From positions 1 to 64,000 of the forward strand of contig CACILF010000005.1 in assembly GCA_902587435.1 (NCBI GenBank): a stretch of DNA of 64,000 nucleotides, given 5' to 3'. The stretch is from an uncultured Pelagibacteraceae bacterium (GTDB lineage Bacteria; Pseudomonadota; Alphaproteobacteria; Pelagibacterales; Pelagibacteraceae). The notes under the pieces are model-generated. The model saw only the letters and a program-made list of their open reading frames with translations, did no database searches and was not told the DNA's origin. The position numbers and the translations under genes were made by a program. Below, one piece after another: positions 1 to 64,000 of this stretch. Numbering within the stretch: the stretch's first letter is position 1; every line of letters begins with the position of its first letter.

Positions 1-424
1 ATTTACCTATTAATCCATTAATGGTTCCTGATAATAAAATAACTCCATTAGGTGCTTCCAGTAAATTTTCCAAACTACATTGTGGTTCTAAATTTTTATC
101 AACATTAAGATATGATTTTGATGATAATTCGACTATTTTTTTATAACCTATTTCAGACTTAGCTATTAATGGTAACAACCCAACTTCGTCTTTATAATTA
201 AATAGTATTTGTGTACCAATAATTGGTTGTGTGCCTGACTTTGACAAACTTTCAGAAAATTCCAATGAGCCACACAAATTAGAAGTGTCAGATAAACCTA
301 ATGATTTAATTTTATTATCTTTGCAAAAATTTTTTAATTCATCAATTTTAATTGCTCCTTCACAAATAGAATATTGTGTGTGAATTTTAATGTGGTTAAA
401 AACTTTATTATTTAATTCTTCCAT
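1..424 (-). CDS. dnaE: DNA polymerase III subunit alpha, N-terminal fragment (runs off the left edge)
   Basis: Minus-strand translation from CAT at 422-424: MEELNNKVFNHIKIHTQYSICEGAIKIDELKNFCKDNKIKSLGLSDTSNLCGSLEFSE..., PHP-domain start typical of DnaE. Not in the ORF track because it is truncated. Confidence 0.88.
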   Translation of the reverse strand, partial: MEELNNKVFNHIKIHTQYSICEGAIKIDELKNFCKDNKIKSLGLSDTSNLCGSLEFSESLSKSGTQPIIGTQILFNYKDEVGLLPLIAKSEIGYKKIVELSSKSYLNVDKNLEPQCSLENLLEAPNGVILLSGTINGLIGK

Positions 425-1097
425 TAATGGTTCTTTTTATTTTACCACTAATTAGTTCAATTTTGCAATCTGCCATATTAGCAAAAAATCTATTATGAGT
501 TGCAAAAACTATCAATCTATTTTTATTTTTTAATTTAAGTAAAATTTTGAAAACTTCTTTGGCATTTTTTAGATCCAAACTACCAGTAGGCTCGTCTGCA
601 AGAATAATTTCTGGTGAATTAATTAGTGCTCTTGCAATTGCTACTCTTTGCATTTCTCCACCAGAAAGTTCTGAAGCTAAATGATTTTCCCTATTTTTTA
701 AGCCTAATTTCTTAATTAATTTTTTAGCATCAATTAAAGCCTTATTTTTATTTTCATCTATTGATAATCTAGATAAATAAATATTCTCGAGAGCAGTAAA
801 ATCAGATAATAAGTTGTTATCTTGATACACTATACCAATTTTTTTTGCTCGTAATTTATCGTTATACGATTTTAATGAATAATCTATCGTTTGATTTAAA
901 ATTTTTAATACACCTGCATTAGGAATATCGATTAATGATAACAAATTTAAAAGTGTTGATTTGCCTGAACCGGATGGACCCATTAATGAGTATATTTTTC
1001 CTGCTTTAAATGAGAAGTTAATTTTATTTAAAACTCCAATTTTTTTTTTAGATTTATAATTTTTTGTAATATTTTTTAATTCTATCAAATTATTCAT
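408..1097 (-). CDS. lolD: Lipoprotein-releasing ABC transporter ATP-binding protein LolD
   Basis: Walker A GPSGSGKST, signature LSGGEMQRVAIARAL, Walker B ILADEPTGSLD; adjacent to LolC/E permease. Confidence 0.9.
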   Translation of the reverse strand: MNNLIELKNITKNYKSKKKIGVLNKINFSFKAGKIYSLMGPSGSGKSTLLNLLSLIDIPNAGVLKILNQTIDYSLKSYNDKLRAKKIGIVYQDNNLLSDFTALENIYLSRLSIDENKNKALIDAKKLIKKLGLKNRENHLASELSGGEMQRVAIARALINSPEIILADEPTGSLDLKNAKEVFKILLKLKNKNRLIVFATHNRFFANMADCKIELISGKIKRTINGRIK

Positions 1098-2319
1098 ATT
1101 TAAGGGCCTTTGCAGTATTCATACGTGAAGCTTTTAAAGCTGGATAAATTGAGACTATTGCAGTTATTATTATGGAACAAATTGCAATTATAAAAATTGA
1201 GCCAGGATTAATTTCAGATGGCATTTTACTTAAAAAATATATTTCCTCTGGAAAAAGATTAATATTAAAAACTTTGCTCATAAACTCACGAACATTTTCT
1301 ATATATATTGAAAATAAAACACCTAATATAATTCCAAATATAGTAGCCAAAGATCCTATAATAAAACCAACCATAAAAAATATTTTTGAAATTGATTTAT
1401 TCAAAACACCTATGGACTTTAATATAGCAATTTCTCTTGTTTTATTTTTCACTAATATAGTTAAGCCAGAAATTATATTAAAGGCAGCAACAATAATTAT
1501 TAAAGAAAGTATTATAAACATTACGTTTCTTTCAACTTTTAGAGCAGAGAACAATGATTTATTTAAATCGGACCAGGTATATACATAATATTCTTGAAAA
1601 ATCTTTTCTAACTTTTTTTTAGCAACATCAATATTTTTTGGATTTTTTAAATATATTTCTAAGTTTCTTTTAGAATCATTTAAATCAAAAAAATTTTCTA
1701 AATCATTTAAATTAATAAATGCAACGTTATAGTCAAAATCTGATATTTCACTGTCAAAAATAGAATCGACTATATATGATTTTTGCTTAGGTAGACTGCC
1801 AACTAATGTTTGTATACCCGTGGGTGACATTATCATTATTTTATCACCTATTTTAATGTCATAATTAAAACTTAGTTCTTTTCCTATTGATATATAACTT
1901 GGATTTAGTTTTTTATTACCTTGAAAACTTATATTCTTAACAATTGATAGTTTTTTAAAATCATGAGCTAGATATCCTCTTAATAAAAGGCCTTTAGTAT
2001 AGTCTTTATTAATAAGAACTCCTTCGCCACTATTACTATAAACGAATACTTCAGATAAATTATTTAAATTTTTATTATTAAATAAACTTTCGTCGATTGG
2101 ATTTTCATAAGGTTTTATTACTGCATGGGAATTAAATCCAACAATTTTTTCCACTAGTTCAGTTCTGAAACCATTCATAACAGACATAACAATAATTAAA
2201 ACAGCGACGCCTAAACTGATTCCAATAAAAGAAAAAATTGAAATTATATTTAAAAATCCATCTTTTTTTCTAGTTTTTAAGTATCTTAGAGTAATTTCTT
2301 TTTCTAATTGTGAAATCAA
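1090..2319 (-). CDS. lolC: Lipoprotein-releasing ABC transporter permease (LolC/LolE family)
   Basis: 409 aa, N-terminal EKEITLRYLKTRKKDGFLNIISIFSFIGISLGVAVLIIVMSVMNGFRTEL typical of LolC/E; next to lolD. Confidence 0.9.
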   Translation of the reverse strand: MISQLEKEITLRYLKTRKKDGFLNIISIFSFIGISLGVAVLIIVMSVMNGFRTELVEKIVGFNSHAVIKPYENPIDESLFNNKNLNNLSEVFVYSNSGEGVLINKDYTKGLLLRGYLAHDFKKLSIVKNISFQGNKKLNPSYISIGKELSFNYDIKIGDKIMIMSPTGIQTLVGSLPKQKSYIVDSIFDSEISDFDYNVAFINLNDLENFFDLNDSKRNLEIYLKNPKNIDVAKKKLEKIFQEYYVYTWSDLNKSLFSALKVERNVMFIILSLIIIVAAFNIISGLTILVKNKTREIAILKSIGVLNKSISKIFFMVGFIIGSLATIFGIILGVLFSIYIENVREFMSKVFNINLFPEEIYFLSKMPSEINPGSIFIIAICSIIITAIVSIYPALKASRMNTAKALKYE

Positions 2320-2320
2320 T

Positions 2321-3646
2321 TTATTTTTTTTTGTTAATTATAATTTTAGCTATGTCTTCAATAGATAAGATTTTTGTTTTTTTTCCAATTTCATTAAATT
2401 CAAATAATTCACCTTCAGTTTTTTTTCCAATCATGATTTGAAAAGGTATTCCTATTAAATTAAACTTTTTTATTTTGGAAGAAAAATTTTCCTCTGTATC
2501 ATCAATTATAGTATCGATTTTTTTTTCATTTAAATAATTATAGATATTATTTGCCTTTTCTAAATTGGAATTATCATTTTTACTAATAAGTGGAATAATT
2601 GCGCATTCATATGGAGATACAGAAATTGGCCAATTCATAATTTCATTTTTATCATCATATTTTGCTTCAATAATGGCACCAACCAATCTGGAAACACCAA
2701 CACCGTATGATCCCATTTTAACAAATTCTTTTTTACCTTGGAAGTCAACTGAAGCGTTCATTGGTTTTGAATATTTATCTCCAAAATAAAAAATATGTCC
2801 AACTTCAATTCCTTTTGTATGTAGCCTAAATTCTTTAGGCACATTCTTTTCAAATTCAGCTTTGTTAAATTTTTCGTCAGTGACAGCATAAAACTTTTCA
2901 AATTTTCCTCTTAGTTCATTTAATGCTTTTTTTTCTAACTTTGTATTGTTGCTACTAACATCGAATATTCTTTTATCAGTATAAATTTTACTTTCCCCGG
3001 TTTCAGCAAGAATAATAAATTCATGTGATAAATTACCTCCTATTGGCCCTGTATCAGCTGCCATAGGTATTGCTGATAAATCCAATCTTTGAAAAGTACG
3101 TAAATAAGAAAGAAAAAATTTATTATATGAAAAATTTGCTTCTTCGTCATTTAAATCAAAAGAATATGCATCTTTCATATAAAATTCTCTGCATCTCATT
3201 ATTCCAAATCTTGGTCGAAGTTCGTCTCTAAATTTCCATTGAATATGATAAAGCAATTGTGGTAAAGATTTATAAGATTTTATACTTGTTCTGAATATAT
3301 CTGTTATTAATTCCTCATTAGTAGGTCCATAAAGCATTTCCCTGTTTTGTCTGTCTTTAATTCTTAGCATTTCTTCACCATAATCTTCATATCTCCCACT
3401 TTCCTTCCAAATTTCACTAGATTGTATAGTGGGCATTAAAATTTCTTGAACACCGATCCTGTCCTGCTCTTCTCGAACAATTTGTTCTATTTTTTTCATT
3501 ACTTTATATCCAAGTGGCAACCATGAATATATGCCAGCAGAGGATTGTTTTATCATTCCAGTTCTAAGCATTAGTTGATGTGATTTAATTACAGCTTCTG
3601 ATGGATTGTTTTTTAATATTGGTATGAATGATTTTGAAAAGAGCAT
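2321..3646 (-). CDS. proS: Proline--tRNA ligase
   Basis: 441 aa class II aaRS; SAGIYSWLPLGYKVMKKIE, RDELRPRFGIMRCREFYMKDAYSF motifs. Confidence 0.95.
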   Translation of the reverse strand: MLFSKSFIPILKNNPSEAVIKSHQLMLRTGMIKQSSAGIYSWLPLGYKVMKKIEQIVREEQDRIGVQEILMPTIQSSEIWKESGRYEDYGEEMLRIKDRQNREMLYGPTNEELITDIFRTSIKSYKSLPQLLYHIQWKFRDELRPRFGIMRCREFYMKDAYSFDLNDEEANFSYNKFFLSYLRTFQRLDLSAIPMAADTGPIGGNLSHEFIILAETGESKIYTDKRIFDVSSNNTKLEKKALNELRGKFEKFYAVTDEKFNKAEFEKNVPKEFRLHTKGIEVGHIFYFGDKYSKPMNASVDFQGKKEFVKMGSYGVGVSRLVGAIIEAKYDDKNEIMNWPISVSPYECAIIPLISKNDNSNLEKANNIYNYLNEKKIDTIIDDTEENFSSKIKKFNLIGIPFQIMIGKKTEGELFEFNEIGKKTKILSIEDIAKIIINKKK

Positions 3647-3649
3647 TTA

Positions 3650-5308
3650 TTATATTCTTATCACATTAATATTAGTTATTGGCTTTTTTCCAGTTTTTTC
3701 TTTTGCATATTTTCTGCATGTTTTTTTTAGTCCATCAATTAAATTTTCGTTTTGTTTAGCATTTTTTAAAGAAAATGTTTTGCTAAGCTTTAATATTTCT
3801 TCTTCTAATTCACTAAAAAATTCTTCTTTTTCAAATATCGGTAAACCTCTAACACTTAACAAAGGTTTACTACTTGGTTTTCCATTATTTGAAATAATTA
3901 GAGTTAAATCAATAAATCCATTATTTGCCAAATTTTTTCTTTCTTTAATAAATACTGAATCTTCTTCTATTGAAATTTCTCCATCTACACATAATCTACC
4001 ACTTGGGGCCTTATCATAAATATATGGTTTATTACCTGGAAAAATTTTTACTATATCTCCATTTTCTACTTGAACAGGATATGGTATTTTCATTTCATGA
4101 GCAAAATCAATTTGTTCTTTCATATGCCTATGCTCACCATGCACTGGTATAAGGCAATTTGGCTTAATCCAATTATACATATCTTTTAAATCTTCTCTGT
4201 TTGGATGACCAGAGACATGAACAAATTCAGTTTCTTCAGTAATAACATTTATACCATCTTTTAAAAGTTTGTTATGCACATTATAATGCTTTCTTACGTT
4301 ACCTGGTATTATCTTTGATGAAAATATAACTGTATCATCTTTTTCAATAAATACATCTGGATGTGTAAAGTTTGAAATTCTATTTAATGCACCCATAGGC
4401 TCACCTTGACTACCAGTGCAAAGATACACGATTTTATCTCTAGCTATTTTTTTTGTATCTCTCGGATCAAGTGGTTCTATAACATTCTGAAGATAACCAC
4501 ATTGTCTAGCAGCTTTATATATTCGTTGCATAGATCTGCCAACTAACGATATATGTCTACCTATTTTTTCTGCACAAAAAAATACAGTTTCCATTCTAGC
4601 AACATTAGAGGCAAAAGATGTTACTAAAATTTTTTTTTTTTGACGTGACATAACATTAAGCATATTTTTTCTCACATCTGCTTCTGATCCGGCTCTTCCA
4701 ATACTAAAAACATTTGTTGAGTCACACATCATAGCTAGAACGCCATTATCTCCAATTTTTTTTAGTTTCTCTTCGTTAACTTTTTTACCAACCAAAGGAT
4801 TAGGGTCAACTTTCCAGTCTCCTGTATGAAAAATAGTTCCGACTGGAGTATCGATCTTTAAACCATTTGGTTCTATTATTGAGTGAGTTAAAGTAACAAA
4901 TTCTATTTTGAATGGATTAAGATCAATTATACCATTTAGTTTAACAATATTTAAATAAGGAATTATATCAATTTTTTTTTCTTTAAATTTTTCAGTAACA
5001 AGAGCTGCTGTAAACGGAGTTGCATAAACTTTACATCTTAATTTTTTCCAGACATAAGTTATTGCTCCTATATGATCTTCATGTGCATGAGTTAAAACTA
5101 TTCCTAGCAAATTATCTTTTTTATCAACAATAAAACCTGGGTCAGCATAAATTAAATCTATGCCAGGTAAACTATCATCAGCAAAAGTTACTCCTACATC
5201 AACTATAATCCATTTTTGTGAACCAGGTTTTCCAAATGCATATAAATTCATATTCATGCCAATTTCTCCTGAACCACCTAAGGGGCAAAATATTAATTCA
5301 TCTTTCAT
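3650..5308 (-). CDS. rnj: Ribonuclease J (metallo-beta-lactamase/beta-CASP)
   Basis: HAHEDHIGA motif, PVHGEHRHMKEQ, 552 aa RNase J architecture. Confidence 0.93.
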   Translation of the reverse strand: MKDELIFCPLGGSGEIGMNMNLYAFGKPGSQKWIIVDVGVTFADDSLPGIDLIYADPGFIVDKKDNLLGIVLTHAHEDHIGAITYVWKKLRCKVYATPFTAALVTEKFKEKKIDIIPYLNIVKLNGIIDLNPFKIEFVTLTHSIIEPNGLKIDTPVGTIFHTGDWKVDPNPLVGKKVNEEKLKKIGDNGVLAMMCDSTNVFSIGRAGSEADVRKNMLNVMSRQKKKILVTSFASNVARMETVFFCAEKIGRHISLVGRSMQRIYKAARQCGYLQNVIEPLDPRDTKKIARDKIVYLCTGSQGEPMGALNRISNFTHPDVFIEKDDTVIFSSKIIPGNVRKHYNVHNKLLKDGINVITEETEFVHVSGHPNREDLKDMYNWIKPNCLIPVHGEHRHMKEQIDFAHEMKIPYPVQVENGDIVKIFPGNKPYIYDKAPSGRLCVDGEISIEEDSVFIKERKNLANNGFIDLTLIISNNGKPSSKPLLSVRGLPIFEKEEFFSELEEEILKLSKTFSLKNAKQNENLIDGLKKTCRKYAKEKTGKKPITNINVIRI

Positions 5309-6048
5309 AATAATTTAGTAATTTTTAAAAGACCTTTGATAGTTATATCTTTATCTATAATAGCCTTTTTTCTAATAGATTTAATAAATAAATGTGAATA
5401 ACCACCTGTTAAAATTATCTTATATTTTTTTTTAGTATGTTTTGATATTTTTTGAATTATATTTTCAATTAATCCTGTATATCCCCAATAAAAACCAGAT
5501 CTTACAGCTGCAATAGTATTTTTTCCTAAAATATTTTTAACTTTTTTTAATTTTAATGTAGGTATAAGCGAAGCTTTTGAAACCAGTGTATTAAGAGAAA
5601 GTAAAACTCCCGGTGCGATAATGCCACCCAAATAATTATTTTTAATTACAACATCAAAAGTAGTGGCAGTACCAAAGTCTACAATAATATAATTATTTTT
5701 ATTATCATTAACAGCGATTGCGTTACAAAGTCTATCAGATCCTATTTGTTTTCTGTTAACTTGAATTTTGATCAATTTATTTATATTGAGTTGCTTTATT
5801 TCATAGCATTTTAATTTGAGTTTTTTTAACAGAAAAACTTTAATAAATTGAAATATTTTGGGAACAACGCTGCTGAGAATTACTTTTTTTATAAAAAATT
5901 TTTTTTTTAAAATAAAAGATAAATTATTCTTTAAATAATTTTCATTTATTAAGTCAGATTTTAAAATTATTTTTTTTATAATTTTTTTTTGCTTTGAAAT
6001 CACACAAATTTTTGTTTCAGTATTTCCTATATCTCCTATAACGTACAT
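5305..6048 (-). CDS. coaX: Type III pantothenate kinase
   Basis: GDIGNTETKICV N-terminus, DFGTATTFDVV, GGIIAPGV, TGGYSHLF. Confidence 0.9.
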   Translation of the reverse strand: MYVIGDIGNTETKICVISKQKKIIKKIILKSDLINENYLKNNLSFILKKKFFIKKVILSSVVPKIFQFIKVFLLKKLKLKCYEIKQLNINKLIKIQVNRKQIGSDRLCNAIAVNDNKNNYIIVDFGTATTFDVVIKNNYLGGIIAPGVLLSLNTLVSKASLIPTLKLKKVKNILGKNTIAAVRSGFYWGYTGLIENIIQKISKHTKKKYKIILTGGYSHLFIKSIRKKAIIDKDITIKGLLKITKLL

Positions 6049-6074
6049 TTTATATTCTTATTCTATTCAATTAT

Positions 6075-6596
6075 TTATGCAAATAGTTTTAAATTTTTAA
6101 TATAGTTTTGTTCTATGTTTTTAATTAGATTATACCTTTTAACTTTATAGCCAGTTTCATTCAAAATATTAGTTGTTGGATAATTTTTTATAGTTGGATT
6201 TTTAATTATATTAATTCCAATTCCAATTACTAAAAACTTTGCATCTTTGTTAAATTTAATTTCTTGAAGTATTCCACATATTTTTTTTTTATTAACCAAT
6301 AGATCATTGGGTGGTTTAATCACGATTGTTTTTTTAATGTATTTTAATAACGTTTTTTTTATTATTTTGCAGTTCAAAATTGTTATTTTTTTTACACTTA
6401 TATTTCTTTTTATTCTAAAAAAAATAGTCATAAATAAATTCCCCTTGAAAGATATCCATTTTTTTCCATGCTGGCCTCTACCTTTTTTTTGATAATCAGT
6501 AATGATTATACCTTTTGTAATTCCAGTTTTAATTTTTTTAATTGCTAAATCATTTGTGCTGTTAACTTTTTTATATAAAAACTTTTTGAAATTCAT
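6075..6596 (-). CDS. birA: Biotin--[acetyl-CoA-carboxylase] ligase
   Basis: STND, KGRGQHGKKWIS, KPPNDLLVNKKKICGIL, GIGINI motifs of BirA. Confidence 0.9.
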   Translation of the reverse strand: MNFKKFLYKKVNSTNDLAIKKIKTGITKGIIITDYQKKGRGQHGKKWISFKGNLFMTIFFRIKRNISVKKITILNCKIIKKTLLKYIKKTIVIKPPNDLLVNKKKICGILQEIKFNKDAKFLVIGIGINIIKNPTIKNYPTTNILNETGYKVKRYNLIKNIEQNYIKNLKLFA

Positions 6597-8011
6597 TAAA
6601 TGATATTAATTTTTTCTATAATTTCAATTAGAGGGCTGGGGTAAATGAAGTAGAAGAGAATAAATAATGTTGAAAAAGCTAATGATATTTTCAATCCAAT
6701 ATTGTGATTACTTTCGTATTTTTCTTTTTCAGGATCAAAATAAATTATTTTTATTATTCTTAAATAATAAAATGCTGCAACAACTGTTGAAAGTAGACCA
6801 ATTATAGCTAAAGTGTACATTGATTGTTCTATCACAGCAGTAAAAATATAAAATTTAGCAAAAAAACCAACCAGCGGTGGTATACCGGCTAATGAAAATA
6901 ATACGATCAAAAATGAAAATGACAATAATGGATGGTTTTTTGATAATCCCGATAAATCCTCAATATTTTCAAAATATTTATCATCTCTTCTTAACATAAA
7001 AACACAACTAAAAAACGCTAAGTTCATAAATAAGTAAATTGAAATATAAGTTATAGAACTTTGTATGCCTTGATTAGTTCCAACTGACAAACCTGCTAAG
7101 GCATAACCCATATGACTTATAGAACTATACGCAATTAGTCTTTTAAGATTTTTCTGACCAATTGCTGCAATAGAACCGAATAACATGGAAGCAATTGAAA
7201 GAAAAACAATTATAATTTGCCATTGATCTATAATATTTAAAAAAGGAACATACAAAATTCTTATAAATACAGTTATTGCTGCAATTTTTGGTAATATTGC
7301 AAAAAAAATAGTTACCGATGTTGGGGAACCTTCATATACATCTGGTGCCCACATATGAAATGGAACGGCTGATATTTTGAACGCTAAACCAGTAATTATA
7401 AAAATTATTCCAAAAGTTAATCCGTAACTATCCATATTTATATTTTCTGCAATTAAATTAAAATTTGTTGAACCAGAAAAACCATAAATTAATGAACAAC
7501 CATAAAGAAGTAGGCCAGAAGATAATGCGCTTAAAACAAAATATTTTAATCCAGACTCTGAAGATAATATGTTTTCTCTATTAAATGACGCCAATACATA
7601 TAAAGCTAGAGACTGTAATTCTAATCCAATATAAAACAAAATTAAATCATTAGAACTAATCATTACCATCATACCTGTTATTGATGATAAAACTAAAATA
7701 GGATATTCAATTTTATTTATCTTTACTATTTGAATATATTTACTAGATGAGAGTAAAACAAAAATTCCAGACAAAATTAATAAAATTTTCATAAAAGATG
7801 ACAAATAATCAATTTTATAACTATTATTAAATAATTCTACATTTGCATCTATTGGAAAATTTAAAATTAGTGCTAAACAAGCAAATAAAGATAAAATACT
7901 TAAATTATAAATTAAATGTGAGCTATTTTTTTTAAATACACCTGTAATTAGCAAAATCATGATTGCTAAACAAATAAATATTTCTGAATAAATAAAATTT
8001 AAGTTAATCAT
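6596..8011 (-). CDS. nuoN: NADH-quinone oxidoreductase subunit N
   Basis: 471 aa multi-TM; last gene of the nuo operon; Proton_antipo_M-type motifs. Confidence 0.95.
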   Translation of the reverse strand: MINLNFIYSEIFICLAIMILLITGVFKKNSSHLIYNLSILSLFACLALILNFPIDANVELFNNSYKIDYLSSFMKILLILSGIFVLLSSSKYIQIVKINKIEYPILVLSSITGMMVMISSNDLILFYIGLELQSLALYVLASFNRENILSSESGLKYFVLSALSSGLLLYGCSLIYGFSGSTNFNLIAENINMDSYGLTFGIIFIITGLAFKISAVPFHMWAPDVYEGSPTSVTIFFAILPKIAAITVFIRILYVPFLNIIDQWQIIIVFLSIASMLFGSIAAIGQKNLKRLIAYSSISHMGYALAGLSVGTNQGIQSSITYISIYLFMNLAFFSCVFMLRRDDKYFENIEDLSGLSKNHPLLSFSFLIVLFSLAGIPPLVGFFAKFYIFTAVIEQSMYTLAIIGLLSTVVAAFYYLRIIKIIYFDPEKEKYESNHNIGLKISLAFSTLFILFYFIYPSPLIEIIEKINII

Positions 8012-9505
8012 TTATTTTTCTATTAAAATCGAATTTAAATTTTTATTGTACATTTCAATTAAATTTTCTATAGAAATTTCTGTTGTATTCAATAATGGTT
8101 CTGGGTAAAAACCGAAAAAAATAATAGGTAAAACAAGTGAAGAAAGGATAAAAATTTCTGATTTATTTAAATCAGCTATTTTTTTTATTTCATTTTTCTT
8201 AATTTCTCCAAATATAACTCTTTTATAAAGCCAAAGCATATATGCTGCAGATAAAATTACTCCTATACTTGCTATAACTGCTACTAAAAAACTTTTTTTA
8301 AATGCTCCAATCAAAATCAAAAATTCCCCTATAAATCCAGTTGTTCCTGGAAGGCCTACCGCACCAAGAGTAAAAACCATTAAAACAATAGCATATTTAG
8401 GCATTACAGAAACAAGTCCACCATAATTTGCTATTAGTCTTGTGTGCATTCTCTCATAAATTACACCAACTGATAAGAAAAGTGCCGCTGAAACTAAACC
8501 ATGACTAATCATTTGAAATATGCTCCCTTCTAGTCCTTGTTGTGTAAATGTAAATATTCCTAAAGTTACAAATCCCATATGCGCTACGGATGAGTATGCA
8601 ATTAGTTTTTTCATATCTTCTTGCATTAATGCAACGAGTGATGTGTAAATAATTGCGATTAAACTTAGAATATAGATTAAAGGAATAAAATATTCAGAAG
8701 CAATAGGAAAAAGACCAATTGAAAATCTAATAAATCCATATCCAGCCATTTTTAATAGAATTGCAGCTAATAAAACTGAACCAGCAGTTGGAGCTTCAAC
8801 ATGAGCATCTGGTAGCCATGTATGAACAGGCCACATTGGAGTTTTAACTGCAAACGAACTAAAAAAAGCTAACCATAATAAATATTGATACTTTTGATCA
8901 ATTCCAAGGTTATATAAATACATTACATCTGTCGTTCCTGTAATCCAATATATTGAAATTATTGCAACAAGCATAAGAACTGACCCAAGAAGAGTATAAA
9001 GAAAAAATTTAAAAGCAGAATAAACTCTTCTATCACCACCCCAAATACCAATGATTAAAAACATTGGAATTAAACCACCTTCAAAAAAAAGATAAAATAT
9101 AACTAGGTCTAATGAACAAAAAACACCAATCATTAAAGATTCCATTATAAGAATTGCAACAAGAAAGTCTTTTAATCTATATTTAATCGTACTATTTACA
9201 GAAACAACACATAGTGGTGTTATAAACGTTGTTAAAATAATAAATAAAATTGAAATACCATCTATGCCTACTTTGTAATTTATAAAACCTTTAATCCAAG
9301 ATTGCTCTTCTAAAAATTGAAATTCAGAAGTAGATGGGTCAAATAAATACCAAAGATATAAAGATAAAATAAAATTAGCAAATGAAACAAATAGTGCTAA
9401 ATATTTGATAGTTAGATATGTATTTGATTTAGATTTTGAAAAAAATATAAATATAGAACCTAATAATGGCAATAAAATTAATGATGACAAAATAGGAAAA
9501 TCCAT
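8012..9505 (-). CDS. nuoM: NADH-quinone oxidoreductase subunit M
   Basis: 497 aa, TWLPDAHVEAPTAGSVLLAAILLKMAGYG. Confidence 0.96.
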   Translation of the reverse strand: MDFPILSSLILLPLLGSIFIFFSKSKSNTYLTIKYLALFVSFANFILSLYLWYLFDPSTSEFQFLEEQSWIKGFINYKVGIDGISILFIILTTFITPLCVVSVNSTIKYRLKDFLVAILIMESLMIGVFCSLDLVIFYLFFEGGLIPMFLIIGIWGGDRRVYSAFKFFLYTLLGSVLMLVAIISIYWITGTTDVMYLYNLGIDQKYQYLLWLAFFSSFAVKTPMWPVHTWLPDAHVEAPTAGSVLLAAILLKMAGYGFIRFSIGLFPIASEYFIPLIYILSLIAIIYTSLVALMQEDMKKLIAYSSVAHMGFVTLGIFTFTQQGLEGSIFQMISHGLVSAALFLSVGVIYERMHTRLIANYGGLVSVMPKYAIVLMVFTLGAVGLPGTTGFIGEFLILIGAFKKSFLVAVIASIGVILSAAYMLWLYKRVIFGEIKKNEIKKIADLNKSEIFILSSLVLPIIFFGFYPEPLLNTTEISIENLIEMYNKNLNSILIEK

Positions 9506-11424
9506 TATTTAAGTATTAAAAAAGTTAATAAGGCAGAAAATCCTAATAACATTACAAATGCATAATGATATATTAATCCATTTTGAAATTTAACTGCCAA
9601 TGTAGAAATGTTTTTTATTAAACTTGAAATTCCATCAGGTCCAAATCTATCTATAAATCTTAAATCTATTTTTTTCCAAAAGTATAAACCTATCTTCTTG
9701 GAAGTATTTACAAATAAATAGTCATACAATTCATCAAAATGCCATTTATTTTTTAGAAAATTATATAACGGTAGGTTTCCATTAACTATATCCTGTGTAA
9801 TTTTAATATTTTTAATAAAGAAATAATAAGCTACAGGTATTGATAAAACTACTAATATTGGAGTTAAAAATATAAACCATGATGGCGGGTGATCTTTGCT
9901 TAATGGTTCTAAAAAGAAAATTGAATTTTTCCAAAAATTACTTGACGATTCAATTCCAATAAATAAATCTTTAAATAGAAATCCAGAAAATATTGCACCA
10001 ATTGCAAGAATTATTAATGGAATAATCATGACCATTGGTGACTCGTGCATGCTTGATATATTTAATTTTTTATTATTATAGTTACCGTGAAAAGTTTTGA
10101 ACATAAGTCTCCAAGAATAGATTGAAGTTAATAATGCTGTAAATACACCTATACCAGCAGCATAATAGCCAACTGTATTTCCTCTTAGATAAGCAAATTC
10201 TATAATTGCATCTTTAGAATAAAAACCAGATAGAAATGGAAAACCCGTTAGTGCAAGAGTTCCAATTATCATTAATATCCACGTGTAAGGAAGTTTTTTC
10301 CAAACGCCTCCCATTAAATTGATATCTTGTTCATCCTTAAATGAATGAATTACTGAGCCAGATCCTAAAAATAACAAAGCTTTAAAAAAGGCGTGAGTAA
10401 ATAAATGAAACATAGCTACATTATAAGCGCCAACACCGGCGGCAAAAAACATATAACCTAATTGACTGCATGTTGAATAAGCTATTATTTTTTTAATGTC
10501 ATCTTGAACTAAAGCTACTGTTGCAGCAAAAAAAGCTGTGGACATACCAACAATAGTAATAATATTTAATGCTAATGGAGAATATTCATAAATTGGTGAA
10601 CATCTAACAACTAAAAATACACCAGCAGTAACCATAGTAGCAGCATGGATTAATGCAGATACAGGTGTAGGTCCCTCCATTGCATCGGGTAACCAGGTAT
10701 GCAAAAATATTTGTGCAGATTTGCCCATAGCACCTATAAATAAGAGAATACAAATTAAATTAATTGCATTAAAGTTTATCCCTAGAAAGGACAAATTTTT
10801 ATCTAAAGATTGAGGTATTAATTCAAATACTTCAGTGTAATTAACTGTTCCAAATAAATAAAATATTAAAAATATTCCTAAAGCAAATCCAAAATCTCCT
10901 ACACGATTAACAACAAATGCCTTTATAGCAGCAGTATTAGCACTTTCCTTTTTAAACCAAAAACCTATTAAAAAATATGAACATAGACCAACGCCTTCCC
11001 ATCCAAAAAATAGCTGTAAAAAATTATCAGAAGTTACAAGCATTAACATTGAAAATGTAAATAATGATAAGTAAGACATGAATCGTTGTTTATGTGGGTC
11101 ATGTGACATATATCCAATTGAATATATGTGAACAATTGAAGAAACCAATGTTACAACAACTAACATTACTGATGAAAGAGCATCTATTTTTATAGACCAA
11201 TTAACATTAAATGTTCCTGAGTTTATCCAAGTAAATATATCTAAATTGTTTGTGTAACTATTATTAAAAACTTTATAAAAAATTAAAAAAGAAAAAATTG
11301 ATGAAATTGAAACAAACAAGCTAGTTAAAATTTCTGAATTTCTTGAACCTAAAAAATTTCCAAAAAATCCTGAAATGATAGCTCCAATTAAAGGTAAAAA
11401 AATAATTAAATATTCAAATTCCAT
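9505..11424 (-). CDS. nuoL: NADH-quinone oxidoreductase subunit L
   Basis: 639 aa, TWLPDAMEGPTPVSALIHAATMVTAGVFLVVR. Confidence 0.96.
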   Translation of the reverse strand: MEFEYLIIFLPLIGAIISGFFGNFLGSRNSEILTSLFVSISSIFSFLIFYKVFNNSYTNNLDIFTWINSGTFNVNWSIKIDALSSVMLVVVTLVSSIVHIYSIGYMSHDPHKQRFMSYLSLFTFSMLMLVTSDNFLQLFFGWEGVGLCSYFLIGFWFKKESANTAAIKAFVVNRVGDFGFALGIFLIFYLFGTVNYTEVFELIPQSLDKNLSFLGINFNAINLICILLFIGAMGKSAQIFLHTWLPDAMEGPTPVSALIHAATMVTAGVFLVVRCSPIYEYSPLALNIITIVGMSTAFFAATVALVQDDIKKIIAYSTCSQLGYMFFAAGVGAYNVAMFHLFTHAFFKALLFLGSGSVIHSFKDEQDINLMGGVWKKLPYTWILMIIGTLALTGFPFLSGFYSKDAIIEFAYLRGNTVGYYAAGIGVFTALLTSIYSWRLMFKTFHGNYNNKKLNISSMHESPMVMIIPLIILAIGAIFSGFLFKDLFIGIESSSNFWKNSIFFLEPLSKDHPPSWFIFLTPILVVLSIPVAYYFFIKNIKITQDIVNGNLPLYNFLKNKWHFDELYDYLFVNTSKKIGLYFWKKIDLRFIDRFGPDGISSLIKNISTLAVKFQNGLIYHYAFVMLLGFSALLTFLILK

Positions 11425-11425
11425 T

Positions 11426-11737
11426 TTAACCTTTTAATTTATCAATTTCTTGGACTCTAATAGTTCCAGAATTTCTATAATAAATTACGATTATTGCTAA
11501 GCCTATCGCTGCTTCAGCTGCTGCAACTGTTAGAATAAATAAAGTAAATATCTGACCGGCTAAATCGTTTATATAAATTGAAAAAGAAACTAAATTAATA
11601 TTGACAGCAAGAAGTATTAATTCAATGCTCATTAAGATTACTATAATATTTTTTCTATTTAAAAATATTCCAACAACTCCTATAGTAAAAATTGTAGCTG
11701 CAAGAATAAGATAATGACCTAGAGATATTTCAAACAT
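11426..11737 (-). CDS. nuoK: NADH-quinone oxidoreductase subunit K
   Basis: 103 aa, [26 protein letters not shown]; operon position. Confidence 0.96.
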
Positions 11738-12365
11738 CTATTTTTACTCCTTCATTACTTTTTGGATCTGCTAGTTCGACACCTTCATTTCGTTCTCTTG
11801 AAATTTGTTTAAAATAGCTTTGTCGCTTAATACCATCTCTTTGTCTAAATGTTAAAACTATAGCTCCAATCATAGCTACTAATAGAACCATTCCACTTAG
11901 CTGGAAAAGGTGAATATAATCTGTGTATAAAACTTTGCCTATTTCATGTGTATTCGTGGTACTCAAGTCTATGCCAATCGAAGAAAATGTTTTTAATAAT
12001 TCAGGCTTATATTTCCATCCACCAACAACAATAATTAATTCAAAAAATATAACTCCACTTATTAATAGACCAATTGGAATATGATTTGAATTTTTTTCAT
12101 CACCTAGCCATTCGTTTTTTTGCTTTGAAACATTAAGCATCATTACTACAAATAAAAATAGAACTGCTACTGCGCCAACATAAACAATTAGCATAATCAT
12201 TCCTATGAATTCAGCACCTATCATTATAAATAGACAAGAAATAGTTATGAAATCTAATATTAGAAAAAAAACTGAATGTACGGTATTTCTAGAAACGGTA
12301 ACCATTATTGCGGAAAAAACAGCAATAATTGAAAAAATATAAAAAAAAATAGAATGAATTATCAT
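11730..12365 (-). CDS. nuoJ: NADH-quinone oxidoreductase subunit J
   Basis: 211 aa multi-TM; operon position. Confidence 0.95.
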
Positions 12366-12367
12366 AT

Positions 12368-12853
12368 TTATCTGTAAGGATTATCTGCTTTAATATTTGC
12401 TGCTAATATGCTTTCCCATCTGTCACCATTATCTAATAATTTTTCCTTATTGTAATAAAGTTCCTCTCGTGTCTCTGTTGAAAATTCAAAATTAGGCCCT
12501 TGTACAATCGCATCAACTGGACAAGATTCTTCACACAAGCCACAATATATACATTTAAGCATATCAATGTCATACCTTGTAGTTTTTCTACTACCATCTT
12601 CTCTTTCAGTTGATTCAATTGTAATAGCTTGAGCTGGGCAGACAGCTTCACACAATTTACATGCTATACATCTTTCTTCACCATTAGGATATCTTCTTAG
12701 TGCATGCTCTCCGCGGAATCTTGGACTAATTTTGCCTTTTTCAAATGGATAATTTAAAGTTTTTTTAGATTTAAAAGATTCTTTAATAGCAATAATTAAA
12801 CCACTTATAAAATCTAATAATAAAATTGTTTTAATAAATCTTGATATTTTCAT
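12368..12853 (-). CDS. nuoI: NADH-quinone oxidoreductase subunit I
   Basis: Two 4Fe-4S motifs [19 protein letters not shown] and [16 protein letters not shown]. Confidence 0.97.
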
Positions 12854-12855
12854 AA

Positions 12856-13857
12856 TTAATTTACCGGTAATAGATTAAAATAAAATAAATAACTTGCTGT
12901 TAAAACTACCCAAGTTAATGATAGAGGAAGAAAAATTTTCCAACCTAATTTCATTAATTGATCATATCTATATCTTGGGACAATTGCTTTAACTAAAGAA
13001 AATAAAATAAATAATAATAATATTTTAAGTATCAGCCAAAGTGGTGCCGGAACAAGAGTGAAAGGATATATATCTATTGGTGATAACCATCCACCTAAAA
13101 ACAAAATAGATCCCATACTACACATTAGTAAAATATTTGCATATTCTCCTAGCCAAAACATTGCGTACATCATTCCTGAATATTCAGTTTGATAACCTGC
13201 TACCAATTCGGCTTCTGCCTCAGGCAAATCAAATGGAGGTCTATTGGTTTCTGCAAGAGCAGAGATAAAGAAAATAACAAACATTGGAAATAGAGGAACT
13301 ATGTACCATAAATTTTCTTGAGCTAAGACAATATCTGTTAAGTTTAGTGAGCCAACACATAATAAAACATTTATTATTATAACTCCTATAGAAACTTCAT
13401 ATGATACCATTTGTGCAGCAGATCTGATTGCACCCAAAAAAGGATATTTTGAATTTGACGCCCAACCACCCATTATAATTCCATAAACTCCAAGGGATGA
13501 GACAGCAAAAAGATACAGTATACCAACATTAATATCTGCTATAACAATTTCTTCACTAAAAGGTATAACAGCCCAAGCAACTAAAGCTAATGTCATTGTT
13601 ACTATCGGCGCAAGTATAAATATAATTTTATTAGCACTCGCAGGAATAATTATTTCTTTAAAAATATATTTTAAAGCATCGGCTAATGATTGAAACAAGC
13701 CAAAAGGACCAACTACATTTGGACCTCTTCGTTTTTGAACAAAAGCCCATACTCTTCTATCAAGCCAAACAATCATAGCTACTGCTGTTAAGATTGGAAT
13801 CAGCAAAAGAAAAATTTTATAAATTTCGTTTATTAAAATATTTAAATTTTCAATCAT
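12856..13857 (-). CDS. nuoH: NADH-quinone oxidoreductase subunit H
   Basis: [30 protein letters not shown]. Confidence 0.97.
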
Positions 13858-15887
13858 TATACATCTGTTCCAGTATTTTTAAGTTTTACTTTTTCATTGT
13901 GACAATCAGACATAGTTTTTGAAGCTCTTGCAATAACATTAGAAAAATAATAGTCAGGATTATCTACAGTGATTTTTTCATCAATAAAACTTGTATCAAT
14001 TAGTTCATTTTTATTATTTTCTTTTTTTAAATTTAGATAATTAAACATACTGTCAACCAATTCATCTTTATTATTAAATATTTTTTTTCTTTTTAGTAAT
14101 TCTGATAAATTATTAATAATTTCCCAATCTTCTTTAGCATCACCAGGTGGATAGGATGCTTTATAAGCTTTTTGAATTTTTCCTTCTAGATTGGTAAAGT
14201 AACCATCTTGCTCTGTATAAGTTGATCCAGGTAATATAATATCTGCCAATTCAGCTCCAGCATCGCCGTGACTTCCTATATATATTATAAATTCATTTTT
14301 CTTTTTAAAATTTAGATTATCTTGACCGATTAAAAATAAAACTTCAAATTCATTATTCAAGGTTTTTGTTAAAGTTATATTCTCTGCATCTGCGGAACTT
14401 ATAATGTTTAAATCGTTTGAACCTACGGTAGAAGCATCTTTTGACAAAACATTTAATGAGTTCCACTCATCTGTAATTTTATTTATTGAGGATAAATATT
14501 TTTTAATTTCCTCAAATATAAATTTTCCTGATTTTAAATTCAACACTGAATGTCCAATAATTATTAGAGGCTTTTTTGAGTTTTCAATTTTAGAAGATAA
14601 ACTATGCTTTCCCTCTACTATATCTTTAATAACTTTTGTATCATTTGTAAAAATTTCATATGGATAAGTTAAATCACCAACATCACCAATTGAATAAACT
14701 TCTAAATTATTTTTTAGATAACTTTTTCTTATTCTTAAATTTAAAATTGTTGCTTCATATCTTGGGTTTGTTCCTATAAGAATAATTAAATCAGAATTTT
14801 CAATGCCATTAATTGATGAATTGAAAATATAATTTTCCTTATTGGATGTGTTTACATACGTATTATTAATTCTTGAATCTAAATATTTTGACTTTATAGT
14901 TTTGTTGAAAAATTCTTTTGCTACATATAAAGTTTCCATGTTTGTGAGATCTCCAGTGAATCCAGCAATTTTATCTGAAGATGTTTCGTTAATTTTTTTG
15001 ACAATTATTTTGTTAGCTTCTTCCCATGAAATTTTTTCAAATCCTTTTTTGTTTTTAACATAAGGTGTATCTAGTCTTTGATTTTTAATGCCATCACAAG
15101 CATATCTGGTTTTATCCGATATCCATTCTTCATTAATATCTTCATTTATTCTTGGTAATACTCTTTTGACTTCCCATCCGTAAGTATCAACTCTTATACT
15201 GGATCCGACAGCATCCATTACATCAATAGTTTCGGTTTTTTTAAGTTCCCATGGTCTTGCTTCAAACACGTAGGGTTTTGATGTCAGTGCTCCTACGGGA
15301 CATAAATCAATAACATTTGCTGAAAGTTCTGACACCATGGATTTTTCTAAATATGTTGTAATTTGCATATCCTCACCTCTACCGATTGCACCAAGTTCAG
15401 GGACTCCAGCAACTTCAGTTGCAAATCTAATACATCTTGTGCAATGAATACATCTAGTCATTTGAGTTTTAATTAAAGGGCCCATATATTTGTCTTTAAC
15501 TTCTCTTTTGTTTTCTTTATATCTAGATTTATCTATTCCATAGAACATTGATTGATCTTGTAAATCACATTCTCCGCCTTGATCACAAACAGGACAATCT
15601 AAAGGATGGTTTGCCAATAAAAATTCCATAACACCTTTTCTTGCTTTCTCAACCTTTTCTGTATTTGTTTTAATATTCATCCCCTCTGATATTGGCATTG
15701 CACATGAGGCTACAGGTTTAGGAGATTTCTCAATTTCCACTAAACACATCCTACAATTACCAGCTATGGAAAGTTTTTCGTGATAGCAGAATCTAGGAAT
15801 TTCTGCGCCAGCTTTTTCACATGCTTGAAGTACGGTCAATCCTTCTTCAACTTCAAGATCTATATCATTTACTTTTAATTTAACCAT
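13857..15887 (-). CDS. nuoG: NADH-quinone oxidoreductase subunit G
   Basis: N-terminal 2Fe-2S ferredoxin and [19 protein letters not shown] motif; molybdopterin-oxidoreductase-like C-terminus. Confidence 0.97.
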
Positions 15888-17209
15888 TATTTTTCCAATA
15901 GGTGTTGATCCACTAGATAGGGAATATTCTTATTTGTATTAACTAATGGATTAAAATTATTTCTTTTTGCTACCTCTTTTTTAAAATGTCTAAGCAAACC
16001 TTGCACTGGCCACGCTGATCCTTCTCCGAATGCACAAATTGTATGACCTTCTATTTGTTTTGTAACATCCATCAACATATCAACTTCATCTCTTGATGCT
16101 TCACCTTTTGCCATCCTCTCAAGCATTCTCCACATCCATCCCGCTCCTTCTCTACAAGGCGTGCATTGTCCACAGCTCTCATGCTTATAGAATCTTGCTA
16201 TTCTAGCCATACATTTAATTATATCTTGATCTTTATTTATAACTACAATTCCAGCTGTACCTAAACCACTTTTGTGTTCAACTAATGAGTCAAAGTCCAT
16301 TTTAATTGTCTCACAAATTTTTTTAGGAAGTAGTGGCATAGAAGAACCTCCTGGTATTACTGCTTGAAGATTTTCCCATCCGCCAATTACACCTCCAGCA
16401 TGCTTTTCGATTAATTCTTTAAGTGGTATTCCCATTTCCTCTTCAACATTACATGGATTATTTACATTGCCAGAAATACAGTAAATTTTTGTTCCTGTAT
16501 TTTTTTGTTTACCAATGCTTGCAAACCATTTCGCACCTTTTCTCAATATTGTTGGGACTACCGCTATTGTTTCAACATTATTTATAATTGTTGGACATCC
16601 ATAAAGACCTATTAAAGCTGGGAAGGGTGGCTTTAATCTTGGTTGACCTTTTTTGCCTTCAAGACTCTCTAATAAAGCAGTTTCCTCTCCGCAGATATAT
16701 GCGCCTGCTCCATAATGGATATAAATGTCAAAATCCCATCCACTATTACAAGCATTAATGCCAATTAATTTTTTTTCATAAGCTTCATTTATAGCTTTTT
16801 GAAGTTTATTACCTTCGTTAAAATATTCTCCTCTAATGTAAATATAGCATTTATTAGCATTAACCGCATATGCAGCTAGTAAACAACCTTCTATTAATTT
16901 ATGAGGTTCAAATCTTAAAATGTCTCTATCTTTACAAGTTCCAGGCTCAGATTCATCAGCATTAATAACAAGATAATGAGGCCTTGAGCCAACTTCCTTT
17001 GGAGCGAATGACCATTTAAGTCCTGTCGGGAAACCCGCTCCTCCTCTACCCCTAAGTTCAGAAGATTTTATTTCATTAATTATCCATTCTTTACCTTTCT
17101 TAATAATTTCATTAGTGTTTACCCAATCACCTCTCTTTTGAGCAGATAAAATATCTGGTCCAAGGTCATTATATAAATTTGTAAAAATTCTATCTTCGTC
17201 TTTAAGCAT
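15887..17209 (-). CDS. nuoF: NADH-quinone oxidoreductase subunit F
   Basis: [30 protein letters not shown]. Confidence 0.97.
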
Positions 17210-17810
17210 TTTTAATATTTAATAGGGTTTTTCTGTTATTTTCTGGCTCAGAGTTTTTTCTTCCTCTATAAGAGCCAGGTATTAATTTTTCTCCATTTAG
17301 AATTTGGTTTATGATTTTTTCTGTTTTATCTCTATCTAAGTCTTCATAATAATCATCATTAATTTGCATCATAGGAGCATTTATGCATGCGCCAAGACAT
17401 TCAACTTCCATCCAAGAACAAATTTTATCTTTTGAAAGTTGTTTTTCTTTGTCAGATATTTTTTCTTTACATACATTTACTATGTCGTAAGCACCTCTAA
17501 TCATGCATGGAGTAGTTGTACAAATTTGAAGAAAATATTTTCCAACTGGTGATAAATTAAACATTGAATAAAATGTAGCTACTTCATAAACTTTGATGTA
17601 TGGCATCTTAAGAAATTTAGCAATATACTTCATCGCAACTAAAGGTATCCAATTATCATTTTGCTTTTGAGCCAAGTAAAGCAAAGGCATAACTGCACTT
17701 TGCTGTTTTCCTTCTGGATAATTTTTTATTATTTTTCTTGCTTCTTCTAAATTTTTTTTGCTAAATTCGAAATCAGATGGTTGCTCTTTAGATATTTTTT
17801 TTAAACTCAT
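17202..17810 (-). CDS. nuoE: NADH-quinone oxidoreductase subunit E
   Basis: 2Fe-2S thioredoxin-like: [10 protein letters not shown]...[16 protein letters not shown]. Confidence 0.96.
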
Positions 17811-18982
17811 CTATCTATTTCTCCAAAAACAACATCCATTGACCCAAGTACAGCTGGAACATCTGCTAACATATGACCTTTAATTAAATAATCCATTGCT
17901 TGAAGATGTGAAAATCCTGGTGCTCTTATTTTACATTTATAAGGTTTGCTCGATCCATCAGAAATCAAATAAACTCCAAATTCACCTTTAGGAGCCTCAA
18001 CTGCAACATATGTTTCATCTTTCTTAACTCTGTAACCCTCTGTGAATAATTTAAAATGATGAATTAAAGCTTCCATAGATTCTTTAAGTTCCTTTTTCGG
18101 TGGAGGGCTTATTTTTCCATCAAGTGACTTTATAGGGCCACTTGGCATTTTTACTAAGCATTGGTTTATAATATCGACGCTTTCTTTCATTTCCTCAATA
18201 CGACATAAATATCTGTCATAGCAGTCTCCATTTTTGCCGATGGGTATTTTAAAATCAAGTTGATCGTAACATTCATAAGGCTGAGATTTTCTTAGATCCC
18301 ACGCAACTCCTGATCCTCTCAACATTACACCAGAAAAAGAATAGTCCAACGCATCTTGTTTTGAAACAATTCCTATATCAACATTTCTTTGTTTAAATAT
18401 TCTATTATCAGTTAAAAGAGTTTCTAGATCGTTAATAACTTTTGGAAAGTTTTGACAAAATTGTGCTATATCATCACTTAATCCTCTAGGTAGATCTTGA
18501 TGAACTCCACCAGTTCTAAAATAATTTGCATGTAGTCTTGAACCAGAAACTCTCTCATAAAAAGTCATTAAAGTTTCTCTTTCTTCAAAACCCCATAGCG
18601 AAGGCGTTAATGCACCAACATCAAGTGCCTGTGTAGTTATATTTAAAATATGACTTAATATTCTTCCAATTTCACAAAACATCACTCTTATAAATTGAGC
18701 TCTAATTGGAACTTCAATATTTAAAATTTTTTCAACCGCTAGAGCAAATGCATGTTCTTGATTCATAGGAGCAACATAATCAAGTCTATCAAAATAAGGT
18801 AATGCTTGAAGATAAGTTTTGTTTTCAATTAACTTTTCAGTACCTCTGTGCAACAATCCAATATGAGGATCAGCATGCTCAACCACTTCACCATCTAATT
18901 CTAAAATAAGTCTCAATACACCGTGTGCTGCAGGGTGTTGAGGTCCAAAATTTAAATTTAACGTTTTTTTTTCTTTGGTCAT
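17807..18982 (-). CDS. nuoD: NADH-quinone oxidoreductase subunit D
   Basis: [25 protein letters not shown]; 49-kDa subunit. Confidence 0.97.
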
Positions 18983-19572
18983 TATTTTTTAGTTTGATTT
19001 TTTATATATTCAGTTCCTTCCCATGGACTCTCATAATCAAAATTTCTATAATTCTGCTCCAATTTAACAGGTTCGTAGATAACTTTTTTATCGTCTTCGC
19101 TATACCTAACTTCATTATGACCTGTCAAAGGAAAGTCTTTTCTTAATGGATGGCCTTTAAAACCATAATCAGTTAAAATTCTTCTTAAATCTGGATGGTC
19201 TTTAAATTTAACACCATACATGTCAAATACTTCTCGCTCCATCCAGTTAGAAGAAGGAAAAACTGAGGTTAACGATGTAACAATTTCATTTTCATTAATA
19301 AAAAAATCTAAAATAATTCTAGAATTAAATTCATGACTTAAAAATAAATAAACAAGCTTAAAACGCCTTTCATTTTCAGGATAATCTACAGCAGTAATAT
19401 CAATTAATTGTTTAAACTTAGTTTGATTATTATTTTTTAAAAATAGAACTACTTCTAATAGATTTTCATTTTCAATACTTATATAAATATGATTATGATT
19501 AATTTTTGTATTTTTAACTTTAGTTGCAAGTTCAGAATTAATTTTTTTTTCTAAATCATTCAGATTTTTCAT
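18982..19572 (-). CDS. nuoC: NADH-quinone oxidoreductase subunit C
   Basis: [42 protein letters not shown]. Confidence 0.96.
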
Positions 19573-19576
19573 TAGT

Positions 19577-20098
19577 TTATCTTTCTAAAGAACCTTTGTT
19601 TCTAATTTTTTTCTGCAATTGCAATATTCCGTAAAGAAGCGCTTCTGCAGATGGAGGACAACCGGGAACATAAACATCAACTGGTACAATTCGATCACAA
19701 CCCCTAACTACTGAATAAGAATAATGATAATACCCACCACCATTAGCACAGCTTCCCATTGAAATTACATATCGTGGTTCAGGCATCTGGTCATAAACTT
19801 TTCTCAAAGCAGGAGCCATTTTATTTGTCAAAGTACCAGCTACTATCATCACATCAGATTGTCTTGGAGATCCTCTTGGAGCAGCACCAAATCTTTCTAA
19901 ATCATATCTCGGCATTGATGTGTGCATCATTTCAACTGCACAACAAGCAAGTCCAAAAGTCATCCAATGCAAAGAGCCAGCTCTTGCCCAGTTAACTAAA
20001 TTATCAAAAGATGTTGTTATAAATCCATTATCACTAAAATCTTTTGCAAGTTTTTTAAACTCTTCAGGTATTTCATTTTCTTTTTCTGAATTTATCAT
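19577..20098 (-). CDS. nuoB: NADH-quinone oxidoreductase subunit B
   Basis: [47 protein letters not shown]. Confidence 0.97.
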
Positions 20099-20101
20099 AT
20101 T

Positions 20102-20473
20102 TTATTCCCAATCTAATGCTCCTTTTTTCCATTCATAAACAAACCCTACGGTTAAAATAAATAGAAATATCATCATTGATATAAAACCTAAAAAACCAAT
20201 GCTTCCTAAAGAAATTGCCCAAGGAAATAAAAATGCTATTTCTAAATCAAATATAATAAATAAAATTGCTACTAGATAAAATCTAACATCAAATTCCATT
20301 CTTGAGTCGTTGAATGGTTCAAAACCACATTCATAAGAAGAAAGTTTTTCAGGATCAGGGTTTTTTGGTGATAAAGCAAAATTAATTATAATAAATAAAA
20401 AGCTTAGTCCTAAAGCAATTATTAAAAATATAATTATCGAAAAATAATCTTTTAAAAAATCCGCAAGCATCAA
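20102..20473 (-). CDS. nuoA: NADH-quinone oxidoreductase subunit A
   Basis: [44 protein letters not shown]. Confidence 0.96.
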
Positions 20474-20566
20474 TTTCTATATATAATCTTTTGAACTAAA
20501 TGAAAGTGCAGTTAAAGTCACATTTTATTGATTATTTGTAACTAATAATAATAAATATCAAGTTAA

Positions 20567-20643
20567 TGGCGGGAGTGAAGGGACTCGAACCCTCGACCTA
20601 TCGCGTGACAGGCGATCGCTCTAACCAACTGAGCTACACCCCC
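20567..20643 (-). tRNA. tRNA-Asp (anticodon GTC)
   Basis: Minus-strand cloverleaf GGGGGTGTAGCTCAGTTGGTTAGAGCGATCGCCTGTCACGCGATAGGTCGAGGGTTCGAGTCCCTTCACTCCCGCCA; 7-bp acceptor stem; encoded CCA. Confidence 0.96.
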
Positions 20644-20650
20644 GTGTTTT

Positions 20651-20726
20651 TGGTGGGCAGTAAAGGACTCGAACCTTTGACCCCCTCGGTGTAAACGAGA
20701 TGCTCTACCAACTGAGCTAACCGCCC
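20651..20726 (-). tRNA. tRNA-Val (anticodon TAC)
   Basis: Minus-strand GGGCGGTTAGCTCAGTTGGTAGAGCATCTCGTTTACACCGAGGGGGTCAAAGGTTCGAGTCCTTTACTGCCCACCA; encoded CCA. Confidence 0.96.
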
Positions 20727-20774
20727 AAAAACAGGCTACTAATACAACAAGGTAGAGATAATGTAAATTGTTAA

Positions 20775-23162
20775 TTACTGAATGCTAGCTTGTGATTTTT
20801 GATCTTTGTCAGTTTTGGAAATATTTTCAACTTCAGTCCATTCAACCCTTTTTAATTCTTTTTTAAGAGCTATTTTTAATACTTCATCAACATTTTCAAT
20901 TGGAGTAATTTTAATATCTTCACGAACTTTTTTTGGAATATCCACTAAATCTTTTTCGTTTTCTTTTGGAATTACAACTTGCTTAATTCCAGCTCTATGA
21001 GCTGCAAGTAATTTTTCTTTTAAACCTCCAATAGGAAGTACTTGGCCAGTAATAGTAACTTCTCCTGTCATTGCAATATGTTTATGAACAGGATTATTTG
21101 TTATTGAAGAAACAATAGATGTGACCATTGCAATACCTGCTGAAGGACCATCTTTTGGTGTAGCACCTTCTGGTACATGTATATGAAAATCTTTTTTTTC
21201 AAAAATCGGTGGTATAATTCCGTATTCTAAACTTTTAGATCTTACAAAAGATTTCGCTGCTTTGACAGATTCTTGCATCACATCACCTAATTTTCCGGTA
21301 ATTTGCATTCTTCCTTTTCCAGGCATATGCACAGTCTCTATTTTTAAAATTTCTCCTCCAAATTCTGTCCAGGCCAAACCAGTAACTACACCAATTTTAT
21401 CTTCTGATTCTACTTCTCCATATTTAAATTTTTTGACACCTAAAAAGTCATGAACATTTGCATCATTTACTATTACTTTTTTTTCTTCACCACTTACAAC
21501 TTTTTTAACTACTTTTCTTGCAACTTTTGATATTTCTCTTTCTAGGTTTCTTACGCCAGATTCTCTTGTATAGCTTCTTATTATTTCTTTAATTGTTCCA
21601 TCAATTAGTTCTAGTTCTTCTTTTTTAACACCGTTTTCTTTTATCTGTTTTGGTAATAAATATTTGTTAGCAATATTTATTTTTTCATCTTCGGTGTAAC
21701 CAGGTATTCTTATTACTTCCATTCTGTCTAATAATGGAGGTAATATATTTAAAGTGTTTGCTGTAGTTACAAACATTACATCTGAAAGATCGTAATCAAC
21801 CTCAAGATAATGATCGTTAAAAGTTGTATTCTGTTCAGGGTCCAAAGCCTCAAGTAATGCTGATGATGGATCACCTCTATAATCATTTCCGACTTTATCT
21901 ACCTCATCAAGAAGAATAAGTGGATTTTTTGTTCCAGCTTTTTTCATCATTTGGATAATTTTACCTGGCAATGAACCAATATAAGTTCTTCTATGTCCTC
22001 TTATTTCTGCTTCATCTCTCACGCCTCCTAATGACATTCTTACAAATTGTCTATTTGTCGCTTTTGCAATTGACTTGCCAAGGGAAGTTTTTCCAACTCC
22101 TGGGGGTCCTATCAAACATAAAATTGGACCTTTAATTTTATCCATACGTTTTTGAACAGCTAAAAATTCTATAATTCTTTCTTTAACTTTTTCTAAACCA
22201 TAATGATCTTCATCTAAAGTTTTCAAAGCGTTGTTTAAATCTATATCAACTTTGTCTTTTTTGTACCAAGGAAGATCAATCATCCAATCAAGATAATTTC
22301 TAACTACAGTGGCTTCGGCAGACATTGGACTCATATTTTTTAACTTTTTGAGTTCTGACATACATTTTTTTTGTACCTCTTTAGGCATTTTAGCTTTTTG
22401 AATAGCTTTATTTAAATTTGACGTTTCATCTTTTCCATCTTCAATTTCACCTAATTCTTTTTGGATGGCTTTTAATTGTTCATTTAAATAATATTCTCTT
22501 TGGGTTTTTTCCATCTGTGTTTTAACTCTACCTCTAATCTTTTTTTCAACTCCGATTATGCTAGTTTCATTCTCCATTATTTTAATAACTCCATTTAATC
22601 TTTTTTTAACATCTATTGTTTCAAATAATTGTTGTTTTTCTGAAATTGTAGTATTTAAATGAGACGCTATATTATCTGCGATCTTAGATGGATCTTTTAA
22701 TTCTTTAATATTTAAAATTGTTTCTGATGATATTTTTTTATTAATTGATGTAAGTTTTTCTAATCTTCTTACCGCTGTAATTGCTAATGGCATTAGATCT
22801 TCTTCATTTGAAAGGAGGTCATTATTATATTCATATGAACATGTAATAAATTTTTCATCATCTTTGAAATCTACTATTTTAACTCTTTTTATACCTTCTG
22901 CTAAAACTTTTACTGTTCCATCAGGAAGTTTTAAAAGTTGTAAAATTGAACTTTCACACCCATACATAAATACGTCAGTTTTTTTTGGGTCGTCGACTTC
23001 TGAATTTTTTTGAGTTACTAAAATAATTTTTTTATTATTTTTCATCACTTCATTTAATGCAGTAATTGATTTATCTCTTCCAACAAATAAAGGTATAACC
23101 ATACTTGGGAAAACGACAATGTCCCTAAGTGGTAAGAGTGGAGATGTATGTTTAACTTCCAT
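20775..23162 (-). CDS. lon: ATP-dependent protease Lon
   Basis: GPPGVGKTSLGKSIA, C-terminal PKDGPSAGIAMVTSI catalytic Ser region. Confidence 0.97.
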   Translation of the reverse strand: MEVKHTSPLLPLRDIVVFPSMVIPLFVGRDKSITALNEVMKNNKKIILVTQKNSEVDDPKKTDVFMYGCESSILQLLKLPDGTVKVLAEGIKRVKIVDFKDDEKFITCSYEYNNDLLSNEEDLMPLAITAVRRLEKLTSINKKISSETILNIKELKDPSKIADNIASHLNTTISEKQQLFETIDVKKRLNGVIKIMENETSIIGVEKKIRGRVKTQMEKTQREYYLNEQLKAIQKELGEIEDGKDETSNLNKAIQKAKMPKEVQKKCMSELKKLKNMSPMSAEATVVRNYLDWMIDLPWYKKDKVDIDLNNALKTLDEDHYGLEKVKERIIEFLAVQKRMDKIKGPILCLIGPPGVGKTSLGKSIAKATNRQFVRMSLGGVRDEAEIRGHRRTYIGSLPGKIIQMMKKAGTKNPLILLDEVDKVGNDYRGDPSSALLEALDPEQNTTFNDHYLEVDYDLSDVMFVTTANTLNILPPLLDRMEVIRIPGYTEDEKINIANKYLLPKQIKENGVKKEELELIDGTIKEIIRSYTRESGVRNLEREISKVARKVVKKVVSGEEKKVIVNDANVHDFLGVKKFKYGEVESEDKIGVVTGLAWTEFGGEILKIETVHMPGKGRMQITGKLGDVMQESVKAAKSFVRSKSLEYGIIPPIFEKKDFHIHVPEGATPKDGPSAGIAMVTSIVSSITNNPVHKHIAMTGEVTITGQVLPIGGLKEKLLAAHRAGIKQVVIPKENEKDLVDIPKKVREDIKITPIENVDEVLKIALKKELKRVEWTEVENISKTDKDQKSQASIQ

Positions 23163-23223
23163 TGTGTAAATATGGATATTAAATTAGATTTTGCAATAGA
23201 TAATTATAGCTTATTAACCTTAT

Positions 23224-24489
23224 TTATGCTGCTGATGTTTTTTCTGTCTTAGTTTTAGCTTCTTTAGAGTGAATAACTAATGGATCACTTTGACCTTTGG
23301 CCGCACCTGCATCAACAACAATTTCTTCAATATTTTCTTGTCCAGGTAAATCAAACATGGTTTTTAAAAGTATGCTCTCTAAAATCGATCTTAACCCTCT
23401 AGCTCCAGTTTTTTTGCTAATAGCTTTTTGAGCAATTTCTTTAATCGCAACATCTTTAAATGTTAACTTAACACCTTCTAATTTAAACAATTCTTTATAT
23501 TGTTTGATTAATGAATTTTTTGGCTCAACTAATATTTTAATTAAGGATTTTTCGTCTAAATCTTCTAATGTTGCGTTAATTGGAAGTCTACCAATAAATT
23601 CTGGAATTAAACCGTATTTTAATAAATCCTCTGGTTCGAGACCTTTCATCCATTCACCTATTTTTTTATCAGCAACACTTTTAACTTCTGCTCCAAATCC
23701 AATTGATGATCCTTTATCTCTTTGAGAAATAATTTTATCTAGACCTGCAAAAGCTCCTCCACAAATGAATAGTATATTAGTTGTATCGACTTGTAGAAAT
23801 TCTTGTTGTGGATGTTTTCTTCCACCTTGTGGTGGTACACTTGCAATTGTACCTTCCATTATTTTTAATAAAGCTTGTTGCACTCCTTCACCAGAAACGT
23901 CTCTAGTAATTGATGGATTTTCAGATTTTCTACTTATTTTATCTACTTCATCAATATAAACAATGCCCCTTTGCGCTTTCTCAACATTATAATCAGCTGC
24001 TTGTAAAAGTTTTAAAATAATATTTTCAACATCTTCACCTACATAACCTGCCTCGGTTAAGGTTGTGGCATCTGCCATTGTAAATGGGACATCTAAAATT
24101 CTAGCTAAAGTTTGTGCCAATAAGGTCTTTCCACATCCTGTGGGTCCTAACAATAAAATATTTGATTTTGCAAGTTCTACTGATTTACTTGCTTTGTTTT
24201 CATAATTAAGTCTTTTATAGTGATTGTGAACTGCAACTGATAAAACTTTTTTGGCATAATTTTGACCAATTACATAATCATCAAGAACTTTACAAATTTC
24301 TTTTGGCGAAGGTAATCCATCTTGATGTTTTACAAAAGTATCTTTGTTTTCTTCTTTGATAATATCCATGCACAGTTCTACACACTCATCACAAATAAAA
24401 ACTGTAGGCCCGGCAATTAATTTTCTAACCTCGTGTTGACTTTTGCCACAGAATGAACAGTAAAGAATATTTTTGTTATTTGTACTCAT
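23224..24489 (-). CDS. clpX: ATP-dependent Clp protease ATP-binding subunit ClpX
   Basis: Zinc finger [42 protein letters not shown]. Confidence 0.97.
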
Positions 24490-24580
24490 AATATTTATTT
24501 CGAATCAATCTAAACACTTTATTACATTTGACTCATTCTAATCAAGTATAGGTTGTGGAAAATCTATATGTAGTAAATTA

Positions 24581-25186
24581 TTATCTATTAACCACTACTT
24601 TATCTATAAGCCCAAAGTCTTTTGCATTATCTGGAGTCATAAAATTATCTCTTTCAAGAGCAGATTTTATTTCTTCAACAGATTTGTTTGTGTGTTTTGA
24701 ATAAATTTCATTTAATCTTTTTTTTAAAGATAAAACTTCGTTAGCATGAATTTCAATATCTGTCGCTTGTCCTTGAAAACCTGCAGAAGGTTGATGAACC
24801 ATTATTCTAGAATTGGGAAGTGAAAATCTTTTACCTTTAGTTCCAGCTGCTAATAAAAAAGATCCCATGCTGGCTGCCTGTCCAATACATAAAGTTGATA
24901 CATCGGGTTTAACATATTGCATTGTATCATAAATACCCAGTCCTGCAGTTACCAAACCTCCTGGACTATTAATATAAAGAGAAATTTCTTTTTTAGGGTC
25001 TTCAGATTCTAAAAATAAAAGTTGTGCAGTTACCAAGGATGCAACATTATCGTTAATTGGTCCAACTACAAAAATTATTCTTTCTTTTAATAATCTTGAA
25101 TAGATATCGTATGCTCTTTCTCCCCTGCTTGATTGTTCAACAACCATAGGGATAAGAGTATTAAGATGTTCAGGTATTTTATTCAT
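24581..25186 (-). CDS. clpP: ATP-dependent Clp protease proteolytic subunit
   Basis: [42 protein letters not shown]. Confidence 0.97.
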
Positions 25187-25218
25187 AAGTTGATTCGTTA
25201 TACTTATACAACTTGTGA

Positions 25219-26649
25219 TTACTTTTTGCTAACTTTTTTTGATTTTGGCGTTTTCTTAGCAGTGGTTTTTGATTTTTTAGGGCTTGATACTTTTTGTGAT
25301 GAGCTATCTTCATCATGATCATGGTTATGGTCATGAGAATGTTGTTCTTTCATGTGTTTTTCATTTTCATCTTTTAAAATTTTTTCAGCCTCCTCTTTTG
25401 TGATTTCTTTTAAATTTGGTTTAGCATTTAATTTAATTTGTTTTAAAATTTTTTCTTCATAAAGCTGCCCTCTAAGGTTTCCTAAAACTGATGGATTACT
25501 TTGATAATATTCTTGTAACATCTTTTCCTGGCCAGGCATCATTCTAAGTTGCTTCTGGATTTCAGCTTGCATTTCTTGCTCACTTACATTTATTTTATTT
25601 TGCTCGCCAAATTCATTTAATATCAATCCTGTTTTAATTCTTTTGATAGCTTTCTTTTCTAATTCTTTTTTATTTTTATTTAAATCATCATCTTTCATTC
25701 CTTGAGAAAGTATTTTCATTTCTTGTTCTTTTAAATTTTCTGGGATTTCGTCTAATTTAATTTTATCTATTTGATCTAGTAATTGTCTATTACTTAAAGA
25801 ATCTAATGAATTTTTGTATTCATCATTAATCTGCTTTGTAATTAAATCTTTTAAATTGTTTAAATCTTTTGCACCAAGATTTTTTGCAAAATCATCATCA
25901 ATTTTTGTTTCCTTTGGTTTTTTTACAGCTAAAATTTTACATAAAAAAATAGCTATCTTTCCTATAAGTTCTTTTTCTGGAAAATTATCTGGTAAACTGA
26001 CTTCTACTTTTACTTCATCATCTTTTTTTACTTTTAATAACTGCTTATCAAAGCCTTTTATAAATAAATCTTTTCCTATTTCTAATTGAGTGTTCTTGCC
26101 TTCATTACCTTTAAATTCCTTTCCATCAACAGTTGCTTTATAATCAAAAACAACAAGGTCTCCCTCATTGGCTACTTTTGCTGGATCTTTCTCTTCAAAG
26201 TTTTTTTGAGATTTTGCAATTTCTTGTATTCTTTTATCTGTCTCTTTAGCATCTATTTTAACTTTAAATTCATCAAATTTAATATTTTGTAAACTTTTAA
26301 TATCAATTTTAGGTAATTCAGTGACTGAAATAATGTATTCTAAATCTTTATCTTCTCCATAAGTTTTTAAATCAATTTTAGGTTGCCCAGCAGGTTTAAT
26401 TTTATTTTCTTGAAGAGCTTTAGTGCTTGTATCTTTTAAAACTTTATCTAAAACTTCACCAAATATGGCTTGACCAAATTGTCTTTTTAAAATTTCTTTT
26501 GGAACTTTACCTGGACGAAAACCTTTTAATGTAACATTGTTTTTAACTTCTTCATATTTTTCATCCATATATGAAGAAATAGTTTTTTTATCTATAAAAA
26601 CTTTTAAATCTTTATTTAAACCTTTTTTATTTTCTACTGTAACTTTCAT
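25219..26649 (-). CDS. tig: Trigger factor with His-rich, Lys-rich C-terminal tail
   Basis: [29 protein letters not shown] ribosome-binding signature, PPIase and SurA-like C-domain; clpP/clpX neighbours. Confidence 0.94.
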
Positions 26650-26658
26650 AAAATATTA

Positions 26659-26743
26659 TGGTAGGCGAGAAAGGACTCGAACCTTCACAGCTTGCACTAT
26701 TGGTTCCTAAGACCAACGCGTCTACCAATTCCGCCACTCGCCC
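26659..26743 (-). tRNA. tRNA-Leu (anticodon TAG)
   Basis: Minus-strand GGGCGAGTGGCGGAATTGGTAGACGCGTTGGTCTTAGGAACCAATAGTGCAAGCTGTGAAGGTTCGAGTCCTTTCTCGCCTACCA; long variable arm; encoded CCA. Confidence 0.95.
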
Positions 26744-26822
26744 AATTTAAAAGGTTTTATATATTATAGATCTCATTTGTCCAATTAGAATAATAGTGTA
26801 AAACATAATAAATATATAAAAA

Positions 26823-27071
26823 ATGATTATTTCACCTTGTATAAGTATTTGCAAAACAGACCCAGTTACTGGTTATTGTTATGGTTGTGGAAGAAGTAAT
26901 GAAGACAAAATAATGTGGAAAGATGAAAAAACCACTGACGAATGGAAAAAAAATAATCTTCAAGAAATAGAAAATAGATTAAAAGGTTGGCAATTAGAAA
27001 GTTTTAAAGAATCTTATAATCATAAAATTAAGAGTGGAATATCTTTATTCAAAAAAAAAAATCTAAAATAA
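26823..27071 (+). CDS. DUF1289-type Cys-rich protein
   Basis: SPCISICKTDPVTGYCYGCGRSNEDKIMWKDEKTTDEW motif of DUF1289. Confidence 0.85.
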   Translation: MIISPCISICKTDPVTGYCYGCGRSNEDKIMWKDEKTTDEWKKNNLQEIENRLKGWQLESFKESYNHKIKSGISLFKKKNLK

Positions 27072-27074
27072 AAA

Positions 27075-27776
27075 ATGACTTTAAACAGTCAATTTATAAA
27101 TCTAAACAAAAAAATTATTACATGTAAAAAATGTAAAAGACTAAAAAATTTTAGAGAAAAAATTGCAAAAGAAAAAAGGAGACAATATTTAAATGAAAAT
27201 TACTGGGGAAAACCTATAACAGGATTTGGAGATTTGAATGGTAAAATTTTATTAGTTGGGCTTGCACCAGCAGCTCATGGGGGAAATAGAACTGGTAGAG
27301 TTTTTACTGGCGATAGATCTGCTGAATTTTTATATAAATGTTTACATAAAGCAAAAATGTCTAATCAATCAACTTCTGAAAATAAAAATGATGGTTTAAA
27401 GCTTTATAATTTATATATCACAACTGCTTTAAAATGTGTTCCACCAGGTGATAAACCTACTTTTGAAGAACTTAAAACCTGCTTTAATTATTTTAAAGAA
27501 GAAATAGATTTACTGAAAAATGTTAAAATTATTATTGCTCTAGGAAAAATAGCTTTTGATGCTTGTATTAAATTTTATAAAGAAAATTATCTCTTTAATA
27601 ATAAGAATTTTGTATTTAAGCATGGTGCGAAATATAAGTTGCCTGATAATAAAATACTAATTGGTTGTTACCATCCAAGTCCAAGAAACGTAAATACTAA
27701 AAGAATTGACGTAAATAAAATGGTAAAACTATTTAAAAACTCAAAAAAAATATTACTTAAATATAAAGTAAAATGA
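27075..27776 (+). CDS. Uracil-DNA glycosylase, family 4/5-like
   Basis: CKKCKRL, KILLVGLAPAAHGGNRTGRVFTGDRSAEFLY, CYHPSPRN motifs. Confidence 0.85.
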   Translation: MTLNSQFINLNKKIITCKKCKRLKNFREKIAKEKRRQYLNENYWGKPITGFGDLNGKILLVGLAPAAHGGNRTGRVFTGDRSAEFLYKCLHKAKMSNQSTSENKNDGLKLYNLYITTALKCVPPGDKPTFEELKTCFNYFKEEIDLLKNVKIIIALGKIAFDACIKFYKENYLFNNKNFVFKHGAKYKLPDNKILIGCYHPSPRNVNTKRIDVNKMVKLFKNSKKILLKYKVK

Positions 27777-27913
27777 AAATTTATATAATTTGGTTAGCAG
27801 GTGTAATTGTATGGAATTATGGAGTTCCAAAAGCCACTCCCCTTGAAGATGTATTAGTTGCAATTATACTCTCGATTGCAAGTATGTTTTTAAATAAATA
27901 TCTTAAAAATTAA
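27773..27913 (+). CDS. Small (46 aa) hydrophobic hypothetical protein
   Basis: ATGA overlap with the upstream glycosylase; MKIYIIWLAGVIVWNYGVPKATPLEDVLVAIILSIASMFLNKYLKN; abuts the stop codon of the convergent gene. Confidence 0.6.
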   Translation: MKIYIIWLAGVIVWNYGVPKATPLEDVLVAIILSIASMFLNKYLKN

Positions 27914-28567
27914 CTATTCTGAGGAAAAATAAATATTTTGATAATAAGCCAAAGAACTAAGTTTAGAATTATCGGTATCTGACATTATAACAACACCGTT
28001 AATTTTATCTAAATCTAAATCATGAAATTTTTTAAAATGTTCTTTTACATTTACTTTAACTGTTACCCATTCGTTAAAATTTTCTTTTGTAGTTGATAAA
28101 GCATAGTCTATTGATTTTTTTGTGAATGGGCTTGGATGATAACTGTCAATATCTTTGTTACTGGAAAAAACATAATTCATTGCTCTATTTGAAAGTGGTG
28201 TTGCGCCAGTTTTCTTTACTACAAATACTCTTGCAGCATAGTCATGGCCTTTCTTAGAATTCTCTACTATTCCTTTTAAATCTTTTTCAATTTTCCAAGT
28301 AATATTTAAAAAAGGTGTTTTGTCTAAATTAATTTCAATTTCTTTACCTAGGCCCGAGGCTGAATTATTTGCTTCTGCTCTTAGAAATTTGCCATTTTCA
28401 TTTTCTCCTAAAGAATAGATTGTCTTTGCATCAGCTCCTCTCACTTTTCTAACTTTTAATTCAGATAATTCTTTTTCAGTAAATTCAAAAACATTAATAA
28501 TTTCAGCTAAAGATATATTTAGAAAAGATATAAAAAAAAATATAATATAAATAAAGATTTTCATCAT
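27914..28567 (-). CDS. DUF3047-like exported protein
   Basis: Signal peptide; NITWKIEKDL...HDYAARVFVVKK...NYVFSS pattern. Confidence 0.72.
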   Translation of the reverse strand: MMKIFIYIIFFFISFLNISLAEIINVFEFTEKELSELKVRKVRGADAKTIYSLGENENGKFLRAEANNSASGLGKEIEINLDKTPFLNITWKIEKDLKGIVENSKKGHDYAARVFVVKKTGATPLSNRAMNYVFSSNKDIDSYHPSPFTKKSIDYALSTTKENFNEWVTVKVNVKEHFKKFHDLDLDKINGVVIMSDTDNSKLSSLAYYQNIYFSSE

Positions 28568-28581
28568 AAATTTACAAAAGT

Positions 28582-29328
28582 TTAATAGGTAGATCTTCCA
28601 CCGCTAATATCAAAAACTGCTGCAGTTGAAAAAGAATTTTCTTCTGATGACAACCAACATACCATAGAAGTAAGTTCATTTAACTCTAAAAAACGTCCCC
28701 TTGGTACTTTTGAAAGCATCCATTGAACATGTTCTTTTGACATTTGATCTAAAATTTTTGTCTTTGCACCAGCTGGTGTAATAGCGTTTACTGCTATATC
28801 GTATTTTGCTAATTCTTTACCTAAAGATTTTGTTAGACCTATAACGCCAGCTTTAGCTGAGCTATAAGCGCTTGCATTAGCATTTCCATCCTTACCAGCA
28901 ACAGAAGCTATATTTACAATTCTTCCATAATTATTTTTTATCATATGAGGAACTATTAATTTACAGCAATAAAAAGTTCCATGAAGATTAATATCTATAA
29001 TGGAATTCCAATCCTTAATATTGTAATTCCAAAGTTCGGCAGTAGGTCCAGTAATGCCAGCATTATTTATTAAAATATCAATTTTATTATTTGATATTAT
29101 ATCAGCTATAGTTTTTTGAATTTGCACGTAGTTTGATATATCAACTACATTATAATTTAAGTTTGGATTATTAATCTGCTTCAAAGCTTTCGATAACTCT
29201 TTTTCGTCAATATCCCATATAAAAACTTTTGATCCAGATTGTAAAAATTTTTTTGCTATCTCCAGACCAAAGCCTTGAGCTCCTCCTGTTATGATTGCCG
29301 TTTTATTTTTAAGATCAAATTGGTGCAT
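28582..29328 (-). CDS. SDR family oxidoreductase (3-oxoacyl-ACP reductase-like)
   Basis: TGGAQGFGLEIA, NNAG, YSSAKAGVIGLTKSLGKELA. Confidence 0.87.
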   Translation of the reverse strand: MHQFDLKNKTAIITGGAQGFGLEIAKKFLQSGSKVFIWDIDEKELSKALKQINNPNLNYNVVDISNYVQIQKTIADIISNNKIDILINNAGITGPTAELWNYNIKDWNSIIDINLHGTFYCCKLIVPHMIKNNYGRIVNIASVAGKDGNANASAYSSAKAGVIGLTKSLGKELAKYDIAVNAITPAGAKTKILDQMSKEHVQWMLSKVPRGRFLELNELTSMVCWLSSEENSFSTAAVFDISGGRSTY

Positions 29329-29333
29329 AAATA

Positions 29334-30791
29334 TTACTTACTTGCTAATAGATAATAAGTTATTGATGAAAATATTGCACCTATAATCCAGGAAAAAGTT
29401 TGTAAAAATCTCAGTTCAATATTCCATATAGTTGCGGAAGCAAAAATAAATCCAATTAATAAAGAATATATTGCTTTAATCTGCCATCCACTAGAATAAT
29501 AATATGCTCCATTTTTACTGGAAGAAAATATGTCTTTATTAATAACTTTTCTATTTTTAATAACATAGTAATCAACAATCATAATTCCAGCTATTGGTCC
29601 AAAAAATGAACCTAGAGTATCTACGAATGATAAAATTCCTATTTTACTAAGAATTGGATCCCAAAATACCGCAAATATAAGACCTAAAAAAATAATTATT
29701 ATACCTGAACTTCTTAAACCAGATTTATTAGGGAAAAAATTAATAATTGAATTTTGTGAAGGAATATAATTTGCAATTAAATTAGTAGATGCTGAAGCAA
29801 CTAATATAAATAACAATGCTACAAATGTTAAAACAGTATTGTCAAACTTTCCAATAATATCTGTTGGGTTTGTTAATATTCTATCTATAGGTATTAAATT
29901 TTTTTCAAAAAATACGCTTGATCCAATTACTAAAGAAATTGCCAAAAATGAAAAAATTAATAAATTTAAAAGTAAACTTAAATTACCCTTGTTTACTTCA
30001 CTCTCATTTTTTGCATATCTTGAAAAATCACCAAAATTTACGATTACAATTGAAAAATATGCAAAAAAAGTTCCAGCTACTGAGAGTAAAGCTATTAGAT
30101 TTTCCTTATTATAAATAATATTATTTTTAAATAGCACACTAGATGCATCTATTATCTCATTATAATTTTCTCTAATTAGAATTATAAAAAAAATAGTTAA
30201 TCCTAAATATACAAATAAAGTTGAAAAATTAATTATTGATTTAATAAATCTTTGACCATTGCTAAATAGTAAATACTGAATCCAAAGTGCAAATATTAAT
30301 GAGAAACCATCAATAATATTTAATCCCATAAAAAAAAGTAGAAAAATATCTTTATCTAAAATCGTGCTGTCTATTGAAAACAAGCTAATTCGTATTAAGT
30401 AACCTATCGATTTTGAAATAAAATATGTTTGAACACCAAACATAAAAGTTCCAACTAGTCCTCTCAAAATAGCTACATATCTTGCACCATATACTCCCAT
30501 GGAAAGTCTCAGAAAAACCGGAAATGGTATTCCATGCTTTTGAGAAGGTTTCCCAATTAGATTAGAAAAAAAATATACAAGTAATGAACCAACAATACAA
30601 CCAGACAAAACTACAAAAAAATTCAATTGATAAACTAAATACAAAGATGCAATTAATGAAAAACCAATTATACTTTGTATGCTTGACCCCCAGAAACAAA
30701 AAAGATCTTTCCAGCTCCAAATTTTATTATTGGGATTAACAGATACTATCTCCCAGTTCATTAGATTGGATGTTTCTTTTTGTTGAATCAC
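29334..30791 (-). CDS. NCS1-family nucleobase/hydantoin:cation symporter
   Basis: 485 aa multi-TM; SWKDLFCFWGSSIQSIIGFSLIASLYLVYQLN, KHGIPFPVFLRLSMGVYGARYV. Confidence 0.82.
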   Translation of the reverse strand: MIQQKETSNLMNWEIVSVNPNNKIWSWKDLFCFWGSSIQSIIGFSLIASLYLVYQLNFFVVLSGCIVGSLLVYFFSNLIGKPSQKHGIPFPVFLRLSMGVYGARYVAILRGLVGTFMFGVQTYFISKSIGYLIRISLFSIDSTILDKDIFLLFFMGLNIIDGFSLIFALWIQYLLFSNGQRFIKSIINFSTLFVYLGLTIFFIILIRENYNEIIDASSVLFKNNIIYNKENLIALLSVAGTFFAYFSIVIVNFGDFSRYAKNESEVNKGNLSLLLNLLIFSFLAISLVIGSSVFFEKNLIPIDRILTNPTDIIGKFDNTVLTFVALLFILVASASTNLIANYIPSQNSIINFFPNKSGLRSSGIIIIFLGLIFAVFWDPILSKIGILSFVDTLGSFFGPIAGIMIVDYYVIKNRKVINKDIFSSSKNGAYYYSSGWQIKAIYSLLIGFIFASATIWNIELRFLQTFSWIIGAIFSSITYYLLASK

Positions 30792-30815
30792 TCTCTTATA
30801 TTAAACAAATATGAA

Positions 30816-32150
30816 TTACTGTCCATACAAGACAGTTGGTAACCATAGTACAATTTTTGGAAATATTATTATAATTACTAAACCAATTACCTGGAGAACC
30901 ATAAATTGCATCATTCCTAGATAAATATCTTTTAAATCCCATTCTGGAACAACACCTTTTAAGAAATATGCTGATAAGGCTACGGGGGGCGAAAGCCAGG
31001 CGGTTTGTAAATTAACGGCAACTAATATTGCAAACCATGTCAAATTGAAACCTAGAGCTTCAATTAATGGTAAAATTATTGGAACTATAATCATTACAAT
31101 TGGAACCCATTCAAGAGGCCAACCTAAAAGAAAAATTACACCCATAACTATAGCTAAAATTAAATATCTATTCATTTCTAATGATAATAAAAATTCTGTA
31201 AGTAGCATTGGCGTTCCTAGACGAGCAAATACTGCGCCAAAAAAATTAGAGGCAGCAACTAGAACCATAATTAATGCAGAAATTTCTAATGTTTTAACTA
31301 AAGCATCTTGTAATTTTGACAGAGTTAATTTTTTATAGGCAAGTGATAATAATAATGCTCCCATTGCACCACAACCAGCGGCCTCTGTTGGTGTAGCAAA
31401 TCCCAAAAGAATACTTCCAAGAGCAGAAAAAACTAATGCGGCAGGTGGTACTAGACCAAGGAAAAATTCTATCCAAACATCTTTCATGCTTTTGGCTCTC
31501 ATATCTTCGGGTAATGGTGGACCTAATGTTGGATCCATCATGCATCTTATTGTTGTATAAGCAGCATATAAACTAGCTAATAATATTCCAGGAAGAATAG
31601 CTGCTGCAAATAAATCTATTACTGGTATTTCCATTATTGGGCCCATAACGACAAGCATAATACTAGGAGGAATTAATATTCCTAAAGTACCTCCTGCGGT
31701 AATAGTTCCTGCTGCCAACCTAACATTGTATCCTGATCTATTCATTGATTTAGCTGCCATAATTCCTAAAATTGTTACTGAAGCACCTACTATACCTGTT
31801 GCTGCAGCAAAAATTACTGAAACAAAAAGAACAGCGTAATAAAGAGATCCTCTGACTTTTGCCAACATTAACTGGAAAGCTGAAAATAGTCTTTCCATTA
31901 ATCCTGCTTGCTCCATCATAATACCCATAAAAACAAAGAGCGGTACGGCGGCCAATGTTTGTTCGGTCATAACCATAGAGAACTGCAAGGTCATCAAATA
32001 AAAAACAAGTTTTCCAAAACCTAAATAACCAAAAACAAAACCTAAAAATATTAAAGTGAAAGAAATTGGAAAACCAACAAATATAGAAAAAAGCATTACT
32101 CCAATTAAAATAAAACCTAATATGGCTGGATCAATAAATTCAGCAATCAT
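30816..32150 (-). CDS. TRAP transporter large permease subunit (DctM family)
   Basis: 444 aa, GTLGILIPPSIMLVVMGPIMEIPV, FATPTEAAGCGAMGALLL. Confidence 0.93.
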   Translation of the reverse strand: MIAEFIDPAILGFILIGVMLFSIFVGFPISFTLIFLGFVFGYLGFGKLVFYLMTLQFSMVMTEQTLAAVPLFVFMGIMMEQAGLMERLFSAFQLMLAKVRGSLYYAVLFVSVIFAAATGIVGASVTILGIMAAKSMNRSGYNVRLAAGTITAGGTLGILIPPSIMLVVMGPIMEIPVIDLFAAAILPGILLASLYAAYTTIRCMMDPTLGPPLPEDMRAKSMKDVWIEFFLGLVPPAALVFSALGSILLGFATPTEAAGCGAMGALLLSLAYKKLTLSKLQDALVKTLEISALIMVLVAASNFFGAVFARLGTPMLLTEFLLSLEMNRYLILAIVMGVIFLLGWPLEWVPIVMIIVPIILPLIEALGFNLTWFAILVAVNLQTAWLSPPVALSAYFLKGVVPEWDLKDIYLGMMQFMVLQVIGLVIIIIFPKIVLWLPTVLYGQ

Positions 32151-32758
32151 TCGTCACCTGGCCACTTTCCTCTAGTCATTGCATAATAGCTTTTAAGAAG
32201 CTCTGAGACTCCTTGAACTAATAAGAAAACAATACCAAACCATAAACATGATTTTATGGGCCACATATATGGCATCCATGTTGTATCCATGCCTCTTTCA
32301 CCTCTCATTATTGACTCCTGAAGGAAACCAGTGGTCATATATAAGAAAACTAATAATCCTGGAAAATAAAATAAAATATATAAAGTAAAATCAATTAGAC
32401 CTTGATTTTTCTTTTTAAAATTTCTGTATAAAAAATCTGCTCTTATATGAACTCCTTTTGAGAGCGCATAACCAGCACCTAACATAAATAAAGCACCATA
32501 AAGAAATCTGCTAATATCGTAGGCCCAAATTGTAGGAGCTAAAAATAATTTTCTTGCAAAGACTTCGTACGTCATTGCCAAAATTAATGGCATTAAAATC
32601 CAACAAACTACATTGCCTGTTATCTTGCTAAATTTATCTATTGTAGTAATAGATTTTGCCATCCATTTAGGCATATCATCTGGCATTTTGCCTAAGCCAC
32701 CTCTTCTCTCGGCAATCATTTCATCTGAAATATCTAATTTACCTGGTTCGTCTGCCAT
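32147..32758 (-). CDS. TRAP transporter small permease subunit (DctQ family)
   Basis: 203 aa, 4-TM; ATGA overlap with DctM. Confidence 0.88.
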   Translation of the reverse strand: MADEPGKLDISDEMIAERRGGLGKMPDDMPKWMAKSITTIDKFSKITGNVVCWILMPLILAMTYEVFARKLFLAPTIWAYDISRFLYGALFMLGAGYALSKGVHIRADFLYRNFKKKNQGLIDFTLYILFYFPGLLVFLYMTTGFLQESIMRGERGMDTTWMPYMWPIKSCLWFGIVFLLVQGVSELLKSYYAMTRGKWPGDE

Positions 32759-32773
32759 AAAGTCCTTAAAAAA

Positions 32774-32806
32774 AATAAAGCGGACTTTGTATAAGTCCGC
32801 TTTATT
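32774..32806 (-). terminator. Intra-operon Rho-independent-type hairpin between dctP and dctQ
   Basis: Perfect 14-bp inverted repeat AATAAAGCGGACTT-tgtat-AAGTCCGCTTTATT followed on the minus strand by a T-rich tract (complement of a67-a75). Confidence 0.85.
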
Positions 32807-32839
32807 ATAAATTGATTATAGTTTTAAATTAAAACTATA

Positions 32840-33934
32840 TTACTTCAATGTTGCTGCGTGAGCCATTCCTAGCTTCGCATTTGACATTTGAGCACCACTC
32901 CAGAATGGAACAGCAATATCTGCAAATTCCTTCATAGAAGTATAAACTTCATTAAAGAATGCATTATCTTTTGCATTTTTATTTAAAGTTGCTTTTGCAG
33001 CTGCCATATATTCTGTGAAATAATCAGAAGGAGTATCTTCTAATATAACTCCATGCTTAGTTGTTAACTCAGCAAGTGCTTTTCCATTTTCATAGATTCT
33101 GTAGCTTAAAGATTTAGCTAATGAAGCGTTTGCTGCTACTTCTAATGATTTTTTCTCATGAGCGCTTAAACTATTATAAGTTTTACCAGTCATATAAAAG
33201 TCAGCATTTACCACTACTTGGTGTAAACCTTGTAAGTAATAGTGCTTAAGAACTTTTTGGAAACCAAATACTAGATCTGGTTTTGGACAACACCACTCTG
33301 CTGCATCAATTGTTCCAGCTTGTAGAGCAGGTAGAATGTCTCCACCTCCCATAGCTACAGATGCTATACCGATGTCCTTGTAAGTTTGTCCTGGAATTCC
33401 CGGAGGAGTTCTAAATTTATATTTTCTAAAGTCAGCCATATTTTTAATTGGCTTTGGAAACCAACCTAAAGCCTCAGGTCCAACTGGTTGAAGCATAAAT
33501 CCTTTTATGTCTCTTCCCATTTCTTTCCATAATCGGTCGTATAACTCTTTACCACCACCATATTGGAACCATGATAAGAAAGCTATATTGTCAATACCAA
33601 CTCCGCCACCAGCTACTGGCGAACCAAATAACATTGCTGCAGGATGATCACCAGACCAATAGTGTGTCCAAGCGAAACCGCAGTCAATCAAACCTTTGTC
33701 TACAGCGTCTAGAGTTTCTTTAACTCCAACTACTGTTCCAGCAGGCATGATTTCAAATTTTAGTGACCCACCTGTCAAAGCAGTTACTGTGTCTGTGAAG
33801 TCTTTTAACATAACAACTTCATCAGCTTTAGCACTGATAACAGTTTGGCACTTTAATGTTTTTGCTGCATTAGCACTAGTTGCAAAACCAAGAACTAAAG
33901 AAACAGCAAATATCATTGAAATGATTTTTTTCAT
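32840..33934 (-). CDS. TRAP transporter substrate-binding protein (DctP family)
   Basis: Signal peptide; KTLKCQTVISAKADEVVMLKDF, KYKFRTPPGIPGQTYKDIGIASVAMGGGDILPALQAGTIDAAEW. Confidence 0.92.
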   Translation of the reverse strand: MKKIISMIFAVSLVLGFATSANAAKTLKCQTVISAKADEVVMLKDFTDTVTALTGGSLKFEIMPAGTVVGVKETLDAVDKGLIDCGFAWTHYWSGDHPAAMLFGSPVAGGGVGIDNIAFLSWFQYGGGKELYDRLWKEMGRDIKGFMLQPVGPEALGWFPKPIKNMADFRKYKFRTPPGIPGQTYKDIGIASVAMGGGDILPALQAGTIDAAEWCCPKPDLVFGFQKVLKHYYLQGLHQVVVNADFYMTGKTYNSLSAHEKKSLEVAANASLAKSLSYRIYENGKALAELTTKHGVILEDTPSDYFTEYMAAAKATLNKNAKDNAFFNEVYTSMKEFADIAVPFWSGAQMSNAKLGMAHAATLK

Positions 33935-34081
33935 TATAATTTCCCTCTGTTTGTTTTTTTAAAAAATCAAGTGTCTCAAAAATAAAAATTTAAAACAAGT
34001 AGAATTATTTAAATTCTTGTCACAATTATCACTGGTAATACTGGAATTTTTGATTTTAAGCATTATAAACATTCTAAACTA

Positions 34082-35686
34082 ATGGATAATTTTGATTTTA
34101 TAATTATTGGAGCTGGGTCCGCTGGCTGTGTACTGGCAAACAGACTATCAGCAAACCCAAATAATAAAATTTTACTTCTTGAAGCTGGAGGAAAAGATAC
34201 TAATCCTTGGATACACATTCCTGGGGGTTATTTTAAAACTATGCATAATCCAAAAACTGATTGGTGCTTTAACACCGAGAAAGAACCAAATTGTAATAAT
34301 AGAGAAATGGTTTATCCAAGAGGCAAAACTTTAGGTGGAAGTTCGTCAATAAATGGAATGCTCTATATAAGAGGACAATCAAATGATTATAATTATTGGA
34401 GACAACTAGGCAATGTTGGATGGTCTTGGGAAGATGTATTACCCTACTTCAAAAAATCTGAGGACTTTCAATTTGGAGAAAATGAGTTTCATGGTTCTGG
34501 TGGACCTATTAAAGTTGAAAAAATTAGAGCGACTTTTAAAGTTTTAGATTTATTTTTACAAGCCGCAGAAGAGTTTGGATACAAAAAAACTGAAGATTTC
34601 AATACTGGAAATAATGAAGGTATGGGTTATTTTCCTTTTACCGTAAAAAATGGTTTTAGATGTAGTACAGCTGTTGGTTATTTAAATCCTGTAAAAAATA
34701 GAAAAAATTTAAAAGTTATTACTAATGCTCATATTAAAAATATTAATTTTGAAAATAAAAAAGCTACAACTGTCAATTATTGGATTAATAGTGAATTATT
34801 TTCTGTCAAAGCAAATAAAGAAATAATTTTAAGTGCTGGAACAATAGGCTCACCACATATTTTACAAGCCTCTGGAATTGGTCCTGGCAAACTTTTAAAA
34901 GATAATAATATTGAAGTAATTAAAGATCATTCTGACGTTGGTTCAAATCTTACAGATCATTTAATGCTAAGACCAGTTTATAAAATAAAAAACTTAGAAA
35001 CATTAAACGATATTTATTACAGTATTCCAAAAAAAATACTAACAGGATTAAAATTTTTATTATTTAGAAAAGGACCTTTAACAGTTGGGGCAAGTTATGC
35101 TTGTGGCTTTATTAAAAGTGACCCTCATCTTGAAACTCCTAATTTACAGTTTCATATATCCCCAGCAAGTACAGATGTATTAGGAAAAGCATCATTACAT
35201 AGGTTTCCAGCATTTACTCCTACTATAACTAATGTGAGGCCGACAAGTAGAGGTTCAATTGAATTAAAATCTCCAGACACAAGAGTATCACCAAAAATTA
35301 AAATGAATTATTTATCAACAGAAGAAGATAGAGAGATTGCAGGAAAATCTTTAAAAATTGTCCGTAACATCGTAATGAATTCAAAAGCATATAAAGAATA
35401 TGAACCTGAAGAATTAAGACCTGGAATTAATATTACTGATAATGAAGAACTTGCTACAGAAGCTGGGAAGTTTGCTAATACTATATTTCATCCAGTTAGC
35501 ACATGTAGAATGGGAAAAGATGAGAGAGCTGTAGTTAGCGATAGACTTGTTGCTCATGGTTTATCTAACTTGAGAATTGTAGATGCATCGGTTATGCCTC
35601 ACATAACATCAGGAAATACTAATGCACCAACTATTATGATTGCTGAAAAAGCAGCAGACATGATAATAGAAGATAGTAAATCATGA
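34082..35686 (+). CDS. GMC-family FAD oxidoreductase (choline dehydrogenase-like)
   Basis: DFIIIGAGSAGCVLANRLS, GKTLGGSSSINGMLYIRG, C-terminal HPVSTCRMG. Confidence 0.92.
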   Translation: MDNFDFIIIGAGSAGCVLANRLSANPNNKILLLEAGGKDTNPWIHIPGGYFKTMHNPKTDWCFNTEKEPNCNNREMVYPRGKTLGGSSSINGMLYIRGQSNDYNYWRQLGNVGWSWEDVLPYFKKSEDFQFGENEFHGSGGPIKVEKIRATFKVLDLFLQAAEEFGYKKTEDFNTGNNEGMGYFPFTVKNGFRCSTAVGYLNPVKNRKNLKVITNAHIKNINFENKKATTVNYWINSELFSVKANKEIILSAGTIGSPHILQASGIGPGKLLKDNNIEVIKDHSDVGSNLTDHLMLRPVYKIKNLETLNDIYYSIPKKILTGLKFLLFRKGPLTVGASYACGFIKSDPHLETPNLQFHISPASTDVLGKASLHRFPAFTPTITNVRPTSRGSIELKSPDTRVSPKIKMNYLSTEEDREIAGKSLKIVRNIVMNSKAYKEYEPEELRPGINITDNEELATEAGKFANTIFHPVSTCRMGKDERAVVSDRLVAHGLSNLRIVDASVMPHITSGNTNAPTIMIAEKAADMIIEDSKS

Positions 35687-36258
35687 GTGAACAAATAATT
35701 ATTTTTTCCCAAATAGTATTCATCGATCTAGTTTTAGCTGGAGATAATGCAATTATAATTGGAATGGTTGCTTCGCAATTCCCTCCTGATCAAAGAAAAA
35801 AAATTATTTTTTGGGGAATTGGCGCAGCTGTAATTTTAAGAATTATATTAACTCTTCTTACTGCTTATTTATTACAAATAACAGGCATAAGATTAATTGG
35901 TGGTCTAGCACTGCTATACATCTGTTATAAACTTTATACTGATGTAATTAAAAAACCTTCGAAAGATAATGAAAAAATAAAAGTAGATAATTCTAGTTTT
36001 TGGAAAGCTATATGGACAGTTTTAATTGCAGATTTTACAATGAGTCTTGATAACGTATTGGGAGTTGCCGGCGCTGCGAAAGATCATTATGGACTTCTTG
36101 TTTTTGGTCTAGTTTTATCTATAGCTTTGATGGCAACTGCTGCAACTTTAATATCTGGATGGATTAAAAAATATACTTGGATTGGTTGGATTGGATTATT
36201 AGCAATACTAGCAGTGGCAATTGAATTGATCTATACTGATTTAAAACTATTCTTATAA
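35683..36258 (+). CDS. TerC-family integral membrane protein
   Basis: FIDLVLAGDNAIIIGMVA ... DFTMSLDNVLGVAGAA. Confidence 0.9.
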   Translation: MSEQIIIFSQIVFIDLVLAGDNAIIIGMVASQFPPDQRKKIIFWGIGAAVILRIILTLLTAYLLQITGIRLIGGLALLYICYKLYTDVIKKPSKDNEKIKVDNSSFWKAIWTVLIADFTMSLDNVLGVAGAAKDHYGLLVFGLVLSIALMATAATLISGWIKKYTWIGWIGLLAILAVAIELIYTDLKLFL

Positions 36259-36260
36259 AA

Positions 36261-37028
36261 ATGTATTTAAAAAAATATAATTTAAAAAATAAATATGCAC
36301 TAGTAACGGGAGCTGGCAAAGGTTTGGGTAGAGCTTGTGCGATTGCTCTTGCTGAGGCAGGATGTAATTTGATTATTATTAGTCGAACAAAAAAAGACCT
36401 TGATAATGTTTCAAAAATTATAAAGAAATTAAAGGTAAAATGTAAATCTTATACATGTGATGTTACAAATTATAATGAAATCAAAACTATAATAAACAAG
36501 CAACCAAGAATTGATATTTTGGTTAATAATGCTGGAAATAATATCCCTGAACACTTTACAAAAGTTAAAACAAAAAATATGGAATATCTTGTTAAGGTTA
36601 ATACTATAGCTACATTTAATATTGCCCAATTATGTGCAATCAAAATGATGAAATTAAAAAATCGTAAGAAAGTTGGAGGTTCTATTATTAACATGTCATC
36701 TCAAATGGGACATGTCGGAGGACCAATAAGAAGTGTCTATAATATGAATAAATGGGGCTTAGAAGGTCTAACAAAAGGTATGGCTGTAGACCTAGCAAAA
36801 TACAATATAAGAGTAAATGCAGTGGCGCCAACATTTGTCGTTACCCCAATGACAAAAAAATTTCTGAAAAATAAAAAGTTTAAAAAAGAAACTTTAAATA
36901 ACATTCCACTTGGTAGATTTGCAGAAATGTCAGAAATAGCATCTACCGTTGTTTTTTTAGCATCTGACGCTGCTTCAATGATTCATGGAACTTCTATATT
37001 AGTAGATGGCGGATGGACAGCAAAATAA
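36261..37028 (+). CDS. SDR family oxidoreductase
   Basis: VTGAGKGLGRACAIALAEAG, NNAGNN, YNMNKWGLEGLTKGMAVDLA. Confidence 0.88.
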   Translation: MYLKKYNLKNKYALVTGAGKGLGRACAIALAEAGCNLIIISRTKKDLDNVSKIIKKLKVKCKSYTCDVTNYNEIKTIINKQPRIDILVNNAGNNIPEHFTKVKTKNMEYLVKVNTIATFNIAQLCAIKMMKLKNRKKVGGSIINMSSQMGHVGGPIRSVYNMNKWGLEGLTKGMAVDLAKYNIRVNAVAPTFVVTPMTKKFLKNKKFKKETLNNIPLGRFAEMSEIASTVVFLASDAASMIHGTSILVDGGWTAK

Positions 37029-37819
37029 TTAAATTTTTTTTACTAATTTTTTTTATTTCGTTTAAATCTTATGCTGTTGAGTTTAATGGTAAATTTATTC
37101 AAGGACATTACATTATAGGTAAAACTGATCCAAATTCTACTGTCACCATAGATAAAATAAATGTGAAAGTTTCTAAAGATGGATATTTTGCATTTGGATT
37201 AGATAGAGAAAGAAAGTATGACGTTGTAATAAAAATTAAAAAAGATGGAAATACAAATAAAATTATTAAAAAAGTTCAAAAAAGAAAATATAATATCCAA
37301 AGAATTGATGGACTTGAAGAAAAAAAAGTAACTCCTCCTGAAGAAGTCTATGAAAGAATTAAAAATGAAAATAAACTTATCGCTGAAGCAAGAGAGATAA
37401 ATTCAGACTTAGATTTTTTTAAGAACAAATTCATTTTGCCACTAGAAAATGCAATAATTACTGGTGTATATGGAAGCCAAAGAATATTAAATGGTAAACC
37501 TCGCTGGCCACATTATGGAATTGATTTTGCCGGCGACCTTGGAACGCCAATAAAAGCTATGGCAGACGGCATTGTTACATTAGCAGAAAACGATTTATAT
37601 TTTACAGGTGCAACTTTAATTTTTGATCACGGTCATGGGATCTCAACTTTATATATGCATTTAGATGAAATCTTTGTTGAAAAGGGTGATATCGTAAAAC
37701 AAGGAGATGTTATTGGTACAGTTGGATCAAGTGGTAGATCTACAGGTCCACATTTAGACGTAAGATTAAATTGGTTTGGAACAAGACTAGATCCAGCAAC
37801 TGTTTTGGATATAAACTAA
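37013..37819 (+). CDS. M23 family metallopeptidase
   Basis: Signal peptide; WPHYGIDFAGDLGTPIKAMADGIV...HGHGISTLYMHL...TGPHLDVRLNW. Confidence 0.93.
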   Translation: MDSKIIKFFLLIFFISFKSYAVEFNGKFIQGHYIIGKTDPNSTVTIDKINVKVSKDGYFAFGLDRERKYDVVIKIKKDGNTNKIIKKVQKRKYNIQRIDGLEEKKVTPPEEVYERIKNENKLIAEAREINSDLDFFKNKFILPLENAIITGVYGSQRILNGKPRWPHYGIDFAGDLGTPIKAMADGIVTLAENDLYFTGATLIFDHGHGISTLYMHLDEIFVEKGDIVKQGDVIGTVGSSGRSTGPHLDVRLNWFGTRLDPATVLDIN

Positions 37820-38970
37820 TGGGTCTTCATTTTTCCAAAGAAGAATTTGCATCAAGAAAATCAAAAGTTTTAAAATCAATGAAAGAACAAAATATAGATG
37901 CTCTACTTATGTTTAGACAAGAGTCTATGTATTGGCTAACTGGTTACGACACATTTGGCTATGTTTTTTTTCAAACTTTAATCCTAGATCAAAAGGGAAA
38001 TATTCTATTATTAACTAGAGCACCTGACTTAAGACAAGCACAAAATACATCCAATATAGAAGATATAAGAATATGGGTTGATAAAGATGGATCGAATCCA
38101 ACTAATGATCTTAAAATTATTTTAGACGAATTAAATCTAAAAGGAAAAAAGCTAGGAATTGAATATGAAGCTTACGGGCTTACAGGACGAAATGCATTAA
38201 GATTAAATAAATCTTTAGAAGATTACTGTTCAATAGAAGATCAATCAGAATTAATTACTAAATTAAGAGTAGTAAAATCAAAAGAAGAAATCGTTTATGT
38301 AAGAAAAGCTGCTGAGCTTGCAGACAAAGCTTTGGACGAAGCTTGTAAACATGCGAAAGCTGGAGTTAGTGAGTCTAAAATATTAGCTGAAATGAATAGA
38401 GTTATATTTGAAGGAGGCGGAGACTATCCTGCAAATGAATTTATAATTGGTTCAGGAGATAATGCTTTACTTTGTAGGTATCAAGCAGAGAAAAAAATAT
38501 TACAAAATACAGATCAATTAAGTATTGAGTGGGCTGGTACTTATAGACATTATCATTCGGCAATGTTCAGAACTATGCCCATTGGTAAAGCCGACTCTAA
38601 ACATCATAAAATGCATGATGCATGTCTTGAAGCATTAAAAAATTGTGAAAATAAATTAAAACCAGGAAATAATATAGGTGAAGTTTTTGACGTACACGCA
38701 AAAACTTTTGATGATCTTGGATATAATAAATCAAGAATGAATGCTTGTGGGTATTCTTTAGGAAATACTTTTTCTCCAAATTGGATGGATTGGCCAATGC
38801 TTTATACTGGTAATCCTTATTTAATAAAGCCTGGTAATATATTTTTTATGCACATGATTTTAATGGACTCTGAAAATCAACTAGCAATGAATTTAGGTGA
38901 AACATACCTTGTTACAGATAATGGGAATGAACGTTTGGGTAAGCGAAAATTAGATTTGATTATTCTTTAA
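37819..38970 (+). CDS. M24 family Xaa-Pro peptidase/creatinase-like hydrolase
   Basis: MYWLTGYDTFGYVF, M24 pita-bread fold; start reset to 37819 (TAATG overlap) rather than 37771. Confidence 0.87.
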   Translation: MGLHFSKEEFASRKSKVLKSMKEQNIDALLMFRQESMYWLTGYDTFGYVFFQTLILDQKGNILLLTRAPDLRQAQNTSNIEDIRIWVDKDGSNPTNDLKIILDELNLKGKKLGIEYEAYGLTGRNALRLNKSLEDYCSIEDQSELITKLRVVKSKEEIVYVRKAAELADKALDEACKHAKAGVSESKILAEMNRVIFEGGGDYPANEFIIGSGDNALLCRYQAEKKILQNTDQLSIEWAGTYRHYHSAMFRTMPIGKADSKHHKMHDACLEALKNCENKLKPGNNIGEVFDVHAKTFDDLGYNKSRMNACGYSLGNTFSPNWMDWPMLYTGNPYLIKPGNIFFMHMILMDSENQLAMNLGETYLVTDNGNERLGKRKLDLIIL

Positions 38971-39170
38971 TTAAGACTTTTTCTAATATCTTCTTCACAT
39001 TGTTTCTTCACTAAATCTTTATCAAAATTAGTTGTGTTTTGTTTTTTAGCTAAAACACAGGCAGAGATTGCTTTATTAATATTGAAATCTTTATAATTAT
39101 GTCTAGCAAAATATAATAAAATTGAAGCGATAATTATAAATATTATGTAATTTAGTATTTTTTTATTCAT
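38967..39170 (-). CDS. Small (67 aa) hypothetical protein with N-terminal membrane segment
   Basis: ORF with N-terminal TM; stop overlaps the convergent M24 gene stop. Confidence 0.55.
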   Translation of the reverse strand: MNKKILNYIIFIIIASILLYFARHNYKDFNINKAISACVLAKKQNTTNFDKDLVKKQCEEDIRKSLN

Positions 39171-39220
39171 CTTAAAATTAATAACTATATTATATACTAA
39201 TAATTGTGTAATGAATAATT

Positions 39221-40396
39221 ATGAACAGTAATAATGATATTGTAATAACGTCAGCTTTTAGAACTGCAATCGGTTCGTTTCAAGGGAGTTTAAAAGATCA
39301 CAAAGCAACAGAGCTTGGAGCTGCTGTTGTTAAAAAATGCATGGAACACTCCAATCTTAATGGTTCAGAAGTAGATACAGTTATTTTAGGGCAAGTATTG
39401 CAAACTGGATGCGGTCAAAATCCAGCTAGACAAGCAGCAATTAATTCAGGAATAGATAAAGATAAAACTGCAACAACAATTAATCAAGTATGTGGTTCTG
39501 GTTTGGCTGCGGTAACCTTGGGTTTTAATTCTTTAAAACTAAATGACACAAATATTGTTATTGCAGGAGGTCAAGAAAGTATGACTAATTCTCCGCACTA
39601 CTTAAATTACAGAATGGAAAAAAATTTAAGCGAGGAAAAATTAAAAGATTCAATGCTTATTGATGGATTAATAGATGCGTACAATGATTATCACATGGGA
39701 GTTACTGCTGAAAATGTTGCAGAAAAATATCAAATAACTAGAAATGATCAGGATAATTTTGCATTAAACTCACAAAAAAAAGCAATAAAAGCTATTATTG
39801 AAAATCGATTTAAAGAAGAAATAATTCCAATAAAATTAAAAAATCAAAAGATCTTTGACAAAGATGAGTATCCAAGATCAGACACAAATTTAGAAAAATT
39901 ATCAAATTTAAAAACAGTTTTTAAAGTAAATGGTACTGTAACTGCGGGAAATGCATCAGGATTGAATGATGGTGCTGCAGCAGTAACTTTAATGAATTAT
40001 AAAACTTCTAAAGATAAAGGTTTAAAGCCAATTGCTAAAATTGTTTCGTGGTCACAAAGTGGAGTTGATCCAAAATTGATGGGAACTGGCCCAATACCTG
40101 CTTCTAAATTAGCATTAAAAAAAGCTGGTTGGAATATAAAGGATTTAGATTTAGTTGAATCTAATGAAGCTTTTGCTGCACAGTCTATTGCAGTAATAAA
40201 AGAACTTGGACTTAAAAAAGATATAGTAAATGTTAACGGCGGTGCAATTGCTCTTGGACATCCAATTGGAGCATCGGGTGCAAGAATACTAGTAACGTTA
40301 CTACACGAAATGCAAAAAAGAAATTATAAAAAAGGTTTAGCTACACTTTGTATAGGTGGAGGTATGGGGATTTCAATGTGTGTTGAAAGTATTTAA
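39221..40396 (+). CDS. Acetyl-CoA C-acetyltransferase (thiolase)
   Basis: INQVCGSGLAAV, VNVNGGAIALGHPIGASGARILVTL, LCIGGGMG. Confidence 0.94.
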   Translation: MNSNNDIVITSAFRTAIGSFQGSLKDHKATELGAAVVKKCMEHSNLNGSEVDTVILGQVLQTGCGQNPARQAAINSGIDKDKTATTINQVCGSGLAAVTLGFNSLKLNDTNIVIAGGQESMTNSPHYLNYRMEKNLSEEKLKDSMLIDGLIDAYNDYHMGVTAENVAEKYQITRNDQDNFALNSQKKAIKAIIENRFKEEIIPIKLKNQKIFDKDEYPRSDTNLEKLSNLKTVFKVNGTVTAGNASGLNDGAAAVTLMNYKTSKDKGLKPIAKIVSWSQSGVDPKLMGTGPIPASKLALKKAGWNIKDLDLVESNEAFAAQSIAVIKELGLKKDIVNVNGGAIALGHPIGASGARILVTLLHEMQKRNYKKGLATLCIGGGMGISMCVESI

Positions 40397-41701
40397 TTAT
40401 ATTTCTGATTTTGCTCTTAATCTTTCAAAAAATAATCTTGTTTGAACACCTAAATTTAAAATAGGACTGGGTGGTAACCAATTTGGTTTAAGTCTTTTAT
40501 TTATTATTTCAATTTCATTAGATTGTTGATCAGAGGCCATAATAGCTATTTGCTCACCAAACAATGTTCCAACACCTATTCCAGAACCATTATAGCAACC
40601 AGCAACATATATATTTTTATCAATCATTTCAAAAATTTGAGAACTATTTCTACTTCTTGAGACAATTCCAGACCAACTATCTTCTATTAAGTCAGTTTTT
40701 AAAGTTGGAAATCTTTTGATTAAACCTTTTAAATGTATAAGTTTTCTTTTCTCTAATTCGTATTTAGTCATTGAATTAGGATTTTTCATTTCTGCAGTAT
40801 TTCTTATTAATAATCTTCTATCCTTAGTAAAACGAATTGTAGCGCCCATGGGTCTTATTGGCAAAACACCCCATTCTTTTGGTTTACCAATAGATTCAAA
40901 TTCTTCATCATCTAAGGGTCTTGTCATACTAGCGGTGAGGGTTAATGGAAAATTAAAATTTTTTTTTATATTTAGTGATTTTAAAAAACCATTAGTACAA
41001 AAAATAATCTTATTTGTTTGAATTGAATTTTTTTCAAATTGACAATTAATTAAATTATTATTTTTATTCCATTTAATTAATGGACTATTTTCATATAATT
41101 CAATATTTCTTGGTAATACATCTATCATTGCGCGAACTAATTTGGCTGGGTTAATCAATATTCCACCTTCTGTAAAAACTGCAATTTTATAAAAACTTGT
41201 ACCTAATTTATTTTCTAGATCTTTCTGATTTAAAATTTTGTTATTAAAATTTAATGTTGATAAAAGTTCACTAAATTTTTTAGCTGTTGATAAATCATTG
41301 ATAATTGAGGATGCAAAATATTTTCCACATTCATTCCAATCACAATCAACCTGATGTTGTTTTATAAAATTTTTAACTGCTGTAATTCCTAAATTATATA
41401 TTTTAACTTTTGTTTTATAATTATTAATATCTTTATTTGAAGTAAAACCATCATTTAAAGTTGTATCAACTAGATATCCGGAATTACGAGAGCTTGATCC
41501 TTCACCTGCTAATTGAGCATCAACAATAATAATTTTTTTACTTGAATTTATTTCTGATAGTTTTCTTGCCGCTGATAAACCAGTGTAACCAGCTCCAACT
41601 ATTAAATAATCACATTTTAGATTTTGATTTAATATTTTAAAATTTTTTCGTGGCTGCAAATTAGTTAACCACACACACGAATTATCGTTAATAATTTTCA
41701 T
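40397..41701 (-). CDS. FAD-dependent oxidoreductase (DAO family)
   Basis: DYLIVGAGYTGLSAARKLSE, C-terminal GCYNGSGIGVGTLFGEQIA. Confidence 0.87.
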   Translation of the reverse strand: MKIINDNSCVWLTNLQPRKNFKILNQNLKCDYLIVGAGYTGLSAARKLSEINSSKKIIIVDAQLAGEGSSSRNSGYLVDTTLNDGFTSNKDINNYKTKVKIYNLGITAVKNFIKQHQVDCDWNECGKYFASSIINDLSTAKKFSELLSTLNFNNKILNQKDLENKLGTSFYKIAVFTEGGILINPAKLVRAMIDVLPRNIELYENSPLIKWNKNNNLINCQFEKNSIQTNKIIFCTNGFLKSLNIKKNFNFPLTLTASMTRPLDDEEFESIGKPKEWGVLPIRPMGATIRFTKDRRLLIRNTAEMKNPNSMTKYELEKRKLIHLKGLIKRFPTLKTDLIEDSWSGIVSRSRNSSQIFEMIDKNIYVAGCYNGSGIGVGTLFGEQIAIMASDQQSNEIEIINKRLKPNWLPPSPILNLGVQTRLFFERLRAKSEI

Positions 41702-41741
41702 TGAATTAAGATTATACTAAACGTAATTCGATATAGATAAT

Positions 41742-43526
41742 TTAATTTATTGCAGATTTTTGTGGCTTCATATCCTTTTTATTTATGCCAGCAACCTTAA
41801 CAGGTTTTTTCATAGCATCTCTTCTAAAAGGCTCGCCTAGTTCTTGATTAAGAATAACTTCAATAAATGTTGTAATTCCTTTTTTTTGATCTTCACATGA
41901 CTGTTTAATAGCTTTTGTTGTTTCTTCCATTGTTTTAACAGTAACTCCTTTTAATCCACATGCGTTAGCAACTTTTGCGTAGCTTAATTCGGGATCTAGT
42001 TCCGTTCCAACAAAATTATCATCAAACCAAAGTATTGAATTTCTTTTTTCTGCTCCCCATTGATAATTTCTAAAAATAACCATCGTTATTTTTGGCCACT
42101 CTTTTCTTGCACACGAACTCATTTCATTCATGCTTATTCCAAAAGCTCCATCACCTGCAAAACCAATTACTGGTGTATCTGGACATCCAATTTTTGCACC
42201 TAGTATTGAAGGAAAACCATAACCACATGGACCAAACAAGCCTGGTGCTAAATATTTTCTTCCTTTTTCAAATGTAGGATAAGCATTGCCTATTGCACAG
42301 TTATTACCTATATCAGAAGAAATAATAACATCCTCTGGCATGCCGGCTTGTATCGCTCTCCAAGCTTGTCTTGGTGACATTCTATCACTATCTCTTTCTC
42401 TTGCTTCTTTATTCCAAACTGTTCCTGGATCATCATCTTCATGATCTAAACTTGTTAGTGTTTGTAACCATGCTGATTTCGTTTGGTGTATTAAATTTTT
42501 TCTCTCTTCTCTTTCATTGTTACCAGCATTTGAAGATAATTTTTCTAAAATTTGTTGTGAAACAAGTTTAGCATCTCCGCAAATACCAACTGTTACTTTT
42601 TTTGTTAATCCAATTCTATCTGAATTCATATCTACTTGGATAATTTTCGCATCTTTAGGCCAGTAATCTAAACCATATCCAGGCAATGTAGAAAATGGAT
42701 TTAGTCTTGTACCAAGTGCAAGTACAACATCTGCTTTTGAAATTAATTGCATCGCTGCTTTTGAACCATTGTAGCCTAAAGGACCTACTGCCAAAGGATG
42801 ACTTCCTGGAAAACTATCGTTATGTTGATAACCACTACAAACTGGAGAATCTAATTTTTCTGCAAGTTTTTTACAGTCTTCAATAGCTCCTCCAATAACA
42901 ACACCAGCTCCAGATAAAATTACTGGAAACTTAGCTTCAGATAATAATTTTGCAGCTTTATTTATTGCGTCAGAACCACCACCTTGTCTCTCTAATCTTA
43001 CGATTGGCGGAAGTTCAATGTCAATAACTTGAGTCCAATAATCTCTTGGAACATTTATTTGTGCTGGCGCAGATCCTCTGATTGCTTTTTCAATAACTCT
43101 ATTTAATACTTCTGCCATTCTAGAAGGGTCTCTAACTTCTTCTTGATAGCAAACCATGTCTTTAAATAAATTCATTTGTTCAACTTCTTGAAATCCACCT
43201 TGCCCCATAGTTTTGTTTGCTGCTTGTGGTGTAACTAGAAGTAGCGGTGTATGGTTCCAGTAAGCTGTTTTAATTGGAGTAACAAGTCCTGTTATACCTG
43301 GTCCATTTTGAGCAATAACCATAGACATTTTACCAGTAGATCTAGTGTAGCCATCAGCTATTAAACCACCATTGGTTTCATGTGCAACATCCCAAAAAGT
43401 AATACCTGCTTTAGGAAATAAATCAGAAATAGGCATAAATGCTGAACCAATTATTCCAAAAGCATGTTCTATTCCATGCATTTGAAGAACTTTTACAAAC
43501 GCCTCTTCTGTATTCATTTTGGTCAT
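41742..43526 (-). CDS. xsc: Sulfoacetaldehyde acetyltransferase (ThDP-dependent)
   Basis: MNTEEAFVKVLQMHGIEHAFGIIGSAFMPISDLFPKAGI, AHETNGGLIADGYTRSTGKMSMVIAQNGPG; characteristic Xsc sequence. Confidence 0.93.
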   Translation of the reverse strand: MTKMNTEEAFVKVLQMHGIEHAFGIIGSAFMPISDLFPKAGITFWDVAHETNGGLIADGYTRSTGKMSMVIAQNGPGITGLVTPIKTAYWNHTPLLLVTPQAANKTMGQGGFQEVEQMNLFKDMVCYQEEVRDPSRMAEVLNRVIEKAIRGSAPAQINVPRDYWTQVIDIELPPIVRLERQGGGSDAINKAAKLLSEAKFPVILSGAGVVIGGAIEDCKKLAEKLDSPVCSGYQHNDSFPGSHPLAVGPLGYNGSKAAMQLISKADVVLALGTRLNPFSTLPGYGLDYWPKDAKIIQVDMNSDRIGLTKKVTVGICGDAKLVSQQILEKLSSNAGNNEREERKNLIHQTKSAWLQTLTSLDHEDDDPGTVWNKEARERDSDRMSPRQAWRAIQAGMPEDVIISSDIGNNCAIGNAYPTFEKGRKYLAPGLFGPCGYGFPSILGAKIGCPDTPVIGFAGDGAFGISMNEMSSCARKEWPKITMVIFRNYQWGAEKRNSILWFDDNFVGTELDPELSYAKVANACGLKGVTVKTMEETTKAIKQSCEDQKKGITTFIEVILNQELGEPFRRDAMKKPVKVAGINKKDMKPQKSAIN

Positions 43527-43615
43527 ATAAATTCTTTCTATATAAAATTTTTATTTGTTTAAGATCATGATTAATATATAAGATCAAAGAAATTTCAAAC
43601 AAAGAAATCGTCGCT

Positions 43616-43903
43616 ATGGCTAGTACAGATATAATAATTCATGATGAAAAAGATAATGTAGGTGTTGTAGTTATTGAAAAAATAACCCCTAATCAAGAAT
43701 GTAATTGCTGGATTATGGAAAATGACAAATCTGTTAAAATTCAATCTAAAAATGAAATCCCATTAGGGCATAAAATTGCAATGATTGATTTTAAAGAAGG
43801 GGATACAATTTTGAAATACGGTCATGATATTGGAAAAGTTGTTAAGGATATTAAAAAAGGTGAACATGTACATGTTCATAATGTAAAAACTAAGAAGTGG
43901 TAA
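43616..43903 (+). CDS. suyA: Sulfolactate sulfo-lyase, small subunit (SAF-domain, altronate dehydratase-like)
   Basis: 95 aa SAF domain ([26 protein letters not shown]) directly before a UxaA-like large subunit and divergent from xsc. Confidence 0.8.
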
Positions 43904-43907
43904 TAAT

Positions 43908-45074
43908 ATGGAAATTCCAAAAAGTTTTTTAGGTTATAAAAGAGAAAATGGAAGAGTTGGTACTAGAAACCATGTTGTAATTCTGCCTGTTGATGACATT
44001 TCAAATGCTTGTGCCGAAGCGGTTGCTAATAATATAAAAGGTACTTTTGCTATACCTCACGCTTATGGAAGATTACAATTTGGTGCAGATCTAGAATTAT
44101 TTTTTGATACAATGATAGGAACTGGAAAAAACCCAAATGTAGCTGCTTGTATTGTAATAGGTATTGAACCTAAATGGACTAAAAGAATTGTTGATGCGAT
44201 AGCTACTACTGGAAAACCTGTTGAAGGTTTTAGTATTGAAGGAGCGGGAGATATTAAAACAATAATGACAGCTTCTAAAAAAGCTCAAGAATTTTCTCAG
44301 TGGGCTTCGGAAAAACAAAGAGAAGAATGTTCTTTAAGTGATTTATGGATATCGGTAAAATGTGGAGAATCCGATACAACGTCAGGAATGGCAGCCAACC
44401 CAGCTGTTGGAAATTTAATGGATAAATTAGAGCCTTTAGGAGTTCATCTTTGTTTTGGTGAAACTTCAGAATTAACTGGTGCTGAAAAAGTTTGTGCAAC
44501 AAGAGGTTCAACACCAGAAGCACAAAAAAAATTCATGAAAACATGGAGTGATTATAATGATTTTATTCTTAAGGAAGCTACAAACGATCTTTCAGAAAGC
44601 CAACCCACTGCTGGAAATATAGCTGGTGGTTTAACTACTATTGAAGAAAAAGCTTTTGGGAATTTTCAAAAAATTGGATCAAGAAAATTTATTGATGTAC
44701 TAACTCCAGCTGAGGAGCCTAAAAAAGGTCCAGGATTGTATTTTATGGATACATCTTCTGCTGCTGGTGAATGTCTAACTTTACAAGCTGCGGCGGGTTT
44801 TAATATTCACTTATTTCCAACAGGACAAGGGAATATAATTGGAAACGCAATTGAGCCTGTGGTCAAATTAACGGGAAATCCAAGTACTGCGGTAAATATG
44901 AAAGAACATATTGACCTCGATGTATCAAAAATCTTAAAAAGAGAAATGAACATGGATCAAGCTGGTGATGAACTTATAAAAACAACAATCAGAGCTGCTA
45001 GTGGTCGTTTAACTTGTGCTGAGGTACTAGGTCATAAAGAATTTATTATGACTAAGTTGTTCAGAAGTGCTTAA
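43908..45074 (+). CDS. suyB: Sulfolactate sulfo-lyase, large subunit
   Basis: 388 aa altronate/sulfolactate lyase family ([59 protein letters not shown]); split-subunit arrangement beside xsc. Confidence 0.8.
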
Positions 45075-45079
45075 ATTAA

Positions 45080-46165
45080 TTATTTGCTTTTTGTAGCTTT
45101 TATATTTTTTCTTAAATTAGAAAAAAATCTTCTTAATATTGCAGCACCAACTCCTAAAATAAGAGCTAATAGAATTGACAACATTCCATAAAGAACAGGA
45201 ACATTTATTGATATATCTTTTATAAATTTTGCAAAAGGACTTAGTGATTTAGCACCATTATCATTTATAACTTCTATAGTTTTTTCAGCAAAAAATGCAT
45301 CATAAGCTATTGCTATACCAACTAATAGTAAAAGAACTGCTAGAATAGTTTTAAATTCAGAACTATCAACTTTCTCCCCAATTTTTTGACCTACTTGTAC
45401 ACCTAGAATGGAACCACAGATCAATATCATTACAAGCATAAGATCGATTGAACCATAATTAAAAGCATGAAGAACGGTAACAATTGCACTAACAAAAATT
45501 GTAACAAACAAAGATGTACCTGGAATAAGTTTGGTTGGCATACCTATTATATAAATCATTGCAGGTACCAAAATAAAGGCACCACCCACACCCATTATTG
45601 CAGCTATAAATCCAACAACTAAACCAATAATAATTGGTGTGAAGGCGCTTTCATATAGTTTAGATTTTTTAAATCTCATTCGAAATGGCAAACCGTGTAT
45701 CCAATAATGAGAGTGAAGTTTTTTTCTAACAACAATTTTTCTTCTTGCTCTATCAATTTCTGTAACTCCCTGAACAAGCATTATTGTTCCAATAATTGCT
45801 AGAATATACATATATGATAATGAGATGACTATATTAATTTTTCCAATATCTTGGAAATAAGAGAATGTTATAATGCCTAAAATTGTTCCAGCCGCACCTC
45901 CTATGACAATCATAAATCCCATTTTATAGTCTAAAGTGCCTTTAAGATAATGAGTTGTAGAACCTGATATTGATGTACCTAAAATATTATTTGCTTCATT
46001 AGGTACTGCATAAGCTGGCGGCACACCTAAAAAAATTAAAAAAGGAGTCATTAAAAATCCTCCACCAACACCAAACAAACCTGAAAGAACTCCAACTACT
46101 AAACTAAGAATAAATATTAAAGGAAGGTTTACATAAACTTCTGCTATCGGAAGAAAATACTCCAT
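45080..46165 (-). CDS. TauE/SafE-family sulfite/organosulfonate exporter
   Basis: VGVLSGLFGVGGGFLMTPFLIFLGVPP duplicated TauE motif; sulfonate gene context. Confidence 0.9.
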   Translation of the reverse strand: MEYFLPIAEVYVNLPLIFILSLVVGVLSGLFGVGGGFLMTPFLIFLGVPPAYAVPNEANNILGTSISGSTTHYLKGTLDYKMGFMIVIGGAAGTILGIITFSYFQDIGKINIVISLSYMYILAIIGTIMLVQGVTEIDRARRKIVVRKKLHSHYWIHGLPFRMRFKKSKLYESAFTPIIIGLVVGFIAAIMGVGGAFILVPAMIYIIGMPTKLIPGTSLFVTIFVSAIVTVLHAFNYGSIDLMLVMILICGSILGVQVGQKIGEKVDSSEFKTILAVLLLLVGIAIAYDAFFAEKTIEVINDNGAKSLSPFAKFIKDISINVPVLYGMLSILLALILGVGAAILRRFFSNLRKNIKATKSK

Positions 46166-46208
46166 ATTTACTAACTATTCTTCTAAAATATCAATGTCAA
46201 CTATTTGA

Positions 46209-46355
46209 TTAAATATTAAAAAAAGTTCCAAAAAGAATTAATCCCCAGTAGGCTGCTAGACCAAAATATAGTGCCGACTTTGCACTAATAAACGATTGAA
46301 TATTTGGAAGTTGCTTAACAGATGATTTAATATTTTTGAAAAAATTGTTAAGCAT
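46209..46355 (-). CDS. Small (48 aa) single-TM hypothetical protein, apr operon
   Basis: Minus-strand ORF MLNNFFKNIKSSVKQLPNIQSFISAKSALYFGLAAYWGLILFGTFFNI between tauE and the 116-aa ORF; not in the ORF track. Confidence 0.6.
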   Translation of the reverse strand: MLNNFFKNIKSSVKQLPNIQSFISAKSALYFGLAAYWGLILFGTFFNI

Positions 46356-46419
46356 AACTAGGAATTACACCCGGTTTTAAAATTTTGCAAGTAATTTTTA
46401 AAAAATATTTGAAAAATTT

Positions 46420-46770
46420 TTAAAATATCGTAGCTCCAAAAACTTTAATCTGATCTCCTTCTTCTCCTAAGACAAGACGTCCTAAAAACTCTCCAAGTAT
46501 CTTTGTACTAGTCTGCTTATATAAAATGGTAACGTGCTGACCTCTCTTAAGGCAGCCAAACGCTTTACAGCCCTCTGACAAAGAAGATATAAGGTCATTA
46601 CTTGCCCATTGTTTACCAAGTTCCACTTCATTAGCTCCGTAGAGCATCTGAGATGAAAAATCTTTAGTAAATCCACCGTAATCTTTTATATTTGATGACT
46701 TTACAAGGTTAGCCCATATAGGTTCGGCGATTTTAATTATTTCTTCCTCTGATTTGTCTAGAAGACTCAT
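46420..46770 (-). CDS. Uncharacterised 116-aa protein directly downstream of aprA
   Basis: ORF co-directional with aprMBA, 8-nt gap; no recognised domain. Confidence 0.8.
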   Translation of the reverse strand: MSLLDKSEEEIIKIAEPIWANLVKSSNIKDYGGFTKDFSSQMLYGANEVELGKQWASNDLISSLSEGCKAFGCLKRGQHVTILYKQTSTKILGEFLGRLVLGEEGDQIKVFGATIF

Positions 46771-46778
46771 TAATATAA

Positions 46779-48635
46779 TTATGAAGCTTCCTTCTTCTCT
46801 TTTTCATCAACTATATGATAAACTGGAGCCTTCTCCATGGAAAACTTACCAGTCTTAGGATCTCTTCTCGATAAAGTTAAACAATGCCAGTTTTCGTCAT
46901 CTAACTTCATATAATCTCCTCTATAATAATAGCCTGGCCAACGTGTTTCTTGTCTGAAAAGGGTGTGTTCCGTTACACACTGAGATGTAAGGGTTCTATG
47001 TTTAAGTTCCCATGCTCTCATAAGCTGATGATAATCCTCAGCACCAACTTTTTCTAGATCTTCTTGTAACCAATCTAGTAACTCTAGGCCTCTTTTGAGT
47101 GTATTTTCATTAGTCATATAATTATAGGATATTCCTCCAACGTACTCATCCATGATCTTTTGTAGACGTTGAAGACCTTGAATTGGAGATATATAGCTTG
47201 GAGAAACTGTTCCGCCTGTAATTTCGTTTCTTCCAACAGTATAATTTTCCAAAGGTTTAAATATAATATCTTTAAAATCTTCACATTGTTTGTCACTTAC
47301 ATTTATATCTTTGGCTTTTTCCTCCTCAATATACTTAACAGCTGCTTTAGCGGCCAATCGACCTTCTGTAAATGACCCTGATGAGAATTTGTGGGCACTT
47401 CCACCTACTGTGTCACCTGCGCCAAATAAACCTTCGACGGTTGTCATTCTATTATATCCCCAAAAATATTCTGGAGGGGCGATATCTTCAGGTCCACTAA
47501 CCCAAGCTCCAGAACAAGTTGCATGAGAACCCATTACGTAAGGTTCTGAAGTAGTTAATTCAGGATTTGTATATTTTGGATCAATATTTTGCGATGCCCA
47601 AACAACAGCCTGGCCAACAGTCATTCCTAAGAAATTTTCCCATCCAACTGTTTCTAGATGAGGATCTTGGAAAGCTTCTTTTGTAACCATGTGAATTGGA
47701 CCACCACCAGCCATGACTTCTTGAATAAAAGCATGATTACGTAAACAAGTTGGGGTTGGGTGATGATCTATATATTCACCTACTAATTCTTTTGTTTTGT
47801 CGTACCATTTTTTCTCGTAATTCTCACCGTTAGCGTTTTGAGTATAAGTTTTTAAATGTAAAAAATAAGCTCCTACTGGACCATAACCATCTTTAAATCT
47901 ACATAACACAATTCTATTTTCCATTTGTGTCATTTTAGCTCCAGCTTCAATTGGAAGTGCGTATGCTGATCCATTACTCCAAGGTGCATACCAAGTTCTT
48001 CCCATTCCTTCTCCAACAGCTCTTGGTTTAAAAATATGAGACGCTCCACCTGCAGCAACTATTACAGTTTTTGCTCTGAATACATAATAATCTCCTGTTC
48101 TCATATTAAATCCCACTGCTCCACCTACTCTATTTTCTTTTGCTTCATCCATAAGTAGATGGGTAATCATGATCCTATTATAAATTTTATCTGCAGATTT
48201 TTTTGCTGCTTCAGCTACAATTGGCTTATAACTTTCTCCATGAATCATTATTTGCCATTTACCTTCACGTTGGTAACGGCCGGTTTCTTTATTTTTCATC
48301 ATCGGCAATCCCCACTCATCAAACATGTGTACTGTTGAATCTACGTGACGAGCCATATCATAGCCAAGATCTTCTCTGACTAGACCCATTAGATCGTTTC
48401 GAGCATATCGAACATGATCTTCTGGCTGATTTTCTCCCCATTGCATTCCCATATAACAGTTGATTGCATATAGACCTTGAGCTACCGCTCCACTTCTGTC
48501 GATATTTGCTTTTTCTACACAAATAATTTTTAAATCTCTTCCCCAGTGTCTAGCTTCAAAAGTAGCACCAGTTCCAGCCATACCACCACCTACTACAAGA
48601 ATATCACAATCTTCAACTATGGTTTTTCTAGCCAT
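46779..48635 (-). CDS. aprA: Adenylylsulfate (APS) reductase subunit alpha
   Basis: DCDILVVGGGMAGTGATFEARHWGRDLKIICVEKANIDRSGAVAQGLYAINCYMG; typical AprA. Confidence 0.96.
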   Translation of the reverse strand: MARKTIVEDCDILVVGGGMAGTGATFEARHWGRDLKIICVEKANIDRSGAVAQGLYAINCYMGMQWGENQPEDHVRYARNDLMGLVREDLGYDMARHVDSTVHMFDEWGLPMMKNKETGRYQREGKWQIMIHGESYKPIVAEAAKKSADKIYNRIMITHLLMDEAKENRVGGAVGFNMRTGDYYVFRAKTVIVAAGGASHIFKPRAVGEGMGRTWYAPWSNGSAYALPIEAGAKMTQMENRIVLCRFKDGYGPVGAYFLHLKTYTQNANGENYEKKWYDKTKELVGEYIDHHPTPTCLRNHAFIQEVMAGGGPIHMVTKEAFQDPHLETVGWENFLGMTVGQAVVWASQNIDPKYTNPELTTSEPYVMGSHATCSGAWVSGPEDIAPPEYFWGYNRMTTVEGLFGAGDTVGGSAHKFSSGSFTEGRLAAKAAVKYIEEEKAKDINVSDKQCEDFKDIIFKPLENYTVGRNEITGGTVSPSYISPIQGLQRLQKIMDEYVGGISYNYMTNENTLKRGLELLDWLQEDLEKVGAEDYHQLMRAWELKHRTLTSQCVTEHTLFRQETRWPGYYYRGDYMKLDDENWHCLTLSRRDPKTGKFSMEKAPVYHIVDEKEKKEAS

Positions 48636-49105
48636 TAATAATAAACACCTTTTTTAAATGCACTTTTTTCTACTTTAGGTAATTCTTTTTTTGTATTTAA
48701 CCCCTCAGGTTCTGAGTAAAGAATTTGTGAATTTATTTCTCCTTGGTTTGGCTTGTCACCATCTGCAAGTTTAGGAATAAATTTTCCCCATGGTTTTGTT
48801 GTTATTGGAGAAACAAAGTCTTTTACCGTCCCATTTCTAAATTTAATTTTCCAAGAGATTGTTCCTTTTTCCTCTTCTCTTCTAACTCTTACACTGTGCC
48901 CCATTGGAGCAAAATCGGCATAACCTCGAACGTCTATTGCATGATTAGGACATGCCTTAACACATGAATAACATTCCCAACAAAAATTCGGCTCAATATT
49001 TTTTGCACGTCTTATAGTTTCATCTATATGCATAATATCTGATGGACAAATATCTACACAATGACCACAACCATCACAACGAGTCATATATACAAAAGTT
49101 GACAT
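48635..49105 (-). CDS. aprB: Adenylylsulfate (APS) reductase subunit beta
   Basis: CDGCGHCVDICPSDIMHID...CWECYSCVKACPNHAIDVRGYADFAPMG. Confidence 0.96.
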   Translation of the reverse strand: MSTFVYMTRCDGCGHCVDICPSDIMHIDETIRRAKNIEPNFCWECYSCVKACPNHAIDVRGYADFAPMGHSVRVRREEEKGTISWKIKFRNGTVKDFVSPITTKPWGKFIPKLADGDKPNQGEINSQILYSEPEGLNTKKELPKVEKSAFKKGVYY

Positions 49106-49133
49106 AATTTATTTTATTCCTTTCAAAATCATA

Positions 49134-49934
49134 TTAATAATGTTTTGGATCCTCTCTACTTATACCTAATCCAAATTGTTTTGGGGCATCTACTTCGGGT
49201 GGCAAATTGTCTCTGGAACCGTCAGCTTCTGCTAAATTTTTCTGTATCGCTGCTCCTGGTTTATAAAACATATGTGCAAATTTAGACCAATATACTCCTC
49301 CAAATAAAACGATGTTTGAAAAAATAAATAAAATTAAAAATACTTTATCATCCCATCTATCATTTAAATCCAGTGATTGTAAATAAGACCAAATTAAACC
49401 TGTTAAGGATGATGCAACAAGGGCAAGAACAAATAAGTCTGCTTTTATAATTCTATACCAAGGTTGAGCTTCTGAATAAACATCTACTCTTAAAAAAAAC
49501 CAAAACCAACCTCCTCCAACAACTGTCATAATAGCTCCAACATGCCAAACGATAGGCCAGAAGGATGGTGTATCTGAAGATGGACTCGAATAACAAAAAA
49601 TCATTATTGCTGATCCTACCCAGAATAAAATTGTTCCATACATTCCAAGTAGATGAGCAGCTCTTCTTTTGCCAGCTCCAAGTTCAGAAGTAGTAGCAAT
49701 ATCGCTAACTATTGTTTTTGAAATTACAGATATTCTTTCCCCTGTGCTTAAGGTTTTTGTAGCAGATAATTTTGCTTTTTTTGCATTTTCAAAAAAGTAT
49801 TTAACATTTTTTTTATGAACAATATCTACAAGTGTACCAACAACAATTAAAATAACCATTAAAACAACAAAAGACTGCATAAATATTGGAGATATAGTTT
49901 CAGCTAATATTGCAAATGGATTAACAGATAGCAT
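49134..49934 (-). CDS. aprM: APS reductase membrane anchor AprM
   Basis: 266 aa multi-TM, immediately upstream of aprB as in sulfur-oxidiser aprMBA operons. Confidence 0.82.
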   Translation of the reverse strand: MLSVNPFAILAETISPIFMQSFVVLMVILIVVGTLVDIVHKKNVKYFFENAKKAKLSATKTLSTGERISVISKTIVSDIATTSELGAGKRRAAHLLGMYGTILFWVGSAIMIFCYSSPSSDTPSFWPIVWHVGAIMTVVGGGWFWFFLRVDVYSEAQPWYRIIKADLFVLALVASSLTGLIWSYLQSLDLNDRWDDKVFLILFIFSNIVLFGGVYWSKFAHMFYKPGAAIQKNLAEADGSRDNLPPEVDAPKQFGLGISREDPKHY

Positions 49935-50042
49935 ATGATTTTTCCCTTTCGAATAAAGTATTTAGTATAGTTAACAAAATAGATCAACCTTCGAATCTAG
50001 TCATTTAGTATCGCTAATAAATGAAAATTTCATTATCAATTT

Positions 50043-50795
50043 TTAAATATTAACTTGGTTTTTGTAAATTTTATCAAGTTTTTTATATATTTTAAGACTT
50101 TTTCTTAACCATAAGTTATTATCGATTGATGAAACAGATACTATTCCTTTTCCAGATCCTACAATTAAAATTTCATCAAAACTGTTAATATCTTTTATAA
50201 ATATATTTTTGAATTTTATCTTAACCTTTCTACTAAAAAACTTGATTGTTGTACCCTTGTAACAATCTTTGTTAGGTGAAAATATTTTATTACTTTTAAC
50301 GAACAATAAATTAGATGTGCCAGTTTCTAATATTTTGTTTCCTTTATAAAGAGCTATATCAAATTTTGTAACATCTAGATTACTTAATATTTTTAAAATT
50401 TTTTTGTATTTTAAATTTTTATAAGCAGCATCTGCACGTTTGTAGTTTACTAATTTAAGTTTGAAATTAGATTTTGGTATTAGCCTTTTACGTAAAGAAA
50501 TAGAAATAATTTTATTATTTGAAGCAACTCTTAATAAATGGTCATAATTTTTATTTTTTTTTAAATTTAGTTTAATTAATTTTAAAATATTTTTTCTTAA
50601 ATTTTTTTTTTTAATATTATACTTATTTAATGATTTGATTAAATTATCTATGTGAGTTTTATAGAATAGAATTTTTGCGGATATACCTATGACACGCATC
50701 GTAGTAAAGATGCCATATCCATTCCAAAGATCATTAAATTTGACTTCTTTAAGATCTTTATGAAGATAAGATTTTTTTAATAATAAAGTTACCAT
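50043..50795 (-). CDS. pabC: Aminotransferase class IV, probable 4-amino-4-deoxychorismate lyase
   Basis: WNGYGIFTTMR..., ETGTSNLLFVK; clustered with pabA/pabB. Confidence 0.8.
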   Translation of the reverse strand: MVTLLLKKSYLHKDLKEVKFNDLWNGYGIFTTMRVIGISAKILFYKTHIDNLIKSLNKYNIKKKNLRKNILKLIKLNLKKNKNYDHLLRVASNNKIISISLRKRLIPKSNFKLKLVNYKRADAAYKNLKYKKILKILSNLDVTKFDIALYKGNKILETGTSNLLFVKSNKIFSPNKDCYKGTTIKFFSRKVKIKFKNIFIKDINSFDEILIVGSGKGIVSVSSIDNNLWLRKSLKIYKKLDKIYKNQVNI

Positions 50796-51315
50796 TTTCT
50801 GTTAAAAAAGATTCTGGATGAAACTGAAAACCATATACATTATTTTCTTTATTTTCGATAGCCATTGGAATATTTGATTTAGCACATCTCATCGTTATTT
50901 TTATATTATTTGACTTATAAGGTTCATACAATTTTAAAGAATGATACCGTCCAACTTTAAATATTTTATTTTTTTTAAATAATTTACTTTCATTTGTTAC
51001 TTTTACTTTTGACTGATAGCCATGAAAAATTTTTTTTTGTTGCACTATTTTACCTTTTTCATTAAACAAAATTTGCTGATACCCAAGACAAATTCCTATA
51101 ATTTTCTTTCTCCCTTTGTATTTTTTATAAATCTTTGAAGTTAATGGATAATCTTTAGGCGACCCTGGCCCAGGAGACAAAACAATTGTATTAGATTGAT
51201 CTAATTTTTTTTTATTAATATTAAAATAATTGGAACAATAAACTTTATCAAACTTCGAAAATTGATGGACAACATTCCAGGTAAAAGAGTCTTGATGATC
51301 AATTATATAAATCAT
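50758..51315 (-). CDS. pabA: Aminodeoxychorismate/anthranilate synthase glutamine amidotransferase component
   Basis: DHQDSFTWNVVHQF, LSPGPGSPKDYP, GICLGYQQI, GFQFHPESFLT. Confidence 0.88.
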   Translation of the reverse strand: MIYIIDHQDSFTWNVVHQFSKFDKVYCSNYFNINKKKLDQSNTIVLSPGPGSPKDYPLTSKIYKKYKGRKKIIGICLGYQQILFNEKGKIVQQKKIFHGYQSKVKVTNESKLFKKNKIFKVGRYHSLKLYEPYKSNNIKITMRCAKSNIPMAIENKENNVYGFQFHPESFLTENGNFIIKKILSS

Positions 51316-52526
51316 TTGTAAAGCTCCAATAAAGATTTTGCTTTTATAAAGTTTTCATTAAATTCTTTTTTAGACGAACTGTCTAAAACAACGCCAGAGG
51401 CTGCTGAAATCTCTGAAATATTTTTATAATTTAAAATTGATCTTATAATTATATTAAATTTCATATCTTGATTAAATTTGATGTATCCAAAACTACCTGT
51501 GAATATATTTCTATCTTCTGTTTCCTGATTATTTAAAAGCTCTAGAGTTCTAATTTTTGGACATCCAATAACTGAGCCTCCAGGCATCATTGATTTTATT
51601 ATATTTTTTGGAGTAGTGTTTTTTTTTAATATACCCTGTATTGAGGTAACGTAGTGAAAAAGGTGTTTGTATTCTTCTACATATTTTTTCTTTAATATTT
51701 TTACTGATCCTGACTTGCATATTCTTGATAAATCACTTCTTTCCATGTCAACAATCATGTTGTGTTCTTTGGTTTCTTTTTCATTATTTCTGAAAAAATT
51801 TAATGCTTTTATTTTATTAATTTTCTTACTTTTTTTAAGAGTTCCAGCGATAGGCTTTGTAATTATACTATTTCCTTTTTTATCAATAAGTGTCTCAGGC
51901 GAACAACTTACTATAGAAAACTTTTTATCTCTAATCATAAATGACTCAGGTGATGAGTTTATTTTCATTAGTTTCCAAAAAAAATTAACAGGATTAATTT
52001 TTGATTTATTTTTATATTTAGTACAAATTTTAATTTGATATGTCTCTCCTTGTTTTATTTTTTTTGAAAATACATCAAATATTTTTTTATACTTTTTAAA
52101 ATTAATATTTGTTTTAAAGGGACTTAAGATCTGAGTTTTGTTAAAAAAACTATTGAATTTATGTTTTTTGATTGTGGATATTATTTTTATATCTTTTCTT
52201 ATCTTAATTATTGTTTCCGGTTTATAAAAAACACCCTTATATAAATTAAGTTTTTGTTGATTTTTAATTTGAATATTCAACAAATTACAAAGAATTTCAT
52301 ATCCAAAAAATCCTATTAAAAGATCGGTCTCTTTTTTAAATTTTTTACTCTTAAATGAATTAAAAAAATTATTTATATTTTTTTTTGTTAATATAATTTT
52401 TTTTGAAAAATCAGTATACAGATTATAACCATCATGAACTTTATAAATAATCAATGGCTTATCAGAATGATATAGCTTTTCTAAATAAGGATTAAATTTC
52501 AGATGTTGCGAGCTGTTTTCTTTCAA
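51312..52526 (-). CDS. pabB: Aminodeoxychorismate synthase component I
   Basis: KQGETYQIKICTKY, SPESFM, ITKPIAGTLKKSKK, MPGGSVIGCPKIRTLELL chorismate-binding motifs. Confidence 0.88.
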   Translation of the reverse strand: MKENSSQHLKFNPYLEKLYHSDKPLIIYKVHDGYNLYTDFSKKIILTKKNINNFFNSFKSKKFKKETDLLIGFFGYEILCNLLNIQIKNQQKLNLYKGVFYKPETIIKIRKDIKIISTIKKHKFNSFFNKTQILSPFKTNINFKKYKKIFDVFSKKIKQGETYQIKICTKYKNKSKINPVNFFWKLMKINSSPESFMIRDKKFSIVSCSPETLIDKKGNSIITKPIAGTLKKSKKINKIKALNFFRNNEKETKEHNMIVDMERSDLSRICKSGSVKILKKKYVEEYKHLFHYVTSIQGILKKNTTPKNIIKSMMPGGSVIGCPKIRTLELLNNQETEDRNIFTGSFGYIKFNQDMKFNIIIRSILNYKNISEISAASGVVLDSSSKKEFNENFIKAKSLLELYK

Positions 52527-53724
52527 TTGCTATCTCTTTTATAGGTAAATGTATCAAGCCTGCAAATAAAGATAAAGCGATAGAAATGTACCATGCATAA
52601 TCCAATGAACCATATAAATCATGGAATAAACCACCAAGATAGGCGCCTAGAAATGATCCAACTTGGTGGCTTAAAAAAACAAAACCATATAATAAAGACA
52701 CATATTTAGTTCCAAAAATATGACTTACTATGCCGCTTGTGGGCGGAACTGTTGATAACCACAAATAACCAAATGTTGCACCAAAAATTAAAGCGTTAAT
52801 CACGCTTGGTGGCATAAGTATAAAGTATAATATTGAAACTCCTCTTAATAAATAAATTGCACTCAATAATTTTTTCTTACTAATTCTTGTAGATAAATAT
52901 CCACTAGTCAAAGTTCCAAATATATTAAATAAACCAATTAATGCTAAAATTGCAGTTGCTGTCCAATCCTCAAGTCCTTTATCTCTTATGTGCATCGGTA
53001 TATGCGTTGCAACAAGAGCTATATGCCAACCACATACGAAAAAGCCTAAAGTTAAATAATTATAACTTTTGTTTGAAAATGCTTCCTTTATAGCTTGCAG
53101 AGCTGTTTGATTATTTTCGTTTTCTTGTTTTAATTCTACCATTGGGGTTGTTAAAAATAGAGAAATCACTAAACCTGCTAAAATCATAGCTCCAAAAATA
53201 AGTAAGGTTGGGTTCCAACCAAATTCTAAAAGGAAAAATCTTGTATAAATAGGAGATACAAAATATCCAAAAGAACCAGCAGCAGTAACAACACCTATTG
53301 CAATAGTCCTTTTATTTAATGGAAAATGTTTAGATACAATAGAAATAGGGATACTTATTGCAGTTGCAGCAAGTCCAATTCCAATTAAAATTCCTAAATC
53401 GAAAGTAAACCAAAATCCTGTATTTGGTCCATAATTTAAAAAATAAATTCCAGCCAAATAAAATAAAAAACCAATAAATACAGCTACTCTTCCGCTAAAT
53501 TTATCTGTAATTAATCCAAAAAGAGGTCCGAATAATCCCCAAAAAAATAATTGAATACCCATAGCAAAACCAAACTCAGTTTGAGTACAACCAAGATCAA
53601 TTTCAAAATCAAAAAAGAAAAGACCAAAGGTTTGTCTAATACCCAATGAAATAATAACTACTAATGATGCAGCTACTAATGTTATTAGTGCTGTTTTATT
53701 TGGTATAAATTTTTCAGAAGTCAT
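52492..53724 (-). CDS. MFS transporter
   Basis: 410 aa, about 12 TM; LGIRQTFGLFFFDFEIDLGCTQTEFGFAMGIQ. Confidence 0.88.
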   Translation of the reverse strand: MTSEKFIPNKTALITLVAASLVVIISLGIRQTFGLFFFDFEIDLGCTQTEFGFAMGIQLFFWGLFGPLFGLITDKFSGRVAVFIGFLFYLAGIYFLNYGPNTGFWFTFDLGILIGIGLAATAISIPISIVSKHFPLNKRTIAIGVVTAAGSFGYFVSPIYTRFFLLEFGWNPTLLIFGAMILAGLVISLFLTTPMVELKQENENNQTALQAIKEAFSNKSYNYLTLGFFVCGWHIALVATHIPMHIRDKGLEDWTATAILALIGLFNIFGTLTSGYLSTRISKKKLLSAIYLLRGVSILYFILMPPSVINALIFGATFGYLWLSTVPPTSGIVSHIFGTKYVSLLYGFVFLSHQVGSFLGAYLGGLFHDLYGSLDYAWYISIALSLFAGLIHLPIKEIAIERKQLATSEI

Positions 53725-54896
53725 TTAATAAATCTCAAAGATCTTTTTAAATCATTAATTAAGTCTTTGGGATCTTCGAGACCAATATGAAGTCTAACTA
53801 AATGTTCATCTTTTTCTAGTTTTAAATAATTTCTTTTTCCTAATTCTCTGAACTCTTGATGTAATGCTAAACTTTCAAAACCACCCCAGCTGTACCCATA
53901 ACCAAACAATTTTAAAGAATTTACAAATTTATTAATAGAATTTTTGTTTTTTGCTTTAATTTTTAAACCCATTAATCCTGATGCTCCAGAATAATACTTT
54001 TTCCACATTTTATAATTGTGTGAATCTTTTTTATAAGGATATAGAAGTCTAACTTTTTTGTGACGAGATAAGAAAGTAGCAACTTTTTTGGCATTTTCTT
54101 CATGTCTATCAAGACGAACATCAAGGGTTCTTAATCCTCTTATTATTAAGTAAGCATCATCTGGTCCTAACCTTAGGCCAGTAATCTTGTTTGCTTTTTC
54201 TACATATTTAAAAACTCTTTTATTAACAGCTAAACTTCCACCCATAACATCAGAGTGACCAGAATAATATTTTGTTGCTGACACAATTGACATATCAAAA
54301 CCTAATTTAATAGGCTTTAGATAATATGGTGTACCCCAAGTATTATCTATTACTGAAAATAATTTATTTTTTTTAGCTATTGAAACTATTTTAGATAGAT
54401 CTTGAAATTCAAAAGAGTTGCTTCCTGGATTTTCAACATAAATTAATTTTGTTTTTTTTGTAATCTTTTTTTTTAATGTATTTAAATCATTAGGATTATA
54501 AAAAACTGTTTTTATATTAAATGATTTGAGAAAATCTTCAGTCAATAATCGTGTTGGTGAATAAACTGGATCAGCAGCTATAATTTCATCGCCTGGTCGA
54601 ACAATACTAAAAATTGATAAAAAAACTGAACCAAAACCAGTTGGGGTTAAAAATACATGATAGCAATCTTCCATTCTCTTTAACATTTGTTGTAAAATAT
54701 ATGTTGTAGAAGTGCCTTGCCTTCCGTATTCAAAATGACCACCAATTGGATTTTTTTTACCCTTAGATTGAGTTTTTCTTAACTCATTCATTGACTTAAA
54801 AATGATTGTGGAAGCTCTTACTACTGGCGGGTTTACTGACTGATTATAGTAATCTTTTGCTGTATGCTTTAAAAAAGTTTTAAATGATTTATCCAT
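53721..54896 (-). CDS. metC: Cystathionine beta-lyase (PLP, Cys/Met metabolism)
   Basis: AADPVYSPTRLLTEDF, SIVSATKYYSGHSDVMGGSLAVN; start reset to MDKSFKTFLKH at 54896 because the first 49 residues of the ORF-track model look non-homologous. Confidence 0.87.
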   Translation of the reverse strand: MDKSFKTFLKHTAKDYYNQSVNPPVVRASTIIFKSMNELRKTQSKGKKNPIGGHFEYGRQGTSTTYILQQMLKRMEDCYHVFLTPTGFGSVFLSIFSIVRPGDEIIAADPVYSPTRLLTEDFLKSFNIKTVFYNPNDLNTLKKKITKKTKLIYVENPGSNSFEFQDLSKIVSIAKKNKLFSVIDNTWGTPYYLKPIKLGFDMSIVSATKYYSGHSDVMGGSLAVNKRVFKYVEKANKITGLRLGPDDAYLIIRGLRTLDVRLDRHEENAKKVATFLSRHKKVRLLYPYKKDSHNYKMWKKYYSGASGLMGLKIKAKNKNSINKFVNSLKLFGYGYSWGGFESLALHQEFRELGKRNYLKLEKDEHLVRLHIGLEDPKDLINDLKRSLRFIK

Positions 54897-54969
54897 AAAA
54901 AATTTGATTAGATAAAAAGACAATGCTATATCCGCTAAATAAGTCAATAAAATAATAACAAAGGAATAT

Positions 54970-55053
54970 ATGGGATACCCAAAAAAGCACAGAGGCCGTA
55001 GAAAAATGGGCTCAAAAAAAAGAAGAGCTAGAAAAAAAAACAAGAAAAAGTAA
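54970..55053 (+). CDS. Candidate 27-aa extremely basic protein (unannotated small ORF)
   Basis: AAGGA Shine-Dalgarno at 54961-54965 then ATG; MGYPKKHRGRRKMGSKKRRARKKNKKK*. Confidence 0.5.
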   Translation: MGYPKKHRGRRKMGSKKRRARKKNKKK

Positions 55054-55070
55054 TTTTTTTAAGCTCTTTA

Positions 55071-56132
55071 ATGAATTTTTTAGAAAATGATATTAGTAAA
55101 CTAAGAAAAATAAGTCTTTACCTTTTTTTAGTACCCGCATTGGCTTTGCTTTTATCATTAATACTACATAATATTTTAGTAAGTTTCAATTTTGCATCTG
55201 AGTCTGCTAACTATAAAAATAAACTTCCTCTTTTAATTAAATGCAATAAACAAAATAATTTTTGTATAGATATTAATTTTGAAAAAACCACAAGTTTTGC
55301 TCAATGCGAAAAAAAAATTATAAAAAAACATGTTACTATTGGTGATAAAAAATTTGAGTTTAAAGATTATGTTAAAAAATACATAGATAGTGGTAATTAC
55401 AATCAAGATCAATTATTAAATTTAAATATAGAAAAAGTTATTTCACAAAGTAAAAAGAATAACGAAACATGTATTCGTAATACAAATTTTCTCAAAATAT
55501 ATGAGTTTTTCCCTCAACCTTTTTATTTAATAAAAAAAATAAAATCTGATAAAAAGTATAACGCAGGTACTTCCAAATCGATTTTCCCTTTCGTTTATGG
55601 AGAAACATCAATAAGCAACATAGCAAAAAGATATCCAGTAAATTTAGTTTTCAAACCATTGTTATATATTGGCTCAATTTTAATGATTTTGTATTGGATA
55701 AATTATCAGACAATTTTTATAAAAATTACTAAAGAAGATAAAATTTGCAAGTTTACAATATTTGGAGTTGCTTCTAGTATATTTCTTTTTTTTCATGTTT
55801 TTTTTTTAGGCACTTCTATTGATAATGAAATTTTCACTAAAGCTAGAAAAATAATTTTATTATTATTTATACTTTGCGAAGTAATTGCTCAATTTTTATT
55901 AACACGAAGGTTATATTTATCTTTAAACTTAATAAATAGCTTAATATTTAAAAATATATTAAAATTAAAAATAATATTTGTTTCAACTATTGTTGTAGGT
56001 TCAGTGATTATTTTGTCGATATTATCAATATATAATTTAGATTCCAAAGTAGACTACATATTAGAATGGAATTATTTTTTATTTTTACTTGTATTTTATC
56101 TGCTTTCTTCAATTATGTGGAAAAAAAGATAA
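55071..56132 (+). CDS. Hypothetical multi-TM membrane protein
   Basis: 353-aa ORF with several hydrophobic segments; no recognised domain. Confidence 0.7.
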   Translation: MNFLENDISKLRKISLYLFLVPALALLLSLILHNILVSFNFASESANYKNKLPLLIKCNKQNNFCIDINFEKTTSFAQCEKKIIKKHVTIGDKKFEFKDYVKKYIDSGNYNQDQLLNLNIEKVISQSKKNNETCIRNTNFLKIYEFFPQPFYLIKKIKSDKKYNAGTSKSIFPFVYGETSISNIAKRYPVNLVFKPLLYIGSILMILYWINYQTIFIKITKEDKICKFTIFGVASSIFLFFHVFFLGTSIDNEIFTKARKIILLLFILCEVIAQFLLTRRLYLSLNLINSLIFKNILKLKIIFVSTIVVGSVIILSILSIYNLDSKVDYILEWNYFLFLLVFYLLSSIMWKKR

Positions 56133-56133
56133 T

Positions 56134-57249
56134 TTACTTTGTTATCCATCCACCACCTAAAACTTTATATCCTATTTTATTTTTTGAATAAAATACACAA
56201 GCTTGACCTGGGGAAATTCCATATTCATTCTCTTGTAATTCAATACAAGCAGTTTCCTTATTATAATCTATGTTTGCTTTAATCAGCCGTCCTGTAGATC
56301 TAACTTTTACTAATATTTCCTTTTTTAGTTCACTTGGCTCACACAATAAATTTAAATTTTTTAATTTTATTTTTTTTTGAGATAAATATTTTTTAGGACC
56401 CACAATAATTTCATTTTTTTCTGCATCTATTTCTATTACATAAAGCGGCTCTTTATCTGAAACTTTTATTCCACGTCTTTGTCCAATTGTAAAATTTATA
56501 ATGCCTTCATGAACACCTAAAACTTTTCCATTTACATCTTTAATATTTCCTTTTTGATATGCATCCGGTCTATATTTTTTTATTACTGAAGAGTAATCAC
56601 CATTTGGAACAAAACATATGTCCTGACTATCTGGCTTGTCAGCAACATTTAAACCTAATTTTTTAGCAATATCTCTTGTTTCATTTTTTAACATTCCACC
56701 AAGAGGAAACCTCAAATAATTTAATTGCTCTCTTGTAGTATTAAATAAAAAATAACTTTGATCTCTATTTTCATCTATAGCTTTATACATATTAGTTTCA
56801 TTATCAGTAGTTACACTTTTAACATAATGACCTGTAATTAGTGCATCAGCATTTAAATTTTTTGATTCTTCAAACAAATCTTTAAATTTTACCGTTTGAT
56901 TACATTGTACACATGGAATTGGCGTTTCTCCTTTTAAATAACTTTCTACAAAATTATCAATAACTCCAGATTTGAATTTATTTTGGTAATACAAAATTTT
57001 GTGCTCAATCCCTAATCTTTCTGATACTCTCTTTGCGTCTAAAATATCTTGCCCTGCACAACACTGTTTTGATTTTGAAATTTCTTTAGTATCATCGTAT
57101 AATTTTAATGTAATGCCAATAACATTGTAGCCCTGGTCTTTCATAATTCCAGCTACCGTCGATGAATCAACTCCTCCTGACATCGCTACAACTACTGTTG
57201 TATCTTTTGGATCTTTGTTTAATCCAATTGAATTTTTTATATTACTCAT
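56134..57249 (-). CDS. mnmA: tRNA-specific 2-thiouridylase MnmA
   Basis: [54 protein letters not shown]. Confidence 0.96.
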
Positions 57250-57289
57250 TGATGGTATTTATACTTATTTCTATTATAAGGTACATAAA

Positions 57290-57466
57290 ATGATTTTAGA
57301 ATTTGAACCAGGAGACAAAGTAATTAATCCTTTAAATAAAGATTGGGGAATCGGACAAGTACAATCAATAATTAATAATAAAATAACTGTTAATTTTGAA
57401 AATGTAGGAAAAAAAGTAATAAATTCGAAAAATATTGAATTAGAAAAATACAATAAAAATGATTGA
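57290..57466 (+). CDS. DUF3553-type small protein
   Basis: FEPGDKVINPLNKDWGIGQVQSIINNKITVNFENVGKKVI; start reset to 57290. Confidence 0.8.
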   Translation: MILEFEPGDKVINPLNKDWGIGQVQSIINNKITVNFENVGKKVINSKNIELEKYNKND

Positions 57467-58232
57467 GAAAGAAAAAAAAGAAATTGCAGAAAATTTAATA
57501 TCTACATTTGAAGAAGCGGGTAATATCTGTATTAAATTAAGAGAGCAAGGTTTAAAGAAAGAAATAAAAATAGATAACACTCCAGTTACTAACGGAGATA
57601 TGGAAGTAAACAAATTAATAACTGAAAAAATAAAAAAAATAACTCCTAAAATACCAATAGTCTCAGAAGAATCTTCTATAAATAAATTGAATGAAAATTT
57701 AAAAACTTTTTGGCTAATTGATCCAATAGATGGCACTTATGATTATATTAACAATAGAGATGAATTTACAATAAATGCCGGACTAATAATAAATAATAAA
57801 CCTGAAGTAGGAATAATTTATGCACCTGCAAAAAAAAGGCTTTTCTATGCATTTCACAAAGGTAAATGTTTTGAATTAACTAATAAAAAAGAAAAGAAAC
57901 TAGATTGTAAAAAACTAAGCAAAGAAGGTGAAGTAAAAGCAGTATCTTACTCTAATAAATTAAAACCTCTAATCGAAAATTGGCATAAAAAATTTAATGT
58001 TACGCAATATACTAAGATGAGAAGCTCATTAAAATTTTGCGTAGTTGCCACAGGAGAATTCGATATATATGTTGCTGAACCAAGAGCTTGTGAATGGGAT
58101 ATTGCAGCTGGGCATGCTATACTTAAAAATGCTGGAGGAATAATTACAGATTTTGAAAACAAAGAAATTTTATATGGAAAGAAAGATTTCAAAAATCCAA
58201 GTATAATTTTAAAAAGATCTTCATTGCTATAA
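57459..58232 (+). CDS. Inositol monophosphatase family / 3'(2'),5'-bisphosphate nucleotidase (CysQ-like)
   Basis: PIVSEES, WLIDPIDGTYDYINNRDEFTINAGLI, EPRACEWDIAAGHAIL. Confidence 0.88.
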   Translation: MIEKEKKEIAENLISTFEEAGNICIKLREQGLKKEIKIDNTPVTNGDMEVNKLITEKIKKITPKIPIVSEESSINKLNENLKTFWLIDPIDGTYDYINNRDEFTINAGLIINNKPEVGIIYAPAKKRLFYAFHKGKCFELTNKKEKKLDCKKLSKEGEVKAVSYSNKLKPLIENWHKKFNVTQYTKMRSSLKFCVVATGEFDIYVAEPRACEWDIAAGHAILKNAGGIITDFENKEILYGKKDFKNPSIILKRSSLL

Positions 58233-58375
58233 TGAGTGAACAATTAAGAATAATATTAATAATTATTGTATCAGTATCAATTTTTGGTCTTTTAGTTTTC
58301 GTTTTTGTAAAAAACTATATTAAAAGTAAAATTAATTATTATCTAAATGAAAAAAATAAAAAAAAATTAAAGTAG
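58232..58375 (+). CDS. Small (47 aa) single-TM hypothetical protein
   Basis: MSEQLRIILIIIVSVSIFGLLVFVFVKNYIKSKINYYLNEKNKKKLK; TAATG coupling to upstream gene; not in ORF track. Confidence 0.55.
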   Translation: MSEQLRIILIIIVSVSIFGLLVFVFVKNYIKSKINYYLNEKNKKKLK

Positions 58376-58930
58376 ATTTATTATTTTTAAATATTCATTT
58401 TTTTCTAAATCCATAACTCTTTTTGAGGTTTCAAAATCAAATCCTGACCTAGCTAATATTCCTATATCTTTTTTAAAAAACAAAGGTCTATTATTTTCAT
58501 CTCTAGCTGGACCTATTCTTTTTTTTTTACATACTTTTATAGCTGAAAAAAAATCTTGATCTTCATTATTGGCAATAATTTCATCTAGAGTTGTTTTAAT
58601 ATATTTATCTTTGACACCTTTTGAAAATAAATAACTTCTTATTTTGTTTATTGAACTTCCTCTTTGAATTAAACTTTTAGCTTTTGAATTTGAGTAAAAT
58701 TTATCATTAATGAACTTCGTTTTTTCTAAATCCTCTAAAACAACATTTATAAGATCACTAATATTTGATTTATTCACAGATGGTACTTTGACTTTAAGGT
58801 ATTTTTTTAATAAATAAGTCTTTAATTGTTGCTTTGATGGAGAGTACTTTTCAATATAAGCAAAAGCAAAATTACGCATTTCCTCAACAGTAGCTTCTAA
58901 ATTTTTTTTTTTATTTTTAATAGGAATCAT
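58367..58930 (-). CDS. recX: Regulatory protein RecX-like
   Basis: AFAYIEKYSPSKQQLKTYLLKKYLK ... IRSYLFSKGVKDKYIKTTLDEI repeats. Confidence 0.75.
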   Translation of the reverse strand: MIPIKNKKKNLEATVEEMRNFAFAYIEKYSPSKQQLKTYLLKKYLKVKVPSVNKSNISDLINVVLEDLEKTKFINDKFYSNSKAKSLIQRGSSINKIRSYLFSKGVKDKYIKTTLDEIIANNEDQDFFSAIKVCKKKRIGPARDENNRPLFFKKDIGILARSGFDFETSKRVMDLEKNEYLKIINLL

Positions 58931-58958
58931 TAATTGTTGTAATATAATACATTTTCTT

Positions 58959-59432
58959 ATGACCGAACAAATTTCTACATTCTTTACAGTTGATATGATT
59001 TTTTTATGGTTAAATATTGGTGTTATTCCATTCTGGTTTATTTTGATGTTTTTTCCAAATTCAAAAGTTTGTGGTGTTTTTGTTAGTTCAATTTTTCCAA
59101 CTTTTATACTAAGTGTAATTTATCTATATTTAGTTTATTACTTTTTTATAATTGGATACGATTTTACTCAAAATTTTAGTTTGTATTTAGGTTTGGAATC
59201 TCTAAGCCAACTATTCAGTGAAACAGCTTTTCTAATTATTTTTTGGTCACACTTTCTTGCAATTAATTTATTTTGTGGTTCTTGGATAGTTAGCGATAGC
59301 AGAAAATTTTCTATATCTAAAATTCTTATTTTTTTTCCACTTTTAATGACTTATTTTACTGGTCCTTTAGGAGTTTTTATTTATTGGTTAATAAGAATTT
59401 TCTATGCAAAAAGAATATCTCTTTACGATTAA
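58959..59432 (+). CDS. Hypothetical membrane protein (abscisic-acid-8'-hydroxylase-like ABA4/DUF4281 type possible)
   Basis: 157 aa, 4 TM; HFLAINLFCGSWIVSDS and TYFTGPLGVFIYWLIR resemble the ABA4-like family. Confidence 0.6.
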   Translation: MTEQISTFFTVDMIFLWLNIGVIPFWFILMFFPNSKVCGVFVSSIFPTFILSVIYLYLVYYFFIIGYDFTQNFSLYLGLESLSQLFSETAFLIIFWSHFLAINLFCGSWIVSDSRKFSISKILIFFPLLMTYFTGPLGVFIYWLIRIFYAKRISLYD

Positions 59433-59815
59433 GTTTTAATTTTAAAACCTTTTTGTACCATTAAACCAAATCCACCATCTATATGAGATACATTTTTAAA
59501 ACCCATTTCCTTTAGTGTCTTAGCTGCTAATGCAGACCTGCCTCCTGCTGCACAAAATAATACTGTCTCTTTATTTAAATCCAATTGGTTATTTTGAACA
59601 TACGCACTTTCGGGATGAATTGAAAATTCTAGTAAGCCTCTTGGTATATGAAAAGAGTTTTCAATAGCGCCAAGTTTATGCAATTCAACTCCATCTCTAA
59701 TATCAATTAAATTGCATTTATTTTCACTGTTTAATTTCATTGCTTCTTCAGGAGTAATGGTTTTTACTTCATTTAAAGCTTCAGCAATTAGAGTTTGTGG
59801 TGATTTTATAGCCAT
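59429..59815 (-). CDS. Rhodanese-like domain protein
   Basis: NLIDIRDGVELHKLG, VLFCAAGGRSALAAKTLKEMGFKNVSHIDGGF. Confidence 0.9.
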   Translation of the reverse strand: MAIKSPQTLIAEALNEVKTITPEEAMKLNSENKCNLIDIRDGVELHKLGAIENSFHIPRGLLEFSIHPESAYVQNNQLDLNKETVLFCAAGGRSALAAKTLKEMGFKNVSHIDGGFGLMVQKGFKIKT

Positions 59816-59856
59816 AATATTATAAATAATATATCATAATAACTATAAAGAATATA

Positions 59857-60831
59857 ATGAAAAAATTATTTATTAAACTTTGTAAAATTATGGGTTATGA
59901 GTTGATTGACCAAAATAGTTTTACATCCCCAACGCTTGATAAAGAGCTTAATGAGGATTTATCAATACTAAATGACAAATCTATAGTCCTTCCCTTGGGT
60001 GAAGTAAAAATTTCAAGAAAAGTTAAATCTATACTTATTTTATTTAGAACAAATAGCAATATTGAAATATGGGATCAAAACAAAAAAAGATTATTTGAAT
60101 TACCAAAAATTGAATATACTTTAAGATCATTAAATTCACTTTTAAAATCAATTAATTTTTGTAAAAAAAAATATCCTGATGTAAAAATTAAATTAACTAT
60201 TGTCGATGATAATACAAATGAAACTAATTTAAATAAAATTAAAAACCTAACAATTAATAGTAATTTTGATATAAATATTGCTAAAGTAAATCATCAAAAA
60301 TACAGAAACCTAATTAAAGAACAAAAAAACGAACAAACTTTTTCAAATCTTGCAAGTTTGCTTTTTTGTTTTGAAATTGCCAAAGAAAATACTGAAGATT
60401 TAGTGTTTTTTGTTGAAGATGATTATTTGCACTTTGAGCCAATGTTGGAAGAAATGATAGCTTCATATGAAAGAATAAGTTCTCAGATAAATAAAGATAT
60501 TTTTATGTGTCCTGCGGATTATCCGTATTTATATATGAATAATCAAAAAACTAATGTTTTAATAGGTAATAAAAGACATTGGCGTACAATTAATGAAACA
60601 TTATGTACATTTATGACAAATAAAAATTTTTTAGAAAAATATTGGGATAATTTTTATAAAACTTGTCTTGATAGACATAATCCTTTTGAAAAATATATAA
60701 ATGAAATTTATAATACTGAAGTTTGTGTCTCTCCCTTAAAAAGCTTATCAGTACATTTTACAAATGTTAATTCAAGCTATGGTTTGTCACCGTTTATAGA
60801 TTATAAAAAACTGTGGGATGAGAACGAATAA
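59857..60831 (+). CDS. Putative glycosyltransferase-like protein
   Basis: 324 aa; KLTIVDDNTNETNLNKI and LVFFVEDDYLHFEPMLEEMIASYERI suggest a GT-A-like fold. Confidence 0.55.
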   Translation: MKKLFIKLCKIMGYELIDQNSFTSPTLDKELNEDLSILNDKSIVLPLGEVKISRKVKSILILFRTNSNIEIWDQNKKRLFELPKIEYTLRSLNSLLKSINFCKKKYPDVKIKLTIVDDNTNETNLNKIKNLTINSNFDINIAKVNHQKYRNLIKEQKNEQTFSNLASLLFCFEIAKENTEDLVFFVEDDYLHFEPMLEEMIASYERISSQINKDIFMCPADYPYLYMNNQKTNVLIGNKRHWRTINETLCTFMTNKNFLEKYWDNFYKTCLDRHNPFEKYINEIYNTEVCVSPLKSLSVHFTNVNSSYGLSPFIDYKKLWDENE

Positions 60832-60872
60832 ATTCTAAGAACCTCACTTAATAAGAAAAAACAGACGTATTA

Positions 60873-60906
60873 AACAGCCTTATTACATCTCTGTAGTAAG
60901 GCTGTT
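60873..60906 (-). terminator. Stem-loop downstream of hup (probably bidirectional)
   Basis: AACAGCCTTATTAC-atctct-GTAGTAAGGCTGTT, 13/14 complementary arms, 11 nt past the hup stop. Confidence 0.7.
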
Positions 60907-60916
60907 AAAACTTTAA

Positions 60917-61192
60917 TTACTTATTAAATACTTCTTTAAGTGCTTTAGCAGGTAAAAATTTTACTTTTTGAGAAGCGGCGATTTGAATTTGTTCTCCAGT
61001 TCTTGGATTACGTCCAATTCGAGCTTTTCTTTTAGCCACTTTATATGTACCAAAACCAGCAATTTTCACAGAATCATCATTTTTCAACGCATCTAGAATT
61101 GTGTTGGTAATTGTATCAAAAGTACGCTCAGCATCAGCTTTGCTTTGGTTTAAAGAACCAGCCAATTTAGCGACTAATTGTTTTTTGTTCAT
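60917..61192 (-). CDS. hup: HU family DNA-binding protein
   Basis: MNKKQLVAKLAGSLNQSKADAERTFDTITNTI...GFGTYKVAKRKARIGRNPRTGEQI. Confidence 0.95.
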   Translation of the reverse strand: MNKKQLVAKLAGSLNQSKADAERTFDTITNTILDALKNDDSVKIAGFGTYKVAKRKARIGRNPRTGEQIQIAASQKVKFLPAKALKEVFNK

Positions 61193-61350
61193 TTTTTAGC
61201 TCCGGTTTATTAGGTTAATTATCATATTTATCATAATCCTTTATTTTTCAAGCTTTTTTTTAGTATATATTTTTTTTATACCCACAATATATTGTGCTCA
61301 AAAAGTATTGATTTTATTGACTTTTTTGATGTTAAAAAAAGCCTTTATTT

Positions 61351-62475
61351 CTAAGAGTAATTTAGGAAGTCAACGTAAAATGTAAAAAACATTAAAGTCA
61401 TTAAAATTGTAAATCCGATTCGAAATAAAAATTCCTGGGTTTTTCTTTTAACTGGGCGCCCTAAAATTTTTTCAAAGCAAAAAAACATTATATGTCCTCC
61501 ATCTAACACTGGAATTGGAAGTAGATTAACTAAACCGAGAGAAATTGAGATGTGTGCCATTAATAAAATAAATGGTAAAATGCCTAATTTAACTACCTCT
61601 CCAGATATTTGGGCAATTCCTACAGGTCCACTTAACTGACTAATATCAGCACTAAAAGTTAGTAATTTACCTATGTGAATAAGAATATACTTGCACATAA
61701 AAATAGTATCACTAACTGCGTAAAAAATTGCTTTAGCGGGTCCTAATTTCTGAATATTTAATTGATTATTTAAAGGGGAAATATTAATTCCTATAATTCT
61801 TCTTTTCGCATTGTTTCTTTTTGAACCAATAAAGCCTTCATCTTTGATATATTTAGGTGTAACTAAAAAAGATTTTTGAACACCACCTCTATCAACAATT
61901 ATGCTAATTGTATCAGCAGTTGAAATATTAATTATTTGAGAAACATCTCTAATACTTACTATTTTATTTCCTTGAATATTAATTATTTGATCATTAACCA
62001 TCAAACCAGCTCTTTCCGCTGGACTATCCTCATTTATTTTAGAAATTACCGCGGGGGTAAAATCTTTTCCAATAAACATAGAAATCATTGAATAAATTAA
62101 AATTGCAGTTAAAAAATTAGCTAAAGGTCCACCAAAAGCGAACAGAATTTTTTGATAAATTTTCTTTGTTTGTAATAAGTATTTGCGATCTTCTGGTTTA
62201 TACTTTTTTTCAATTTCTTCCTTAGTTAGCAAATAATCTCTGCTTCCAAAAATATCAACAAATCCTCCTAAAGGGAAATAGCCTATAGACCATCGTGTTC
62301 CATGTTTATCTGTCCATCCAAATAATTCTTTGTCTAAACCTAAAAAAGGTAAACCAAATACTAAAAATCTTGTGACTTTTACTCCATATCTTCTAGCAAA
62401 ATAATAATGACCATACTCATGAATAAATACAATCATGGATATTAGAGCGATAAATGATATAATAGATAAAAACAT
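61351..62475 (-). CDS. rseP: RIP metalloprotease RseP (site-2 protease, M50)
   Basis: VFIHEYGHYYFARRYGVKV, PDZ domain, LLPIPVLDGGHIMFF. Confidence 0.93.
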   Translation of the reverse strand: MFLSIISFIALISMIVFIHEYGHYYFARRYGVKVTRFLVFGLPFLGLDKELFGWTDKHGTRWSIGYFPLGGFVDIFGSRDYLLTKEEIEKKYKPEDRKYLLQTKKIYQKILFAFGGPLANFLTAILIYSMISMFIGKDFTPAVISKINEDSPAERAGLMVNDQIINIQGNKIVSIRDVSQIINISTADTISIIVDRGGVQKSFLVTPKYIKDEGFIGSKRNNAKRRIIGINISPLNNQLNIQKLGPAKAIFYAVSDTIFMCKYILIHIGKLLTFSADISQLSGPVGIAQISGEVVKLGILPFILLMAHISISLGLVNLLPIPVLDGGHIMFFCFEKILGRPVKRKTQEFLFRIGFTILMTLMFFTFYVDFLNYS

Positions 62476-62564
62476 AATTTAATTATATTATATATTATAA
62501 AACTATAGAGATTGAAAAGTTTAATTAAATATGGTATAATATAGCAGGTAATTTGGAGTACGAT

Positions 62565-62635
62565 ATATGCAGATTATACATATACTTAAAAATTACCTCT
62601 TATTGCTTAACTAAGTATATATATAATCTGCATAT
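62565..62635. repeat. Long inverted repeat (24-nt arms, 23 of 24 complementary, 23-nt loop)
   Basis: ATATGCAGATTATACATATACTTA at 62565-62588 and TAAGTATATATATAATCTGCATAT at 62612-62635. Confidence 0.9.
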
Positions 62636-62714
62636 TAAATTGTTTCGCCTCCCTACCAACATAAGTTGGGTTCGGTATCAATGCAATTACTCTCATAAAT
62701 TTACCTTAAAATAA

Positions 62715-62768
62715 ACGTTAAGAACCTAAATACAATTTTTTAACGTATTCGGTTCAGAAAGAGGTAAA
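62715..62768 (+). promoter_or_regulatory. Candidate structured 5' leader with two mutually exclusive hairpins
   Basis: ACGTTAAGAA (62715-62724):TTTTTAACGT (62737-62746) versus GAACCTAAATAC (62722-62733):GTATTCGGTTC (62745-62755), just before GAGG RBS and ATG 62769. Confidence 0.5.
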
Positions 62769-63038
62769 ATGACTAAAAAGTTAAAAGAAATAGAACATGA
62801 AGTAACACATGATAATTTAATTCAATTATTATCATTACAAACACCAGCCGAAAGACAAAAACTATTACAAGACATAGATGGAATTCTTTGTAATATTCTT
62901 GACCTAGAAATGTCGGACCTTCCCTGGCTTAATCCTAATAAACATAAAACTGGCTGGGAAAAAATTATGAGAAATCTTAGACTTGTAATTGGCAAGCTTG
63001 AGTACGAAAGCCATAAAAAAAATAGAGTGCTTCACTAA
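62769..63038 (+). CDS. Hypothetical protein (89 aa)
   Basis: GAGG RBS at 62761; MTKKLKEIEHEVTHDNLIQLLSLQTPAERQKLLQDIDG...; no recognised domain. Confidence 0.7.
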   Translation: MTKKLKEIEHEVTHDNLIQLLSLQTPAERQKLLQDIDGILCNILDLEMSDLPWLNPNKHKTGWEKIMRNLRLVIGKLEYESHKKNRVLH

Positions 63039-63199
63039 TGGATCAGATTACAGAAATTAGAATTGAAGAAATTTTTGATGAAGAAAATGATCAACACTAC
63101 TATTGGATTTACTATTATAAAAATGAAGAAATAAAAATAATAGGAAAATCCTCAGTTAAACCAAAATGTTACAAACAAATAGCGAGGTACTTAAAATGA
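63038..63199 (+). CDS. Hypothetical acidic small protein (53 aa)
   Basis: TAATG coupling; MDQITEIRIEEIFDEENDQHYYWIYYYKNEEIKIIGKSSVKPKCYKQIARYLK; not in ORF track. Confidence 0.6.
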   Translation: MDQITEIRIEEIFDEENDQHYYWIYYYKNEEIKIIGKSSVKPKCYKQIARYLK

Positions 63200-63483
63200 G
63201 AAACTATATTAAAAATAAAATGAAAGATCGACTAACTTACTGCCATGAGTGGAAGAATTCAGTAGATATTTATTTGGCTGGTAAAGAAGTTACAAAAAAA
63301 GCTAATGAAGAATATTATAAATCAAAACCTTTACTTAAGTTAATTTTAGATATCTACTTTATACCTTATAATATGCTTAGATTTATTAGATATTTAAGAA
63401 TGGCTCATGAATATAAAAAAAACCAAGTTGAAATAAAGATTCTTATGAGAGAACTTGACGAAAAAAGAAAGTTTAAAAACTAA
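63196..63483 (+). CDS. Hypothetical basic protein (95 aa)
   Basis: ATGA overlap with preceding ORF; MRNYIKNKMKDRLTYCHEWKNSVDIYLAGKEVTKK...; start reset to 63196. Confidence 0.65.
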   Translation: MRNYIKNKMKDRLTYCHEWKNSVDIYLAGKEVTKKANEEYYKSKPLLKLILDIYFIPYNMLRFIRYLRMAHEYKKNQVEIKILMRELDEKRKFKN

Positions 63484-63485
63484 AA

Positions 63486-64000
63486 ATGGGCAGTAAAAGT
63501 TATAAGCTTACCAAGTCTAAAATTGCTAGCGGATTACAATGTAAAAAAAAACTTTGGTTTGATATTCACGAACCATTAAAAAAAACTAAAAAAGCTTTAT
63601 TTGAAAGAGGAGAACGTTTCAACGAAGTAATTAGAAAACATTATACCAATCTTCATGGTAATGAATTGAATTTAGAAGGTGTTTGGGATGATTTAGTAAA
63701 TAAAACAAAAAATGCAATAAATTCAAAAAATATTAATGTAATTTATGAAGCTACTTTTGAACATTTAGATACTCGTGTAAGAACAGATGTTTTGATACGT
63801 AAAAAAAACGGATGGGAACTCTTAGAAGCTAAATCATCTACAAGATTAAAAGATGAACATATACCTGATATATCTATTCAGTCTTTTATAGTTAGGGAAT
63901 GTCTAAAACAAATTGGTCACAATTTAATTAGTTGTAAATTAATTCATATTAACAAAGATTTTACTTTAGAAAATACTGAGGATTATACAGATTTGATAAA
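63486..64000 (+). CDS. DUF2779-like / Cas4-like PD-(D/E)XK nuclease family protein, N-terminal fragment
   Basis: MGSKSYKLTKSKIASGLQCKKKLWFDIHEP...ALFERGERFNEVIRKHY...RTDVLIRKKNGWELLEAKSST; runs off the right edge. Confidence 0.7.
   Translation, partial: MGSKSYKLTKSKIASGLQCKKKLWFDIHEPLKKTKKALFERGERFNEVIRKHYTNLHGNELNLEGVWDDLVNKTKNAINSKNINVIYEATFEHLDTRVRTDVLIRKKNGWELLEAKSSTRLKDEHIPDISIQSFIVRECLKQIGHNLISCKLIHINKDFTLENTEDYTDLI

Follow-up and report, generated by a model that had tools for sequence, protein, structure and literature searches.

A non-coding spacer of 293 bases (62476-62768) separates the starts of two divergent ORFs in the window, i.e. the whole stretch of 64,000 nucleotides analysed here, which comes from a SAR11 (Pelagibacter) genome. 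The upstream divergent gene, starting at 62475, encodes an rseP-type protease. The spacer carries a long inverted repeat, and the question that it raises is what this element does: the first-pass annotation had offered a functional RNA (riboswitch, sRNA or leader) or a mobile-element/att-type site. Our analysis leaves little doubt that the region is a functional structured leader RNA. As judged from sequence comparison, we put at roughly three in four the probability that this leader switches translation of the gene behind it, gene A, through competing loop pairings.

The inverted repeat, hereafter hairpin P1, lies exactly where it was first placed (62565-62588/62612-62635), with arms of 24 nt each, 1 mismatch (96% complementary) and a loop of 23 nt. 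That it is the longest inverted repeat of the window is borne out, since the next independent one has 16-nt arms; in Markov-randomised windows (n=40), inverted-repeat arms reached at most 18 nt versus the 24 nt observed. The second, 9-bp helix described together with it is also real: AGGTAATTT at 62546-62554 is perfectly paired with AAATTACCT at 62590-62598 in the P1 loop, with p ~0.02 against shuffled loops for the window copy alone. On either strand, none of 200 shuffles folds as well as the leader region (z -4.8 and -4.9). The original observation is correct and above chance.

Two features of the spacer had been overlooked. A promoter on the + strand ends at 62540, 5 nt before 62546, and the transcript therefore probably begins with the 5' strand of the second helix. 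In addition, loop positions 62593-62601 are perfectly complementary over 9 nt to 62759-62767 in the Shine-Dalgarno (SD) sequence of gene A (p ~0.01). Since the loop sites 62590-62598 and 62593-62601 overlap, the 5' end and the SD exclude each other as partners of this loop segment; the SD, in turn, can also pair with the anti-SD at 62700-62706. The three pairings of the window copy considered here, those of the 5' end, the SD and the anti-SD, have energies of -7.6, -10.2 and -7.3 kcal/mol, and such comparable values fit what a switch needs. The 6-bp match 62606-62611/62717-62722, found by reading the sequence, is weak in the window copy (-3.3 kcal/mol); its GUUAAG strand lies where most relatives have the downstream strand of the pseudoknot, 44-57 nt before gene A. 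The features are collected in Table 1.

Table 1. Features of the leader and of the genes behind it, in window coordinates.
Feature	Position	Strand	Remarks
sigma-70 type promoter, TTGAAA-17-TATAAT, extended TG	62512..62540	+	11/12 consensus matches
5'-terminal element AGGUAAUUU, predicted transcript start	62546..62554	+	pairs with loop (PK5); mimics gene A SD
P1 5' arm	62565..62588	+	inverted-repeat search; compensatory change at 12/20 aligned pairs
P1 loop	62589..62611	+	sites 62590-62598 (for 5' end), 62593-62601 (for SD), 62606-62611 (for 62717-62722)
P1 3' arm	62612..62635	+	inverted-repeat search; compensatory changes
Middle domain	62638..62688	+	predicted fold: AATTG/CAATT (62638-62642/62684-62688) around hairpin CCAAC/GTTGG (62656-62660/62665-62669)
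anti-SD UUUACCU	62700..62706	+	pairs with SD AGGUAAA 62762-62768
GUUAAG, downstream element	62717..62722	+	46 nt before gene A start; 6 bp with loop 62606-62611
Shine-Dalgarno sequence AAGAGGUAAA of gene A	62759..62768	+	competes for loop (9 bp) and 62700-62706 (7 bp)
gene A, 89 aa	62769..63038	+	unnamed family; no match in Pfam, NCBIfam or PADLOC and no confident one in PHROGs
gene B, 53 aa	63038..63199	+	conserved partner of A
gene C, 95 aa	63196..63483	+	conserved partner of A
DUF2779 nuclease-like gene, 545 aa	63486..64000, continuing past window end	+	gene start only in window

A near-twin locus in the single-cell genome Pelagibacteraceae AG-390-G09 matches the leader at 99.7%. When the leader DNA was searched against 200 relatives, the real matches were G157 and the genome of origin, the others being AT-rich noise; the same search against phages gave AT-rich noise and no real match. 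Of 399 genomes of the genus, 19 carry a homologue of gene A, as do additional genomes of the family, and the leaders in front of these homologues fall into several types. Type I (n=13) comprises the window copy, G157, L027, L058, L035, L036, L062, L039, L041, L042, L060, L040 and L070, with L036, L062, L039, L041, L042 and L060 forming type Ib. Types III (L065, L066) and IV (L063, L064) have a P1-like long hairpin and a loop:downstream pairing in different sequence. A different, conserved structured leader, type II, precedes the gene in L032, L033, L034, L037 and L038; here (GTTAATTGATTTACTWG...), too, ATCATATTAACC seems to be contested by the 5' end and a segment further on, the same logic in unrelated sequence. 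The homologues in L028, L029, L030 and L031 are without such a leader, and in L028, L030 and L031 gene A sits behind another ORF. Because all of these genomes are SAR11 and several of the leaders are closely related, the comparisons below represent a modest number of independent events.

P1 was aligned as 20 gap-free pairs in six distinct versions. Compensatory double changes are found at 12 of the 20 pairs and 91.8% of the cells pair, giving a covariation score of 0.431 versus 0.135 for shuffled alignments, with 0 of 500 shuffles as good. Sliding the register destroyed the signal, and when arms were swapped among the versions, the observed pairing was reached by 1 of 720 permutations, namely the true arrangement. 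The homologues were also examined for an absence of conservation and for pairing-breaking changes, either of which would speak against the pseudoknot proposed at first; neither was found, and both of its helices are maintained by compensatory change. Pair 9 of P1 (62576/62624) is an A-C mismatch in 10 of 11 leaders and A-U in the window copy.

The pairings of the loop were treated in the same way by permutation. Among nine diverged leaders, 1 of 20000 permutations matches the cognate loop:downstream pairings; the corresponding number for the loop:5' end pairing is 34 of 20000, weaker but significant. The downstream helix amounts to 13 bp in L039 (ATTTTACTGACCA/TGGTCAGTAAAAT), and its strands are TTGCTGACT/AGTCAGCAG in L040, TAGACCTAC/GTAGGTCTA in L065 and ATAGATGTTCTT/AAGAACATCTAT in L063. 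The distance from its downstream strand to the start of gene A is 44-57 nt in type Ib, L040, L070 and types III and IV, and 78 nt in L035. The loop sequence is fully exchanged between types, with the loop:downstream pairing persisting. PK5 pairs poorly in L070 and is missing from types III and IV. The loop sites overlap in type Ib, L035 and L040, so that the 5'-end and downstream pairings exclude each other. In most relatives the local fold of the last 75 nt places the SD in a hairpin, and an upstream-hairpin loop that pairs near the SD-sequestering structure, with covariation, is found across the nine diverged leaders. In the window copy the strong loop partner is the SD itself: this is the best partner both there and in the nearest relatives, the usual downstream position allowing no more than 6 bp, and strong loop:SD pairing is common only to the window copy and its three nearest relatives.

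A covariance model, position 1 of which corresponds to 62546, was built from seven leaders, with the window copy, L027 and L058 left out of training. It matches the window at 62546-62633 on the + strand with 35.8 bits (E 1e-4 over 344 kb), and in the whole genome of origin the window copy is its sole match (E 2.7e-4). The window copy is therefore recognised as type I, by the 5' AGGUAA element and P1, with a model derived from other members. The model also recovers L027/L045 and L058 (E 3e-7) and L065/L066 (E 0.001). For leaders matched on both strands, the sense-strand score is higher; the counts of G-U versus A-C in PK5/PK3 are unusable for assigning the strand, as the pair search admits only sense-strand pairs. 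A scan of Rfam 15 (4227 families) with the window copy and 8 related loci, proposed at first pass as a check, matched no known family at the gathering threshold and gave only sub-threshold miRNA-like noise.

The short sequence elements of the leader are also conserved. AGGT is invariant across 11 aligned leaders, and in 11 of the 12 type I leaders tested, L040 being the exception, a promoter of the same form has its -10 end 5-7 nt before AGG. UUUACCU and the SD AGGUA are found in 8 of 8 aligned leaders, and the leaders, each encoded on the same strand as gene A, extend as far as its SD. By visual comparison, the middle domain of L027 has a longer helix, AATTATATC/GATATAATT.

We propose that the leader, ~220 nt long, would form the 5' part of the mRNA of the island operon (A-B-C-nuclease) and act in cis as a translational switch. 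The RNA would begin with AGGUAA, set by the conserved promoter placement, and during transcription the 5' end would pair with the loop first. Capture of the loop by the downstream element (or the SD) would then shift the ribosome site between closed and open, so that gene A and the operon behind it would be well translated in one state only. Opening of the SD hairpin by the loop:downstream pseudoknot is probable in most relatives and has been reported for timP and repZ. In the window copy, it is more likely that the loop:SD pairing closes the ribosome site; the sign of control in this copy is uncertain because its downstream element comprises only 6 bp and it shares the strong loop:SD pairing with no more than its three nearest relatives. 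The trigger may be an antisense RNA, a phage factor, a ribosome on the leader peptide or protein A itself.

Several known leaders resemble this arrangement. In the timP mRNA of the timPR type I toxin-antitoxin system, a gene with a trapped SD is translated only once an upstream hairpin forms a pseudoknot (PMC11228461). The likeness extends to the SD in a hairpin, the far-upstream hairpin that pseudoknots with a downstream element, the mutually exclusive conformations and the covariation that backs the pseudoknot (PMC11228461). However, gene A is by its sequence not a small membrane toxin, protein A being charged and without a toxin family match where type I toxins are small and hydrophobic; no antitoxin RNA was detected, the SAR11 leader has an additional 5'-terminal element competing for the loop, and the sequences are unrelated. 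In the rep leader of I-complex plasmids, the loop of a long hairpin pairs downstream and thereby permits translation. These repB-repA / repY-repZ leaders (IncI, IncB, IncK) combine a leader peptide with the antisense RNA RNAI (PMC10286972); they share with most SAR11 relatives the loop:downstream pairing, the SD sequestration and a leader ORF overlapping the controlled gene. The SAR11 leader differs in residing in a chromosomal island with neither a replication gene nor a detected antisense RNA, and its leader ORF has no coding signature and lacks a start in the window copy; gene A, without a Pfam, NCBIfam or plasmid match, is no replication initiator gene. In hok-type toxin mRNAs, a 5'-terminal element takes part in the fold and competes with the SD-region pairing, but the 3' processing element and the toxin were not found in the SAR11 leader operon. 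The S004-repA leader of SGI1 is likewise island-borne, with a leader ORF over an SD-masking stem-loop (PMC7826253), although it controls a plasmid-type replication protein and no pseudoknot is described in that report. The leader is not a member of the timP or I-complex systems: gene A encodes neither Rep nor any toxin that could be recognised, an antisense RNA was not observed, and Rfam gave no match. From its sequence, we regard it as a new RNA family and a new variety of a known control type.

Two alternatives concern how such a leader is operated. The leader may be controlled by antisense, in the style of CopA, Inc RNA or TimR, with a small RNA, encoded opposite the leader or at another locus, binding the P1 loop and blocking the pseudoknot. 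The long loop-exposing hairpin, the downstream pseudoknot and the SD hairpin are the anatomy of such systems, and rapid loop turnover is typical of antisense-paired loops; yet no antisense promoter better than shuffled sequence was found in any leader, nor was a terminator-like site, and we hold this explanation only as a tentative possibility. It is compatible with the translational switch and would name its trigger. Coupling to a leader peptide, in which translation of a short ORF that reaches into gene A would unfold the SD hairpin, as in RepY/RepZ or SGI1 S004/repA, is doubtful. Of the 13 type I leaders, 11 have short ORFs overlapping the gene A start, for instance MLSFMRLIQKEVQ* in L027, where TGA overlaps the ATGA of gene A, and MVSKIDRFIFFELNVQEGKYEG. 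Against this, a codon test found the ORF substitutions to be mostly non-synonymous and without third-position bias, and an ATG, GTG or TTG start is missing both from the window copy and from its near-twin G157; given such non-coding-like substitutions and the missing start codon, the leader peptide is a possibility only.

The remaining alternatives would replace the leader switch altogether. A ligand-binding riboswitch would find precedent in SD-near pseudoknot leaders of SAR11 such as SAM-V (PMC2704228), but the present leader is much longer and island-borne, the regulated genes have no metabolic link, and Rfam gave no match. Moreover, little unpaired sequence is conserved beyond AGGUA, UUUACCU and the SD, and the invariant positions are those of the 5' element and the helices and not of the loop, the complete turnover of which between types disfavours a riboswitch; we consider it quite improbable. 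An independent trans-acting sRNA that precedes gene A by happenstance could account for the strong promoter of its own and the stable fold, although no terminator-like site precedes gene A, so that a free-standing sRNA is not supported; the pairing partners reach the SD of gene A, leader and gene co-occur, and the reading is very improbable. Among the functional RNAs first suggested, it is thus the structured 5' leader that stands. The least probable reading, and a far-fetched one, is a DNA site at the island edge, either an att/recombination site or an operator palindrome. The leader does lie between rseP and the island in its own genome, and recombinases bind long inverted repeats. In relatives, however, the homologous leaders lie inside islands at several chromosomal sites, immediately before gene A, with promoter position and SD kept, which argues against the mobile-element/att-type site of the first-pass annotation; helices between the loop and far partners make no sense for DNA, and the own genome (71% complete) holds a single locus, not copies at both island borders.

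The leader switch would serve a conserved A-B-C cassette whose islands occur at several chromosomal sites, that adjoining rseP being used in the window, G272 and G015. The slot after gene C is filled in relatives by PDDEXK_1, TM0106 RecB-helicase, RmuC or DUF2130 genes, the last in L055, which clusters with the DUF2130 protein of L048 (Pfam). Neighbouring island genes encode integrase, Z1, HATPase and, by eye, C5-methyltransferase-like proteins, and the island setting is defence-type; PADLOC recognised no system among the island genes of the window. The cassette with its exchangeable nuclease-like gene (window 62769-64000; L046-L057) looks like an undescribed system. Protein A is charged and predicted to be helical, in an AlphaFold model of low confidence (mean pLDDT 58). 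In L035, L065, L066 and L070 it has an extra N-terminal domain, YKSIAID.NCY.KI..L...L.PG...S.AQVVRTLV, which by eye resembles a ribbon-helix-helix DNA-binding domain; three of these were tested and had no Pfam match. Searches with proteins A, B and C in phages, plasmids and viral contigs gave no matches, the IMG/VR match L071 was rejected as a gut-phage chance match, and a second viral pattern search found none.

Other observations concern the surroundings of the cassette. At ~15010-15160 in L057, a B-C operon without gene A in front has its own promoter and a short hairpin, the loop of which contains two CCTTTCT anti-SD-like runs. HSP70-like, TerB-like and M48 protease genes adjoin the island on the window contig past 64000 (L022 4661-9660), and this cluster recurs in G272, G173 and G015. 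In L039/L048, the DNA some hundreds of bases before the leader includes a sequence (gggcctgtagctcagttggttagagcag) that resembles a tRNA gene's 5' half and is perhaps an integration scar.

A broader reading, which we regard as unlikely, is that the leaders form a dedicated RNA switch class of mobile SAR11 defence islands, sensing phage infection and activating A-B-C with interchangeable PD-(D/E)XK-type nucleases. Such sensing may proceed, for example, via translation changes, or through a phage RNA or protein. Few regulatory RNAs have been described in the streamlined genomes of SAR11, and a 220-nt leader with compensatory mutation despite sequence turnover would be a new RNA family. Several partners vying for one loop would constitute a rare natural competition. 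The leader also offers a handle on the control of an uncharacterised nuclease operon in islands with methyltransferases, Z1/ATPase genes and integrases.
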